In this document: positions 1-64,000 of the stretch, piece by piece | How the letters are laid out: every line of letters starts with the position of its first letter | Numbering within the stretch: position 1 is the first letter of the stretch | NCBI GenBank assembly: GCA_964036195.1 | Contig: CAXIWS010000620.1 | Span: forward strand, 28,743 to 92,742 | From: Sphaerolaimus hirsutus | Taxonomy: Eukaryota; Nematoda; Chromadorea; Monhysterida; Sphaerolaimidae | Length of the DNA: 64,000 bases | Reading direction: 5' to 3' | Position numbers and translations under genes: made by a program | Notes under the pieces: generated by a model | Told to the model about the DNA's origin: nothing | The model's database searches: none | Seen by the model: the letters and a program-made list of their open reading frames with translations, nothing else

Positions 1-77
1 GCCCCCCCTCGAAATACCCCCTCAAAATTTCCACTCTGAAAAATTAACCCCCTGGGTGTATTTCAAGGAAATACGGT
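1..77. mobile_element. Right-end fragment of TACCG/TA C-tract element
   Basis: C-tracts with CTCGAAATACCCC words, then the typical right end (GTATTTC..GGAAATACGGT). The left part lies outside the window. Confidence 0.6.
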
Positions 78-648
78 GAATTTTATGTTGTTTTTTTCCT
101 GTTTTTATGTTGTAAGTTTTTTTTCTCAAAATTCATGTTGAAAATTTAATCCAATTTTTTTAAATAAGGTGATTATGAATAAAAAAGTGTAAAAAGTACT
201 TAAAATAGGTAAATACTTGATGTCTTCTTTTCGATGTATTGAATTTAGGTTTCCAGTGATGTAAAAGTAGATTGTTGTGATGCCCACAAGTCAATGACAC
301 CTTTGTCTTTGTTCTTTATCTTGAATAACAAAATTGAAACAGAAGGGGCACAATGCCGCCTGGGACACTCCCATGAGCTGCCAATGTGCTGTCGGAGCCC
401 TAATTTACACCCAATTTACATGTAAAACCCAATGTGAAATTTCACACGGCCACTACACGTCCGAGACAGAGTTGTGGAAACGTAAAAATCATAACTTACC
501 CATAAATCTTGACAGCTTCCAATAGAAGGGCGGGTAAATAAATTGAAGAAAAATAGGGGCTTTAATTTTTCGTAGTAGAAATTTGGAGTGGGGTATTTCG
601 AGGGGGGTATGCCCAAGTTTGGAAATATTCACTTTCGATTATGTGATA
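78..648. other. No gene; degenerate repeat remnants
   Basis: AT-rich sequence with no coding signal. A degenerate copy of the C/G-tract element end is visible near 590-610. Nothing else recognised. Confidence 0.4.
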
Positions 649-1609
649 TACCGTATTTCCTCAAAATACCCCCCCCCCGAAATACCCCCCTCGAAATACC
701 CCCAACCTCAAAATGGACACTATGAATATAAACACCTTCCCGGACAAGTTCACCACCCATTTTTTTATTTCACTTCAAATGCAATATCTCCGTCCATGGG
801 GGTGTTATAAGGCTGAAACTTTGTATATATATTAAGTGGTAAGACCCCCTTACTCCCCAACAATGGGGGGAGGAGCGGCGACTAACTACGGGGTGGGTCG
901 CCCTATATGCTAAAAAATTTTGTGACGTTTTTGGTGTCCCGAGCAAGTTCACCACCCACTTGATTAGCTACACTTTGAAGGCTATATCTCCAGCTGTGAG
1001 GGCAGTAGAAAGCTAAAATTTGGGGGATGTCTTGCCAACAACCACCCTCACAATACACCAGTGGGGTGACTGCCGACGACCCACTAAAGCATGGGTCACT
1101 GCATATAAATTTGATAATTTTTTTACAAACAACCCAAGTGTCCCAAACAAGTTTGCCACCCAACTGCATTATAAAAAAATGTTGTGAGAACATACCTGAT
1201 ATAAAATTGAATCAGATATGAACCCTAGTTCTGCTCATTAAGTTTTTTTCAGTAGGGCACCCACCCTGTTCCATAAACAGCAGATTGAAAATTTCACTTT
1301 TAACCAATTTTTTGTATCACACTTAAAAAGTTGGTTTACAAAGTTCACTAGGGGAGGGTCTAAGGTTCAAAGTTATGTAAACAACATAACCTCTAAAATG
1401 CTTCCATAAGGAAATTTATTTGGGGTGAATGAAAAAGTGAAAATTTTGTCAAATTTTCTTCCTGAAATGACATCATTTTGACATCATAGAATTCACCCCA
1501 AGTAAATTTCCTTATGGAAACATTTTAGAGGTTATGTTGTTTACATAACTTTGAACCTTAGTTAGACCCTCCCCTAGTGAACTTTGTAAACCAACTTTTT
1601 AAGTGTGAT

Positions 1610-2750
1610 TAGCATTGAAAAAATCTCTGGGAGATTTATATTTAAAAAATCTCAGAAAATCTCAGAAAATATAAGATTTTCTGAGATTTATATTTTTTCC
1701 ATGATTTTCCAGAGAGATTTAATAATATTTTCTCTGATTGAGAAAATCTCTCAAGAAAATCTCTCTATACAACATGTGTGATGTATTGATTTTCAGCAAT
1801 GAGTGAATACTCAGCCAACAAAGCACAATAATTTTAACTGGTGGAAAGTGAAAATTTGGTGATAGTGAATATTTGCAGGGTGTTGAATTATTTTATGCAC
1901 CCCTTTTGGTAGTTTGTCCCCATTTTTTGAGCGTTTTCTTCCCCTTTTCCATTCTATGGCTTGAAAAAGCTTATATAAAAACTTATCGGAAAAACGTTTT
2001 CTGTACTTGTGTACTTTCAAAAAGTATACATAAAGGTGAGTACTGGTACTTTTTTCAAAGGAAATGTAAATGTATTTACTCAGTACTCAAGTATATGCAT
2101 GTTTGAGTAAATGTAAATATGTTTTAACAACGATGTTGACTGCATGCTTTGCTATAATTACCAAAATTTGGTGAAAAAAGTCATCTGCAAAACTCTGTTG
2201 GAATCATCACACCTGAAATTCATGAATATTCTATTATGAGGAAACATGTACCTAAATACTTTTATTATTTTTTCAGATGGTATATGGTAGAGAAAGAGTG
2301 CAAAATTGCAATTGCCATACCTAGGCAGGAATCGAACCTGTGCCTCTCGTATAGAACACGAGCGCCCTAACTGCCGGACTACTGTGTCGGCTTGGCTCTA
2401 GTCACTATATGGGCTGACAAGCTGCGACGATGGCAATGCCCTTAACAGTAGTACAAAGCTTGCTGTCAGTAGATAATGTGTTGATCAAATTGTTGATAAA
2501 AAACTTAAACAAAGCTCAAGCTTTTGCAACTAAAGTTAAAAAATTTAGCTTAAACTTGAAATACCAATTAAAACATAATTCAAGTTGAGAGATTTTCTGA
2601 GATTTTTTCTAACTGAAAGAGATTTTCTCAGAGATTTAATTATATTTTCTAAAATAACCCAAGAGATTTAATTATATTTTTTCCTTGAGAGATTTTCTGA
2701 GATAATATTTAATTATATTTTTTCAAAATTGGCCATTTTTTTCAATGCTA
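1610..2750. mobile_element. hAT-like MITE, family I (TAGCATTGAAAAA ends)
   Basis: Ends are TAGCATTGAAAAA and TTTTTTCAATGCTA. A perfect 8-bp TSD AGTGTGAT lies at 1602-1609 and 2751-2758. Subterminal regions reiterate GAGATTTTCTGAGATTT-type words. Fragments occur at 33098-33210 and 48505-48640. It holds a tRNA-like segment at 2315-2391. Confidence 0.8.
2315..2391 (-). repeat. tRNA-derived SINE head or tRNA pseudogene
   Basis: On the minus strand a cloverleaf-like stretch has a 5-bp anticodon stem (CTCGT/ACGAG) with a 7-nt loop reading TCT (Arg type), a D-arm-like region and a B box GGTTCGATTCC. The acceptor ends do not pair, so this is not a functional tRNA. An A-rich 3' tail toward 2275 suggests a short interspersed element. 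Confidence 0.55.
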
Positions 2751-3854
2751 AGTGTGATACAAAAAATTGGTTTAAAGTGAAATTTTCAGTTGGCTGTTTA
2801 TGGGACAGGGTGGGTGCCCTACTGAAAAAAAATTTTTTTTTCTGAAATAGTGTTCCAACCTGAATCATTTTTATATTAGGTATGTTGTTGCAACATTTTT
2901 CCAATGCAGTTGGGTGATGAACTTGTTTTGGGACACTTGGGCTGTTTTTAGAAAACGGTTAACTTTATATGCAGTGACCCATGCTTTAGTGGGTCGTTGG
3001 CAGCCGCCCCACTGGTGGATCGTGGAGGGGGTTGTTGGCAAGACATCCCCCAAATTTCAGCTTTATACCGCCATCACAGCTGGAGATATGGCTCTCGTAG
3101 TGTAGCCAATCAAGTGGGTGGTGAACTTGTATGGGACACCAAAAACGCCAAAAAAATTGTTGCATATAGAGTGACCCACCCTGTAGTGAGTCACCACCAC
3201 ATCCCCCATTGTTGGGGAGTAGAGGGGTCTTAAAACTTTATATATACAAAGTTTCAGCTTTATAACACCCCCATGGACGGAGATATTGCATTCGAAGTGA
3301 AATAAAAAAATGGGTGGTGAACTTGTCCGGGAAGGTGTTTATAAACCCCTCCTCGAAATACCCCCCCCCCAATTTACTGTAAATGAACGTAATGCAGTTT
3401 GTGATCCGGGAAATGCAGAACACACATAAAAACAATGACTGTGTTTTGTTAATCCAAGGTTTATACCATCTACATACATATATAAATAAGTGTATAGAGG
3501 CTTATAAATGGCGGTTATTGTTGCATTCTTCGACGTCTGTGTCAGAGTTGTTAGAATTACTGAACTTTTTTAAAAGTATATGTAAACGTAAGGTATTTTT
3601 TTTTACTCACCACAAAGTATAGAAAACGTAAATTACTTTTTTATTACTCGTACGTACGCGTAAATGTGGGTACTTTTTTGTGAATGTAGAAACGACTACT
3701 TTTCTTCATAGAATGTGTAAAAGTGGGCACTTTTTCATACGTGTACATCACAACGTATGTTTTTCTATAAGCAAATGACAGATTATATAGTTTTCAAGGT
3801 CTCTTTTTTCTAGGAGATAAAAATCATCGTTCTCCCGACTCGTTTACCACATCC

Positions 3855-4489
3855 CAGAGTTGTTAAAATACCGGTATTTTTGGAAAGCGTAAGCGTAAGC
3901 GTAAATACACTTTCCAAATCTTGAGTATGGATACTGAAAGCGTAAGGTATTTTTAAAATACCTAGGAAAACGTAAATAAAAGCGTAAGCGTAAAAATCTT
4001 TTTTAGGCTTTTTTCTCAGTGAATTCTTTCCAAATCAAGCTCTCACAGATGTCCACTTAGTATAGGGTACCCTCATATTTTGTTTCGTTATTCATCGGCA
4101 GCAACACTTATGTCATCCTCATCTTCTAACGTGGAGTTAGTGCTGTCGACGGCGATAAAATCGTCGTCGTGATCGATTTTCAGCAACAAAATTTCAGATC
4201 GTGACACAATTTGTACATGTGCTACTATTTCCAGTGAATTACTGCACACACGCAGTCTTTTTTTTGGTACGTAGTCTCGTTCACTCTTTTGTTGTGGTTT
4301 TACGCTTTTTCAAAGGCGTAAAACTAAACTGTGTGAAAAGCTTTTTACGCTTTTAGTACCCGGGTATTTTGGCCAGGAAAGCGTAAAAAAGCGTACGGGT
4401 ATTTTATGAAAGCGTAAGCGTAAGCGTAAGTATAAATACCCATTTACCCGTGTATTTCGGGTAAGCGTAAATACGCTTTCGCAACTCTG
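3855..4489. mobile_element. hAT-like MITE, family A, copy A1
   Basis: CAGAGTTG to CAACTCTG; perfect TSD CCACATCC at 3847-3854 and 4490-4497. Both subterminal regions are arrays of the word AAGCGT (GCGTAA). Confidence 0.9.
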
Positions 4490-4511
4490 CCACATCCATT
4501 GTCTCCACAAC

Positions 4512-5358
4512 CAGGGTTGGCAAAATCTCAGAAAAATAAAAATAAAATAAAAATAAAATGGAAAATTAGAGAATAAAATAAAATAAAATAAAATGGAAAA
4601 TTAATAAAATAAAAATACAATTTTACTAAAATTTGAATTTTTGTAAAATTTTAGTAAAATTGTACAATAATTCAAATTTTTGTAAAATTTGAGTAAAATT
4701 TTACAAAAACTCGAGTGTCTGTAAAATTCTATAGAAAGTTTTCTATCATGTTGCTTAAGTTCCTAGCTGCCAGTTTGCAGAACTAGTGCCTTGTTGTATA
4801 TTTCATTGTTGTGATTGAAACATATTGTTGCTCAAAATTGCAAATTTTCACATTTTTAAAAATATTTTCACCTTGAAGATCACTAATTTATGTAATTTGT
4901 TTCCCATTTTCTTCGTTCCATACCTTGAAAAAGCCTATATATTGAACCCTGCAAGCCCTCCCCCCACCCAAAAAACAACAACCAAATTTTAGGTATCTTC
5001 CCTTGGGAGGAGCAATTAGATGCATACATCCAGGACCTCCTGAGGGTTAAAATACAAAATGCCTACCTCACAACTCATGTCAAAAGTTTACATAATTTTT
5101 GTTTGTATTCATCTGCATGCTTCTAGCGTGCACATTGTTTTATTTATGTCCTTGCATCCAAGATTTTCGATTTTTTGTAAAATTTTTGTAAAATATTTGT
5201 AAAATTTTTGTAAAATGGTTTCATTTTATTTTATTAATGACATTTCAGAATAAAATAACATAAAATAAACTGAAACATGAATAAAATAAAAAAAAATACA
5301 ATTTTAATAAAAATAAAATACAATTTTGGTAAAAAGAATTTTACTAAAACCAACCATG
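4512..5358. mobile_element. hAT-like MITE, family B (CAGGGTTGG), copy B1
   Basis: CAGGGTTGG to CCAACCATG; perfect TSD TCCACAAC at 4504-4511 and 5359-5366. Ends are runs of AATAAAATAAAA and TAAAATTTTTGTAAAA words. Confidence 0.9.
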
Positions 5359-5818
5359 TCCACAACCATTTCGACTTGGTTGCAAATTTTGAAATTTTTA
5401 AAGGCACTGCCCCCACATATCTAAAATATTCAATGGAACTACTTCTGTAAATACATAGCTGTGTAGTTATTTTATAAATATGTCCCACATTGAACTTTCA
5501 TAAATACATTTTCCGTACGCGTACGCTTTGAAAGTGTACGCGTACAAGTGCGTACGGTATTTTTTTGAAAAGTATATGTAAATGTATTTACCGCGTACTC
5601 GCGTACGCGTATTTTTCGAGTAAACGTACGTACCTTTTAACAACTCTGGTCTGTGTAGGTTACAAACGACAATTTCGTACTGGGATTTTGAAAAATTTCT
5701 GGCGAAATAATAACCCGCTCCCTCCCTCGAATTACCCCCTCCTCGAAATACCCCCCCCCCTCAAAATTATCACTCTGAAAAAATAAACCCCCTGGGGGTA
5801 TTTCGAGAAAATACGGTA

Positions 5819-6508
5819 AACAAATGAAAATTTCACATGTATTTCATAACTCACTGGACCCCTTAGAGTATTAGGAGGACCCTTAGGACCCTAAGGACCC
5901 CCTTAGCTCCATTTTTCCAATTTTAAATTTTTTTATCGATGTCCAACGTTTGTTCCTGGAGTGGCTATTGACTCGTGGATAACGATGGCAAAAAAAGATT
6001 CGAAAATTCGAAAATATTTAAGAATTTTCGAATTTTTTCAGTATTTTTGAATTTTTATTTCACCCCTGGAAAAACACTTAAAAATCGATTTATTTTTTAA
6101 AAAATTCGAAAATAGTTTTCGAATTTTTCAGGGAATTCAAGGTGACAAAACACAAAACACAACACTAAGTCCAGCGCGCTAAATAAAGCGACAATTGATA
6201 TGCGGTGGGTCTGAAAAAGTCTCATGTGACGAAAAAAAACAAACATTAAAAACATTGAAATGGCATCCGCGCGGCGGACTCAATCACATCCATTTGGGAG
6301 TGCACGGAGCTGCCCAAACAATTAGAACTGCGGCCCTCTACTTCAGCGGATACAGACTCCGTTCCATCAAAAAAACTGCTCGCGGGTCTTCTGACAAACG
6401 TTTTTTTGGAAGGCATTCAGCCCCAGCGAAAATGGTGGAAACTGATCCACATAAGTGTTTCTACCATTTGTCATGTTAAAGTGAAGTGAAATTGTCATTT
6501 CATGCTTC
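5819..6508. other. No gene; TTCGAAAA-word repeat
   Basis: From about 5982 a GATGGCAAA end leads into reiterated ATTCGAAAA words to about 6130, a family also seen at 18095-18245 and 33313-34017. No supported coding sequence. Confidence 0.4.
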
Positions 6509-6516
6509 ACTTACAG
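6509..6516. repeat. Outer TSD 'a' (ACTTACAG), left
   Basis: This 8-mer precedes MITE E1. The same 8-mer follows E2 at 18030-18037, 11.5 kb away, and does not follow E1. Confidence 0.85.
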
Positions 6517-6880
6517 CAATGGCGGCGTAAGTGCTTGGGCACTTGTGAATGTCACAAGCGGAATTTTTGGTGTCACAAGCAAAAAACTCACTGTCACATT
6601 GTGACATTCACAAGCGTGTATTGTACAAACGATAGTGAAAGCTCAAAGTCGCTAAAAATTTGCACTATTTTGACAATTTTCACCTTTATAATCACTATTT
6701 TCATCTATACACATGGTAATATGCCTATTTTTAGCTAATTTTATTAATATTTATAGCGATTTCAAATTTTTTGGCTGTCTGCCAACTTCACATAAGGGCT
6801 CTGATAAAAAGGTGTCACAAGGTGAAATTTTGGCTAATGTGAATGTCACAAACGCAAATTGGAACCTTGCGCCGCCTATG
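6517..6880. mobile_element. hAT-like MITE, family E, copy E1
   Basis: CAATGGCGGCGTAAG to CTTGCGCCGCCTATG, 364 bp. It is built from GTCACAAGC and GAATGTCAC words in both orientations. Same orientation as E2 and closely similar along its length. The left flank is ACTTACAG and the right flank GTGGCAAG, so its TSDs do not match. Confidence 0.85.
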
Positions 6881-6954
6881 GTGGCAAGGATGGCTCATTT
6901 TGCCATGTCCACTCAGCGCCCATGGACTCCACACCTGAGATGTTGATACATGAC

Positions 6955-7679
6955 CATAGGCGGCGTAAGTACCGGGTGGCCCACGTCAGGCGCACGGTTT
7001 TGATTGGCCCCCAACACATCAATTTTGAATGAAAACCGCTCGAATTTCGTATGGGGGTAAATAAATGTACCCCATTTGTTGTGTTAAGTGCACGGTTTCA
7101 TATCGCAATATTTCGTGTCAGAACGTGAAAGAGTTTCATATTTACGTTTTTCAAAAGTGTCCCATTGTAGATATTCCTGTGGAGTGACGTTGTTTTGCAT
7201 ACGATGTGATAAATGTGAAAATTTAGTGATATTTATGTGTGTGCTTAAACTACTAAATAGGGTACATTTATCTACTGTCATGCCAAATTTGGACTATTTT
7301 TATGAATAATTGGTGCTTTGGTATACGATTGCCTGACATGCGCCACGCTCAAACACGTATAAAACTTTGCTTCACGTTCTGACATGTATTTTTGTGATGT
7401 GGAACCGTGCACTTAACACAACAAATGGGGTACATTTATCTACCCCCATACCAAGCTTGAGCAGTTTTAATCCATAATTGACGTGTTGGGAGCCAATTGA
7501 AACCGTGCGCCTGACGTGGGCCACCCTATACTTGTGCGCTTGAGAATGTCACAAGCGGAATTTTCGGTGTCACAAGCAGAAATACCTATGTTTACCTAGT
7601 AAAAAGTGCACACGGTCAAATTTTGGCCAATGTGATTGTGAATGTCACAAGTACAAATTGGGACCTTGCGCCGTCTATG
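6955..7679. mobile_element. hAT-like MITE, family E, copy E3, interrupted
   Basis: CATAGGCGGCGTAAG to CTTGCGCCGTCTATG. Flanks TACATGAC and TACAGGGC agree at 6 of 8 bases, a plausible eroded TSD. It is interrupted by the TA element at 6972-7528. Confidence 0.7.
6972..7528. mobile_element. TA-flanked TIR element inside E3
   Basis: Inverted ends GGGTGGCCCACGTCAGGCGC and its complement, flanked by TA. The interior has a second inverted pair around GTTGTGTTAAGTGCACGGTT. No coding sequence. Confidence 0.7.
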
Positions 7680-7686
7680 TACAGGG

Positions 7687-8814
7687 CATTTTTTTTTATT
7701 AGCATGGTACGCACAAAACATATAATAAATTGCATTCACATTTTGTTTTTCAGCCACATTTGAAACACAAGTAACTCTTATTTTGTTGCTTTCTCAGCTA
7801 TGTTGCTATTCTTGGCGGCAGCACATTTAGCACGGAAACCTACCATACTCATCTGAATAATTAACCAAAAATTACAGTTTTTCATCGCAATATTTTGTTT
7901 GTTTTTTTACTATGGAATTACGAAATAAATCACAAGATTTTATTCATGACATCATGGTAGGATTCTGTGCTTACTTTGGGGTGCGCCGAGTATACAAACT
8001 AATGTGTTTAATTACCATTTTTCATTTCCAAGAACAAAATTTTCCTCTTTCTGTTTCTGATTTCCAGTCACTGTTTTTTAATTTCCATTTTTCCTGTCCA
8101 CTTTTTGTCTCAATTTTCTGTTCTCTGTTTAAACCTTTTTTAAACCATGTTGTTGTTTTTATGCAAATTTTTTGTGCTTCAAGCAAAATTTCTACACATT
8201 TTTTTCTGTTAAGGCAAACTTTCAGCAAATTTTTTTTCCAGCGAAGTTTTTACCATTTTTACCATTTTTGTGCAAATTTTGCTTTACATTTTCTGTTTTC
8301 CAGCATTCCATTTTCCGTTTTCCAGCATTCTGTTTTCTGTTTTACAGCATTCCATCTTTATGTTTTCCAGCAAGTGCAAAAAATACTTTTTACATTTTTG
8401 GCAACTAAAAAAACGTTTCCATTTTCATTTTCTGTGAAAAAGTTTTTTGACACACTACTACCAACAACTGTGGGCACTAACAAGCTTCTTTGGCAAATCC
8501 TCAAGTGGTCTTCAGGTTTATAAACTCAATAAACTATTCATTATACAAAATGGGAAAGTTAGGAAAGTTTATATCCTCTTATAACAGTGCCAAATTATCA
8601 ACAAAAATAGTTTCCACAACCCTGACACACAAAATCTGGGTCATCAAAAAACTCCTGTTAATAATTGCTTGCAAAAAACAACAACACGGAATATCTCTAT
8701 GATATCTTCACTAATTTTCAATTTAACTTTTATTTCGCAACTTTAGTACCTAAGATTGGTTAGATTTCACTTCTTTTCAGTTTCTTTGAGTTTCTTAAAT
8801 CTGATTTTTTAATG
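7687..8814. other. No gene; T-rich TTTTCCAGCATTCC-word repeat
   Basis: At 8020-8430 words such as TTTTCCAGCATTCC and TTTTCTGTTTTCCAGC recur. They match in reverse the sequence around 44340-44440 and resemble the family C interior. The 203-residue open frame at 7912-8523 is Phe-rich because of this and is not taken as a gene. Confidence 0.45.
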
Positions 8815-9257
8815 TACCGTATATCCTCGAATAAGACCCCCCCTCGAATAACTCCCCCCTTGAAAAACTCCCCCCTCAAAAACACTGACGAAAAAATAAC
8901 TCCCTCCCTCGAATAACTCCCCCCTCTTGAATAAGTCCCCCCTCTGGGTGAAAAATGTGCTATAAAATTTACAAAACTGATCGATGAAAATACAAAAGAA
9001 TGTTAACGTAAATATGGCAGCGACAGCAGATACATGACATGTACGCAGTGTATAAACACCTTTTTGTTGTTGTTGAACTGTAAAATACATGGATTACATG
9101 AGTTGACACAATGCATTCATACAATGAATTCAGTCCAAGTTTCTGAGGAAAAAATAACTCCCTCCCTTGAATAACTCCTCCCCCTTGAATAAGTCCCCCC
9201 TCAAAAACTCTGACGAAAAAAAAACTCCCCTGGGGTCTTATTCGAGGATATACGGTA
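8815..9257. mobile_element. TACCG/TA element, GAATAAGACCCC variant
   Basis: TACCGTATATCCTCGAATAA to its complement, TA at both ends, with C-tracts interspersed with CTCGAATAACTCC words. The interior differs from the main variant. Confidence 0.75.
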
Positions 9258-9321
9258 AATAAAAAAGAATGTGTTACTATTCTTTGGTAATGTGCTCTTA
9301 AGTTAGGGAGGCATTCAAAAC

Positions 9322-9624
9322 ATGCAGACACCTCCACAGAAAATCACTTGCAACGCCTTGAGTGTCAGTTGTACCACTTATAACCCAGAACCGGTCATTG
9401 TAGCTACATTACATGCCATAGCATCTTTCCTCTCAGTGATCATACTGGTGATTTTCTCCGGCCCAGTTGTACCAGTGTACCTGACAAATTTATTTGACAT
9501 TACTGTGCATAACAAACCTGACATAGATTTTATGCACAACAAACATGTCAGTTACTTTGCTGTTTGTTTATTGACCAAATGGATGGTGAAAATTCTGGAT
9601 TTGGGCAGTGGGGAGGATCTCTAA
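9322..9624 (+). other. Unassigned 100-codon open frame
   Basis: An ATG-started frame in sequence free of recognised repeats. It contains a hydrophobic stretch of about 20 residues near position 35-55 and no motif I recognise. It may be chance or an unrecognised exon. Nothing nearby supports it. Confidence 0.12.
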
Positions 9625-9638
9625 GTTGAGGGGTTACC

Positions 9639-10087
9639 CAGGGGTCTCCTAGGAAGGGGGATGGGGTCGATGCCCCCCCCCCCCAAATCCAACAGCTATC
9701 TATCTATCCCGGAGGCTGGTCAGCTATCTATCTATCCCGAGGCAAATTTTTTGGCTACTACCCCCAAAGACCCCCCCAAATCGCTCAGCTATGTATCTAT
9801 CTGGAATGGTCTTTGAGAAATTTTGCCCCAATTTTTGCTCAAAATCACTAATTTTCGCACCTTTTGAAAGTTTTTCACCTTCAAAATCATGCTTTCCGGC
9901 TATATACATGGTTATGTACCTATTTTTAGCCATTTTAAACCTGCTTTTGGCTACTTTTAACTGATTATTAGTGATTTATGCCCCCGCCAGCCCCCCCTTC
10001 AGAAAAATTTTCAGCTATCTATCCCTCCGGAGGAGCGATTTGCTATCTATCCAGCCCCCGTGAGGGCCAAAATCTTGGAGACCCCTG
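9639..10087. mobile_element. hAT-like MITE, family H (CAGGGGTCTCC), copy H1
   Basis: CAGGGGTCTCCTAG to CTTGGAGACCCCTG; perfect TSD GGGTTACC at 9631-9638 and 10088-10095. Arms carry CAGCTATCTATCTATCC and GGAGGAGCGATTTGC words. Confidence 0.9.
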
Positions 10088-10095
10088 GGGTTACC

Positions 10096-11069
10096 CCTAC
10101 CTAGTCCTCTTAGGGGCTCTTCCACAACTCAATATTGGTTGTCTTAAAGTCAGGTAGTATGGACAAGTGAAATTGGCAGCATACTCAAAAAGTTATGCTT
10201 GGCACCACTAACTGTGCCTTGGATTCAAACTCAAAGTGAAAGTTAAGTAAATGAACAAATTCCAATGTTCACTTGTGGTGCACATGGCACAATGAATTTT
10301 ATATTTTTGAGCTTAGCTTTCAAATGCTCACAGATTCAAGCCATTGATTCAACCCAAACTTTTTGTGAAGTACAGGTGACTTTTCATCAATGTGTCCCAT
10401 AAAGATCTTCTCACTTTTGATAATGATGTTGCATAGTGCTTAGAAAACACACCTGTAACAAGATGCTGTGACTTCAGCTGGGTATTTTAGCTTGCCACCA
10501 CACACAACCAAGTAGCCATTAAATACATCGGAGGATGCAAATTTCCTGTGTGAAAGTACCTATTATTTAGAAACAATATACCTTTTATCCTAAACAGAGC
10601 TATTCAGAAACAGTATATACCCTAATTGATTTTTCTTTGGGACATGGGTCTTCAAGTAAAGTGAATGTATTTTTCATAGATTTTCAGTCTCAGTGTTCTT
10701 GCAACCATTTACCAATTTATATTTGAGGGATTGTCAGACCCTGCCAGACCCACACAATTTTATTTTCATACCAGTGACTTTATGGTGACAACATTTTGCA
10801 CGTGAATGTAATTATTCAAGGTCAAGATCTTTCTTGCTTATTCAAGCATATTTTGCAGATATATATTTAATTGTCAACTGTCAAGTGGAAATACTTATCA
10901 ACAGGCAATGTTGTGAAGTGATCTTGGCCATCAGCAAGCAGAAAATTATTAACACATGACACTGTTCTAAAAAAATTGAGTTAAAAAAAACTATTCAGTT
11001 AAACGGCACAAACAATGAAAGGAACAGATTTGTGAAAATGTGATTATTTCTTATTCATAATATTTATCT
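10096..11069. other. No gene recognised
   Basis: About 1 kb of unique-looking AT-rich sequence without a convincing exon, RNA gene or repeat. Confidence 0.4.
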
Positions 11070-11498
11070 TACCGTATTACCTCGAAATACCCCCAGGGGG
11101 TTTATTATTTCGCCAGCAAAATTTGAGGGGGGGATAATTCGAGGGGGGGGTTTATTCGAGGGGGGGGTCTATTATTTCGCCAGAAATTTTCGGAAATTCC
11201 CCATACGCAGACGTAGAAAAATCGAACAATCACATAGATTTATATGTGTTTTTAGGCATATATTACTGTATATACACAAAAACCCTTCCCTAACGTCACT
11301 TAATCATCAGTTTTAACGTGTGTTCTGCATAGTACAGATCACAAACTGCGGTATTTGTCATGTACGTTCACGTTACACTCAATTTTAGGGGGGGGGGTAT
11401 TTCGAGGGGGGGGTTTATTATTTCCTCAGCCGAAATTTAGGGGGGTATTTCGAGGGGGGGTTAATTCAAGGGGGGGGATAATTCGAGGTAATACGGTA
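11070..11498. mobile_element. TACCG/TA C/G-tract element
   Basis: TACCGTATTACCTCGAAATA to TCGAGGTAATACGGTA, TA at both ends. G-tract words GGGGGTATTTCGAGG recur inside. Near-identical to the copy at 35138-35553, so the two are young or recently converted. Confidence 0.85.
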
Positions 11499-12904
11499 TA
11501 TTGTTTTTTCTTTAAAAAGCATCTGATTTGTTTACTTGTTTTATTACTATTGACATAAATGTTGTGTGTTTGGAAATGACCCAAATAGCATTGTGAAAAA
11601 AATTTTCTTGTTTGAAATTGTTGCATACATAGGTATTCATATTGGTGACGTATAACCAGCGGATAAGTTAGTGACATAATGATCATGGAACATTATCACT
11701 GGGCCAAAAACGATTCACATTGACCATTATCTTATTAAAAAGTTTGGATGTGAATAAAATCAACTGTGAGCTGAATGGAATCTGCCCATTCAGACTAGAA
11801 TGTGAGGCATAAATAAATATTAGGAATTTAGTCAAACAACATTATTGTAGTGTTCCATGTCCGCCGAGTTTACTAACAAATTTTTAATTTGCAGTTATTG
11901 GAATTTTACTAGAATGGACTCAGTTCATTTTAGGTTCGATTTGATGCAATTCAATATGCCTTTATATAGAATAGTGCATAATTTTGTTGTACAATAAAAA
12001 TTTCTGACAGGAAAAAATGCAGGAGGAAAAGTATAGGATGGAAAAGCAATCCAGGCAAGCTGCTGCTCTTGCCCGCTGAATATTATAATGTAAAACAATG
12101 CAATATCGCTATATATATTTACATAAAAATGCTATTAATCAAATGATATTGTTGAATAAAAATATCACACTGTTTCTATATGCTCTGCAGATGCAGAATG
12201 CAGAATAAATTGATATGTGCATAAATATGTGTACTGTGTAGGGATTTCTTCAAATCATTTTTTGAAAACGTTGTTAAATAAAAAGCACTTCAATTAAACA
12301 AAATTTAACAATTTTTTTTAAATAGCAGTCAAAATTTTTAGTATTGGTTTACTAGGTATTTCTGCATATAACTTCAAATACAGGTTAATATTGCAGGTTG
12401 TTTTCATAGGTATTGTTGAATTTTTAGTGACAAACCTCCCATTTCTGTATTTTACCATGCAATAACAAGATATGATATGTTTAGTAAATATATAAGGTCA
12501 GCAGATGTGATTCTGAAGTAAATATTAAATGTTTTTCTCAATGTATTAATCTTCTCTTCTAAGTTTACTAGAGCACTGTTCTGTGTCCAAATTCACTTGA
12601 AGTCATTGATGTTCACTAAATGGTGATAAATGCACCAAGTTAACATGGAAGTTTTGTAGACCACTTGAAATCATACCGTTAAAAGGCTCTACAGATATTA
12701 TTATTATGTTCTCAAAAGTTATGACAATACATTATAAATTATCTTATGTTTAATCATAACAATCTTAGTTTTGAGAAGAAGAAAATAAAAAAATATAAAA
12801 ACTGCCATGAATGAAAAAAGTTTTTTTCATTCCCTACTCAAGATTTTATTTAGCAAAACAATATTCCCCGTGATAATTATTTGAACATCTGGTGTGAAGT
12901 TTTG
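11499..12904. other. No gene recognised; upstream of ShKT gene
   Basis: AT-rich sequence with scattered AATAAA words and no coding signal. A right-end motif TGTCCGCCGAGT occurs near 11850. Confidence 0.35.
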
Positions 12905-12955
12905 TCCTTTATAACGCACTGGTCCACCGTTGGTGCAATCACCTGCTATAAACAT
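12905..12955 (+). promoter_or_regulatory. Candidate TATA-type promoter of ShKT gene
   Basis: TTTATAACGC near 12909 and GCTATAAACA near 12945 lie about 80 and 45 bases before the ATG at 12991. The second is well placed for a short 5' UTR. Sequence match only. Confidence 0.3.
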
Positions 12956-12990
12956 TAGTACCCAGAATATCTGCACACACATTTGGAAAC

Positions 12991-13029
12991 ATGAAGCTGT
13001 GGTGTGTCTTCCTTGTTCTGGCCATACTG
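12991..13029 (+). CDS. ShKT gene exon 1: signal peptide
   Basis: ATG followed by MKLWCVFLVLAIL, a short hydrophobic leader, then donor CTG|GTAAGC. Read without splicing, the frame meets TGA at 13105, so splicing is needed to reach the linker. Confidence 0.75.
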
Positions 13030-14773
13030 GTAAGCAGCAGCAAGTATTTCAATGTCTTTCTATCAGCTAGAATGCAAACTAAGCAGAATGTGGCACATCG
13101 CATTTGAACAGGTCTTCAGCCAATGCACATCAAACCACGAAGAAACTGGCAGAAATGACAATGAAGACAACGACAATGACCAGGAAGGTGGCAATGGCAA
13201 CCGAGGCAACCCCGACCAGCAAGGTGGAAATGGCAACCAAGGCAACCCTGACCAGCAAGGTGGCAATGGAAACCAAGGCAACCCCGACCAGCAAGGTGGA
13301 AATGGCAACCAAGGAGCTGCCAATGGAGAGCGTGGTTAACTATCTACCTCTATACCTGTTTACAATATTTTGTGCCTGTTTTTTAGATTTCAAAAAATTT
13401 CTGGTGAAATATTTACCACCCCTCCCCCTCGAATTACCCCCCCCCTCGAAATATCCCCCCTCAAAATTCTCACTCTGAAAAAATAAACTCCTGAGGGTAT
13501 TTGGAAGAAATACGGTATCTATCCAGGTAGCTGCTCAGCTATCTATCTACCCAAGTTGGCAATCTATATAGCCCTACCCCCCCCCAGAAAAATTGTCATC
13601 TATATATCCGACTCTGAAGTAGTGATATAAAAGGCACTGGGAAATATGGCACCGCACCGCATCGGCACCAGTGCCATTTTGAAAAAAGTAGCACTGGCAC
13701 CCTGGGGCACCAGCTGGCTACCGATGCTAGCACCGAAGGGACTGCACCTGATTGGAGCTTCCACAATGTTTATCGGGTATTTTCTTAGAGGCAGCACCTT
13801 CAGAACTGCATATTTCCATGAATTCTCTACCGATTGATACTCTCTTCTCTACCAATGTCAAATGATCAGAATGATGTGGCAATCACTTTATGAAGCAATT
13901 AGAATTATTACAAATGATAGCTCAAATATTGAATATGCTCCAATATACTAGTCACTGGTCACTATTATCTACTGACTGGGTTGGATGTTGTACTGAAATT
14001 TTTACTGACATAAATGTTCATAAACTGACAAAAAATTATGAACAAAGCTGATAAAAGCTCGCCCCCCAGCAAACGCTAAAAAATATCAAAAATGATGAAA
14101 CAAATGTAATATTTAAATGTAATATCTATTTAATATGAAAACAGCACAATTTTTGGTTCCTCTTCAGGAGGGTATGGCAGATTTCAAAGTATATTGTGAT
14201 GGGACATTTTTTTCCAAAATAGACTAAAACCATTTGGGTATACTGCTGCTCTTGTAAATATGAATAAGCGCATGCTGTGGACGTCATTTTACACCCTATG
14301 AAGACTCAGCCGGTGCCTTTCCTGGCATCTTTTCATTTGGCCCTGGTGATAGCACCTTTGGCACTGGCAAAAAAGGGCACTGCACCACACCCGCACTGGT
14401 GCTATTCTTTAAAAAATGGCACCAGCACCGGCAGGGCACCCTAAAAAAGGGCACCGCACCACACCATCACCGATGCTGGTGCCATTTGTTGCCCAGCACT
14501 GTTGTCAAAATGCTGGATCTTCATTAGTCATTAACAACAGAACTACCTTTTTTATTTTCACATTCATCATGAAATATGACTCTTTTGTGCATGTACTTGT
14601 GCATTTGTATACATATCATTCAGAGTTTGCACCTAAAGCACATATTTAATCCCAATCTTTGGTCAGGTGGCTGCAGGGACTACGCGAACTGGTGCGCCCC
14701 CAGGTTCAAGTCGTTCTGCAAGCCGGGCAAACACGCGTGGGAGTGGTGCAAGAAGATGTGTGGCAGATGCTAA
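12991..14773 (+). CDS. Secreted ShKT-domain peptide gene (three exons)
   Basis: Predicted secreted protein of about 122 residues from exons 12991-13029, 13112-13334 and 14667-14773. The order is a hydrophobic signal peptide, an acidic then Gly/Asn/Gln-rich linker with a 12-residue unit repeated about four times, and a C-terminal six-cysteine domain. The cysteine spacing, the Asp two residues after the first Cys and the ending CKKMCGRC match the ShKT family, found in cnidarian potassium-channel toxins and in many non-toxic secreted animal proteins and metalloproteases. Toxic activity cannot be inferred. Introns join in phase (0, then 1). No AATAAA was seen soon after the stop. The gene lies inside the exchanged-TSD composite block. 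Confidence 0.75.
13112..13334 (+). CDS. ShKT gene exon 2: acidic and GGNGNQGNPDQQ-repeat linker
   Basis: Acceptor TTTGAACAG|GTCTTC; intron 1 would be 82 bp. After about 25 residues rich in Asn, Asp and Glu come about four copies of GGNGNQGNPDQQ encoded by a 36-bp minisatellite. Donor G|GTTAAC is weak, but it leaves phase 1 as exon 3 needs; without it the frame stops at 13337. An acceptor a few bases further on cannot be excluded. Confidence 0.7.
13380..13618. mobile_element. TACCG-element right end and family H fragment in ShKT intron 2
   Basis: 13380-13517 is a right-end fragment of the TACCG/TA element (ends GAAGAAATACGGTA). 13518-13618 has family H words (CAGCTATCTATC). Confidence 0.5.
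13622..14495. repeat. GGCACC-word repeat element in ShKT intron 2
   Basis: GGCACCGCACC and GGCACCAGTGCC words are reiterated at 13640-13760 and, inverted, at 14310-14490, around an AT-rich middle. Same 'one word repeated' style as the hAT MITEs, but the termini are not certain. Confidence 0.4.
14667..14773 (+). CDS. ShKT gene exon 3: six-cysteine ShKT domain
   Basis: Acceptor CTTTGGTCAG|GTGGC. It encodes 34 residues plus TAA. Six cysteines are spaced C-x6-C-x7-C-x9-C-x3-C-x2-C, with the last Cys the final residue. Aromatic and basic residues lie between Cys 3 and Cys 4, as is common in the family. Confidence 0.8.
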
Positions 14774-15536
14774 GATGTGTACCCCCATCTAGCTGACTTT
14801 GGTGATGAATTACATGCTATTGTCAAATTGTCCTAATGTCATGCTGATGATTTCTGTCCATGATTGTATTTTGTTTTGATGCATGGTTATTCAAACGTTC
14901 TTCAGTAGACAATAGGAAAGTGATACTGATTGTAAGCAGTTGTTACAAGTACTGAACTTTTCAAAATGATGTGTACATGTGAATACCTTCATCTTTGCTC
15001 AGAAATGCATGGGTAAAGTACTTTTTTACCCAGTACTGTAAAAGTATTATTTTATTCATGTAAGTGTAAAATGAATTATTATATGGGTACTTGCATAAAT
15101 GTGTCTGCAAGTATTGTTCTAGGTTGTTTTTGGCATCTAGGTATGGAATTCAGTAGAAATTTTCAAACAAGAGAAAGAATTCATTTCACTGAGTGTAAAC
15201 AATGCAAATTTTTACAGGGGATAACATTTTAATTGAAACATGACAAATTTGTGTGTGACTGTACATAACAAGTCACAGGGTAGGAGATTGGCCCTGGGAG
15301 GCTGAAAATTTACCCTAGAATTGGTGTGGGAAGTGGGGTGCTTTAGAAGCCAAAATCGTAATGGCAGCACCATGCCATGTGTAAGTTCTCAGCCACGTTG
15401 TAAAGAAAGTGTAGGTATCAATGGCACCTTATTCACACACCTTATACATTACATAGGTAATTGTATATAGGTAATACTTGTATTTATCTATGCTTGCATT
15501 CTAAGAAAAATACATGTGAAAAAATATATTGGTAGA
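14774..15536. other. 3' flank of ShKT gene; family A remnant
   Basis: No gene. 14950-15110 has degenerate family A words (GTACTTTTTTACCC, AAGTGTAAAATG). The rest is unremarkable. Confidence 0.35.
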
Positions 15537-15674
15537 ATTGGGGGGGGGGTAAAATTGGGAGGGTAAAATTGGGAGGGTAAAATTGGGAGGGTAATTGGGA
15601 GGGTAAAATTGGGAGGGTAATTGGGAGGGTAATTGGGAGGGCAATTGGGAGGGTAATTGGGTGGGTAAAATTGG
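15537..15674. repeat. GGGAGGGTAAAATT minisatellite
   Basis: About ten copies of ATTGGGAGGGTAA with or without two extra A residues. G-runs of three recur every 10-14 bases on the plus strand, so quadruplex formation is possible. Confidence 0.8.
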
Positions 15675-16104
15675 GATCACGCATTTTTTTGTGATGTGTG
15701 TGGTAGCGCTGGCATGCTTGGTGAAGTGTTGGCATGAAGACACTTCCCAACACTTCACGGCGCATCCACACACCCATTTTTTGCTGTGAAAGTCACTACA
15801 GGTTACATTAGATGGTCAGTCACAGGGGGGGCTACAATTCCTTTTAAAAAATTTGTAAACAGATTCTCTCAGAGAATCAATCACTTCTCCATTCATTCAA
15901 TCGGCACCACAACCCTGTAGGATGTCGGCTTGACCATGAATGTATCCAAAAGTTGCCACTGCGCCTGCCCTCGCCCAGTCTCATTCAAAGCTTGGATACA
16001 ACTTGTTCAATCCCAGTTTCCATTGTCATCCATTTTGTCCCCATCAAACCAATATAGAGTGTTGTCTAAAATAACCATGCAACCTCTCCAACCAGTGGGC
16101 AGTC
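15675..16104. other. No gene recognised
   Basis: Mixed-composition sequence without a supported feature. Confidence 0.3.
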
Positions 16105-16240
16105 CCAGACCTTGTAAAATGCCCTGTAAAATGTCAAATGTCATGCAAAGTGTCAAAAGTCATGTAAAATGCCTGATAAATTGGCAAAGGTAAGTTTGAC
16201 TTTTGACACTTTGCATGACATTTGACATTTTACAGGGTCT
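16105..16240. repeat. Short palindromic element, family V
   Basis: AAATGTCAAATGTCATGC words and their complements form arms ending near CCTGTAAAATG and CATTTTACAGGG. Related sequence lies at 51535-51705 and 53700-54030. Confidence 0.5.
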
Positions 16241-16382
16241 GTGTCTCACCAAGGAGTAAGTTTCAGTATCCCATGCATTGGTTGTAGGATTGAACCTGTG
16301 TGAAATTTACTGGCACACATGGAGTTTCTACAGTTTTTTCATAGTACCAGATTTTTTCCGTGTAAACCACCCGGGTGTTATT

Positions 16383-16792
16383 CAGGGGTATTCTAGGTTT
16401 TGACCCTCCGGGGGGTTGGATGGATAGCAAATCGCTCCTCTGGAGGGTTAGGTAGCTGGAAATTTTTCTGGGGGGTTTGGTGGGGTTTGCGTGGGTTCAA
16501 TATATAGGCTTTTTCAGTGTAGAACAAAGAAAAGGGGGAATCTCGCTAAACGTAGGGGAAAAATAGCTCAAAATAGGTATATAAGAACATATACGACTAA
16601 AAATAGCTCAAAATAGGCAGTTAGACACGTGAACTATCGATTATGGATGTGAAAATCTATAAAAAGGTATGAAAATTAGCGATTTTGCGCAACAATATAT
16701 TGAAGTAGATAGATAGATAGCTGAGCAGCCTCCAGGATAGGTAGATAGCTGGGCAGATTGGGGGTAACCCCCCAACCCCATTCCTATCCCTG
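16383..16792. mobile_element. hAT-like MITE, family H, copy H3
   Basis: CAGGGGTATTCTAGG to CCTATCCCTG; flanks GTGTTATT and GTGTTATA match at 7 of 8. Contains GATAGATAGATAGCTGAG words. Confidence 0.75.
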
Positions 16793-17069
16793 GTGTTATA
16801 CAAAATTAACACACTTTTTAGCAACGTTTTTCAAAAATTGTATAACACCCAGGTGTTAGATCAATGTGGTGTTTTAGACGGAAACTTCACAAAACAAGCA
16901 AAACAGCTAAATATGGAGTGTAAAAGTGCCTCTGAGCTTTCATTTTCTATGAGCATCCCTACATGTTTTTTTGTTCCCCGTGTGTAGCTAATTCGAAGGA
17001 AAAATGTGCTTGTCACAGAATTGAAAGTGTGGCGCCAGGCACAATATTCAGACAGTTCAAATTGAGTAA

Positions 17070-17487
17070 GGCCGCGTTTACACGGATTTTTTTGTGACGA
17101 CTCGACAACATTTAAAAGTCCAATAAGTTGAGTAAAAAGATTCCATATTCATGAGAAGAAGTGGTCAACTATACATTCTCCCTAGGCGAAATGCATGTCA
17201 AATTGCAGAATCGTGCTTGCAGCTCAAGCGTTAAAGACGTTTGAAAACATTTTGCTGTTGTCGGAAGCTGTCGGACAGTCTCCCCACAGCTTCCGACAAC
17301 AGCAAAATGTTTCCAAACGTCTTTAACACCTGAACTTCAAGCACGATTCTGCAATTTGATATGCATATTCGCCTAAGGAGAATGTATAGTTGACCACTTC
17401 TTCTCATGAATATGGAATCTTTTTACTCAACTTATTGGACTTTTAAATGTTGTCGAGTCGTCACAAAAAATCCGTGTAAACGCGGCC
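17070..17487. mobile_element. PIF/Harbinger-like foldback MITE, copy K1
   Basis: A near-perfect palindrome of 418 bp with about 200-bp arms and a loop of about 10 bases. Ends GGCCGCGTTTACACGG and complement, flanked by TAA on both sides, the 3-bp TWA type of PIF/Harbinger. Copy K2 starts near 28313. Confidence 0.8.
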
Positions 17488-17658
17488 TAAATGTTTTTTA
17501 ACTAGATATAATGCTGTGTAACACCCTGGGTGTTGTGCACGGGGTTGGTTTACACAGAGAAATACAGTAAACTTACTTAATACAACTTTGGTACCCATCC
17601 CCACCACAAACTATCAACTGGCCTTTGTGCACTGCGCAGTTGCCATGTCTCCTGCTGT

Positions 17659-17666
17659 GTGGCAAG
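17659..17666. repeat. Inner TSD 'b' (GTGGCAAG), left of E2
   Basis: Identical to 6881-6888, the bases immediately right of E1. Confidence 0.85.
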
Positions 17667-18029
17667 CATAGGCGGTGTAAGTGCTTGGGCACTTGTGAAT
17701 GTCACAAGCAGAATTTTTGGTGTCACAAGCAGAATTTCACTGTCACATTGTGACATTCACAGGTGTGTATTGTGCAAACGAGAGTGAAAAGCTTAAAATT
17801 AGCTCAAAATTGCTAAAATTTGCTCCATTTTGCCAATTTTCACCTTTATAATCACTATTTTCATCCATATATTTACATGGTTATATACCTGATTTTTATT
17901 TATAGCGATTTCAAATTTTTTGGCTGTCTGCCAACTTCACATAAGGGCTCCGATAAAAAGGTGTCACAAGGTTAAATTTTGGGTAATGTGAATGTCACAA
18001 GCTCAAATTGGAACCTTGCGCCGCCTCTG
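17667..18029. mobile_element. hAT-like MITE, family E, copy E2
   Basis: CATAGGCGGTGTAAG to CTTGCGCCGCCTCTG, 363 bp, direct orientation relative to E1. Right flank is ACTTACAG, which pairs with the left flank of E1. Confidence 0.85.
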
Positions 18030-18037
18030 ACTTACAG

Positions 18038-18523
18038 TGAAATTAAGGTTAAAAGGGGCTCCAAACATGTCCAGTCCAAATACTGTGTTTAAAATCTTAA
18101 AAATTCGAAAATTGCCAAAAAGATTCGAAAATTCGAAAATTCAATTCGAAATTCGAAAATTAATTTGGGAAAAAAATTCAAAAATTCACTTTAGAAAAAA
18201 CACTTAAAAATTTAAGTACTTTTTTCTAGAAGGTTTGCCATCATTAGTAGTCAGGTGGTCACTTTTTTAGTGTTCACTGTCTGCAACCGAAACCATGAGG
18301 GCAGCGACAAGAAAGAAATGCATGCATGAGCGTACAAAAGCGCGACTTATGCGAGTAATCCGCCCGACAAAATAAAATAAAAAGCGAATTGGCAGGCGGC
18401 CAAGAAATGACGAAATAGTGATTTCCGGGCCAAAATCGAAGCAATATACGTCATATTGCAATATCGGCGACCTTAAGGGATGGTTTCGTATGTTTTACGA
18501 ACCGCCTTGCTCTGGGTGCATGT
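18038..18523. other. No gene; TTCGAAAA-word repeat
   Basis: 18095-18245 carries ATTCGAAAA words and ends GGTTTGCCATCATTA, possibly the other half of the element whose first half lies at 5982-6130, split by the 11.5-kb block. The outer flanks of that putative element do not match. Confidence 0.35.
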
Positions 18524-18531
18524 GCGTCGAT

Positions 18532-19180
18532 TAGGGTGTCAACAAAAATTTTCTACGGAAAACGGAAACGGAAACGGAAAAATTGTTTCAGCGTCCGGAA
18601 AACGGAACGGAAAACGGAAAAAAATTGGACTTGGCGGAAAACGGAAACGGAAACGGAAAAAAATTTTCAGTGGCCGGAAAACGGAAAAAGAGGCCGGAAA
18701 AACGGAAACGGAAAAATCAAATTAGCACGGAAATGGAAAAACTTGCTGAAATTTTGCCGGAAAATGGATAAAATTTGCTGAAATTTTGCTGGAAGTGGAA
18801 AAAATTTGCAGTAATTTTGCTGGAAACAGAAAATTTTTCACATCATTGACAATCTGCATGAATTTTTACCAGTTTGGCTGATCAGAAAACAGAAAGTTGG
18901 GCCAGAAAAAGGTAAAATGAGGCGGAAAAATGGAGAAATGGAAAAAAAGGCAGAAAAACTGGAAATTGAGGCGGAAAAGGAAAAAAGGCGGAAAAACTGA
19001 AAATTTAGCCGGAAAACGGAAATTGAGCCGGAAAAACGGAAACGGAAAAAAAAGTTGCCGGAAAACGGAACGGAAAACGGAAAAAAAATTTCAGCAGCCG
19101 GAAAACGGAACGGAAAACGGAAAAAAAATTGCCTGCGGAAAACGGAAACGGAAAACGGAAAACGGAAATTTGACACCCTA
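18532..19180. mobile_element. hAT-like MITE, family C (TAGGGTGTCAA)
   Basis: TAGGGTGTCAA to TTTGACACCCTA; perfect TSD GCGTCGAT at 18524-18531 and 19181-19188. The body is almost entirely GGAAAACGGAAACGGAAA words, which explains the Lys/Asn- and Phe-rich open frames on either strand. Confidence 0.92.
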
Positions 19181-19422
19181 GCGTCGATGCGGCTAAACTT
19201 TAAAAAATCTGTCGGGCGTACGCTCTACCCTACAAATCTGTAGGGAGAATTAAATCTGGCCTCAGATGACGTTTCGCTGCCTAACTCGAAATTTTTATAT
19301 TTTGGACTTTTAGAATTGGACACCTCAATTGGGGAATCATGCTGTATGAGGACTTGGGAACTTGCCAAAATTTTTGACATTGCTATAAATAAAAATAAGA
19401 TAGGGTAAACATAGTATATAAC

Positions 19423-19426
<4 letters not shown>

Positions 19427-19468
<42 letters not shown>
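19427..19468. repeat. (TA)n microsatellite
   Basis: About 20 uninterrupted TA repeats. Confidence 0.95.
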
Positions 19469-19470
<2 letters not shown>

Positions 19471-19687
19471 AAAATTGCGATTATGAAGGTGAAAATTTGC
19501 CAAATGGAGCATTTTAGCGACTTCAAGCAAAAAAGTAGGGAAACATCGCTCGGACATGGACGTAGGTCAAATCGCTCGTGGTAGTTGTTCACTAAACAAG
19601 TCCTCATACGTGATGCGATTGCGATCCCCTCAATTGATATATGATTTCGTTATTTTTTTCTGAACCTACAATTAATGGGTATTCTTC

Positions 19688-19836
19688 CCGTTAAAATAGC
19701 AATTACCGTATTTCCTCAAAATACCCCCAGGGGGTTTATTTTTTCAGAGTGGAAATTTTGAGGGGGGTATTTCGGGGGGGGGGGCTTATTCGAGGGGGGT
19801 TTATTATTTCGTCAGAAATTTTCAGGAAATTCATAG
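19688..19836. mobile_element. TACCG/TA element, left-end fragment
   Basis: TACCGTATTTCCTCAAAATA, then G-tracts. No right end before unrelated sequence. Confidence 0.55.
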
Positions 19837-20368
19837 TAAACAGTACACTTTTTCATACCCAAAACTGGTAATAAACGTGGGTAAATAGGATATATCGGGA
19901 CATATTATTGGGTATTTAGATTTACATCTGTACACATAGATGTTGTGAGCTGTCAGTGGTCGGAATTGTGATTTTTCAGTGGACATGGTTTAAATGTGAT
20001 GAAAAGAGCCACTTTAGAGCGTCAAAAACCGCCGCCCCACCCTTCTGCGACAATTTTGGCGTTTGGCGCCATTTTCTTTGGCGCTTTTCAATCACTAACT
20101 ATTAGTGATATTTTGGAATGTGTATTTTCGGGATGAATAAAATGTTGAAAACTTAGTTGAGAAAGGGTCATTGCAAAATTGAAAATCGGTCATTGTTGGC
20201 TCACCGCCAATGCGAATCATTAATGCAAACTGTAAGGTTGTCTTAGTATAATTTTTTCATTGCACATCATTTAATTCTCATTAGCGTATGTCAAACATAG
20301 GGGTATATTTTTCCCCAGCTCACGCAGACTTAAGCAGTGTTGATTCATGGGTGGGATAATTCAAGGTG
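19837..20368. other. No gene recognised
   Basis: AT-rich, no supported feature. Confidence 0.3.
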
Positions 20369-20370
20369 TA

Positions 20371-21651
20371 AAGCCGGAATTAAAGCTCAGCGTCGATTCG
20401 ACGTGAAATGATGACGTGAAATGACGTCGTGAAATTAATTACACGAGTGTGGATCATGCTACGGGTCTACAATTTTCTAAGGATAATATATGAATCAATA
20501 CCTTAATCGTGTCCAATACTGAGTGTCATCAGCCACAACTAGTGATGGAAAAGCGCCAGAAAAAATGGCGCCAGGCGCCAAGGGCGCCATGGCGCCATTC
20601 GGAAAGTGGGCGCCAGGCGCCAGGGGCGCCACGGATAGAGGGCGCCAAGCGCCAAGGGCGCCAGGAAAAATAAGTGCCTACAACACCCTGCTTGTGCTAA
20701 AAATGTTGCTACAGCACCGTGTTACACGCATTCACGTCTCAATTCGCGTTCTTCAGGATGTAATGAACAAAAACACATCCGGCAACAAAAAAATTTTCAA
20801 AAAAATCCACATGACGAATTCAAACACAATGGAAATTGTCATTTGATAACAATCCATTCACTTCAAATAGGCTTTTCCAATCAATATTTCCCAGAAATGG
20901 ACAAAAACGGAATTGCAACGATATGAATCCTTTTTTTATAATTTTGCAAGTTCGACGGTCCATCACTCTTGTTGTCTGATCCGTCAGCCACATCTGATGA
21001 AACGTTGGACGAAAGATTTCCACCGAATCACACCACTTCGTCCATTCTTCTGATGAATTTAGATCATCCACAGATGCATTTTTCATTTTTTTTTTCATTT
21101 ACACAGCACTCACCTTGAAACCCTGCTGGCGCCTTTTTGGCGCCCTTTTAAAGCAGGGCGCCAGGCGCCAAGGGCGCCACGGAAAAAGGGCGCCAAGCGC
21201 CAAGGGCGCCACGGAAAAAGGGCGCCAAGCGCCAAGGGCGCCATGGCGCCTTTCAGAATGTGGGCGCCAGGCGCCAAGGGCGCCACAGAAAAAGGGTGCC
21301 AAGCGCCAACGGCGCCATGGCGCGGCGCCCTTTGGCGCCCTCAAATGGCGCCAGCGCCATGGCGCCATTCCATCACTAGCCACAACTAGAGCGAGCAATA
21401 GTCTGACGTGAAATGTCAAGTTGTTCCCTGACGTAAAATGATGACGTGGAATGATAAAAATTGAATTTTTCAATTCGCTCTAGTTGTGGCTGATAACACT
21501 CAGTATTGGACACGATTAAGGTATTGATTCATATATTATCCTTAGAAAATTGTAGACCTGTAGCATGATCCACACTCGTGTAATTAATTTCACGACGTCA
21601 TTTCACGTCATCATTTCACGTCGAATCGACGCTGAGCTATAATTCCGGCTT
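20371..21651. mobile_element. TA-flanked long-TIR element J, interrupted by D1
   Basis: Long inverted arms of about 185 bp beginning AAGCCGGAATT and containing TTTCACGTCATCATTTCACG, flanked by TA. D1 sits in the left arm; after it the arm resumes with CTAGAGCGAG. Confidence 0.75.
20540..21378. mobile_element. hAT-like MITE, family D (TAGTGATGGAA), copy D1
   Basis: TAGTGATGGAA to TTCCATCACTA; perfect TSD GCCACAAC at 20532-20539 and 21379-21386. Ends are arrays of GGCGCCAAG and GGCGCCATGGCGCC. The middle (about 20690-21110) is shared with D2 and holds a degenerate minus-strand frame. Confidence 0.92.
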
Positions 21652-21822
21652 TATGGTATTTTAAGATAGATGTAGGTTGATTTGGATACAGGGAACGTTG
21701 GTAGAATAATCAAATACAAAAAGTGTGCGGGTCACAGGAATTTTATTCAGGACGTCATTCACAAGTCACACTGATTGAAAAAAATTCCACAAAGTTACCT
21801 AGGAAAATTACCTAGTACATTC

Positions 21823-22600
21823 CAGAGTTGTTAAAATACCGGTATTTTTGGAAAGTGTAAGTGTAAGTGTAAATACACTTTCCAAATTTTGAGTATGGAT
21901 ACCAAAAGTGTAAGGTATTTTAAAAATAACTAGGAAAGTGTAAAAAAAGTGTGAGTGTAAAAAGAAAGAGCTCTCGCTGTTGAGCATTAAAAAACACCAC
22001 TGTTTTCACCTTTAGATCGCTTTATTTGTCATTTTCATGCATTATTTCACATTTTACTGCATGTTATAAAACATTTCAGACTGTAACAAATACTGTAGTG
22101 GTATGAAGTTCCCTAATAATGGCACTTTTTCAGTGTTGATATTTTACTGATTAAGCAATGTGATACACACTGTTTAAATGCAAGAATGGACATGCAGCAA
22201 ATGTCAATGCCAGTTGACTTTGTGTCCAGCTGGTGAATTTCCATTGATCTTGTCCTTTTTTACAAAAGTATGATGAACTTTAGAATACCATAAGTACTGA
22301 TGAAAGGTTGGAGATCAAAGGCTAGTTTGTACATTTGTCATATTTTCAACATTCAATGCATAACTGCATGTGTGCACTGTGCAGTACTTTTTTGTACATG
22401 ACCCTATTTTATGCCTTCTCAAGAGCAAAAAACAGGGCCATCTGAAAGAAAAAAATACACTTTCTGTACCCGGGTATTTTGCTCAGGAAGTGTTAAAAAA
22501 AGTTTATGGGTATTTTATGAAAGTGTAAGTGTAAGTGTAAATATAAATACCCATTTACCAGGGTATTTCGGGTAAGTGTAAATACACTTTCGCAACTCTG
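21823..22600. mobile_element. hAT-like MITE, family A, copy A2 (AAGTGT variant)
   Basis: CAGAGTTG to CAACTCTG; flanks GTACATTC and GTACATTA match at 7 of 8. Throughout the copy the internal word is AAGTGT rather than AAGCGT. Confidence 0.85.
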
Positions 22601-22864
22601 GTACATTATATAGAAAAATTATGAATAGCGTAGTATAGCCGAGTCGAGTGCACAAATCAATGTGTCATTTATTTGAGATTGTTCAACTGCTAAATCCATG
22701 AGTATTCTCAGAAGATCAGTAATGCTAGCTGTCAACTCAGTTGTCAAGTGTTTAAAATGTAAAAAATAAAATAAAACAGGAAGCTGAAATCACAAAATGA
22801 TTGTAGGAATCACATCTGACATCTTTCCCAGCCATTTTTACAGCAAAATAAAAATATTTCATTT

Positions 22865-22870
22865 TTTATT
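22865..22870 (-). terminator. CDKL1: AATAAA polyadenylation signal of CDKL1 gene
   Basis: AATAAA on the minus strand about 46 bases beyond the TGA at 22916-22918. Confidence 0.6.
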
Positions 22871-22915
22871 GAAAATCAATCGACACATCTTGACAATATC
22901 CAATTTGAAAAAAAA

Positions 22916-28099
<5,184 letters not shown>

Positions 28100-28312
28100 T
28101 TATTTTTCAGGTGTTTTACAGTAAAAAATTATCGCGGATAGAGTATTTAAAAAGTGCACTTTTCGATTAAAGGTGGGTGCTGGGCGCTGCACACACAAGT
28201 TTACTGTCGGTCAACTAAAATTTTAGTAAACTCATTAATCTTTGAACGACATTTGGATCTACTGGATTTAGGTGTTTGTCAACTACAGTTGACAGAAAGA
28301 AAAACAACCGTT

Positions 28313-29075
28313 ACGCCGCGTTTACAGACTTTTTGTGACGACTCGACAACTCAAAAATATCCAATAAGCTGAGTAAAAATGTTCCATATTCATAAGAAAA
28401 AAGTGATCAACTATACATTCTACCTAGGCGAATTTGCATATCAAATTGCAGAATCGTGCTTGTAGCTCAAGAGTTTTTGCCGTTGGAAGAATTTTGCCAT
28501 TTTTCGCTGGTTGTCGCCAGCAGTCGGGTAACTGTCACTGTCAGACAACGGCAAAAATTTTCAAACATCTACCGTATTTCCTCGAAATACCCCCCCCCTT
28601 GAAATACCCCCCCCCCTCGTTTGACCCCCCCCCCCCTCTCGAGACCACTATGAAACAATCACCCCCCCCCTCGAAATACCCCCCCCCAAATTGAGTGTAA
28701 AGAGAACGTACATGACAAATACGGCAGTTGATGTTCTGCGTAGTGCAGAACACACGTTAAAACAATGTCGGAAGCACGTTAGAACAGTGTTTATACCATC
28801 TACGTACTAATATTAGTCTACAGAACCTTATAAATGGCAGTTTTTGTTGCATTTTTCGACGTCTGCGTACGTTTCAGACGACAATTTCGTACTTGGTTTT
28901 CAAAAATTTTCTTGTGAAACAATAACCCCCCCCCCCCTCGAAATACCCCCCCTCGTTTAACCCCCCCCCCCCTCTCGGGACCACTATGAAACAATCACCC
29001 CCCGGGGGGTATTTCGAGGAAATACGGTATAACTTAACTTTTGAGCTACGAGCACGATTCTGCAATCTGAACCAT
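28313..29075. mobile_element. PIF/Harbinger-like foldback MITE, copy K2, interrupted
   Basis: Begins GCCGCGTTTACAGAC. The arm matches K1 (GTGACGACTCGACAAC, CATATTCATAAGAA). The TACCG element at 28570-29029 interrupts it, and part of the opposite arm (GAGCTACGAGCACGATTCTGC) follows. The right terminus is degraded. Confidence 0.65.
28570..29029. mobile_element. TACCG/TA element inside K2
   Basis: TACCGTATTTCCTCGAAATA to its complement, TA flanks, C-tracts up to 14. Nearly identical in its interior to 33513-33913. Confidence 0.85.
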
Positions 29076-31947
29076 TTAAAGTGTAAAATCAAATGTCAAA
29101 TGTAATGTAGAATGTCAATCAAAACGTGTTTTTCATGGTGTCAAATTTGACAATTTTGGGAAAATGACAAAAATATGGGCAATAAGTCCACTTAATTTCG
29201 GGCTAAAACTCGACAAGTCCACCGTGTGCACTCTTTTTATGGGAAAAGAAAGCAAGAAATGTGTTAAGTCCAATATGTGCACTGAATCCTAAAAGTCGAC
29301 AAGTCCACAAATTGCCCATCCATAACCATAAGGCAGATTTAACAGGACCGGAAACAAATATGTTGTTGTATCCACGAAGTCTTTTTTTAATGGATTTGCG
29401 GACCCAAATTGGGTTTAATGGACATTCCAAGTTTCACATTGGACGCGTAGCAGTAGCACTAGCCGTGAATTGAAGTGAAACTTAATATGCAATCTACTCT
29501 CAAAATCGCATTTTGTGGATTTGTCAACTTTTAGAATTAGACGCATCATTTATATTCATATAACTCTTGTTAATCACACGCAGGCTAGGCATGTGTTGAT
29601 TACACAGGGACTAATTTCTAAACTTGTTTTTTTTTTGTCAGAGTTTTCCAAAATTCACATGTGAACATAACTGTTTGAAATTGATTTCAAATTGCATCTT
29701 TTATTTACAAGCCGGTAAATTTATGTTCTCTCCAAAAGAAAAATATTGATAATTGTGCTATTTACAAGAGTTTTGAATAGAAAGAGAATTTCAGAAAAAA
29801 ATGCTTCTATGTATATTTTGAAGAAAAAAAAGTGAGAAATTTTTGAAAACTACATATTATAGAGTGCAAGAACATTATTATTCCAAAAATGACACAACTA
29901 GGTGTGTATGTCCAAAATAAACAACAAAATATTCAAAACAGACCTAGGACTGAGGTTGAAAATGTCCAGTAACTTTGTGAAACTCATCATGCAGGCACAG
30001 TTAGGTATAAAAGTAGCTAATTACTGTCTAATGACACCATATCTTCCATATCACATGCAAGGTGAACACAACATTGAATGAAATTTTTTCTGTATATTAT
30101 AGTTCTAAATAGTCTAGTAGCACAACATCTATTTCCTGAACACTTTTCAGCAGAAATCATGACATCCTGAAATGCAGATACATCTATTTTAAAGAGTAGT
30201 GGTAGGTACAGCTGTGTACTCAATATTTACAATGCTACATATCACATCACATGGTCTTGCCTGGACAGCACCACAATAATTTATCAGTGTGGAAATCTTC
30301 CACAGGAACCAATCCCAAATTCTGCCAACTGCCTTGCTAAATTTGAGACAAAGTCAAGTAACAGTGCAAATTGTAGTATTTGATTGAATAGTAATTCACT
30401 CAAATACTACAAAATGAATTTTCAAAATAATATAAATGTGCTGAAAGTACTTTTCAAAGTTGAATGGCCAATTTGAAGTGCACTTGAATTATTTGTGCAT
30501 GTCACTTTGCAGAACATTTGAAGATTTGTTTGAAATTTGTCACTTGGTAAGGGCACTTGATTGACAGTGCGGCAGTTGCATTGTGGGGTTACGTTCAATC
30601 AGGGAACAATTTCACAGAGACTAGTGACAAGAAGAGTGATAAACAGCAAGCAATGTTTTACTAAGTGTAGGTGAAGTAAAAGTAAAAAACAAGTAAACTA
30701 AAAATGGCATATATTGTTTTTAATAAATTGCCTTGTCACTTAGCATGGCACTTTACTTAAAACCACTTGTGAAATTGGCCCCTGGTTGTATTCTATTCTA
30801 TGTATCACAACATTGTATGCTCAACAGTTGCAACAGTTAAAAAGCAATCAGTTTCATTAACATTTCACAGAAATTGTGTGCTTGAGTTGACTTTTTTACT
30901 TAAAATTGTCAACAAGTGGTTTCATTTAAAAAAATTTTTAGACATGAGCAAAAATACATGCAGAATAGTTGTCACATATAAAAACCTGTCAAAATTGACA
31001 CTTAAAGGACACACCCCTAGTCTGAAACCACAAGTCAAGTCCATAAATTTAAAGCACTAGGGTAAAAGCTGCAGCTACTTTAACTCAGTGTTTACATTAT
31101 TGTGTGCATGGTTACTAGGCAATACATTATCTAGTGTATTAGAAAAAATGAGGCACCTAGCCACTAAATAATGCAGCTTTGAGGCCCCAATGTTTATTGG
31201 ATAAAATGTGGTTATAGCGTTCAGTGGGTTCAATGAAATGGAAAATTTTGCATACAGGTGTCAGTGCTCTGTGAGGTGTTCTGAAAGTTCTGCAAAATGC
31301 ATTAATTTGTTTGGCTGATTTGTGTGCAAAAAGATCCAAAAAGAGACTTCAGATATTACTTTTATTTCGTTTAAAATATTTACTTCTGCAGAGTCGTTTT
31401 TACTCACTCTAAATTGTCACTGAAAATTCTAGGGTAAATGTTGCACGTGAAAATTTGTACCACTCATTAAAGCTACATCTATTAAACAGACATTACAAAC
31501 CACCTCTATCTGCTTGACTTTATTCTAGCAGGAAAAATATTGTACACACACAGCAGAATTAAGATTCCATATTTTTGTCAAAATTCTCGAAATACAAGGC
31601 TTTAATTTTCTTCAATAATGTGTCATCCTTACCCATTCACAGATAAGGAAAAATGCAAGGCTGAACTAAACATATAGGCGAATATTTATAAGTGCATGAA
31701 AATTGGTATTCACACGGGGGAAACCACCTCGCTGACAACTCGCCGCCAGCTCTCTGGTTCACGTTGACAACTTGCTGACAAATGCAAAAATTGCATGTCA
31801 GCTTTTTGCCTCCCAGCTGCCAGCGTGTTGTCAGTTAGGTGTTTGTGTAAATGAATATACATTTGAACTATTGACAATGTGCAATGTCAGACACATACCT
31901 AATTCATGTCTCAAAATCGTTGAATGAAAGTGAACATATGTAAATAG
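29076..31947. other. No gene recognised, 2.9 kb
   Basis: The quietest stretch of the window: AT-rich, few repeats and only short frames without motifs. Short inverted words occur near 31720-31820 (GCTGACAACTCGCC / GCCAGCGTGTTGTCAG). Confidence 0.4.
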
Positions 31948-32729
31948 CAGAGTTGCGAAAGCGTATTTACGCTTACCCGAAATACCCGGGTAAATGGGTA
32001 TTTATACTTACGCTTACGCTTACGCTTTCATAAAATACCCGTACGCTTTTTTACGCCTTCCCGGTCAAAATACCCGGGTACTAAAAGCGTAAAAAAGCTT
32101 TTCACACGGTTCAGTTTTACACTTTTGAAAAAGCGTAAAAGCACAAAAAAGAGTGAACGAAACTGCGTACAAAAAAATTACTGCGTGCGTGCAGTAACGT
32201 GCTGGAAATAGTGGCACATTTACAAATTGTGTCGCAATATGAATGTCTTGCTAATACTGTGTCGTCGAGCAAAACCATGGCTTCAGATAAGAAATTTTGG
32301 GCTGAAAATGGATTCCGACGACGATGGTGTCGCTGTCGACAGCACTAACTCCAAGTTGGAAAATAAAAAGATGACTTAGCGTGTTTCTTCTAATAGAACG
32401 GCAGGCAAATAAGGTTGACGAAAAGAATTGAACGGTACTCTTCTATTAGAAGAAATACGGTAAGCGCCGCTGCCGATGAATTGCCAAACAACATATGAGG
32501 GCAGACTACTAAATACATGGACATCCGAAAAATGTCGCTGAGAGCTTGATTTGGAAAGAATTCACTGAGAAAACGTCTCTTAAAATTTTTTTACGCTTAC
32601 GCTTTTATTTACGCTTTCCCAGGTATTTTAAAAATACCTTACGCTTTAAGTATCCATACTGAAAATTTGGAAAGTGTATTTACGCTTACGCTTACGCTTT
32701 CCAAAAATACCGGTATTTTAACAACTCTG
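31948..32729. mobile_element. hAT-like MITE, family A, copy A3
   Basis: CAGAGTTG to CAACTCTG; perfect TSD GTAAATAG at 31940-31947 and 32730-32737. AAGCGT-type words; opposite orientation to A1. A small TTCTTCTAATAGAACGGCAG insertion lies near 32388-32463. Confidence 0.92.
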
Positions 32730-33097
32730 GTAAATAGCACTATCAGCCTATAAGCCAAAGTAAGCCATGCATGCACTTCTAATATTTAAGCTCAACTAAG
32801 TAGACATATAAAAATTCCCAGTAAAGAAAACTTGAGGCTAAAAACGTGAGGAAGTACAGAGAAGTCAAATCTCTTAAAATATCCACCTGAATTACATTTC
32901 GTAAATTGAATTGTAAGAGTAACATTGAAAATACCAAAATAAATACAATGTGAACAGTGTTTGTAAACAGAATACCTATTCTTATGTACAGAAAATAAAA
33001 GGGCACCCTGCATTTGTAACTGCTTAGCATTCCTAAAATCATAGTAGATTTACTTATATTTTCTTGTTTGAGCAAAAAAAATTGCATTGATATTTTT

Positions 33098-33210
33098 ATT
33101 ATTCCAGGTTTTTCAGAGAAATTTAATCACATTTTCTTTTTGAGAGGGTTTCTGGGTTATCTTTAATTATATTTATTTGCTGAAAAACCATTTTTATAAT
33201 GCTAACTGTA
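33098..33210. mobile_element. Family I remnant
   Basis: GAGAGGGTTTCTGGG and TTTAATTATATTTA words with a trailing ATAATGCTAA end. Confidence 0.4.
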
Positions 33211-33312
33211 TACATCCATTCAAATGTTTGTATTGCTTCTTGGCAACCATTGAGTACTTGTACACACATGTGTATCAATGAAAATGTTTGTATCCAAAAT
33301 GCCCTGTTATTA

Positions 33313-34017
33313 CCGGTGGCAAACGAAAATTCGAATTTGAACACTTCAAATAGGATTTTTAAACAATTAAAAATCTTCTTTTTTCAAACTGGAAAATAAA
33401 ATGAAAACTATTTTCGAATTTTAGGGCATTTTCAGTCGGATTTTAGGGCATTTTGGTTCATTATTCAAATGGGTTATGGTAGGTTTCCATACTAAGTGTG
33501 ATGCTCGCCGAGTACCGTATTTCCTCGAAATACCCCCCCTCGAAATACACCCCCCTCGTTTGACCCCCCCTCTCGAGACCACTATGAAACAATCACCCCC
33601 CCCCCCTCGAAATACCCCCCCCCCAGATTGAGTGTAAAGAGAACGTACATGACAAATACTGCAGTTTGTGTTCTGCGTAGTGCAGAACACACGTTAAAAC
33701 AATGTCGGAATCACGTTAGAACAGTGTTTATACCATTTACGTACTAATATTAGTGTACATAACCTTATAAATGGCGGTTTTTGTTGTATTTTTCGTACTG
33801 GGATTTAAAAAAATCTCTTGTGAAATAATAACCCCCACTCGAAATACCCCCCCCCTATCGGGACCACTATGAAACAATCACCCCCCCGGGGGGTATTTCG
33901 AGGAAATACGGTATACTGAAAATGATGTAAAAAATCGAAAATTCGAGAACATTAGAGAAAAGAAAACTTAAAAATGAAAACTTTTCTCCGCAGGGTTTAC
34001 CATCATTACCTATTGTG
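33313..34017. mobile_element. TTCGAAAA-word element, interrupted by TACCG element
   Basis: GGTGGCAAACGAAAATTCG near the left and AGGGTTTACCATCATT on the right flank sequence with GAAAATTCG words. TSD not resolved. The TACCG/TA element 33513-33913 lies inside it. Confidence 0.45.
33513..33913. mobile_element. TACCG/TA C-tract element
   Basis: TACCGTATTTCCTCGAAATA to complement, TA flanks. Interior TGTTCTGCGTAGTGCAGAAC is itself a short palindrome. Confidence 0.85.
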
Positions 34018-35137
34018 TATTGGTTCGGTTGCCATGAGTGTGATGTCATAAATTGACAATGGACTTTTCTGGATAATGTATTTTCTGTATACATGAATTG
34101 TATTAATACATACAGAAACACACAGAAGGTTAGGGTCCATTGCGCAATATCATACCTATTTATGTCAAACTCAGTGGAGCACAAATTTTAAATTAATGAC
34201 ACTGTAATCTGATGAATAAGGTTAATTTATTAATTTCAAATAAAATTATGTCATAGTGAAATCAACGTATTATGGTGAAAAATATTCAATTTTTGAATTT
34301 AGCCTATTCAGATAGGTTATGGTGAATTGACAGGCAAGTAAGTAGACTATACTCAATATTGTAAATGCATTTCATGATGTTCATTGGATGGTGAAATTTG
34401 GTTTTATCCATCAAAGGAATGATATCATTGTTTTTCAATAACCAAATTGAATGGCTTCTAAATACTATACATTTAGTAAATTGGTAATAGGGATAATGGT
34501 CAATGTGTGACAAGGGCTAATCCACAGCATGATTAATTTGAAATGTAAAATCGTTTTTGTATTAAGTAAGATGACAGGTACACTTGCAGTGACAAGTTTT
34601 TGAACCTACAAATTTGCTTGTTACTAAATGTCTGACCACATAAAAGTGTGTTTGCATAAAGTGTGTGACTTATAAAAAGTAGGTTTCACCTGAAAGCAGA
34701 AATGGTCAAAAAGTTTATGTTTACGTTATGTTACGTCAGTGCCAAGGAAAACAAGCTATTCATCAATGCATTACCATGAGTGAAATTAAAAGAAGAATGG
34801 GTACACGTATTTATTTGTATGTCCATATTTATTTACCTATTTATCTAGGCACATATTTAGAAATGACAAGAAAATACCGTATTTCCTTGAATAATTCCCC
34901 TGGGAATTATTTTTCGACTTTTTATGAGGGGGAGCTATTCAAGGGGGATTATTCAAATGGGGGAATTATTATTGCATCAAATTTCTCAAGCATGTTTCTA
35001 TCACACCACATTCGATTGCACATCTGTACACCGGGTCCGGTATGCTGCATTTTCATTTGATGACTCAAACCAGACGCAGACCCTTGCTTGGCTTGACTTC
35101 ATTGATCGTTTTGTTAGATGAATGTGCATTATTTATC
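34018..35137. other. No gene; TACCG-like fragment at 34876-34990
   Basis: Unique-looking AT-rich sequence. A truncated TACCGTATTTCCTTGAATAA end with G-tracts lies at 34876-34990. Confidence 0.35.
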
Positions 35138-35553
35138 TACCGTATTACCTCGAAATACCCCCAGGGGGTTTATTTTTTCGCCAGCAAAATTTGAGGGGGG
35201 GGGATAATTCGAGGGGGGGGGTTATTCGAGGGGGGGTCTATTTTTTCGCCAGAAATTTTCGGAAATTCCCCATACGCAGACGTAGAAAAATCGAACAATC
35301 ACATAGATTTATATGTGTTTATAGGCATATATTACTGTATATAACAAAAACCCTTCCCTAACGTCACTTAATCATCAGTTTTAGCGTGTGTTCTGCATAG
35401 TACAGATCACAAACTTTGTCATGTACGTTCACGTTACACTCAATTTTAGGGGGGTATTTCGAGGGGGGTTTATTATTTCCTCAGCCGAAATTGAGGGGGG
35501 GTATTTCGAGGGGGGGTTAATTCAAGGGGGGGATAATTCGAGGTAATACGGTA
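35138..35553. mobile_element. TACCG/TA C/G-tract element
   Basis: TACCGTATTACCTCGAAATA to complement, TA flanks. Near-identical to 11070-11498. Confidence 0.85.
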
Positions 35554-36826
35554 CATTCCAAAATTGTGGGTGGGATTATCCAAATGGGGAATTTTTTATT
35601 CCTCACTCGCCTACAGAGGAAATTTTTAGAGGTGGGGTTTAAATGGGTGAATTATTTGAGTACATAAAGATGGTAGTAGTTATCAGCTACAAATAGCTAA
35701 ATGGCAGCTGCCAGGAAAAGTGACCACTGTGATCAGACAAGAGACAGCGGCAAATGATGGTTCCAAGAAGTGCACGAAATGAAGGATAAAACTGAAGATA
35801 GATCCAGAAATTGGATCTGACAATCCATTTTATACTATGGAACTTCAAACCTGCATAATATCTGACAGTTTCAGCCCGTCTGGCAGCTTTGATGTATTCT
35901 GACAGGTGTTTTTGTCAGTTTTTGGCACATTTTGACAACAAATTTACCATTTAACAATTTAACCACTAGGCGAATGTTCAGCTTCTGTACAGCCGTGTCA
36001 TATTTTGCCCGGCTGTACTAAACTATAAATACCAGCCAATTTAAACTATATGGCATCAAAATTTGATGGCTTTTGACCTCCCACCTAGTGTCTGCCAGAC
36101 ATTTACTGAGGTCCATTTTTCTGGTGGGTTTAAAATGGCCTTTTTGTCAATCATCAAGGTTCCAGACAACAGCCAGATGAATTTTACAATGGGGCAAAAA
36201 AATCATTAGCTCTTTATGACTGTCTGTGAGACATTTATGCATGTTATTGCTGATGGGTTCACAACTGATGGGCGGTGGCAGCTTTTGGGCATTTTTCCAA
36301 AAAAATTATTGGGTTATTGAGTATCTGGCTGAAAATTTGTGGGTATTTATGTGCAGTCAGATGCTGTTCAACCACCTGACTGAACTATTGAAGTATGATT
36401 TTGTTGATAGATGATTGTGTTGTTGTCCAGTTATTCACATATATTCAAATATGCAAATCAGTTTATTGTGTCATGTTGGCTACTGCCAAGCTTCTTGTCA
36501 ACCTGTCTAAAAAGCTGGCTGCCTGCCAAGTTGGCTGCCAAGCTGGCAGATTTCAGGCTGGCTGGCTTGTTGCCAAGCTTGGCTGCTGGGTAATTCATGT
36601 CATATGCATGTTGCATATCACAGGACCTCCATTACTATGGCAGGTTTTGATGCTTTTGTGCTTATGAAAGCAGTAGAATGGCACCCTCAAATTGAACAGC
36701 ATTCGCAACTATAACAGCAGGTAGAAATTACTTTGGAAAAGTGCCAAAACACAAAAATAAAATATAAAAGGGGTGGTGAGGATGTTCAAGGCAATTCAAA
36801 TAGTGATAATATACATTATATTGATA
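35554..36826. other. No gene recognised
   Basis: Mixed sequence with GCTGGC-rich words near 36500-36600. No supported exon. Confidence 0.35.
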
Positions 36827-36834
36827 CCGCGGTG

Positions 36835-37001
36835 CATAGGCGGCGTAAGTGCTTGTGCGCTTGTGAATGTCACAAGCGGAATTTTCGGTGTCACAAGCAG
36901 AAATACCTATGTTTACCTAGTAAAAAGTGTCACAAGGTCAAATTTTGGCCAATGTGATTGTGAATGTCACAAGCACAAATTGGGACCTTGCGCCGCCTAT
37001 G
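36835..37001. mobile_element. hAT-like MITE, family E, copy E4 (167 bp)
   Basis: CATAGGCGGCGTAAG to CTTGCGCCGCCTATG; perfect TSD CCGCGGTG at 36827-36834 and 37002-37009. Smallest intact family E member; it establishes the family ends and 8-bp TSD. Confidence 0.93.
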
Positions 37002-37423
37002 CCGCGGTGTTAAAATTCTGATCAAGTTTTGTAAAAATATAACTACCTATGTTCATATGAAAAAGGTCTGCAAAAATTTATAACAGCAGCCTACAATACA
37101 ATGGTACACCCAATAGAATGACAGGTTATTACCAAATTAATTGGTGATCTTCCATTGGAAGAAATATGGTGGTTCGTGGTAAAAATAGTAAAGAAAGTAA
37201 TCTAACCCGGGGCTCAAAACGACTGGACTGGCAATATTAAAGCCATCATTAGTGGATTCTTCATTGTTCTGGGGCGATATTAAATTAACCCGACAAATTT
37301 TTTGGTGAAACCCCATTCATTTAAGCAGAAATTATATCTCCCCGGCAGCCAAAGTTTAAGTAATGATACAAGCAAGCGGTATTTTATGTCAAGTGTATTG
37401 TAAACTTATCAGTGACCGCGTGC

Positions 37424-37640
37424 CGGTTCCGCAAGTGGAAAAGTTAAGAGTAAAGAGTTTAGAGTTGAGTAAAATGATAAATGAAAAGTTAAGAGTAAAT
37501 TTAAAAGTTAAGAGTTGAGTAAAATCATTTGTCGTTTTATTCAACTCTTAACTCTTAACTTTACTCATAACTTGTCATTTGTCATTTTACTCAACTCTTA
37601 AGTTTTAACACTTAACTTTTTCCACTTGCGGATCTGGCCC
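37424..37640. mobile_element. Palindromic TIR element, family L, copy L1
   Basis: GCCGGTTCCGCAAGTGG to CCACTTGCGGATCTGGCC; arms of GTTAAGAGTTGAGTAAAATG words. Copy L2 at 47427-47912. TSD not resolved. Confidence 0.6.
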
Positions 37641-38039
37641 CAGTAAAGCAACCACTTGAAACAGAAAATAGACAAAAGCGTTTGGACCACCAAAATTTTT
37701 TGTCGTTTTAATTAAATCTCGTCCCTGGCCGCAGGGCACAGAAAGCTGATTTTTGTGGTTTTCCTGAGCTGCGACACTGTTTAAATTGTCGCAAATATTT
37801 TGGCTCACATGATACTGATTATTCTGCGGAAACAGATGCAAATGCGGTATTCTGGGTAAAGAGTGATTAAGATTTTCGGCGACAAAATTATTTGCATTTG
37901 CATTATTATAGGGATCGGACTTGCGAAAGGCCAAAGTTCTATGATTTGGCGGTAGATTTTGTTCCATGTCGCAAATATTTCTAGACAAGATATAGCGATT
38001 TCCAGTTGGGTATAATAATTGATTGAAATAGTAGCCCAT
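37605..38039 (-). CDS. Possible Asn/Gln-rich exon
   Basis: A 144-codon minus-strand frame; the part at about 37650-38000 is outside recognised repeats and looks coding (rich in Asn, Gln, Ser, Pro). Two similar motifs, SRNICDMEQN and SQNICDNLNS, recur about 57 residues apart. A plausible acceptor ATCTTGTCTAG lies near 37984. No clear donor and no family recognised. It could belong to the gene whose exons lie at 46.6-51.2 kb. Confidence 0.3.
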   Translation of the reverse strand: MGYYFNQLLYPTGNRYILSRNICDMEQNLPPNHRTLAFRKSDPYNNANANNFVAENLNHSLPRIPHLHLFPQNNQYHVSQNICDNLNSVAAQENHKNQLSVPCGQGRDLIKTTKNFGGPNAFVYFLFQVVALLGPDPQVEKVKC

Positions 38040-38231
38040 TATAATTCATATTTATCTGTGTTTTTGCGGTGAGTTTTAGTGAGAGAAGTTGTGAAAGAAT
38101 GAAAATAAGAAATTCGTTTTTTGCACTTGTAAAGTAGCCCGTCGATAGAAAAATGCATGCGAAATGTGAAAAATTACTATCGGGGAAAAATGAAAATTCA
38201 AACATAAAATACGATGCAATACTTTTACCTA

Positions 38232-39116
38232 GTCCGGCTGAAAAGTCCCCGGGCAGTGCTCGCCATTCGCGCTAGGGGTTAGCTACGGTCATAAAATTTT
38301 GACAGGTCAAAATATCAGGTGTTTCGAGTTTTCACCTAAAATTTCACCCATCTAGCTCCACCCACTGCGGAACTGTGGGAGTTACAATTTCGGTCATTTT
38401 GTACTGATGTACAAATGGTGCTCCAGCTCAATGCTGCTTAAGTTGTGATCATGAAACTTTGGCTAGTGTAAGCCACCAGTGTTGGCAATGTGCTGATACT
38501 AGTATTCAACACTTCCATCAACATCATTGCTATTAAGGCAAATTAATATGCAGATCAGGGTGATGTGCAAGAAACGTGGGAACTGTGATGGATGTTTTTG
38601 GTGATCATCTGAGATCATGTTATATTGCAGTGATTTTAATGTGCTGGTGCTAGAGCTGGTGCCATTCTGCTGGACCAGCATTTTTTAAGAAGATCATGGA
38701 GGAAGTGGTAGTCAGATGGCAGAGGTGCATACACTCGAAAGGGGGCTATTTTGAGAAGGAGAGGCACAATGATGAATTTGGTAGTGAGAGTAGTGACAGT
38801 AATGACAATATGAACTAGGCTTATGATATCATAGCTAATGTTGGTTAGTGCTGGCACATTGCCAACACCTGTGGCTTACACTAGCTAAAGTTTCATGATC
38901 ACAACTTAAGGCAGCATTGAGCTAGAGCACCATTTGTACATCAGTACAAAATGACCGAAATTCTAACCCCCACAGTTCCGCAGTGGATGGAGCTAGAGGG
39001 GTAAAATTTTAGGTGAAAACTCAAAACACCTGATATCTTAACCTGTCAAAATTTTCTGACCGTAGCTCACCCCTAGCGCGAATGGCGAGCACTGCCCGGA
39101 GAGTTTTCAGCCGGAC
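38232..39116. mobile_element. TA-flanked long-TIR element N
   Basis: GTCCGGCTGAAAA to TTTTCAGCCGGAC, TA on both sides. Arms of about 280 bp include GTGCTCGCCATTCGCGCTAG and CTAGTGTAAGCCACC. The middle 300 bp has no clear coding sequence. Confidence 0.75.
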
Positions 39117-39289
39117 TAAGTTCATGCTTTTGGTGTATACCTAAATGTATATTCACTAAATTTACACATTTTCACAATTTCTTCTGGTTTCCTCAAAGTG
39201 CTTTTGCAGTCTTTCGCTTGACAATTTCAAAAATAAAAGAATTTTTTTTCGCAATGTTCACATCACATAGTATATAGGTCACAACAAAC

Positions 39290-40083
39290 CAGAGTTGTAC
39301 AAATACTGGTATTTTTGAAAAACGTAAACGTAAACGTAAATACCTTTTCCAAATCAAAAGTATAAATACTAAAACGTAAGGTATTTTTAAAATACCGGGG
39401 AAAACGTAAAATAAAACGTAAACGTAAAAATTTCAAGAAGTGCCCCATATGAGCAGAGCTTCTGAAAAAACCATTGTTGTGACATTTTCAACAATGTATA
39501 CATAATTTCCATCCACATTTTTCACTTACATTTCATAGCAAACAACAAAATCTTATTTAAACGTTGGTCTATTTGTTTATTTAAATGTTGGTGCTGATGG
39601 CCATGCAGTTTAGCAAACACATGGATTAGCACACTTCTTCATGAAAAATTACATTACTGCAAAACTTCAGCAGCAAAACTACACATTCCACTTTTCTGCT
39701 TGTATTTATAGGTAACACATTCCTAGACACTGTTCATATTCCAAAATTGACACATTGATTACATTTACAATTCATTGGTTGCATTTATTTACAATATTTT
39801 CACTGTCAAGAAGACAATTACACAACTTAATTGGCATTATTTAGGTGCAGTGGTATAACTATTTACACAAAATCAATATGTGACTGCGGTAATAGAGCAC
39901 ATTTTACAGACACGTGGTTTCGTGTAGCTGGATTTTTACGTTTTCTCTGGTACCCGGGTAATTGTGCCAGGAAAACGTAACAAAACGTAATGGTATTTTT
40001 GGAAAACGTAAACGTAAACGTAAGTATAAATACCTGAATAACCGGGTATTTCGGGTAAACGTAAATACGTTTTTCCAACTCTG
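39290..40083. mobile_element. hAT-like MITE, family A, copy A4 (AAACGT variant)
   Basis: CAGAGTTG to CAACTCTG; perfect TSD CAACAAAC at 39282-39289 and 40084-40091. The internal word is AAACGT throughout. Confidence 0.92.
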
Positions 40084-40145
40084 CAACAAACTACTGTAAA
40101 TCAATGGAAAATAAATTTAACCATTTAACAACACCAATTTAATAG

Positions 40146-40444
40146 CCCTACAGACACTAGTTGACAAGGACACCGAATGTCAACTGGTTCCAATCCCAAT
40201 TCAAAGCTTGCTGATGAGAAACTCTACCCATTATTGTATTCACATATAAATACTTCATGCCAGCCTTTGTATTTACATATATTGCACATACCGCAGTATG
40301 TTGTTGCTAACACCACAGCTTCTTTTGCAACATTATTCAACACTTTTTCATTTGAATGTTGTTTGACGGCTCATTAGCAAGCTTTGAATTGGGATGACAA
40401 CCGGTCAACATTTGATGTCCTTGTCAACTTGTCCGTGCAGGACC
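40146..40444. mobile_element. TIR element, family O, copy O1
   Basis: GCCCTACAGACACTAGTTGA to CAACTTGTCCGTGCAGGAC; second inverted box AATCCCAATTCAAAGCTTGC. Closely related to O2 at 57091-57374. Confidence 0.65.
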
Positions 40445-41574
40445 ATTATAACAACACCAATTTTATGCGGGGGTTTTTCAAGGAGAACAAAAGGAGTGAA
40501 ATACCGTATTTTTATGACAGAACGGCAGGTTGGCACCATTTCCACTCACGAGAAAATAGAGCGACAGCCTCCAATAAAGTGACAAGTAGAATTTATGTTG
40601 GAAGAGTGCCAAAAACAAAAATATGATAAAAGTGGATGACGATAATGCTAAAATTGTTCAAAAATGATTTAAATTTTACCTTTTAGAAGTTCTAAATATG
40701 GAGTTTACTTCATTTTTTACTTTGTTTTGTTTGGATTGACGCTTGGATATGGCTCAACGTTCATTTAAAAAATGAAACATGTGTAAAAAATTTGCTGAAA
40801 TAAAGTAGAATGGCAGCCTCCAATAGAACGCCAAGTGAAAAAAAGACACGAAAAAAAATATAATGGCGCTTTTTTATTCGAGGGAATAGACCAAGTACCT
40901 ACATAGGTTTGACGTCATTATGAAAAATACAGTGAAACAGCTTTCTGCACTATTGTAGTCCAAATATGAAACACTTTCAATAGCAATTTCCTGTGCAATT
41001 TAGTTGCTTATCCAAGGGTAAACATGGACACAAAAGATTGAATTTTTCTAACCAAAAATAGATATTAACAGGACAATATTTCTACTTTTATAACATAAAC
41101 ATTGGCGCTGGACACAGTATTTAGTTTAGTGCCAGTAAACTAAAAAAATTGTAATCCCATAAATCAACTTTGAATGGCATTTCAGTTTACTGGAGCTAGG
41201 TGTTCGTCAACAGTGAAAATAACCCATTCTAGTATACCCAAATGCGTAAATACAACACTGATTTATGAGTTTACAATTTTTTAAAATTTCATTGGTAAAC
41301 TAGTGCGTGCATCAAACTTACTCAAACGTAGACTCAATCTCACTAAGTGAGCAACCAAATGCCAGTGATCGCCTTGGCAATTGGCATGTCCCAAAATTAC
41401 TGAGTCAATGTGTGTTTTATTCTAGAGCTATCTTGCAGTTTCTGGCATAGTAAATACCGTATTTCCTCGAATTAATGTAGGTATATTTTCAATGTTACAT
41501 GTATTTTCGCAAATGTCCCCTTTTCTCAAATATTGATCCATTGATTTTGATATTGATAGGATGTAAAAATCCAA
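40445..41574. other. No gene recognised
   Basis: Includes remnants of the GAACGGCAGG / TTCTTCTAATAGAA element near 40500-40580 and 40800-40900. Otherwise AT-rich. Confidence 0.3.
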
Positions 41575-41845
41575 GCATGTAAGATCACCACATATACTCC
41601 AGTTACTTTACACCTTGCACGCGTGGTTCCCGCTGGAAGCGTGCCAACGATTTTTTACGCATGCGCTTTTCATAAAAAGTTGATAGAAGTCATCTCTGTT
41701 ATAACACTATACGTTAAATTATCGACAACGATGATTTTTTCATCTTATGTACAAAAATCGCATGCTTTATCATCATTGGCACGCTTCCAACGCGAGACAT
41801 AAATGAGTGCGAGGGCAGAGTATCAAGTCCGCCGAGTGTATAGCA
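41575..41845. mobile_element. TIR element, family Y, copy Y1
   Basis: Inverted boxes GGAAGCGTGCCAACGAT and ATTGGCACGCTTCCAACG, then GTCCGCCGAGT end. Copies at 55620-55865 and 62398-62603. Confidence 0.55.
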
Positions 41846-42074
41846 CCCCTGTCCCACTAATTTCCGAACACACCCAATACCCACATGCACCTTATGTTGG
41901 GCGCGTGCACGCAGTGGAATGGCACCAAGTGCAAAGTGCACATACCATTTGCATGCAATATACATGATGCATGACTTCGAATGTACAGGCTTATAATCAT
42001 TGCCATTTAGCGAGACATTGCTCATGCTTTTATGTAGAACTAGCAGGATTCTCTCCGACCTTCGGTCGGGTTTT

Positions 42075-42865
42075 GTGGTTCTCTACAATTAATACCACAA
42101 GGATTTACAAACACAAAAAGAACAGCAAAACATAAACATAACCAATTAAAATTACAAAGTTTAACACCTTGCATAAACCACACTATCATATCACAAAACC
42201 TATACCACACAGAATGCACACTGCACACCATCATACCAAATTGCAAACTGTCCACATTTTACCATCGAGTTTCATGCCCAACCATTTTAAGGAACTATAC
42301 AAAAATCTATTCCAAAATATTGCATCTTTGGTATTGGTCTTGTTATTGTTGGTATTTACATTACATACCACATATCAAAATACATGGCTAGTATGTGGGC
42401 AACCTTAATTAGAGTGGTGTATTTCCTATAATATGGCTTAAAGTCTAGACTGGTGTCTTCGATGGAAAGGTGGGTAAAAAGTTGGTGAAAACATATATGG
42501 GTCCTCTGTCATTGGAGGAAATATGATACTTTAGTTAAGTTTGCCCACATGCTAGGCATGTGTTTCGAAATGCAGTATGTAATGTACCAACAATAACAAG
42601 ACCAATACCAAAGATGCAATGTTTTGGAATGGATTTTTGTAAACTTGGTTGGGCATGAAACTTGGTAGTAAAATGTGGACAGTTTGCGATTTGGTATGAT
42701 GGTGTGCAGTGTGCATTCTGTGTGGTATAGGTTTTGTGATATGATAGTGTGGTTTATGCAAGGTGTCAAACTTTGTTGTAATCTTAAATTGGTTACATTT
42801 GTGCTTTGCTGTTCTTTTTGTGTTTGTAAATCCTTGTGGTATTAATTGTAGAGAACCACAAAACC
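42075..42865. repeat. Large palindrome with ~325-bp arms
   Basis: Left arm GTTCTCTACAATTAATACCA..., right arm its complement ending at TTGTAGAGAACCACAAAACC. Spacer about 42400-42540. Both arms carry CATAAACCACACTATCATAT. It borders three minisatellites. Confidence 0.8.
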
Positions 42866-42879
42866 CACTTCTCAGAGGC

Positions 42880-43335
42880 TTGCAAAAACTGACACCCCAG
42901 TGGGGAGACCCTCCGAATGGCACCTCCCGGGGAACCCCCCAAAAATGGCAGACCCTGGGAACTGCCCAAAAATGGGACCCCCTAGGGACCCCACAGAAAT
43001 GGCACCCCCTGAGGACCACCAAAAAATGGCAACCCTTAGGTACCCCCAAAAAATGGCACCCCCCTAGGGACCCCCAAAAAATGGCACCCCCTGGGGACCC
43101 CCCAAACATGGCACCCCCTTGGAATCCCCACAAAAATGGCAGCCCCTGGGTACCCACCCAAAGATGGCCCCCCCTGGGGACTCTCCAAAAAATGGCACCC
43201 CCCTGGGGACCCCTCCCAAATGGCACCCCCAATTGACCCCCCCCCCCCAAAAAAAAATATATAGCACCCCCTGAGGAACACCAAGTAATGGTCCCCATGG
43301 GGACCACCCAAAAAATAGCACCCCATGGGGACCCC
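42880..43335. repeat. CCCCCAAAAATGGCACCCCCTGGGGA minisatellite
   Basis: About 16 diverged copies of a 25-30-bp unit with CCAAAAAATGGCA and CCCTGGGGACC words. Confidence 0.85.
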
Positions 43336-43344
43336 CTCTAAATC

Positions 43345-43627
43345 CTGTAAATGCAGCCCCTAGTTTGGAAACTCCTGTAAACTCAGCCCCTAATTTGGAA
43401 ACTCCCATAAACTCAGCCCCTAATTTGGAAACTTCCATAAACTGAGCCCCTAATTTGGAAACCCCTGTAAACTCAGCCCCTAACTTGCAAACTCCCGTAA
43501 ACTCAGCCCCTAACTTGCAAACTCCCTTAAACTCAGCCCCTAATTTGGAAACTACCACAAACTCAGCCCCTAATTTGGAAACTCCCATAAACTCAGTCCC
43601 TAATTTGGAAACCCCTGTAAACTCATT
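43345..43627. repeat. 30-bp minisatellite (AAACTCAGCCCCTAATTTGG)
   Basis: Nine to ten copies of a 30-bp unit in register, open on the minus strand as a 10-residue repeat (GVSKLGAEFT/M) and on the plus strand as ETPVNSAPNL. A 196-codon minus frame at 43064-43654 runs through it. Confidence 0.9.
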
Positions 43628-43629
43628 TT

Positions 43630-44092
43630 CAGGTTTATGGTAATGTAGTGTCAAAATTGAATGAATATTTCAAATCATCGCTATCATCAATCCACAAATG
43701 CATCAATTCACAATTTTCAATTTTTTAGCCCTGGGGGTTAGACTTAAAGGTTATGGTAATGTAGAGTAAAAATGGAGTGCACATCTCAAATCACTGCAAT
43801 AAAAAACCCACAAATGCATCATTTCACAAATTGAAAGTTTTTGGGCCCAGGGGTTCATTATCAGGGTTTTAGTAATGCGGTGTCAAAATGGAGTGCATAT
43901 TTGAAATCGCTACAATCAGAAACCCACAAATGCATCATTTAATGATTTGAAAATTTTTGGCCCTGGAGGTTCATCTTCAGGGTTATGGTAATGTAGTGTC
44001 AAAATGAAGTGCATATTTCAAATCAAGGCAATCAAAAAGCCACAAATGCATCATTTCACAATTTCTAATTTATTAGTCCCAGGGGTCCCGGT
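43630..44092. repeat. Four tandem ~118-bp repeats
   Basis: Each begins near TTATGGTAATGTAGTGTCAA, has CCACAAATGCATCATTTCAC in the middle and ends near a CCCAGGGGTT box. Confidence 0.85.
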
Positions 44093-44141
44093 TGCACGGT
44101 GCAACTTGCATCTGGGATGTCCAGGTGGAAAATGGAACAGG

Positions 44142-44339
44142 TATACTCGGCGGACATCAAACTTTGTATGAAAATTTACGATAACCCATCTGAATAATGA
44201 AATAAAAATTATACAGTCTCTTCATCGTAAATTGTATTTTGTTTCTACTGTGGAATAATTAATTACGAAATTTATCACAAGATTTAATTCATCAAATTAT
44301 GGTAGGATCTCATACTAGGTGTGCTGTCCGCCGAGTATA
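44142..44339. mobile_element. Short TIR element Z (TATACTCGGCGGACA)
   Basis: TATACTCGGCGGACA to TGTCCGCCGAGTATA, 198 bp. The same end motif closes family Y copies and appears near 7988, 11850 and 33505. Confidence 0.7.
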
Positions 44340-44497
44340 CCACAAACGGAAAAACTTTTGCGTTACCAGAAAATGGAAAACAGACAAATGATATGCTGGA
44401 AAATGACAAACAGATAGCAAAACTTGCACAGAAACAGTAAAAAGAAACGTTCCCAGGGGTCTCGAATGGGGGGGGTCGGGGGCCCCAAACTGCCCAG

Positions 44498-45901
44498 TAG
44501 GGCTCGAACGATATGACTTTTCGATATCGATATTCAATATTCAATATTTTTTTCTGAAACTCGATATTCGATATTGATACGATATGGAACCTCGATATCG
44601 ATATTTGATATTCGATATGAAAAAATGGTCGACATTCAATATTTCGATATTCGATATTGCAATTTGTTTTTGGTATAGCATAGGGTTGGAAAAAAAACGT
44701 TTTTTTAACTCGATGTTTTTTTTTAAACGTTTTTTTTAAATAAAAAACGTTTTTTTTTAAAAGCTCCCAGATATGACCTTGTGTCAACATATATAGGTAT
44801 ATCATACAGTGGCAATACTCTGTGATGTTATATATGACCATATAATGTCTGTGGAGCCATGGGATAGCATTATAAGTGGTGATTTGTGTCAAAAATATCC
44901 ATTTTTCGTCGACATATCGTTCGTATATCGCCTTATAGTCGAATGTTCATGACTTCAGGTAAAGTTTGGCACGGAATAGTGATGAAACAAGGTTTTAAAA
45001 GGAGGTTGTTACTTTGGGAGTGATTTTACACACTGTGGAGGTACATGGAAGCACATTATCTCAATATTATATACTAAAGCAACATATCACAGCTTATTAA
45101 CCCATGGTCGCACATAGAAATGGATACTTTGATACTAAAAATGCCACATAACCAATGAAAACAACCACCAATGTCAATTTGTGTGTGAAATTGCGCGCTT
45201 GCACGGAAAAATTTTGCAAAATACCTAGTACTTAGTACAAAAAATTTCGGCTGATGTTTTTTTTTTTAAACATTTCGGACGTCATGTTTTGTTTTTTTAA
45301 AAAACGTTTTAAAAAAACATCGGCCAACCCTAGTATAGCAAGGCAAATTTCAAGCGGCATATTGTATTTTCATGTGGTTGCACACATGATTAATGTTGGT
45401 TAATCATTTCTTTACTGAAATGTGAATAGTACAAGTGATTTTAAAAGGTTTACATCAGTCAAAAGGAGAAAATGAAAGAAAAACATGATGAATCAAAGTG
45501 TATCAGGCAAACAACAATGAGTGAATATTACAGTTCATACTTATAACCAAATTGCTTGATGTATGTTGCAAAAAATAGCATATCAGCATTTTCAGGCCAC
45601 AAATTCAGCGCACCAACAGAAATGACAACATAAATATTGTACTTTTACTCATCAAATGAAATACTTTAAGTAAATCAGTTCAATCACAAATATCTCAAAA
45701 TGAAAATAATGACTTTAATTAGGGACACAATACAGGTTTGATATATCGACAAAATGGTCGATATTCGATATTGATATTCGATATTTTTTCAAAATTTTCA
45801 ATATCGATATTCGATATTTTTTCAAAATTTTCGATATCGATATTCGATATGTATAAATGGTCGATATCCGATATTCGATATGATATATCGTTTGAACCCT
45901 A
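44498..45901. mobile_element. hAT-like MITE, family F (TAGGGCTCGAACG), nested in H2
   Basis: TAGGGCTCGAACGATAT to ATATCGTTTGAACCCTA; perfect TSD CTGCCCAG at 44490-44497 and 45902-45909. Both ends are TCGATATTCGATAT words. Interrupted by G. Confidence 0.92.
44681..45332. mobile_element. hAT-like MITE, family G (TAGGGTTGG), nested in F
   Basis: TAGGGTTGG to CCAACCCTA; perfect TSD GTATAGCA at 44673-44680 and 45333-45340. Ends are AAACGTTTTTTTAAA words. Confidence 0.92.
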
Positions 45902-46370
45902 CTGCCCAGCTATCTATCTATCCCGGAGGCCGCTCAGCTATCTATCTATCCCGGAGGCAAAACTTTGGGCTACTACCCCCTAAACCCCCCCCCCCCCCTA
46001 ATCGCTTAGCTATCTACCTATCTGGAGCAATTTTTGCGAAACTTTACCCCAATTTTCACTCAAAATCGCTATTTTTCATACCTTTTTATATATTTTCACT
46101 TCCAAAATCATAGTTCTGGTTCCTATTCTCCTATTTTCAGCTATATTTAGTACTATTTATATGCTCTTGTAGTCTTGTATACCTATTTTGACCCATTTTA
46201 CACCTACTTTTAGCGATTTTTCTCCCTTCTACACCCCGAAAAAGCCTATATATGGAACCATCACACCCCCCCCCCAGAAAATTTTAAAGCTATCTATCCC
46301 TCCGGAGGAGCCATTTGCTATCTATCCAACCACTCGGAGGGTCAAAATTCAAGATACTCCTGAACGTTCG

Positions 46371-46633
46371 TCGAGGAACCGACAAAAGTGCAGCTATTTT
46401 GCCAGAAAACAAAAAAGGCTGAAATTTGCTGGGAACTGGAAAAAAAAGTGCACAGTGTGCCTGAAATAGGAGAAAAATTTGCGAAGTGTAATCTTGCGTG
46501 CAAGGTATACTGCTTACGCAAGCAGAATTTCCAAAACTAAAACTAACCATGACAGATTTCTTCACTTTTTTCCGTTTGATTCGCTTGCTTTGTCACCGTT
46601 CATACAAAACGAAACTAATGTAAATAGTAGAAC
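46371..46633. other. No supported gene
   Basis: Flank of H2 with CAGAAAAC/GGAAAC words of a family C-like repeat. Below about 46600 it is the intron side of the tentative exon. Confidence 0.3.
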
Positions 46634-46714
46634 CAGGCGAAAATAAATGCAAATCGCGACAAGCTATTGCAGGATACGTTGTCCACAGATGCGCCAGAAA
46701 GTGTTCGCCAATCA
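46634..46714 (-). CDS. Tentative exon d of unrecognised gene P
   Basis: A repeat-free patch open on the minus strand, with acceptor GTTATAGTTCAG and donor CCTG|GTTCTA. Its phase fits exon c. It would add about 27 residues including VIGEHFLAHLWTTYP. No family recognised; chance cannot be excluded. Confidence 0.3.
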
Positions 46715-47365
46715 CTGAACTATAACAAATCGCGGGCGAATGCCAAGTAAGCCAACCGCGCGTATGAACAACCAAAAGCAAACAAAGTAATCTGCGTCAC
46801 AGCGGATGATCGTCAACCCTAATGTTTACGCTGTTTTCCATTCACTACCAAGATAACTATTAGGGATTAAAAACGATAAAGTTGGAACAATGCCAAATGA
46901 GAAAGCAGCGATAGAAGTGACAATGTTTAACGTGAATGTTGGGGAGTTTTCCACCGAAAAAAACACACCTCCTTAAAAGCGATCTGCCTCAACGTGAAAC
47001 AGTTTTCAGGGGGATTCATTCATCCTGCGGTCATTGCGGTGGCGTGACATTCTGACGTTGAGCGCCGAATTCACGCGCAGTTGTGCCACAACCGCCCCCT
47101 CATTTTTATTTTTTTTAGTACATTTCTGTGTGAAAATAAAAAGTGGCTTCTTACTGTGTGAACAGCACACGAATCAGACAGAATGAAAGTTTATGAATTT
47201 AAAGGGCATTTTGTACTGATAAAAAGTGTCCACTTTGTGTGCAAAAACACACGCGAACCAGGCTAAAAATGAGGGCGTTGAGGCCTCTGATTGTGCCTCC
47301 TATCTTTTGCATTGAAGCATGCTTAGCGTGCAGTTCTTTCGCAATTGTATAGGTGGAGATATGTA
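46715..47365. other. No supported gene; higher GC patch
   Basis: 46650-47060 lacks recognised repeats and is less AT-rich than its surroundings, but no complete exon can be argued beyond exon d. Confidence 0.3.
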
Positions 47366-48065
47366 TACCGTAATTGCTCGAATAACCCCCCTTGAATTGA
47401 CCCCCTCGATTTTCTACCAGGGCACCAGGGGCCAGTTCCGCAAGTGGACAAGTTAAGAGTTAAAAGTTAAGAGTTGAGTAAAATGACAAATGGCAAGTTA
47501 AGAGTAAAGTTCAATGATAAATGATGAGTTAAGAGACAAGAGTAAATTTAAGAGTAAAGTTAAATGACAAATGATTAGTTAAGAGATAAAAGTAAAGTTA
47601 AGAGTCAAGCAAGTGTATCCAAATCTTATTTTTTCTTATCCAGATCTTATGTTTTTGTATCCAAATCTTATTTTTCGACATAAGATTTGGATACAAAAAA
47701 TAAGATTTGGATACGAAAAAATATGATTTGGATACACTTGCTTGACTCTTAACTTTACTCTTATTTCTTAACTAATCATTTGCCATTTAACTTTACTCTT
47801 GTCTCTTAACTCATCATTTATCATTAAACTTTACTCTTAACTTGCCATTTGTTATTTTACTTAACTCTTATGTTTTAACTCTTAACTTGTCCACTTGCGG
47901 AACCGGCACCAGTTGTGGGTATATAAAAGCCTATGTTTACTATGATCCGTGACGAAATAATAAAATCCCCATCGAATAAGCCAAACTCGATTTAACCCCC
48001 CCCCCCCCTCAAAATTTATTGCCGAAAAAATAAAACGCCTGGGGGTATTTCGAAGAAATACGGTA
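47366..48065. mobile_element. TACCG/TA element carrying element L2
   Basis: TACCGTAATTGCTCGAATAA to GAAGAAATACGGTA, TA at both ends, interrupted by L2. Confidence 0.7.
47427..47912. mobile_element. Palindromic TIR element, family L, copy L2
   Basis: GGGCCAGTTCCGCAAGTGG to CCACTTGCGGAACCGG. A long, nearly complete palindrome of GAGTTAAGAGTAAAG and GTATCCAAATCTTA words. GGCACCAG flanks both sides but overlaps the end motif, so the TSD is uncertain. Confidence 0.65.
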
Positions 48066-48211
48066 TATAAACTAAGGCTTTGGCTTGGTACAGGTAAAGG
48101 TATTTTATCTATTTATTTACAGTGTGATTGAAAAAGCATGGAAAACGTTGTTATTCAGGACCCAGTTTTCAGTCGGGTGCTAAATATTTCAGCGTTTAAG
48201 TGGTATGCGGC

Positions 48212-48496
48212 GGGGGTGCACTGATACGCACATCTGCCCGTTACGCACATTTGACCGTTTTTTTCACTTGACACTTTCACTTCACTTGTTCACTTGAAAA
48301 ATAGCCATTTTTCACTGTTTTTCACTTGACACATTTTCAAGTGATTTTCAGATATGAGTTAAGTGAAAAAAGTTCACTAATGTCATTGCGCAGCGTTTTT
48401 CACTTCACTCATATCTGAAAATCACTTGAAAAAGTGTCAAGTGAAATAAACGGGCAAATGTGCCTAACGAGCAGATGTGCGTATCAGGCCTGCCCC
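48212..48496. mobile_element. hAT-like MITE, family M, copy M1
   Basis: GGGGGTGCACTGATACGCAC to GTGCGTATCAGGCCTGCCCC; perfect TSD TATGCGGC at 48204-48211 and 48497-48504. Body of CACTTGACACTTTTC and AGATATGAGTGAAGTG words. Confidence 0.88.
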
Positions 48497-48504
48497 TATG
48501 CGGC

Positions 48505-48640
48505 ATTCCAAAAGTCTCGGGAGATTTATATACTTTACAAAATGTAGAAAATATAACAAAAATCTTGTGTTTTTATATTTGTATTTTTCTGGGATTTTCT
48601 GGGAAAAAGAGATCTATTTTTCTCTTGTCTTACCATGTGT
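48505..48640. mobile_element. Family I remnant
   Basis: GGGAGATTTATATAC and TCTGGGATTTTCTGGG words. Confidence 0.35.
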
Positions 48641-48690
48641 AGTTTTTTATGTATAAACCAGTTTTTTGTCACATGTCACTTGTGGAATTG

Positions 48691-48921
48691 GCCCTACACA
48701 CACTGGTTTTCACCGTGACTTCGGTGAAAACTGAAATGGCGACATACAGCCAACTCTTATTGTATGCTAGATGTGTTTTAGTTTTCAAATTTTCAAATTT
48801 AAACTTTCATTTATTTAAATTCACATTAAAATTTTGTATTTAAAACCGTGTTGATAAATTTGCATTTGAAAAAAATTCAGTTATCCCACGAAGTCACGGG
48901 GAAAACTAGTGTGTGTAGGCA
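48691..48921. mobile_element. TIR element, family O, copy O3, beside exon c
   Basis: GGCCCTACACACACTGG to CTAGTGTGTGTAGGC; inner inverted box TTTTCACCGTGACTTCG. It ends about 28 bases from exon c on the donor side. Confidence 0.65.
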
Positions 48922-48948
48922 CATTGGCACCAGACAGTGAAACTATAC

Positions 48949-49052
48949 CATGGTGGAAAACAAAACTTTCGATTTTTGCAAAATTATGCCAAGCGCCAAA
49001 AGAGCCATTACGCTTTTTATTGGCATCACGCCAACACAGCGCTGATTTCAAT
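48949..49052 (-). CDS. Exon c of unrecognised gene P
   Basis: Acceptor TTTTTATTTTAG|A and donor ATG|GTATAG. Enters with one base to complete the Arg codon left by exon b, and leaves in phase 1. It encodes 34 full codons including SALCWRDANKKRNGSFGAWH, a basic and aromatic, probably helical stretch. Codon use is clearly coding-like against the AT-rich surroundings. No family recognised. Confidence 0.6.
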
Positions 49053-49350
49053 CTAAAATAAAAAGGTTTTTTTATCTGTTCCATGTTTCCATTTCACAAT
49101 CACACCGTACTGTACTTAAATATGCTTATGTAAGCTCCCAGTGAATTATTTATTTAAAATGGTCTACTTCCTGCTGTGATACCATTTATTCTCTTGGCTT
49201 ACAAAATACCGTAATCGCTTGAATCGATACCCGCCGAGTGAACTTATAATGTTTGAATACTTATAAAACAAAATTGGCCGAATCGATTCAAGCTGGGGCT
49301 TATTCAATAAAGGCGGAGTTACATTTTCATACTGCGAACGCGTGAATACC
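49053..49350. other. Intron sequence of gene P
   Basis: Nothing recognised apart from a CCCGCCGAGT end motif near 49228. Confidence 0.3.
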
Positions 49351-49679
49351 TACCGTATTTGCTTGAATAATCCCCCTGGGGGATTATTATTTCGTCAGAC
49401 TTTTTTGAGGGGGGACTAATCGAGGGGGGAATTATTCGAGGGGGGAATTATTATTTTGTCAACAATTTCAACCGACTCATTTGATGAAATATGCTTTATT
49501 CACACAAAAACGTGCCATTTTTGTTCAAATTGGGCACAATAAACTGTGCAAATCTCTTAAGGGGGGGGGGGATTATTCGAGGGGGGAATTATTATTTCCT
49601 CACTCGTCTTACAGGGGGGGAATTGTTCGAGGGGGGAATTATTCAAGGGGGGGGGGGAACTATTCAAGCAAATACGGTA
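49351..49679. mobile_element. TACCG/TA element, GCTTGAATAATCC variant
   Basis: TACCGTATTTGCTTGAATAA to TTCAAGCAAATACGGTA. All internal words carry the same GCTTGAATAAT or GAATTATT variant. Confidence 0.8.
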
Positions 49680-49827
49680 TATGCATTTGATTGATGCTGT
49701 CTGCACACACTAGTTTACTGCAAGCGAACGAAATTTTTGTGCATAACATGTCGAAAGGAACATGCTTTTAGCGGCTCAATTATACAGTAAAATACCGAAC
49801 GTGCACCGCACTGCGAACAAATAAAAA

Positions 49828-50092
49828 TACCGTATTTCTTCTAATACAAGAGCGCCGTTCTATTTTTTAAACTTTTTGGCCTGTCGTTCTATTCGAGGTG
49901 CCGCTCTATTGGAGGTGACGCTCTACTTTCCAGCTGTTTCATCAACTTTTTCATTTGAACATAGTTTCATTTTAATGAAGTTGAGCAACATTTTAATACC
50001 ATCGGCACATTTTTGTCGTTTGTCACACGCACAAAAAATGTCAAAACCTGCCCTTATATTGGAGGTGCCCTTCTATTGGAAGAAATACGGTA
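49828..50092. mobile_element. TACCG/TA element, TTCTTCTAATA variant, beside exon b
   Basis: TACCGTATTTCTTCTAATA to TTGGAAGAAATACGGTA with CGCCGTTCTATT words. It ends 17 bases beyond the exon b donor. Confidence 0.75.
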
Positions 50093-50109
50093 TGCATGCT
50101 GTGACATAC

Positions 50110-50307
50110 CTTCTCAACTGGTCGGCAGTGTCCACAGTAACGAAATAGTTGTGGAAGTTGTCACTGGCACCGCTGGAAATTCTCGGCGGGACCGGTTTTT
50201 GCAATTTCTCTGGATTCTGTACATTTCCTGTATCACTTTTCGATTTCACAGTGATCGAATGTCTTCTGTTGGCGTGTGGAATTTTGGATTTTGTCTCGTT
50301 CTTGTTG
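50110..50307 (-). CDS. Exon b of unrecognised gene P
   Basis: Acceptor AAACGTTTCAG|C and consensus donor AAG|GTATGT. The 198 bases encode 65 full codons, entering with one base that completes the Gly codon of exon a and leaving with two bases for exon c. Contains the basophilic site NRRHSITV and a C-terminal stretch NYFVTVDTADQLRR resembling the edge of a folded domain. Rich in Ser, Lys and Pro. Family not recognised. Confidence 0.65.
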
Positions 50308-50577
50308 CTGAAACGTTTTTGCGGGTGTTTGGGGTGGTCGAAAATAGACCCCCCCATTTAAGCAAGTGATAAATATTTTGTGTCAATTTAAACAAAAATG
50401 GCATGTTATTTTGTTAATAAAACATATTTCGTTAGATGAACCGATATGTACCTGCTTGAAAAATTGGAATTTAATTTGTACCGCGCCCCCCCCCCAAAAA
50501 AAAAGTCTGACGAAACAGGGCAATTATTCAAGCAATCACGATAGTTAAATATATTAATAGAACTACGCATTATAAAC

Positions 50578-50951
50578 GGGGCAGGCCTGATACGCACATC
50601 TGCCCGATACGCACATTTGCCCGTTTTTTCAATTGACACTTTTTCAAGTGATTTTCAGATATGAGTGAAGTGAAAAAAGTTCACTGATGTCATTGCGCAG
50701 CTTTTTTCACTTTACTCATATCTGAAAATCACTTGAAAATGTGTCAAGTGAAAAATGGCTATTTTTCACTGTTTTTTTTCACTTGACACATTTTCAAGTG
50801 ATTTTCAGATATGAGTGAAATGAAAAAGTTCACTAATGTCATTGCGCAACTTTTTTCACTTTACTCATATCTGAAAATCACTTGAAAAAGTGTCAAGTGA
50901 AAAAACGGGCAAATGTGCGTATCGGGCAGATGTGCGTATCAGTGCACCCCC
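50578..50951. mobile_element. hAT-like MITE, family M, copy M2, between exons a and b
   Basis: GGGGCAGGCCTGATACGCAC to GTGCGTATCAGTGCACCCCC, inverted relative to M1. Flanks share ATTATAAAC, so the TSD is 8 or 9 bp. It ends 14 bases from exon a. Confidence 0.85.
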
Positions 50952-50964
50952 ATTATAAACATAC

Positions 50965-51176
50965 CCCAATTTCTCTGAAATCTCCAATCTATCTACACTA
51001 ATTGTTCCATTTCTGCTGACGAAGTGTGACGACTTCAGCAGTGCCAAATCGACACTGTGCGACCTTTTCAAATGTTTTCCCAAATTTTGGCTAGGCAATT
51101 GTTGCGAAGTAGAAAGATTTTCTTCAGAATTTCGACCAAAAAATGGATAGCTGCTTCGGACTGCGCGCATGATCAT
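50965..51176 (-). CDS. Exon a of unrecognised gene P (possible start)
   Basis: The ATG at 51176 (second ATG at 51170) opens 70 codons plus two bases, with donor TTGGG|GTATGT. Contains RNSEENLSTSQQLPSQN and a basophilic site LKRSHSVDL, a candidate kinase or 14-3-3 target. The frame is also open upstream to a possible acceptor TTTTACAG near 51247, so this may be an internal exon. Phase and donor match exon b. With b and c it forms one minus-strand reading frame with no recognised family. Confidence 0.6.
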
Positions 51177-51463
51177 TTTGAATAATTTTAATTGCAATTT
51201 TTTGCCAGTAAAATTTAGCGTTTGGTAAATAACTATTGTATTTTGCCTGTAAAATATGGTATTATATTATGTATTACAAATATCTGAATGTGCACTAAAA
51301 AGTATGTACCTTTCTATGTGATTATTTTTATAAATATTGCCGTGCATCTTAACGAGGTTTTGTGGATGCCAATGCTATGGCAACAGAAACAACAATTGGT
51401 TAAATCAACATGTTTCAAGAGACTTGCAATAAACTTCAAAGGTTATAGCCCATGGGTTATTAC

Positions 51464-51829
51464 AGGTTCAAACGGGATCAGTATTTTGTAAAGGAACCGG
51501 GACCAGCCAAAATTTTATCGGGACCAGGTGCCAATCCCAAGCCCTTTAAAGTATAAAGTAAAGTGTCAAATGTAAGGTCAAATGCAAAGTAAAGTGTCAA
51601 TTGTCATGCAAAGTTCAGTAATAAAATCTTTTCTTTTTTGTATTAATTGACAGTTGAGTTCGCATTTGACTTTACATTTGACACTTTACTTTACACTTTA
51701 CAGGGCTTGGGACTGCCCCCAGGAGCGGGATTAGGGCATCGGGACTAGAATTTTTCGCGGGACCGGGACTGCCCCGTCCCGGAATTTTGCCGAACCATGT
51801 ACCGGGACCGTGGTCCCGTTTGAAACCTA
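51464..51829. mobile_element. hAT-like MITE X (AGGTTCAAACGGGA), TSD split by U2
   Basis: AGGTTCAAACGGGAT to GTCCCGTTTGAAACCTA, with GGGACC/CGGGAC words. The left TSD GTTATTAC (51456-51463) recurs at 53586-53593, after element U2, which entered the terminal TA of X. A family V palindrome sits at 51535-51705. Confidence 0.75.
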
Positions 51830-53585
51830 CCGTCATTCCTCAAATTACCCCCCGGGGTTTATTTTTTCAGAGTGGAACTTTTGAGGGGGGGGGGGGGGGT
51901 TTAAACGAGGGGGGTATTTCGAGGGGGGTAATTATTTCGTCAGAAATTTTTCGAAATCCCAGTACTAAAATGCAACAAAAACCGCCATTTATAACACTCT
52001 ATGGACTTATATATGTAAACACCTTCCCGGTCAGGTCCGGCACCCTATTTTTGTTTTCACTATGGACGTCCTATCTCCCGCTGCAGGCGGGGTAGAAAGC
52101 TAAAAATCGGGGGGCATATACTTGTAACCCCCCTCAACACCGAATCAATGGGAGGCGCCATGGCGACCCACTACAGGGTGGGTAGCCATATATGCAGGAT
52201 TTTTGGGGGCATTTTCAGTGTCCCACACAGGTCCGGCACCCATCTCATTTCATTACACTACGGGTGCTGTACCTCCAGCTGTGTGGGGGGTAGAGAGCTG
52301 AAATTTGGGGTGAGTTTAACCCACATTCCCCTCTACTGTACACCAGTGGGGTGACTGTCGGCGACTTACTATAGTGCCGTTTTCTGCATTTTAGTTTTTG
52401 AAAAAATCAAAGTGTCATATTTCGGTCCGGCAACCATCTGTGTTTTTTATGAGGTCGCAATAGCCGCCATGAGTGAAATTTTGCAATAGAAGACTTGAGC
52501 GAACCTCATACAAAGCTTTATTTTTTCAAAACATTTCAATTTATTAAAAAAACAATCCCAATCCTGTGGCCGCAATGCTGTACCAAATCCCAAATCCAGA
52601 AAATTATCAATGAACTAGTCACTTGAAATAATGATTTATGGTGATTTACAGGGGAGGGTTCAGGGTTTCAGGTTGCGTAAAGAACATGACCTTTAAAATG
52701 TATCCTTTACAAAATTTACTTGGGGTCAATTTTTTGATGTCATAATGACATCATTGCAGGAACAAAATTTGACAAAAACATAACTTTTAAATGTACCCTA
52801 AGTAAATTTGGTGAAGGATGCATTTTAAAGGCTATGTTCTTTACACAACCTTGAACCTTGAACACTCCTCTGTAAGTCACTGTAAATACACATTTCAAGT
52901 GTCTAATAAAAAAGTTGCCAAAAGTCAATTTTTTGTCAGACAGTTAGGATGGTGGTGGGATCTGTAGGGATTTTTTTAAACAAACTTGAAATGCAGTGGT
53001 CAACCCTATAGTGAGTAGCTGGCGGACGCCCGCCAGTTTATAGTAGGATAGAGGTGTTGGCTACACTCCCCCCAAATTTCAGCTCTCTAACCCCCACCTA
53101 GCTGAAGGTACGGCACCCATAGTGTAACGAAATCCGATGGGTGCCGGAACTTTGTGGGACACCGAAAAAGCCGGAAAAAAACTTGGCATATACGGCGACC
53201 CACCCTGTAGTGAGTCGCGGTAGGCTCCCCCATTGATGTGGCATAGGGGGAGGTTATAACTATATAACCGCGCATATTCAGTGTTCTACCACCCGCGCAG
53301 CGGGAGTAAAGGCAACCGAAGTGAAATCAAAAATCGGGTGCCGGACCTGACCGGGAAGGTGTTTACATAGACAGTATATACCCGGTTATAACATAACACA
53401 GTCAACTGTTTTTAACATGTGTTCTGCGTTTCCTGGATCACAAACCGCATTACGTTCTCTATACAGTAAATTGGGGGGGGGTTATAAGTTCATAGTGCCC
53501 ATTTTGAGGGGGGGTATTTCGAGGGGGGGGGTATTTCGAGGGGGGGGGTATTTCGAGGGGGGGGATATTTCGAGGAAATAAGGTA
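51828..53585. mobile_element. Composite foldback TA element U2
   Basis: Begins TACCGTCATTCCTCAAATTA and ends TTTCGAGGAAATAAGGTA. Same plan as U1: G/C-tract ends, arms of tandem units (52020-52350 and 52980-53350), inner palindrome 52620-52880. Unit boxes differ from U1 (GGTCCGGCACCC replaces AAGTTCACCACCC). Confidence 0.8.
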
Positions 53586-53593
53586 GTTATTAC

Positions 53594-54225
53594 AGGGTTC
53601 ATTTTTATTTTACAGAAAAATGGAACTCAGAACTTTCACATTGAATTTTTCAGCAGTGGAACTGGCCTCAAGTGCAGGTAACCGCCTAAATATTTAGCGC
53701 CTCTCAGATACAGTTAAAAGATCTGTAAAATGCCAAAAGTCATGTAAAAAGCCCTGTAAAACGTCAAATGTCATGCAAAATGTCAAGTCGTGTAAAAATC
53801 AAACTTTACAGTCTACAGCTAAAACAGGACTGCTTGTTTACGGAACCCGGCGAACGGGGGGGGGGGCTCAGCCCCCCCCCCGCCCGAAATTTTGACCTAT
53901 AAAGTGACGGAATGGCGCCAGGGCGCTGGCGCCATTAGTTGGCGCCACGCCATGGCGCCATTGGCGTTGGCGCCAGCGCCATGAAACTTTTGACACTTTG
54001 CAAGGCATTTGACAGTTCACAAGATCTGGGATTGCCCCCTGCTGCCACTTTCCAATTAAATAAATACTGCAACGTTTCGCTACGTAGCGCGCACCGTTAA
54101 GGCACGGTGAATATTGATCAATGTAGTTATGGCAACAAAACAAAAACGAATTGACAAACATACAAGTAATGGCAATGGCAATACGCCGTGGCACTGGCGG
54201 CACCAACTAATTTCCCGTGATAGGT
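53594..54225. other. No gene; family V and GGCGCC-word remnants
   Basis: Family V words (ATGTCAAATGTCATGC) flank a GGCGCC-rich patch at 53910-53985 resembling family D, and a 10-bp G/C-tract hairpin near 53856-53882. Confidence 0.4.
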
Positions 54226-54640
54226 GCTCCACACGCTGGAATGTCAACTGGTTTCAGTGTCAACTCGATTTTAGCTCAATTTCGGTTGCATGACACTTTC
54301 AAGTGCACATGCGGCAATGTCGAAACGGAATCAATATTGCCATGTGCATTTGAACATGGTTTCGCAACCCATACATAAACTGAAATCTTGATGAAAACCG
54401 CTTGGTGCAGTTGACATCAGTTGACATCCCAATGTCAACTGGTCGAATGGTTGACATCAAGATTTTTGTTTATGGGTCGCGAAACCATGTTCAAATGCGC
54501 ATGGCAATATTGAGTCTTTTTCGACATAGCCACATATGCACTTGAAAATAATCCTGCTACCTAAATTCAGCTAAAATGAGTTGACTCCAAACCAGTTGAC
54601 ATTCCAGCGTTTCCAGCGTGTGGAGCGCCATAAGTGCCGA
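54226..54640. mobile_element. Palindromic TIR element, family O-like, copy O5
   Basis: CTCCACACGCTGGAATGTCA to TGACATTCCAGCG..CGTGTGGAG; long arms with CAACTGG and AACCATGTTCAAATGC words. Confidence 0.6.
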
Positions 54641-54811
54641 TGGATTGGGCCCCGCGCACACGAGTTTGCAGCAGAAATTTTAGTTGACTGTTATGCGTTT
54701 TTTTATTCTCCCTCCATCAACAAGTATTTGACAGAAACATGATTCCAGCTGATTTAAATGTGTTTTGCTAAGTTTTCGAAATTTCTGCAGAAATGTAGTG
54801 TGCAGCGCCAT

Positions 54812-55063
54812 TGGCCCTACACACACTAGTTTTCACCGTGACTGATGTGAAAACTGAAATGGCCACATGACGACATTGAGCCTACTCTTTTTGTATGCTA
54901 TGTGTGTTTTAGTTTTCAAATTTTTAAATTTTAACTTCCATTAATTTAATTTCCAATTAAAATAAAACAAAATCAGTCAACCGTGTTCATTAATTTGCAT
55001 TTGAAAAAATTTCAGTTTTCAGTTTTCACACGAAGTCACGGTGAAAACTAGTGTGTGTAGGCA
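54812..55063. mobile_element. TIR element, family O, copy O4
   Basis: GGCCCTACACACACTAG to CTAGTGTGTGTAGGC; inner inverted TTTTCACCGTGAC. Very similar to O3. Confidence 0.7.
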
Positions 55064-55619
55064 CATTATGGTAAACTGAAGCGTGTTGAAAATAGATTGC
55101 AGTTTACGAAATTATGGCCGTCAACTAAAAAGTGCAGGGCGAGTGGCCACGTTGAAGCAAAATAGTCAAGGCATATAAACAAAACTAATATTTTGCAGGT
55201 TAAAAAATACAACTTTTATAAAATGGTTATTCATAAATTGATGCCAAATTTCTCTCCGAACGAATTCTCATTCCAATGGAGTCGGTAATTTTTGGACCAA
55301 TTTCATAAAATCAAATATTTATCTACTCATTTTCGATAGACAATCTAAATTTCAATAAAAATACATGGCGCCATTCGCACCACTATCTTCCATTGAATTT
55401 TGTATATTTATAATTACCTATGCATTGAAGCAGTACGGGGAAATATTGAAATTGTTTATAGTCCACTACCGCAAACTTCATAATAAAACATTTCATCCGA
55501 ATAAAATTTTTTTTCTCATAGCACTCATAAAATTATTGGTGAATACAGTGCATAATATGTCCACATGCCTTTATTCATCAAAATACGGTAACAAATGTGG
55601 ATGCGTGCAGTTCGATCGG
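55064..55619. other. No gene recognised
   Basis: AT-rich. The 117-codon frame at 55365-55715 overlaps repeat Y2 and has no motif. Confidence 0.35.
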
Positions 55620-55865
55620 TATATCAATATTCCAGTTACTTTAAACCCTGCACCCGTGGTTCCCCTTGGAAGCGTGCCAACGATCTTTACGCATGCGATT
55701 TTCACGGAAAGTTGAAAAATGTCATCTCTGTTATAACGTTAACCTATTCACAACAAAAAATGTTTCATCTTTTTTTTACGGAAATCGCATGCTTTATCAT
55801 CATTGGCACGCTTCCAACGTGAGACATAAATGAGTGCGAGGGCAGAGTATCATGTCCGCCGAGTA
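55620..55865. mobile_element. TIR element, family Y, copy Y2
   Basis: GGAAGCGTGCCAACGAT and ATTGGCACGCTTCCAACG boxes, ending GTCCGCCGAGTATA. Over 85% similar by eye to Y1. Confidence 0.6.
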
Positions 55866-55983
55866 TACCCTTTCGCACTAAATAGCAATTCACTGTGAAA
55901 CTCGCGTTTCCCACTTCGAAGAGTTCATTTCAATCATTCCCAATCATTAACCGATACCCAAAATGGAATTCATTTTACAACAT

Positions 55984-56395
55984 TACCGTATTTCCTCGAA
56001 TTACCCCTCGGGGGGGGGGGGGGTATTTTATCAGAGTGGAAATTTTGAGCAGGGTTAAATGTGGGGTAGTATTTCGAGGGGAGGTGTTTTTTTGCCAGGA
56101 ATTTTTTTGAACTCCCAGTACTAATTCATTGTATGTAGCGTACGCAGACGTAGAAACATGCAACAAAAATACCATGTATAAGAGTCTATAGATTCGGGGG
56201 GGGGGGGGTTAAGTCGAGGTAATGCGGAATATAAGTATGTAGATTGTACAAGCCCTGTCCTAACATACTCATTTATACGGGTGTCCTGCATAAAACAGAT
56301 CACAAAATGTAGTGTTTTGACACTTTGCACTCTATTCGGGCAGGGGTCTTTCGAAGGGGGGTTCAATTCGAGGGGGTTAATTCGATGGAAATACT
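55984..56395. mobile_element. Degenerate TACCG/TA element
   Basis: TACCGTATTTCCTCGAATTA left end, G-tracts and a decayed right end near GATGGAAATAC. Confidence 0.55.
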
Positions 56396-57070
56396 CGTCA
56401 GTAAAAAAGACATATTCAGACGTTTTATCCAAATGAAAGCAAATTTTTCTCTAGCCATATAAGCACTGTAAATATAACAAACACAAATGGAAGTATACTT
56501 ATTCTGATAATCTGGATATTTTGAGGAAAAATTAAGTATTTACACAGGGAAGCGATTACTCAGTAACATAATAAGTTCACTATAAATGAATAATAAAATT
56601 TTTAAAAACCTTTTATATATTCATAAAATATAATAAAATCACTGTCGAATGCAGGGATAACAGTAGTGATGGAAAGTGCCAGGAGTAAAAATTCTGTGAT
56701 GTCATTGTCACAGTAAAAATTCATTAATTTTTTATAAATGTTTTTATAATTTTTGAATTATTTTTTCTCCCCTTCTCCTTTTAAAAAGCGCGGCAACATT
56801 TCATCACTTTAAGAATCCACATGTAATTTTTTCTGCTTCATTTATTTACGATAAATCCATTTTAATGAATAAACTGGAACAAAATAAATTCTCTCAAATA
56901 ACCGCATTTTTTAACTTTAATAACATATATAAAACTTGAACAAATCTAATACATAACGATATATTTAAATTGATGAATGTACAGACAATGTGCTAAATCA
57001 TAAATTAACAAAGACTACACTTTTTGGCATAGCGCCAAGTAGTTTTTCTAATGTTTTTCCAACTTAAAAG
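56396..57070. other. No gene recognised
   Basis: Very AT-rich with AATAAA words; nothing supported. Confidence 0.35.
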
Positions 57071-57509
57071 CAGAGTTGCGAAACTGTTGTAAATGCCCTA
57101 CACACACCAGTTGACAAGGACACCAAACGTCAACTGGTTCCCATCCCAATTCAAAGCCAGCTGACGAGCCGACGTTCAAATGCAAAAGTGTGGGTTCATC
57201 TTGCAAATGAAGCTGTAGTGTTGAAATAATATTGCGGTATGTGCAATTACAGGTCGGCATGAAGTATATGTGTAGACAATAATGCGTAATGTTACTCGTC
57301 AGCAAGCTTTGAATTGGGATCAGAACCAGTTGACATTTGGTGTTCTTGTCAACTAGTGTAGTGTGTGTAGGCCAATAGCGTAAGAAATTTTTTTTAATTC
57401 ATTGCTTTGCAGTGTTTAATGAACTGCTACTTCCACCAAATACAGTTATTTTGCTGATAGGGTATTTTTAATTTGAGATTTTTTTAAATACCCAGAGTTC
57501 ACAACTCTG
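57071..57509. mobile_element. Degenerate family A element containing O2
   Basis: CAGAGTTGCG to CACAACTCTG around family O copy O2 (57091-57374, GCCCTACACACACC to GTGTGTGTAGGCC). Flanks of the outer element do not match, so it is old or recombinant. Confidence 0.45.
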
Positions 57510-58809
57510 CAAAAACAGTGGCATTTTTAGCATCCTAAAACTGCGGGGGAACGAAAGTCAAAATGAAAAAAGCATCCAATATCAAACTCAACAACAAATG
57601 TAACAAAAACAACAATATATTCTTGAAGGTATTTCCAAAAAAAATGTCTGATAAAAAGTATTTTTTGGTATTTTCACAAATTTATTTTTTATCAAACCAG
57701 AACGGAAAAGAAATAGAAAGGCCACGGAAAATGAAGAAAATCACACATATAATACAATTTTTATTGATAGGATAGCACAATTTAAATGATAATAATCTGG
57801 AGTAAATATATGCATCGCTTGCGGCAAAAAGTAAAATAGAAATTATATAGCGCCTCTGCACACTGCAGTAAAAAAACAACTTCACTAAAATTGTATTTTA
57901 TTTTCCCCACTATTTTGAACATTACCAAATCAGTTTTCCCTGATAAAACAAAAGAAAAACCGACTAATAGCGTGAACACCAGGAATATAACTCAAAATGT
58001 GATAAAACTTCCATAGACCACAAAAATCGATCATTTTTATTTTTTGAGCGGTTATCTGAATTTTTTTTAAAGAAATCAATGGCAAAACGCCGTACAAAAA
58101 GCGGAAAAATAGATGTTTAAAGTGATGTTTAAAAATTACTGGTACAGAAATAGTATGGAAATAACTATTCACGCGTCCTACAAAAAAAAACAAGACAGAT
58201 ATGTTTGATACAAAAATGACTGTCTTCCAGACGCGCAAAATGGCAAAATTATTTAACTAGACCAATATCCAGACCATATGTACGATTATCCACCATTTCG
58301 CACCATTTTTTGGCACACAGCCAAAAACCAGAAAAACACACAATATTTTTACTCAAGCATAGGGATGAAATTTCATTTGCTCGATAGGTTTTCCCGGGTC
58401 ACTCCACTCATTATAAAGAAAGTTAGATTTATTACACTGTGTTTATGACGCAATATACCGTAGTACGTTTTTTAACGCACAGAGCGGTGACAAAAAGCGG
58501 CGTAAATGTGACAAGTCAAGTGTAAATAGTGGATAGAGTTTTTCAAACCGTTTGTTAAAAGCATCGTTTTTTTAGGAAAAAAAACTCCGATATATGTATT
58601 TAACAAGTCAAGGAAAATTGATTTTTTATCAGAAATAACTTGTCAACTATAGAACTGTCCCATGGACACGGATAGTCACCGACCGAACCGAAAAGGGAAA
58701 CCAATCGAGTCGACTAAATTCACACTAAATTCAAAAACCTCAAACAACCCCAACCTCCAAAAAATCCTCCATTTCCAAAAATCCATCAACCTCAAAAAAC
58801 CCTCAAATC
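57510..58809. other. No gene recognised
   Basis: AT-rich 1.3 kb. Short frames at 57563-57775 (+) and 57930-58238 (-) have no motif. Downstream flank of the zinc-finger gene. Confidence 0.35.
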
Positions 58810-58980
58810 TCACTTCAACTGCTCCAACATCTCCTCATCCAAGGCGCTGCCCTTCAAATCGGGCATGTCCTCGGGAAAGACGGGCACGCCCGGCTCGCAG
58901 GGCTCGCACGCGCATTCGGTCACGGAGGCCAGATGGGTCCTGGCGCCGGGGGTCGCCACGCTCGATTCCGGCAGGGGGTC
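58810..58980 (-). CDS. Last exon of zinc-finger gene Q
   Basis: Acceptor CCCCTCGCAG|GACCCC; 56 codons and TGA at 58812-58810. Notably GC-rich relative to its surroundings. Encodes a Pro/Glu-rich tail with a Cys cluster (TECACEPCEPG), then PVFPEDMPDL and an acidic end DEEMLEQLK. Starts in phase 0, matching the end of exon C. An earlier acceptor would extend it toward 59139. No family recognised. Confidence 0.55.
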   Translation of the reverse strand, partial: DPLPESSVATPGARTHLASVTECACEPCEPGVPVFPEDMPDLKGSALDEEMLEQLK

Positions 58981-59413
58981 CTGCGAGGGGTTTGGAAAGT
59001 ATTTTGACTGGTTTTGGGGGGCCTGTGAATTTTTGGGGGTGCCAAAGGGCGCCGCGCTATGGCCCCATTGTTGCACATTTTTTGTGGGATCGCATTGGCT
59101 TTCCTGTTTCAAATAGCGAACTGGGCACCCCCCGCCCAATCACTAGCAATTTAGCTAGTATGTGGAACAATCCTGAGCAATGTTCCCTCAATTTTTTTAT
59201 CTAAAATCGCAAAGTTTGCTCTATCTTCCCCTTCAAAATCGCTTTTCGGCTGTATACATGCTGTTGTATTCGGCTGTTGTATTACCATTTTCAACCTATT
59301 TTAGTATTCTATTTCCCCCTTTCTGCATACTCTGGATGTATATTTACATACGCCACACATCAACAAACATCCTTCCAAACCAAACTTGGCACAGTTCCAA
59401 ATTGCAATCTCAC

Positions 59414-59489
59414 CTTGACAATCAGAGCAACCTGTCCACGGAGCCTGTGCACGCCGACCGGGTGGCCGGCAACTTGCGCCGTACTGTAA
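59414..59489 (-). CDS. Exon C of gene Q
   Basis: Acceptor GGCGCGCAG|T (or TTACAG six bases on) and strong donor GTCAAG|GTGAGA. Encodes about 25 residues including VAGHPVGVHRLRGQVALIVK. Its end phase 0 fits the last exon. The opposite strand also has an open frame with a GTGAGT donor, so strand is judged by phase agreement with neighbours. Confidence 0.4.
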
Positions 59490-59657
59490 CTGCGCGCCTT
59501 CGATTGGTGAGTTGACGAGATCGCTTGAGTTGACGAAATTGTCTGATTTGAGTTCGCGTCTCCGCCGGCGTTGTATACCGATTCGGAACCTGGGCAGGGT
59601 GGATTTTGTTAAAATGCGAAATTTTTAGCTTTTAAGGCTTTCTAAATATGATCATAT

Positions 59658-60871
59658 TAGTGATGGAAAAGCGCCAGAAAAAATGGCGCCAGGCGCCAAG
59701 GGCGCCATGGCGCCATTCGGAAAGTGGGCGCCAAGCGCCAAGGGCGCCACAGAAAAAGGGCGCCAGGCGCCAAGGGCGCCATGGCGCCATTCAGAAAGTG
59801 GGCGCCAGGCGCCAGGGGCGCCACGGAAAGAGGGCGCCAAGCGCCAAGGGCGCCATGGCGCCATTTGGAAAATAGGGCGCCAGGCGCCAAGGGCGCCAGG
59901 ATAAAAAAGTGCCTACAACACCATGCGTGTGCTAAAAATGTTTCTACGGCACCATTGTACGCGCATTCACTTCTTTATTCGCGTTCTCCACAATGTAATG
60001 AACAAAAACAAAGCTAGCAACAAAAATTTTTTGAATAAAATCCACATGACGACGAATTCAAACGCAATGGAAATTGTCATTTGACAACAATCCATTCATT
60101 ACAAATAGACCTTTCCAAACAATCTTTCCTAATTGCAACGATTTAAATCCGTTTATTTCTGATTTCGCAAGTTAGACGGTCCATCATTCTTGTCTTTTGA
60201 TCCGTCAGACAGATCTGGTGAACCGTTGAAAAGAAAGATTTCCACCCACTCACACCACTCAGTCCATTTTTCTGGCGCATTTAGATCATCCACGGATGCG
60301 TTTTTCATTTTTTTTTTCGTTTACACAGCACTCACCGTGAAACCCTGCTGGCGCCTTTTTGGCGCCCTTCTAAAGCAGGGCGCCAGGCGCCAAGGGCGCC
60401 ACGGAAAAAGGGCGCCAAGCGCCAAGGGCGCCATGGCGCCTTTCAGAATGTGGGCGCCAGGCGCCAAGGGCGCCACAGAAAAAGGGCGCCAAGCGCTAAT
60501 GGCGCCATGGCGCGGCGCCCTTTGGCGCCCTCAAATGGCGCCAGCGCCATGGCGCCATTCCATCACTAGATTTTTCATTTTCTTTTTTTCTTTTCTTTTC
60601 ATTTTCATTCATTTTTTTTTCGTTTACACAGCACTCACCGTGAAACCCTGCTGGCGCCTTTTTGGCGCCCTTCTAAAGCAGGGCGCCAGGCGCCAAGGGC
60701 GCCACGGAAAAAGGGCGCCAAGCGCCAAGGGCGCCATGGCGCCTTTCAGAATGTGGGCGCCAGGCGCCAAGGGCGCCACAGAAAAAGGGCGCCAAGCGCC
60801 AATGGCGCCATGGCGCGGCGCCCTTTGGCGCCCTCAAATGGCGCCAGCGCCATGGCGCCATTCCATCACTA
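59658..60871. mobile_element. hAT-like MITE, family D, copy D2, internally duplicated
   Basis: TAGTGATGGAA to TTCCATCACTA; perfect TSD GATCATAT at 59650-59657 and 60872-60879. The right about 280 bp is present twice (60300-60570 and 60600-60871). GGCGCCAAG arrays generate long false frames. Confidence 0.92.
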
Positions 60872-61033
60872 GATCATATTCATGTTTTCTGAACGAAGAA
60901 TATGAATGGAACGAAAATAAAAGTGAACGGATCAGAACGGAAAAGAAGAAGAAATAAATTACGCGTATACGCATATTAATAAAACGTATTTAGATTAAAG
61001 TAAAAAGTAAAAGCAGTGTAAAAATATTGGAAT

Positions 61034-61540
61034 CAGGGGTCTCCAAGATTTTGGCCCTCGCGGGGGCTGGGTAGATAGCAAATCGCTCCTCCCGAGGGAT
61101 AGATAGCTGAAAAAATTTTCTGGGGAGGGGGCGGGGCTTGGGGGGGCTCGCGGTGGCAAAATATATAGGCTTTTTCAGTGCATAGAAGGCCGAAAGGGGA
61201 AAAATCGCTAGTAACTGGTTAAAAGTGGCTAAAAAGTAGCTAAAAAGTAGGTTTAAAATGGCTAAAAACAGGCATATATCCATGCATATAGCTGGAGAGC
61301 ACGATTTTGAAGGTGAAAACTATAAAAAGGTGCGAAAATTAGTGATTTTGAGCGAACTTTGTGGGAAAATTTCTCAAAAACCACTCCAGATAGATAGATA
61401 GCTGAGCGATTGGGGGGGGGGGTCTTTGGGGGTAGTAGCCAAAAATTTTGCCTCTGAATAGATATAGCTGAGCGGCCTCCGGGATAGATAGATAGCTGGC
61501 GGATTTGGGGGGGGCAGCCCCCCCCCCTAGGAGACCCCTG
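61034..61540. mobile_element. hAT-like MITE, family H, copy H4
   Basis: CAGGGGTCTCCAAG to CTAGGAGACCCCTG; perfect TSD ATTGGAAT at 61026-61033 and 61541-61548. ATAGATAGATAGCTGAG words. Confidence 0.92.
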
Positions 61541-61696
61541 ATTGGAATGATCTATAAAACATTGTTTTTGAGGCACAAAAACCATCAAATGTCGGTTGAA
61601 AATACAAAAATTGTCACATCGACAAGGGCACATAAATGTTTAGAGGGCGTTTTGAGTAGAGAAAAATACAAATAAAAAAAACTACGAACTGAAAAC

Positions 61697-61786
61697 TCGC
61701 CTGTTCTAGCGCGGGCACTTTTAGACTCCAAGTGTGATTCGAGCATCCACAAAAGGTGGTCGTTTTCGAACATTGGCACCAGGTAC
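61697..61786 (-). CDS. Exon B of gene Q
   Basis: Acceptor TTTTTATCAG|G. Enters in phase 2 as exon A requires, and encodes YLVPMFENDHLLWMLESHLE then SKSARARTG, a probable amphipathic helix. The donor is ambiguous: GA|GTTTTC gives the phase exon C needs, while ACAG|GCGAGT would be a GC-AG intron. Confidence 0.45.
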
Positions 61787-61943
61787 CTGATAAAAAGTAT
61801 AAATAAAAATTGAGATGGTTTTTGTAAATACTTGTTGAAATTCATCAAATAAATAAACAAAAGACGACGCAATAAACGCGTATCGAATCAACTTTCAAGT
61901 GTAACACAGACATTTTGGAGAAAAAAATAAAACCCAACATTAC

Positions 61944-62137
61944 TTGTCACTTATCCAGCCGTAGAATTCACACTTCTCGAAAAAAAAACAAAAAAAATTT
62001 CTCCAAACAAACTCGTCCCTATCCCAATCTTTCCGTTTCGGCCTGTATCCATGTGTGTGACTTTTTGTCAAATGTTTCTTCAAATCAGCCGTGTTATGTT
62101 GCTGGGCGCCACAAATCGGACAGTGGCATTCGTATGT
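61944..62137 (-). CDS. Exon A of gene Q: C2H2 zinc finger
   Basis: Acceptor TTTTTTTGCCAG|ACATAC. Begins TYECHCPICGAQQH and contains one classical C2H2 finger, C-x2-C-x12-H-x4-H (CPIC then HLTKSH), followed by a basic linker (YRPKRKDW) and a Phe/Trp-rich stretch. Donor ACAA|GTAATG gives phase 2, matching exon B. The finger suggests nucleic-acid binding; the protein family is not recognised. 5' exons probably lie beyond 62.2 kb. Confidence 0.6.
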
Positions 62138-62198
62138 CTGGCAAAAAATTGTAAATAAATATTTCAAGGCGAGCGAATTTTGGGGATCAGGTGCCAGT

Positions 62199-62350
62199 TC
62201 TGCCAAAATGAGAAGTGAAATGGCAAAGGCGAAGTAAAAGCGCAAAGGCCAAGTGAAATGGCAAAAGCGAAGAGAAATTACTTTTTTTTTTTTTTACTTC
62301 GCCTTTGCCATTTCACTTCTAACTTCTCATTTTGCGGAACTGGCTCCAGG
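62199..62350. mobile_element. Palindromic TIR element, family L-like, copy L3
   Basis: CAGGTGCCAGTTCTGCC to GCGGAACTGGCTCCAG; arms of AAGTGAAATGGCAAAGGCG words. Confidence 0.6.
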
Positions 62351-62397
62351 ATAGCATTAAATTTTTTGAGAAAATGTAAAATAAGCTATTTGTTTGT

Positions 62398-62603
62398 TAT
62401 ACTCGTCGGACATAACACTACACGCAGTTATGTCTCGCGTTAGAAGCGTGCCAATGATAATTAAAGCATGTGATTTTCGTAAAAAAAGGTGAAAAAATTC
62501 ATTGGTGTGAATAAGTTAACGATGTTATAACCGGAATGAATTTTTCAACTTTATATGAAAATGGTATACGTTATAACCGTTGGCACGCTTCCAGCGTGGC
62601 AGG
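62398..62603. mobile_element. TIR element, family Y, copy Y3
   Basis: TATACTCGTCGGACAT start, AGAAGCGTGCCAATGAT and GTTGGCACGCTTCCAGCG boxes. The right end is cut by the H5 fragment. Confidence 0.55.
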
Positions 62604-62700
62604 GGTCTCCTAGATTTCGGCCCTCCGGGGGTTGGATCGATAGCAAATCGCTCCTCCGGAGGGATAGATAGATGAAAAAATTTCTAGGCGGGTTGGGAGC
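62602..62700. mobile_element. Family H left-end fragment
   Basis: CAGGGGTCTCCTAG, then GGATCGATAGCAAATCGCTC; no right end. Confidence 0.55.
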
Positions 62701-63110
62701 ATAGCAGATTTTGGGGTTAGCATTTGGGGGGGGGGTTAGCCGGTCAGCACGCGTTAATAACTCGGGAACCGCTTGGCGAAAAATGTTGAAATTTGGATAT
62801 GTTATGGTTTCAGGTCGGGGCTCTTCCAGATTTCGACGATTTTTTTCTACGACCCCCCAGACCGGAGATAGGGGGGGTCTATAAAAACACTGTAATTTGC
62901 GTTTTTTTGGGTGTCGCCAAGAACATGCAAACTTTGAACATCAATAGCTCGGTCATTTGTGAACCGATTTTAGTCATTAAAATGTTAAAATGATCACAAA
63001 TGTTCGGAGAGTTCATTTCTGAGGTCAAATCAGAGATACACATTTGTTTATATATCGATTTAGCCCGATTTCGAAATGCAAAATTTCCGCAAAAGTTTGC
63101 TATTTGAACG
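62701..63110. other. No gene recognised
   Basis: Moderately AT-rich with a G-run near 62725. No exon supported. Confidence 0.3.
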
Positions 63111-63114
63111 GCGA

Positions 63115-63850
63115 ATAACCGCTAGGCAACAAACACCGCATGGCAACAGCGCTCATAGCGCAACTGCGTGTGCTCATTGGGCAACAATCACTGCATGGCA
63201 ACCGCGACACGCGCACATGCATGCTGCTGCCGCGGGGCACCGCCCAGCCGGCGCCAATGGCGCAGCGCATGTCTTACATTCTGCCGCGCCGCCGCCCAAA
63301 GTTGCGGTAGACGAATAGACGCCAGCCGTACTGCGGTGCGGGAGGGGGGCAGTATATCAGCGCGCCGCATGTCTTTTGCAGGTGCAAAAATTCCGCGAAA
63401 TAAATTGCACCGCACGTATGTAGTGGATATCAGATTATCGCGACACACGTACAAATTTGCCCACGCATGCATTGTTCTGCGATGACAAAACCAGGCATAA
63501 TTACGTTATCTTTCATATCATTCGGCTGTTCATATCATCGTTATGCGGCTAAACCACAGACATGACTGCGCGGCTGGGGCGAGGATAGGCGTGTACGCGG
63601 CGGCGTGCCTTTTACCAAAAAATAGCGTGGGAGTGGACTCGGTTGCGCGGCAGGAATGGCGCCAGTGGGACGCGAGCGCATCGGCCGCTCATGCGCTGGC
63701 GGCGCCATGGCGCCAGCTTGGCGGGCGCCTACGGTCAGTGTGCGTGTGCCGCAGTTGCCATGCGGTGATTGTGGCCTGCTGAGCGCACGCAGTTGCGCTA
63801 TGAGCGCTGTTGCCATGCGGTGTTTGTTGCCTACAGCTGCTGGGTCATTT
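63115..63850. repeat. GC-rich palindrome
   Basis: Arms about 63115-63260 and 63705-63850 (AACAGCGCTCATAGCGCAAC / GTTGCGCTATGAGCGCTGTT). CATGGCAACCGCG and GGCGCC words recur in the arms. Far richer in GC than the window average. All frames here follow from the palindrome. Confidence 0.75.
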
Positions 63851-64000
63851 GAACATGCTGTCCTATTCTCCTGATCGAGAGAAACTCAATGAAACAAAAA
63901 TGAGATCGATATCTCTTTCCGATCAAAAGTTATGGCGCTTCAAACTTTTCCCTCCCATCCACATAAATAAGCACATGCATGCAACTTCAAAACTCCATAT

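Follow-up and report, generated by a model that had tools for sequence, protein, structure and literature searches.

The 64,000-nucleotide stretch of Sphaerolaimus hirsutus DNA analyzed here (the window) contains two copies, E1 and E2, of a hAT-like MITE. The copies and the 8-bp sequences that flank them, a and b, are laid out as follows.

6509-6516, plus strand: first copy of a, ACTTACAG, left of E1
6517-6880, plus strand: E1, hAT-like MITE copy of 364 bp, with ends CAATGGCGGC ... GCCGCCTATG
6881-6888, plus strand: first copy of b, GTGGCAAG, right of E1
17659-17666, plus strand: second copy of b, GTGGCAAG, left of E2
17667-18029, plus strand: E2, hAT-like MITE copy of 363 bp, with ends CATAGGCGGT ... 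GCCGCCTCTG
18030-18037, plus strand: second copy of a, ACTTACAG, right of E2

E1 and E2 are direct copies of one family (84.3% identity by BLAST), and their flanks are swapped, with a on the outer sides and b on the inner sides of the pair. The flanks of each single copy agree at 2 of 8 positions, whereas crosswise they agree at 8 of 8, exactly as claimed in an earlier note that read them as exchanged target-site duplications (TSDs). On the plus strand of the window, a occurs only at 6509 and 18030 and b only at 6881 and 17659; on the minus strand, each occurs once, at 52870 and 10491, respectively. By simple arithmetic with uniform bases, two independent 8-mer identities have a chance probability of about 4^-16. 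Inversion and simple unequal crossing-over appear to be ruled out by order and orientation, both copies being on the plus strand.

The family itself makes 8-bp duplications, as a hAT-like MITE should. A first look with E1 raised more than 2,000 candidates, and 40 other close copies were listed; after removal of one partial match (C1:23750083-23750384), we read the remaining 39, letting the element ends move by up to 3 bases. Of these, 37 have TSDs of their own that agree at 7 or all 8 positions, a count that includes an insert-interrupted copy, L006, taken by its true ends (the automatic reading gave 6/8). The two remaining copies, L059 and L058, have own flanks agreeing at 6/8 and 3/8. Another copy in the window, E4, for which an intact TSD had been reported, does carry CCGCGGTG at both flanks (36827, 37002). 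The terminal inverted repeats of the family are short, CA...TG (CATAGGCGGC / GCCGCCTATG), which we take to suit hAT. The outer termini of the pair (left end of E1, right end of E2) carry substitutions where almost every copy is conserved, and the inner termini, adjoining b, are canonical bar one base. In reciprocal searches with E2 and E1 (40 scored of 2372 and 2728 candidates), E2 was absent from the 40 scored in the E1 search and E1 from the 40 scored in the E2 search; E1 ranked third as a match to E2 among eight loci compared.

Outside the pair lies a host repeat, T, whose two parts were placed by flank alignment to dispersed copies.

5980-6516, plus strand: left part of host repeat T; its last 8 bp are the first copy of a
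18038-18246, plus strand: right part of host repeat T

When the outer flanks are joined without the DNA between them (the block), they align in one piece with dispersed T copies. Each of the 11 empty T copies read has site a once, and all 39 other scored T copies gave one match running across it. Among the candidates scored, no second copy of the short contig that holds the window, C523, was seen around a; T copies reached 86% identity at best.

The block consists of two segments, nested insertions included, whose relatives lie elsewhere in the genome.

6889-10979, plus strand: segment B, which follows b in the ancestral order; matches C3:27887197-27880395, minus strand, in pieces
10980-10987, plus strand: join of B to A, an 8-nt filler, GTTAAAAA, placed by comparison with related loci
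10988-17658, plus strand: segment A, which precedes b in the ancestral order; matches C3:27895532-27887187, minus strand, in pieces

Site b is single and uninterrupted at all three fetched related loci that span it, and none of the three has an E there; further related loci at C1:27.45 Mb and C3:28.28 Mb end short of b. Both target sites, a and b, exist uninterrupted in the same genome. Scoring 39 of 44282 candidates brought up no donor carrying E at b. The most complete member found of this locus family, at C3:27.88 Mb (27,880,395-27,895,532; C3b), holds the whole block as window positions 10988-17669 followed by 6881-10979, and the window copy is therefore circularly permuted. The arrangement predicted earlier, with the sequence left of 17659 joined directly to that right of 6881, is what these related loci have.

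Which order came first can be read from the breakpoints. A search across the join of B to A gave five candidates, all scored, and both sides were matched in the window only, with one side each in the other four. Two C1 loci match C3b on either side of its left breakpoint. Because the join is seen only in the window, and because these C1 loci agree with C3 across the left break, the order on C3 is ancestral and the join derived. The converse, that C3b is the derived copy, was ruled out by the same two loci, which have its left boundary; this test concerns the left boundary only. GAAAC is common to both C3b breakpoints, and a sequence just inside A, CAGTTAAAC, is similar to the filler.

Within the block, a further element and two open frames deserve description.

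6955-7679, plus strand: E3, a further element sharing the terminal motif; the three loci covering its position lack it
13034-13336, plus strand: open frame rich in G, N, and Q (GNQGNPDQQ-like repeats), also found at related loci
14573-14770, plus strand: 66-aa open frame containing patterned cysteines; without interruption at 4 of 5 related loci

The flanks of E3, TACATGAC and TACAGGGC, match at 6 of 8 positions. The G/N/Q-rich frame has a full-length match at three of five related loci and a partial one at another; in Pfam, it gave only a subthreshold match to Collagen (E 0.24). The cysteine pattern of the 66-aa frame presumably resembles that of ShK-type domains; this frame had a weak PDB match to aurelin (E 0.88), no Pfam match, and nothing in a protein search. 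Pfam found nothing above threshold for ten block frames and one more. The block had been called gene carrying and is at most a candidate for that: certain of its short open frames persist at related loci, but an antisense frame does so too.

E1 and E2 differ at 28 of 347 positions (8.1%), more than the block differs from its C3 relative (298 of 7913, 3.8%; Fisher p 3e-4). If rates are similar in E and the block and there was no later gene conversion of E1 and E2, this excess means that the event probably involved two E copies that already differed. On the same assumptions, the divergence is contrary to explanations with a single element (cointegrate, sister chromatids, tandem donor), all of which require identical copies at the event. 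Among 703 family pairs, the distance between E1 and E2 falls at the 17.6th percentile and is unremarkable. Chimerism was sought in alignments that excluded the insert-interrupted L006. In a nearest-neighbor swap test, the best change was -1, matched by 0.37 of 300 null pairs, and mid-element swaps worsened the fit by up to 5. A scan of private mutations placed the best break at column 73 (20 versus 6, p 0.14). A low-divergence tract shared by E1 and E2 was equaled by 118 of 703 family pairs and, among pairs of similar total divergence, 78 of 435 were as good. An apparently unusual likeness of the right thirds of E1 and E2, seen with 26 copies, was gone with 38.

How might this arrangement have come about? 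Our preferred reading, in which we place slightly less than even confidence, is that a donor segment with one E, probably circular, recombined with a resident E. We imagine that one copy, E_a, entered a T copy at ACTTACAG as an ordinary MITE insertion and that a different copy of the same MITE, E_b, inserted at GTGGCAAG in some copy of the locus family to which C3:27.88 Mb belongs, both before the block moved. About 10 kb around E_b would then have closed on itself by end joining of the ends now at 10979 and 10988, and the circle would have recombined with E_a through E-E homology. A single crossover, opening the circle within E_b, would give a-E-b-B-A-b-E-a, as observed. Of the two routes offered in the earlier note, this one, a circle entering an E copy, finds support in the existence of the predicted join, the permuted block, and the derived closing join. 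In the circle model, the outer termini would be the ends of E_a, and we counted the pattern of termini in its favor. The crossover would act on 364 bp at roughly 90% identity, and this we counted against it, together with the lack of a direct sign of chimerism in the tests above and of a donor carrying E at b, both at the three spanning loci and among the candidates scored.

A circle is not needed if a break inside E_a was mended by copying. Neither this route nor the composite insertion described next was weighed in the earlier note, although each would produce such a pattern. Both ends would invade the donor E_b and copy outwards through 4.1 kb of B and 6.7 kb of A (present lengths), and the new ends would be end joined with filler. 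One repair event would yield the same structure, and the likeness of the filler to the sequence inside A may be of the kind produced by templated end joining. We nevertheless consider this unlikely; long tracts would be copied on both sides, GAAAC at both donor breakpoints would be unnecessary, and E1 and E2 should again be chimeric, for which the scans gave p 0.14 and 0.37 of null pairs.

Less favored, and in our judgment improbable, is a composite insertion of the maize type, in which two E copies would have entered b as a unit; transposase, acting on their inner ends in the course of replication, would have inserted them at a, and the re-replicated flanks would then have been end joined. 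The 8-bp TSD found outside the pair fits this, and nonidentical copies are permitted if the donor held a pair. However, a composite of two E copies at b is needed, whereas the three spanning loci are empty, and the ends required, the left of E1 and the right of E2, are those bearing substitutions, although these could be later changes. If one E present on both sister chromatids had been used, the copies would have been identical at the event, contrary to the divergence.

Macrotransposition from a tandemly duplicated donor with the same E in each unit, the second route proposed earlier, would place one TSD pair at the outer E ends, but it seems very improbable, since it needs a duplicated, near-identical E at b, E1 and E2 are too divergent for duplicates, there is no second unit within 8.4 and 6.5 kb beside C3b, and the join of B to A is at no other locus among the five scored candidates. 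Misassembly might be suspected because C523 is small (92,742 bp, whereas about 289 of 348 Mb lie on ten contigs of 24-34 Mb), but we give it very little credence, given that a repeat-collapse join would need E1 and E2 to be more alike, the join of B to A lies outside E, and a perfect TSD within T is unexpected from a misjoin.

Integration of a circle into a resident E has partial precedents. In circle-mediated human segmental duplications (Chicote et al. 2020, PMC7450558), the sections cited here describe a change of order from A-B/C-D to B-A/D-C, a closing join with microhomology or short indels, most breakpoints in nonhomologous repeats, and ancestral segments of 22 to 3918 kb; within those sections, no breakpoint homology or inverted repeats explain circle formation by recombination or transposon-like mobilization. 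The block has the same change of order relative to its ancestral locus and, at the closing join, GAAAC microhomology and an 8-nt filler. Unlike those duplications, which lack circle-acceptor homology at breakpoints, it is about 11 kb long and has E copies at both ends, so that its opening and integration points are both at copies of one MITE, with TSDs marking each.

In the account of the Galileo inversion 2z3 of Drosophila buzzatii (PMC2775673), exchanged TSDs, with single targets at uninverted sites, are the evidence of ectopic recombination between transposon copies. The same signature is present here, the TSDs of E1 and E2 being exchanged and each target single at empty sites. There, the copies are opposite in orientation and shown to be chimeric, and the product is an inversion; here, E1 and E2 are both on the plus strand, the product is an insertion, and chimerism is a candidate feature. 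Maize Ac/fAc composite insertions, as portrayed in the cited part of PMC4270019, are bounded by transposon termini and 8-bp TSDs and contain segmental duplications, which are joined internally with microhomology of 4 bp, 3 bp, or none; the four that were sized span 14-24 kb, and the donor pair is known and active. E1 and E2 likewise bound two flanks joined inside, with an 8-bp TSD outside and a similar size, but their inner flanks form one TSD pair leading to b alone, and no donor pair turned up.

Each of these ingredients is known; the combination is new. It provides a natural, base-resolved case in which the TSDs of a cut-and-paste element mark both a segment's opening point and its landing site. 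A route that has been discussed, the landing of an excised segment by homology in a dispersed repeat, therefore becomes testable in one genome, via the reciprocal partners of TSD-mismatched copies. Our findings suggest that recombination at small transposons can relocate stretches of host DNA. One can envision, speculatively, that this MITE family mobilizes host DNA, with its own copies as the sites of natural composite insertions or circle integrations, and that its high-copy scatter might serve as a network of landing sites for excised segments.

The pair of hAT-like MITE copies with crossed 8-bp flanks, described in an earlier note on this DNA, was re-read in the sequence and matches that description exactly. 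The features concerned are as follows.

6509 and 18030, outer 8-bp target site a, ACTTACAG
6517-6880, E1, a copy of MITE family E
6881 and 17659, inner 8-bp target site b, GTGGCAAG
6889-10979, segment B of the block
10979/10988, join of segments B and A, with an 8-nt filler
10988-17658, segment A of the block
17667-18029, E2, a direct copy of the same family

Over the whole 64 kb, both flank 8-mers occur twice on the + strand, at their two sites. That family E makes 8-bp target-site duplications (TSDs), as the earlier note held, is borne out in the same genome: 40 further E1 matches were listed, one partial match was dropped, and, with a tolerance of up to 3 bases at the element ends, 37 of the 39 read carry matching TSDs of their own (7-8 of 8 positions). 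The exceptions agree at 6 (L059) and 3 (L058) of 8. Copies with mismatched TSDs are thus rare, and chance is not expected to yield a reciprocal pair; the crossed-flank observation is real and unusually clean.

L058 (C7:2672789-2673162) is a full-length E copy whose flanks do not match (CTAACCGG on its left, CGCGTTCA on its right), and may be a recombination product. The E copies L005 (C4:19.83 Mb) and L046 (C4:20.03 Mb) have an identical imperfect TSD, GCCAACAG/GCCCACAG, suggesting a segmental duplication that carried E. On different contigs, the TSD CTGAGTGC flanks both the E copy L004 (C14:3.80 Mb) and the E copy L006 (C2:19.71 Mb); an A precedes it in each, and their remaining flanks differ. 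L028 (C1:27448828-27451256) has three direct E copies or pieces interspersed with pieces of another repeat and resembles a small tandem array.

Site a lies in a dispersed host repeat, T. Joined without the block, the left and right outer flanks give a one-piece alignment to T; a single match spans the junction in all 39 other scored T copies, and the uninterrupted site that the earlier note proposed seeking, a single ACTTACAG, is present in 11/11 copies read at base level. Therefore, a clean 8-bp duplication in a T copy hosts the whole of E1, block and E2.

Site b is likewise single and without E at three related loci (two on contig C3, one on C503), where the right inner flank continues straight into the left one; the direct joining of sequence left of 17659 to that right of 6881, also proposed earlier, is seen there. 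E3 (6955-7679), which shares its terminal motif with E but is longer, lies 66 bp to the right of the first b and is missing from all three loci, which span its place. In one of them, C3b (C3:27880395-27895532, minus strand), window 10988-17669 is followed by 6881-10979, with insertions interrupting both sides. C3b is the donor's relative and not the donor itself, because 298/7913 substitutions (3.8%) separate it from the window block; the C3:27.43 Mb locus differs at 199/5204 (3.8%) and the C503 locus at 198/5092 (3.9%). Around b, C3:27.43 Mb is nearer to the window (4/179 and 5/317) than C3b is (12/175), so a mosaic or a different member of this locus family may have been the actual donor; the search scored 39 of 44282 candidates, and other members could have escaped it.

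Querying the genome with window 10500-11060 brought up five candidates, and every one was scored. They are the window itself, C3b in two pieces that lie apart, and a pair of loci on contig C1. The C1 loci share the upstream sequence of C3b and continue across the left breakpoint, where TACAGCTG is followed by AAACTATTC in C3b and by ACTATTC in C1. Thus, the C3b order is ancestral there, as it is at b, and the window join is derived. This join reads AAATTGA, then GTTAAAAA, then AAACTATTC; GAAAC is present in both C3b breakpoints. The filler is similar to CAGTTAAAC, just within segment A, which may be what templated end joining left.

The leading candidate route is that an excised circle bearing E_b, the presumed E copy at b in the donor, recombined with E_a, the presumed resident copy in T; it takes an ordinary insertion at each site, a single end joining and a single crossover. 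The exchanged TSDs and permuted order agree with this route, one of two that the earlier note had offered, but a break in E_a followed by two-ended copying from E_b would yield the identical product and needs no circle; we consider such copying unlikely, if far from negligible. Chimeric E copies would directly mark a crossover, and three separate tests for them pointed neither way. Insertion from a donor with a two-E composite at b is doubtful, requiring both that composite and a re-replication event.

Duplication of one later-arrived E should leave E1 and E2 at most ~3.8% apart, because b is empty in relatives 3.8% distant. They differ at 28/347 positions (8.1%; Fisher test, p 3e-4 against the C3b block and 6e-4 against C3:27.43 Mb), at 34/347 in a 26-copy family alignment, by 9.5% in a 38-copy alignment, and at 26/343 by BLAST, first four bases excluded. 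Gap openings number five per 343 aligned bases, versus 6.7 per kb in the block. Within the family this distance is unremarkable (mean 10.8%; it falls at the 17.6th percentile among 703 pairs). Cointegrate and sister-chromatid models, and the earlier note's transposition of the whole block from a tandem donor, are therefore disfavored, barring later conversion of one copy by another family member or a faster-changing E.

The termini fit an E_a of greater age at T and a less eroded E_b at the donor, albeit on small numbers. E1 starts CAATGG rather than the usual CATAGG (among 26 other copies, T is third in 25 and A fourth in all), and E2 has a C at the third position counted from its right end, found there in 0/38 others; the inner ends are canonical save one E2 base.

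Within segment A, a GNQ-rich open frame has a full-length match at 3/5 related loci and a partial one at another, and a 66-aa frame with a cysteine pattern like ShK-type domains is kept at 4/5. Little weight is put on these, since an antisense frame (12830-13048) is retained equally well (4/5), weakening a coding interpretation, and two other block frames meet a stop codon in one relative each. Block frames gave nothing above threshold in Pfam; the 66-aa frame had a weak aurelin match alone in PDB (E 0.88) and zero matches in a protein search. Elsewhere, the window has an open frame at 24592-25140 (-) whose Pfam hit to SPC25 falls short of the threshold (E 0.0047), adjacent tandem arrays at 42855-44086 (units of ~27, 30 and 116 bp), and a marginal tRNA-like Rfam match at 2323-2383 (-; 29.4 bits, gathering score 29).

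Each ingredient is known in print: ectopic recombination evidenced by exchanged TSDs (PMC2775673), circle-mediated flips of segment order (PMC7450558) and composite insertions (PMC4270019). Among the open-licence papers that the searches listed, no title or abstract opening describes the combination, which does not prove its absence. The class of mechanism is likely recombination at two different MITE copies.
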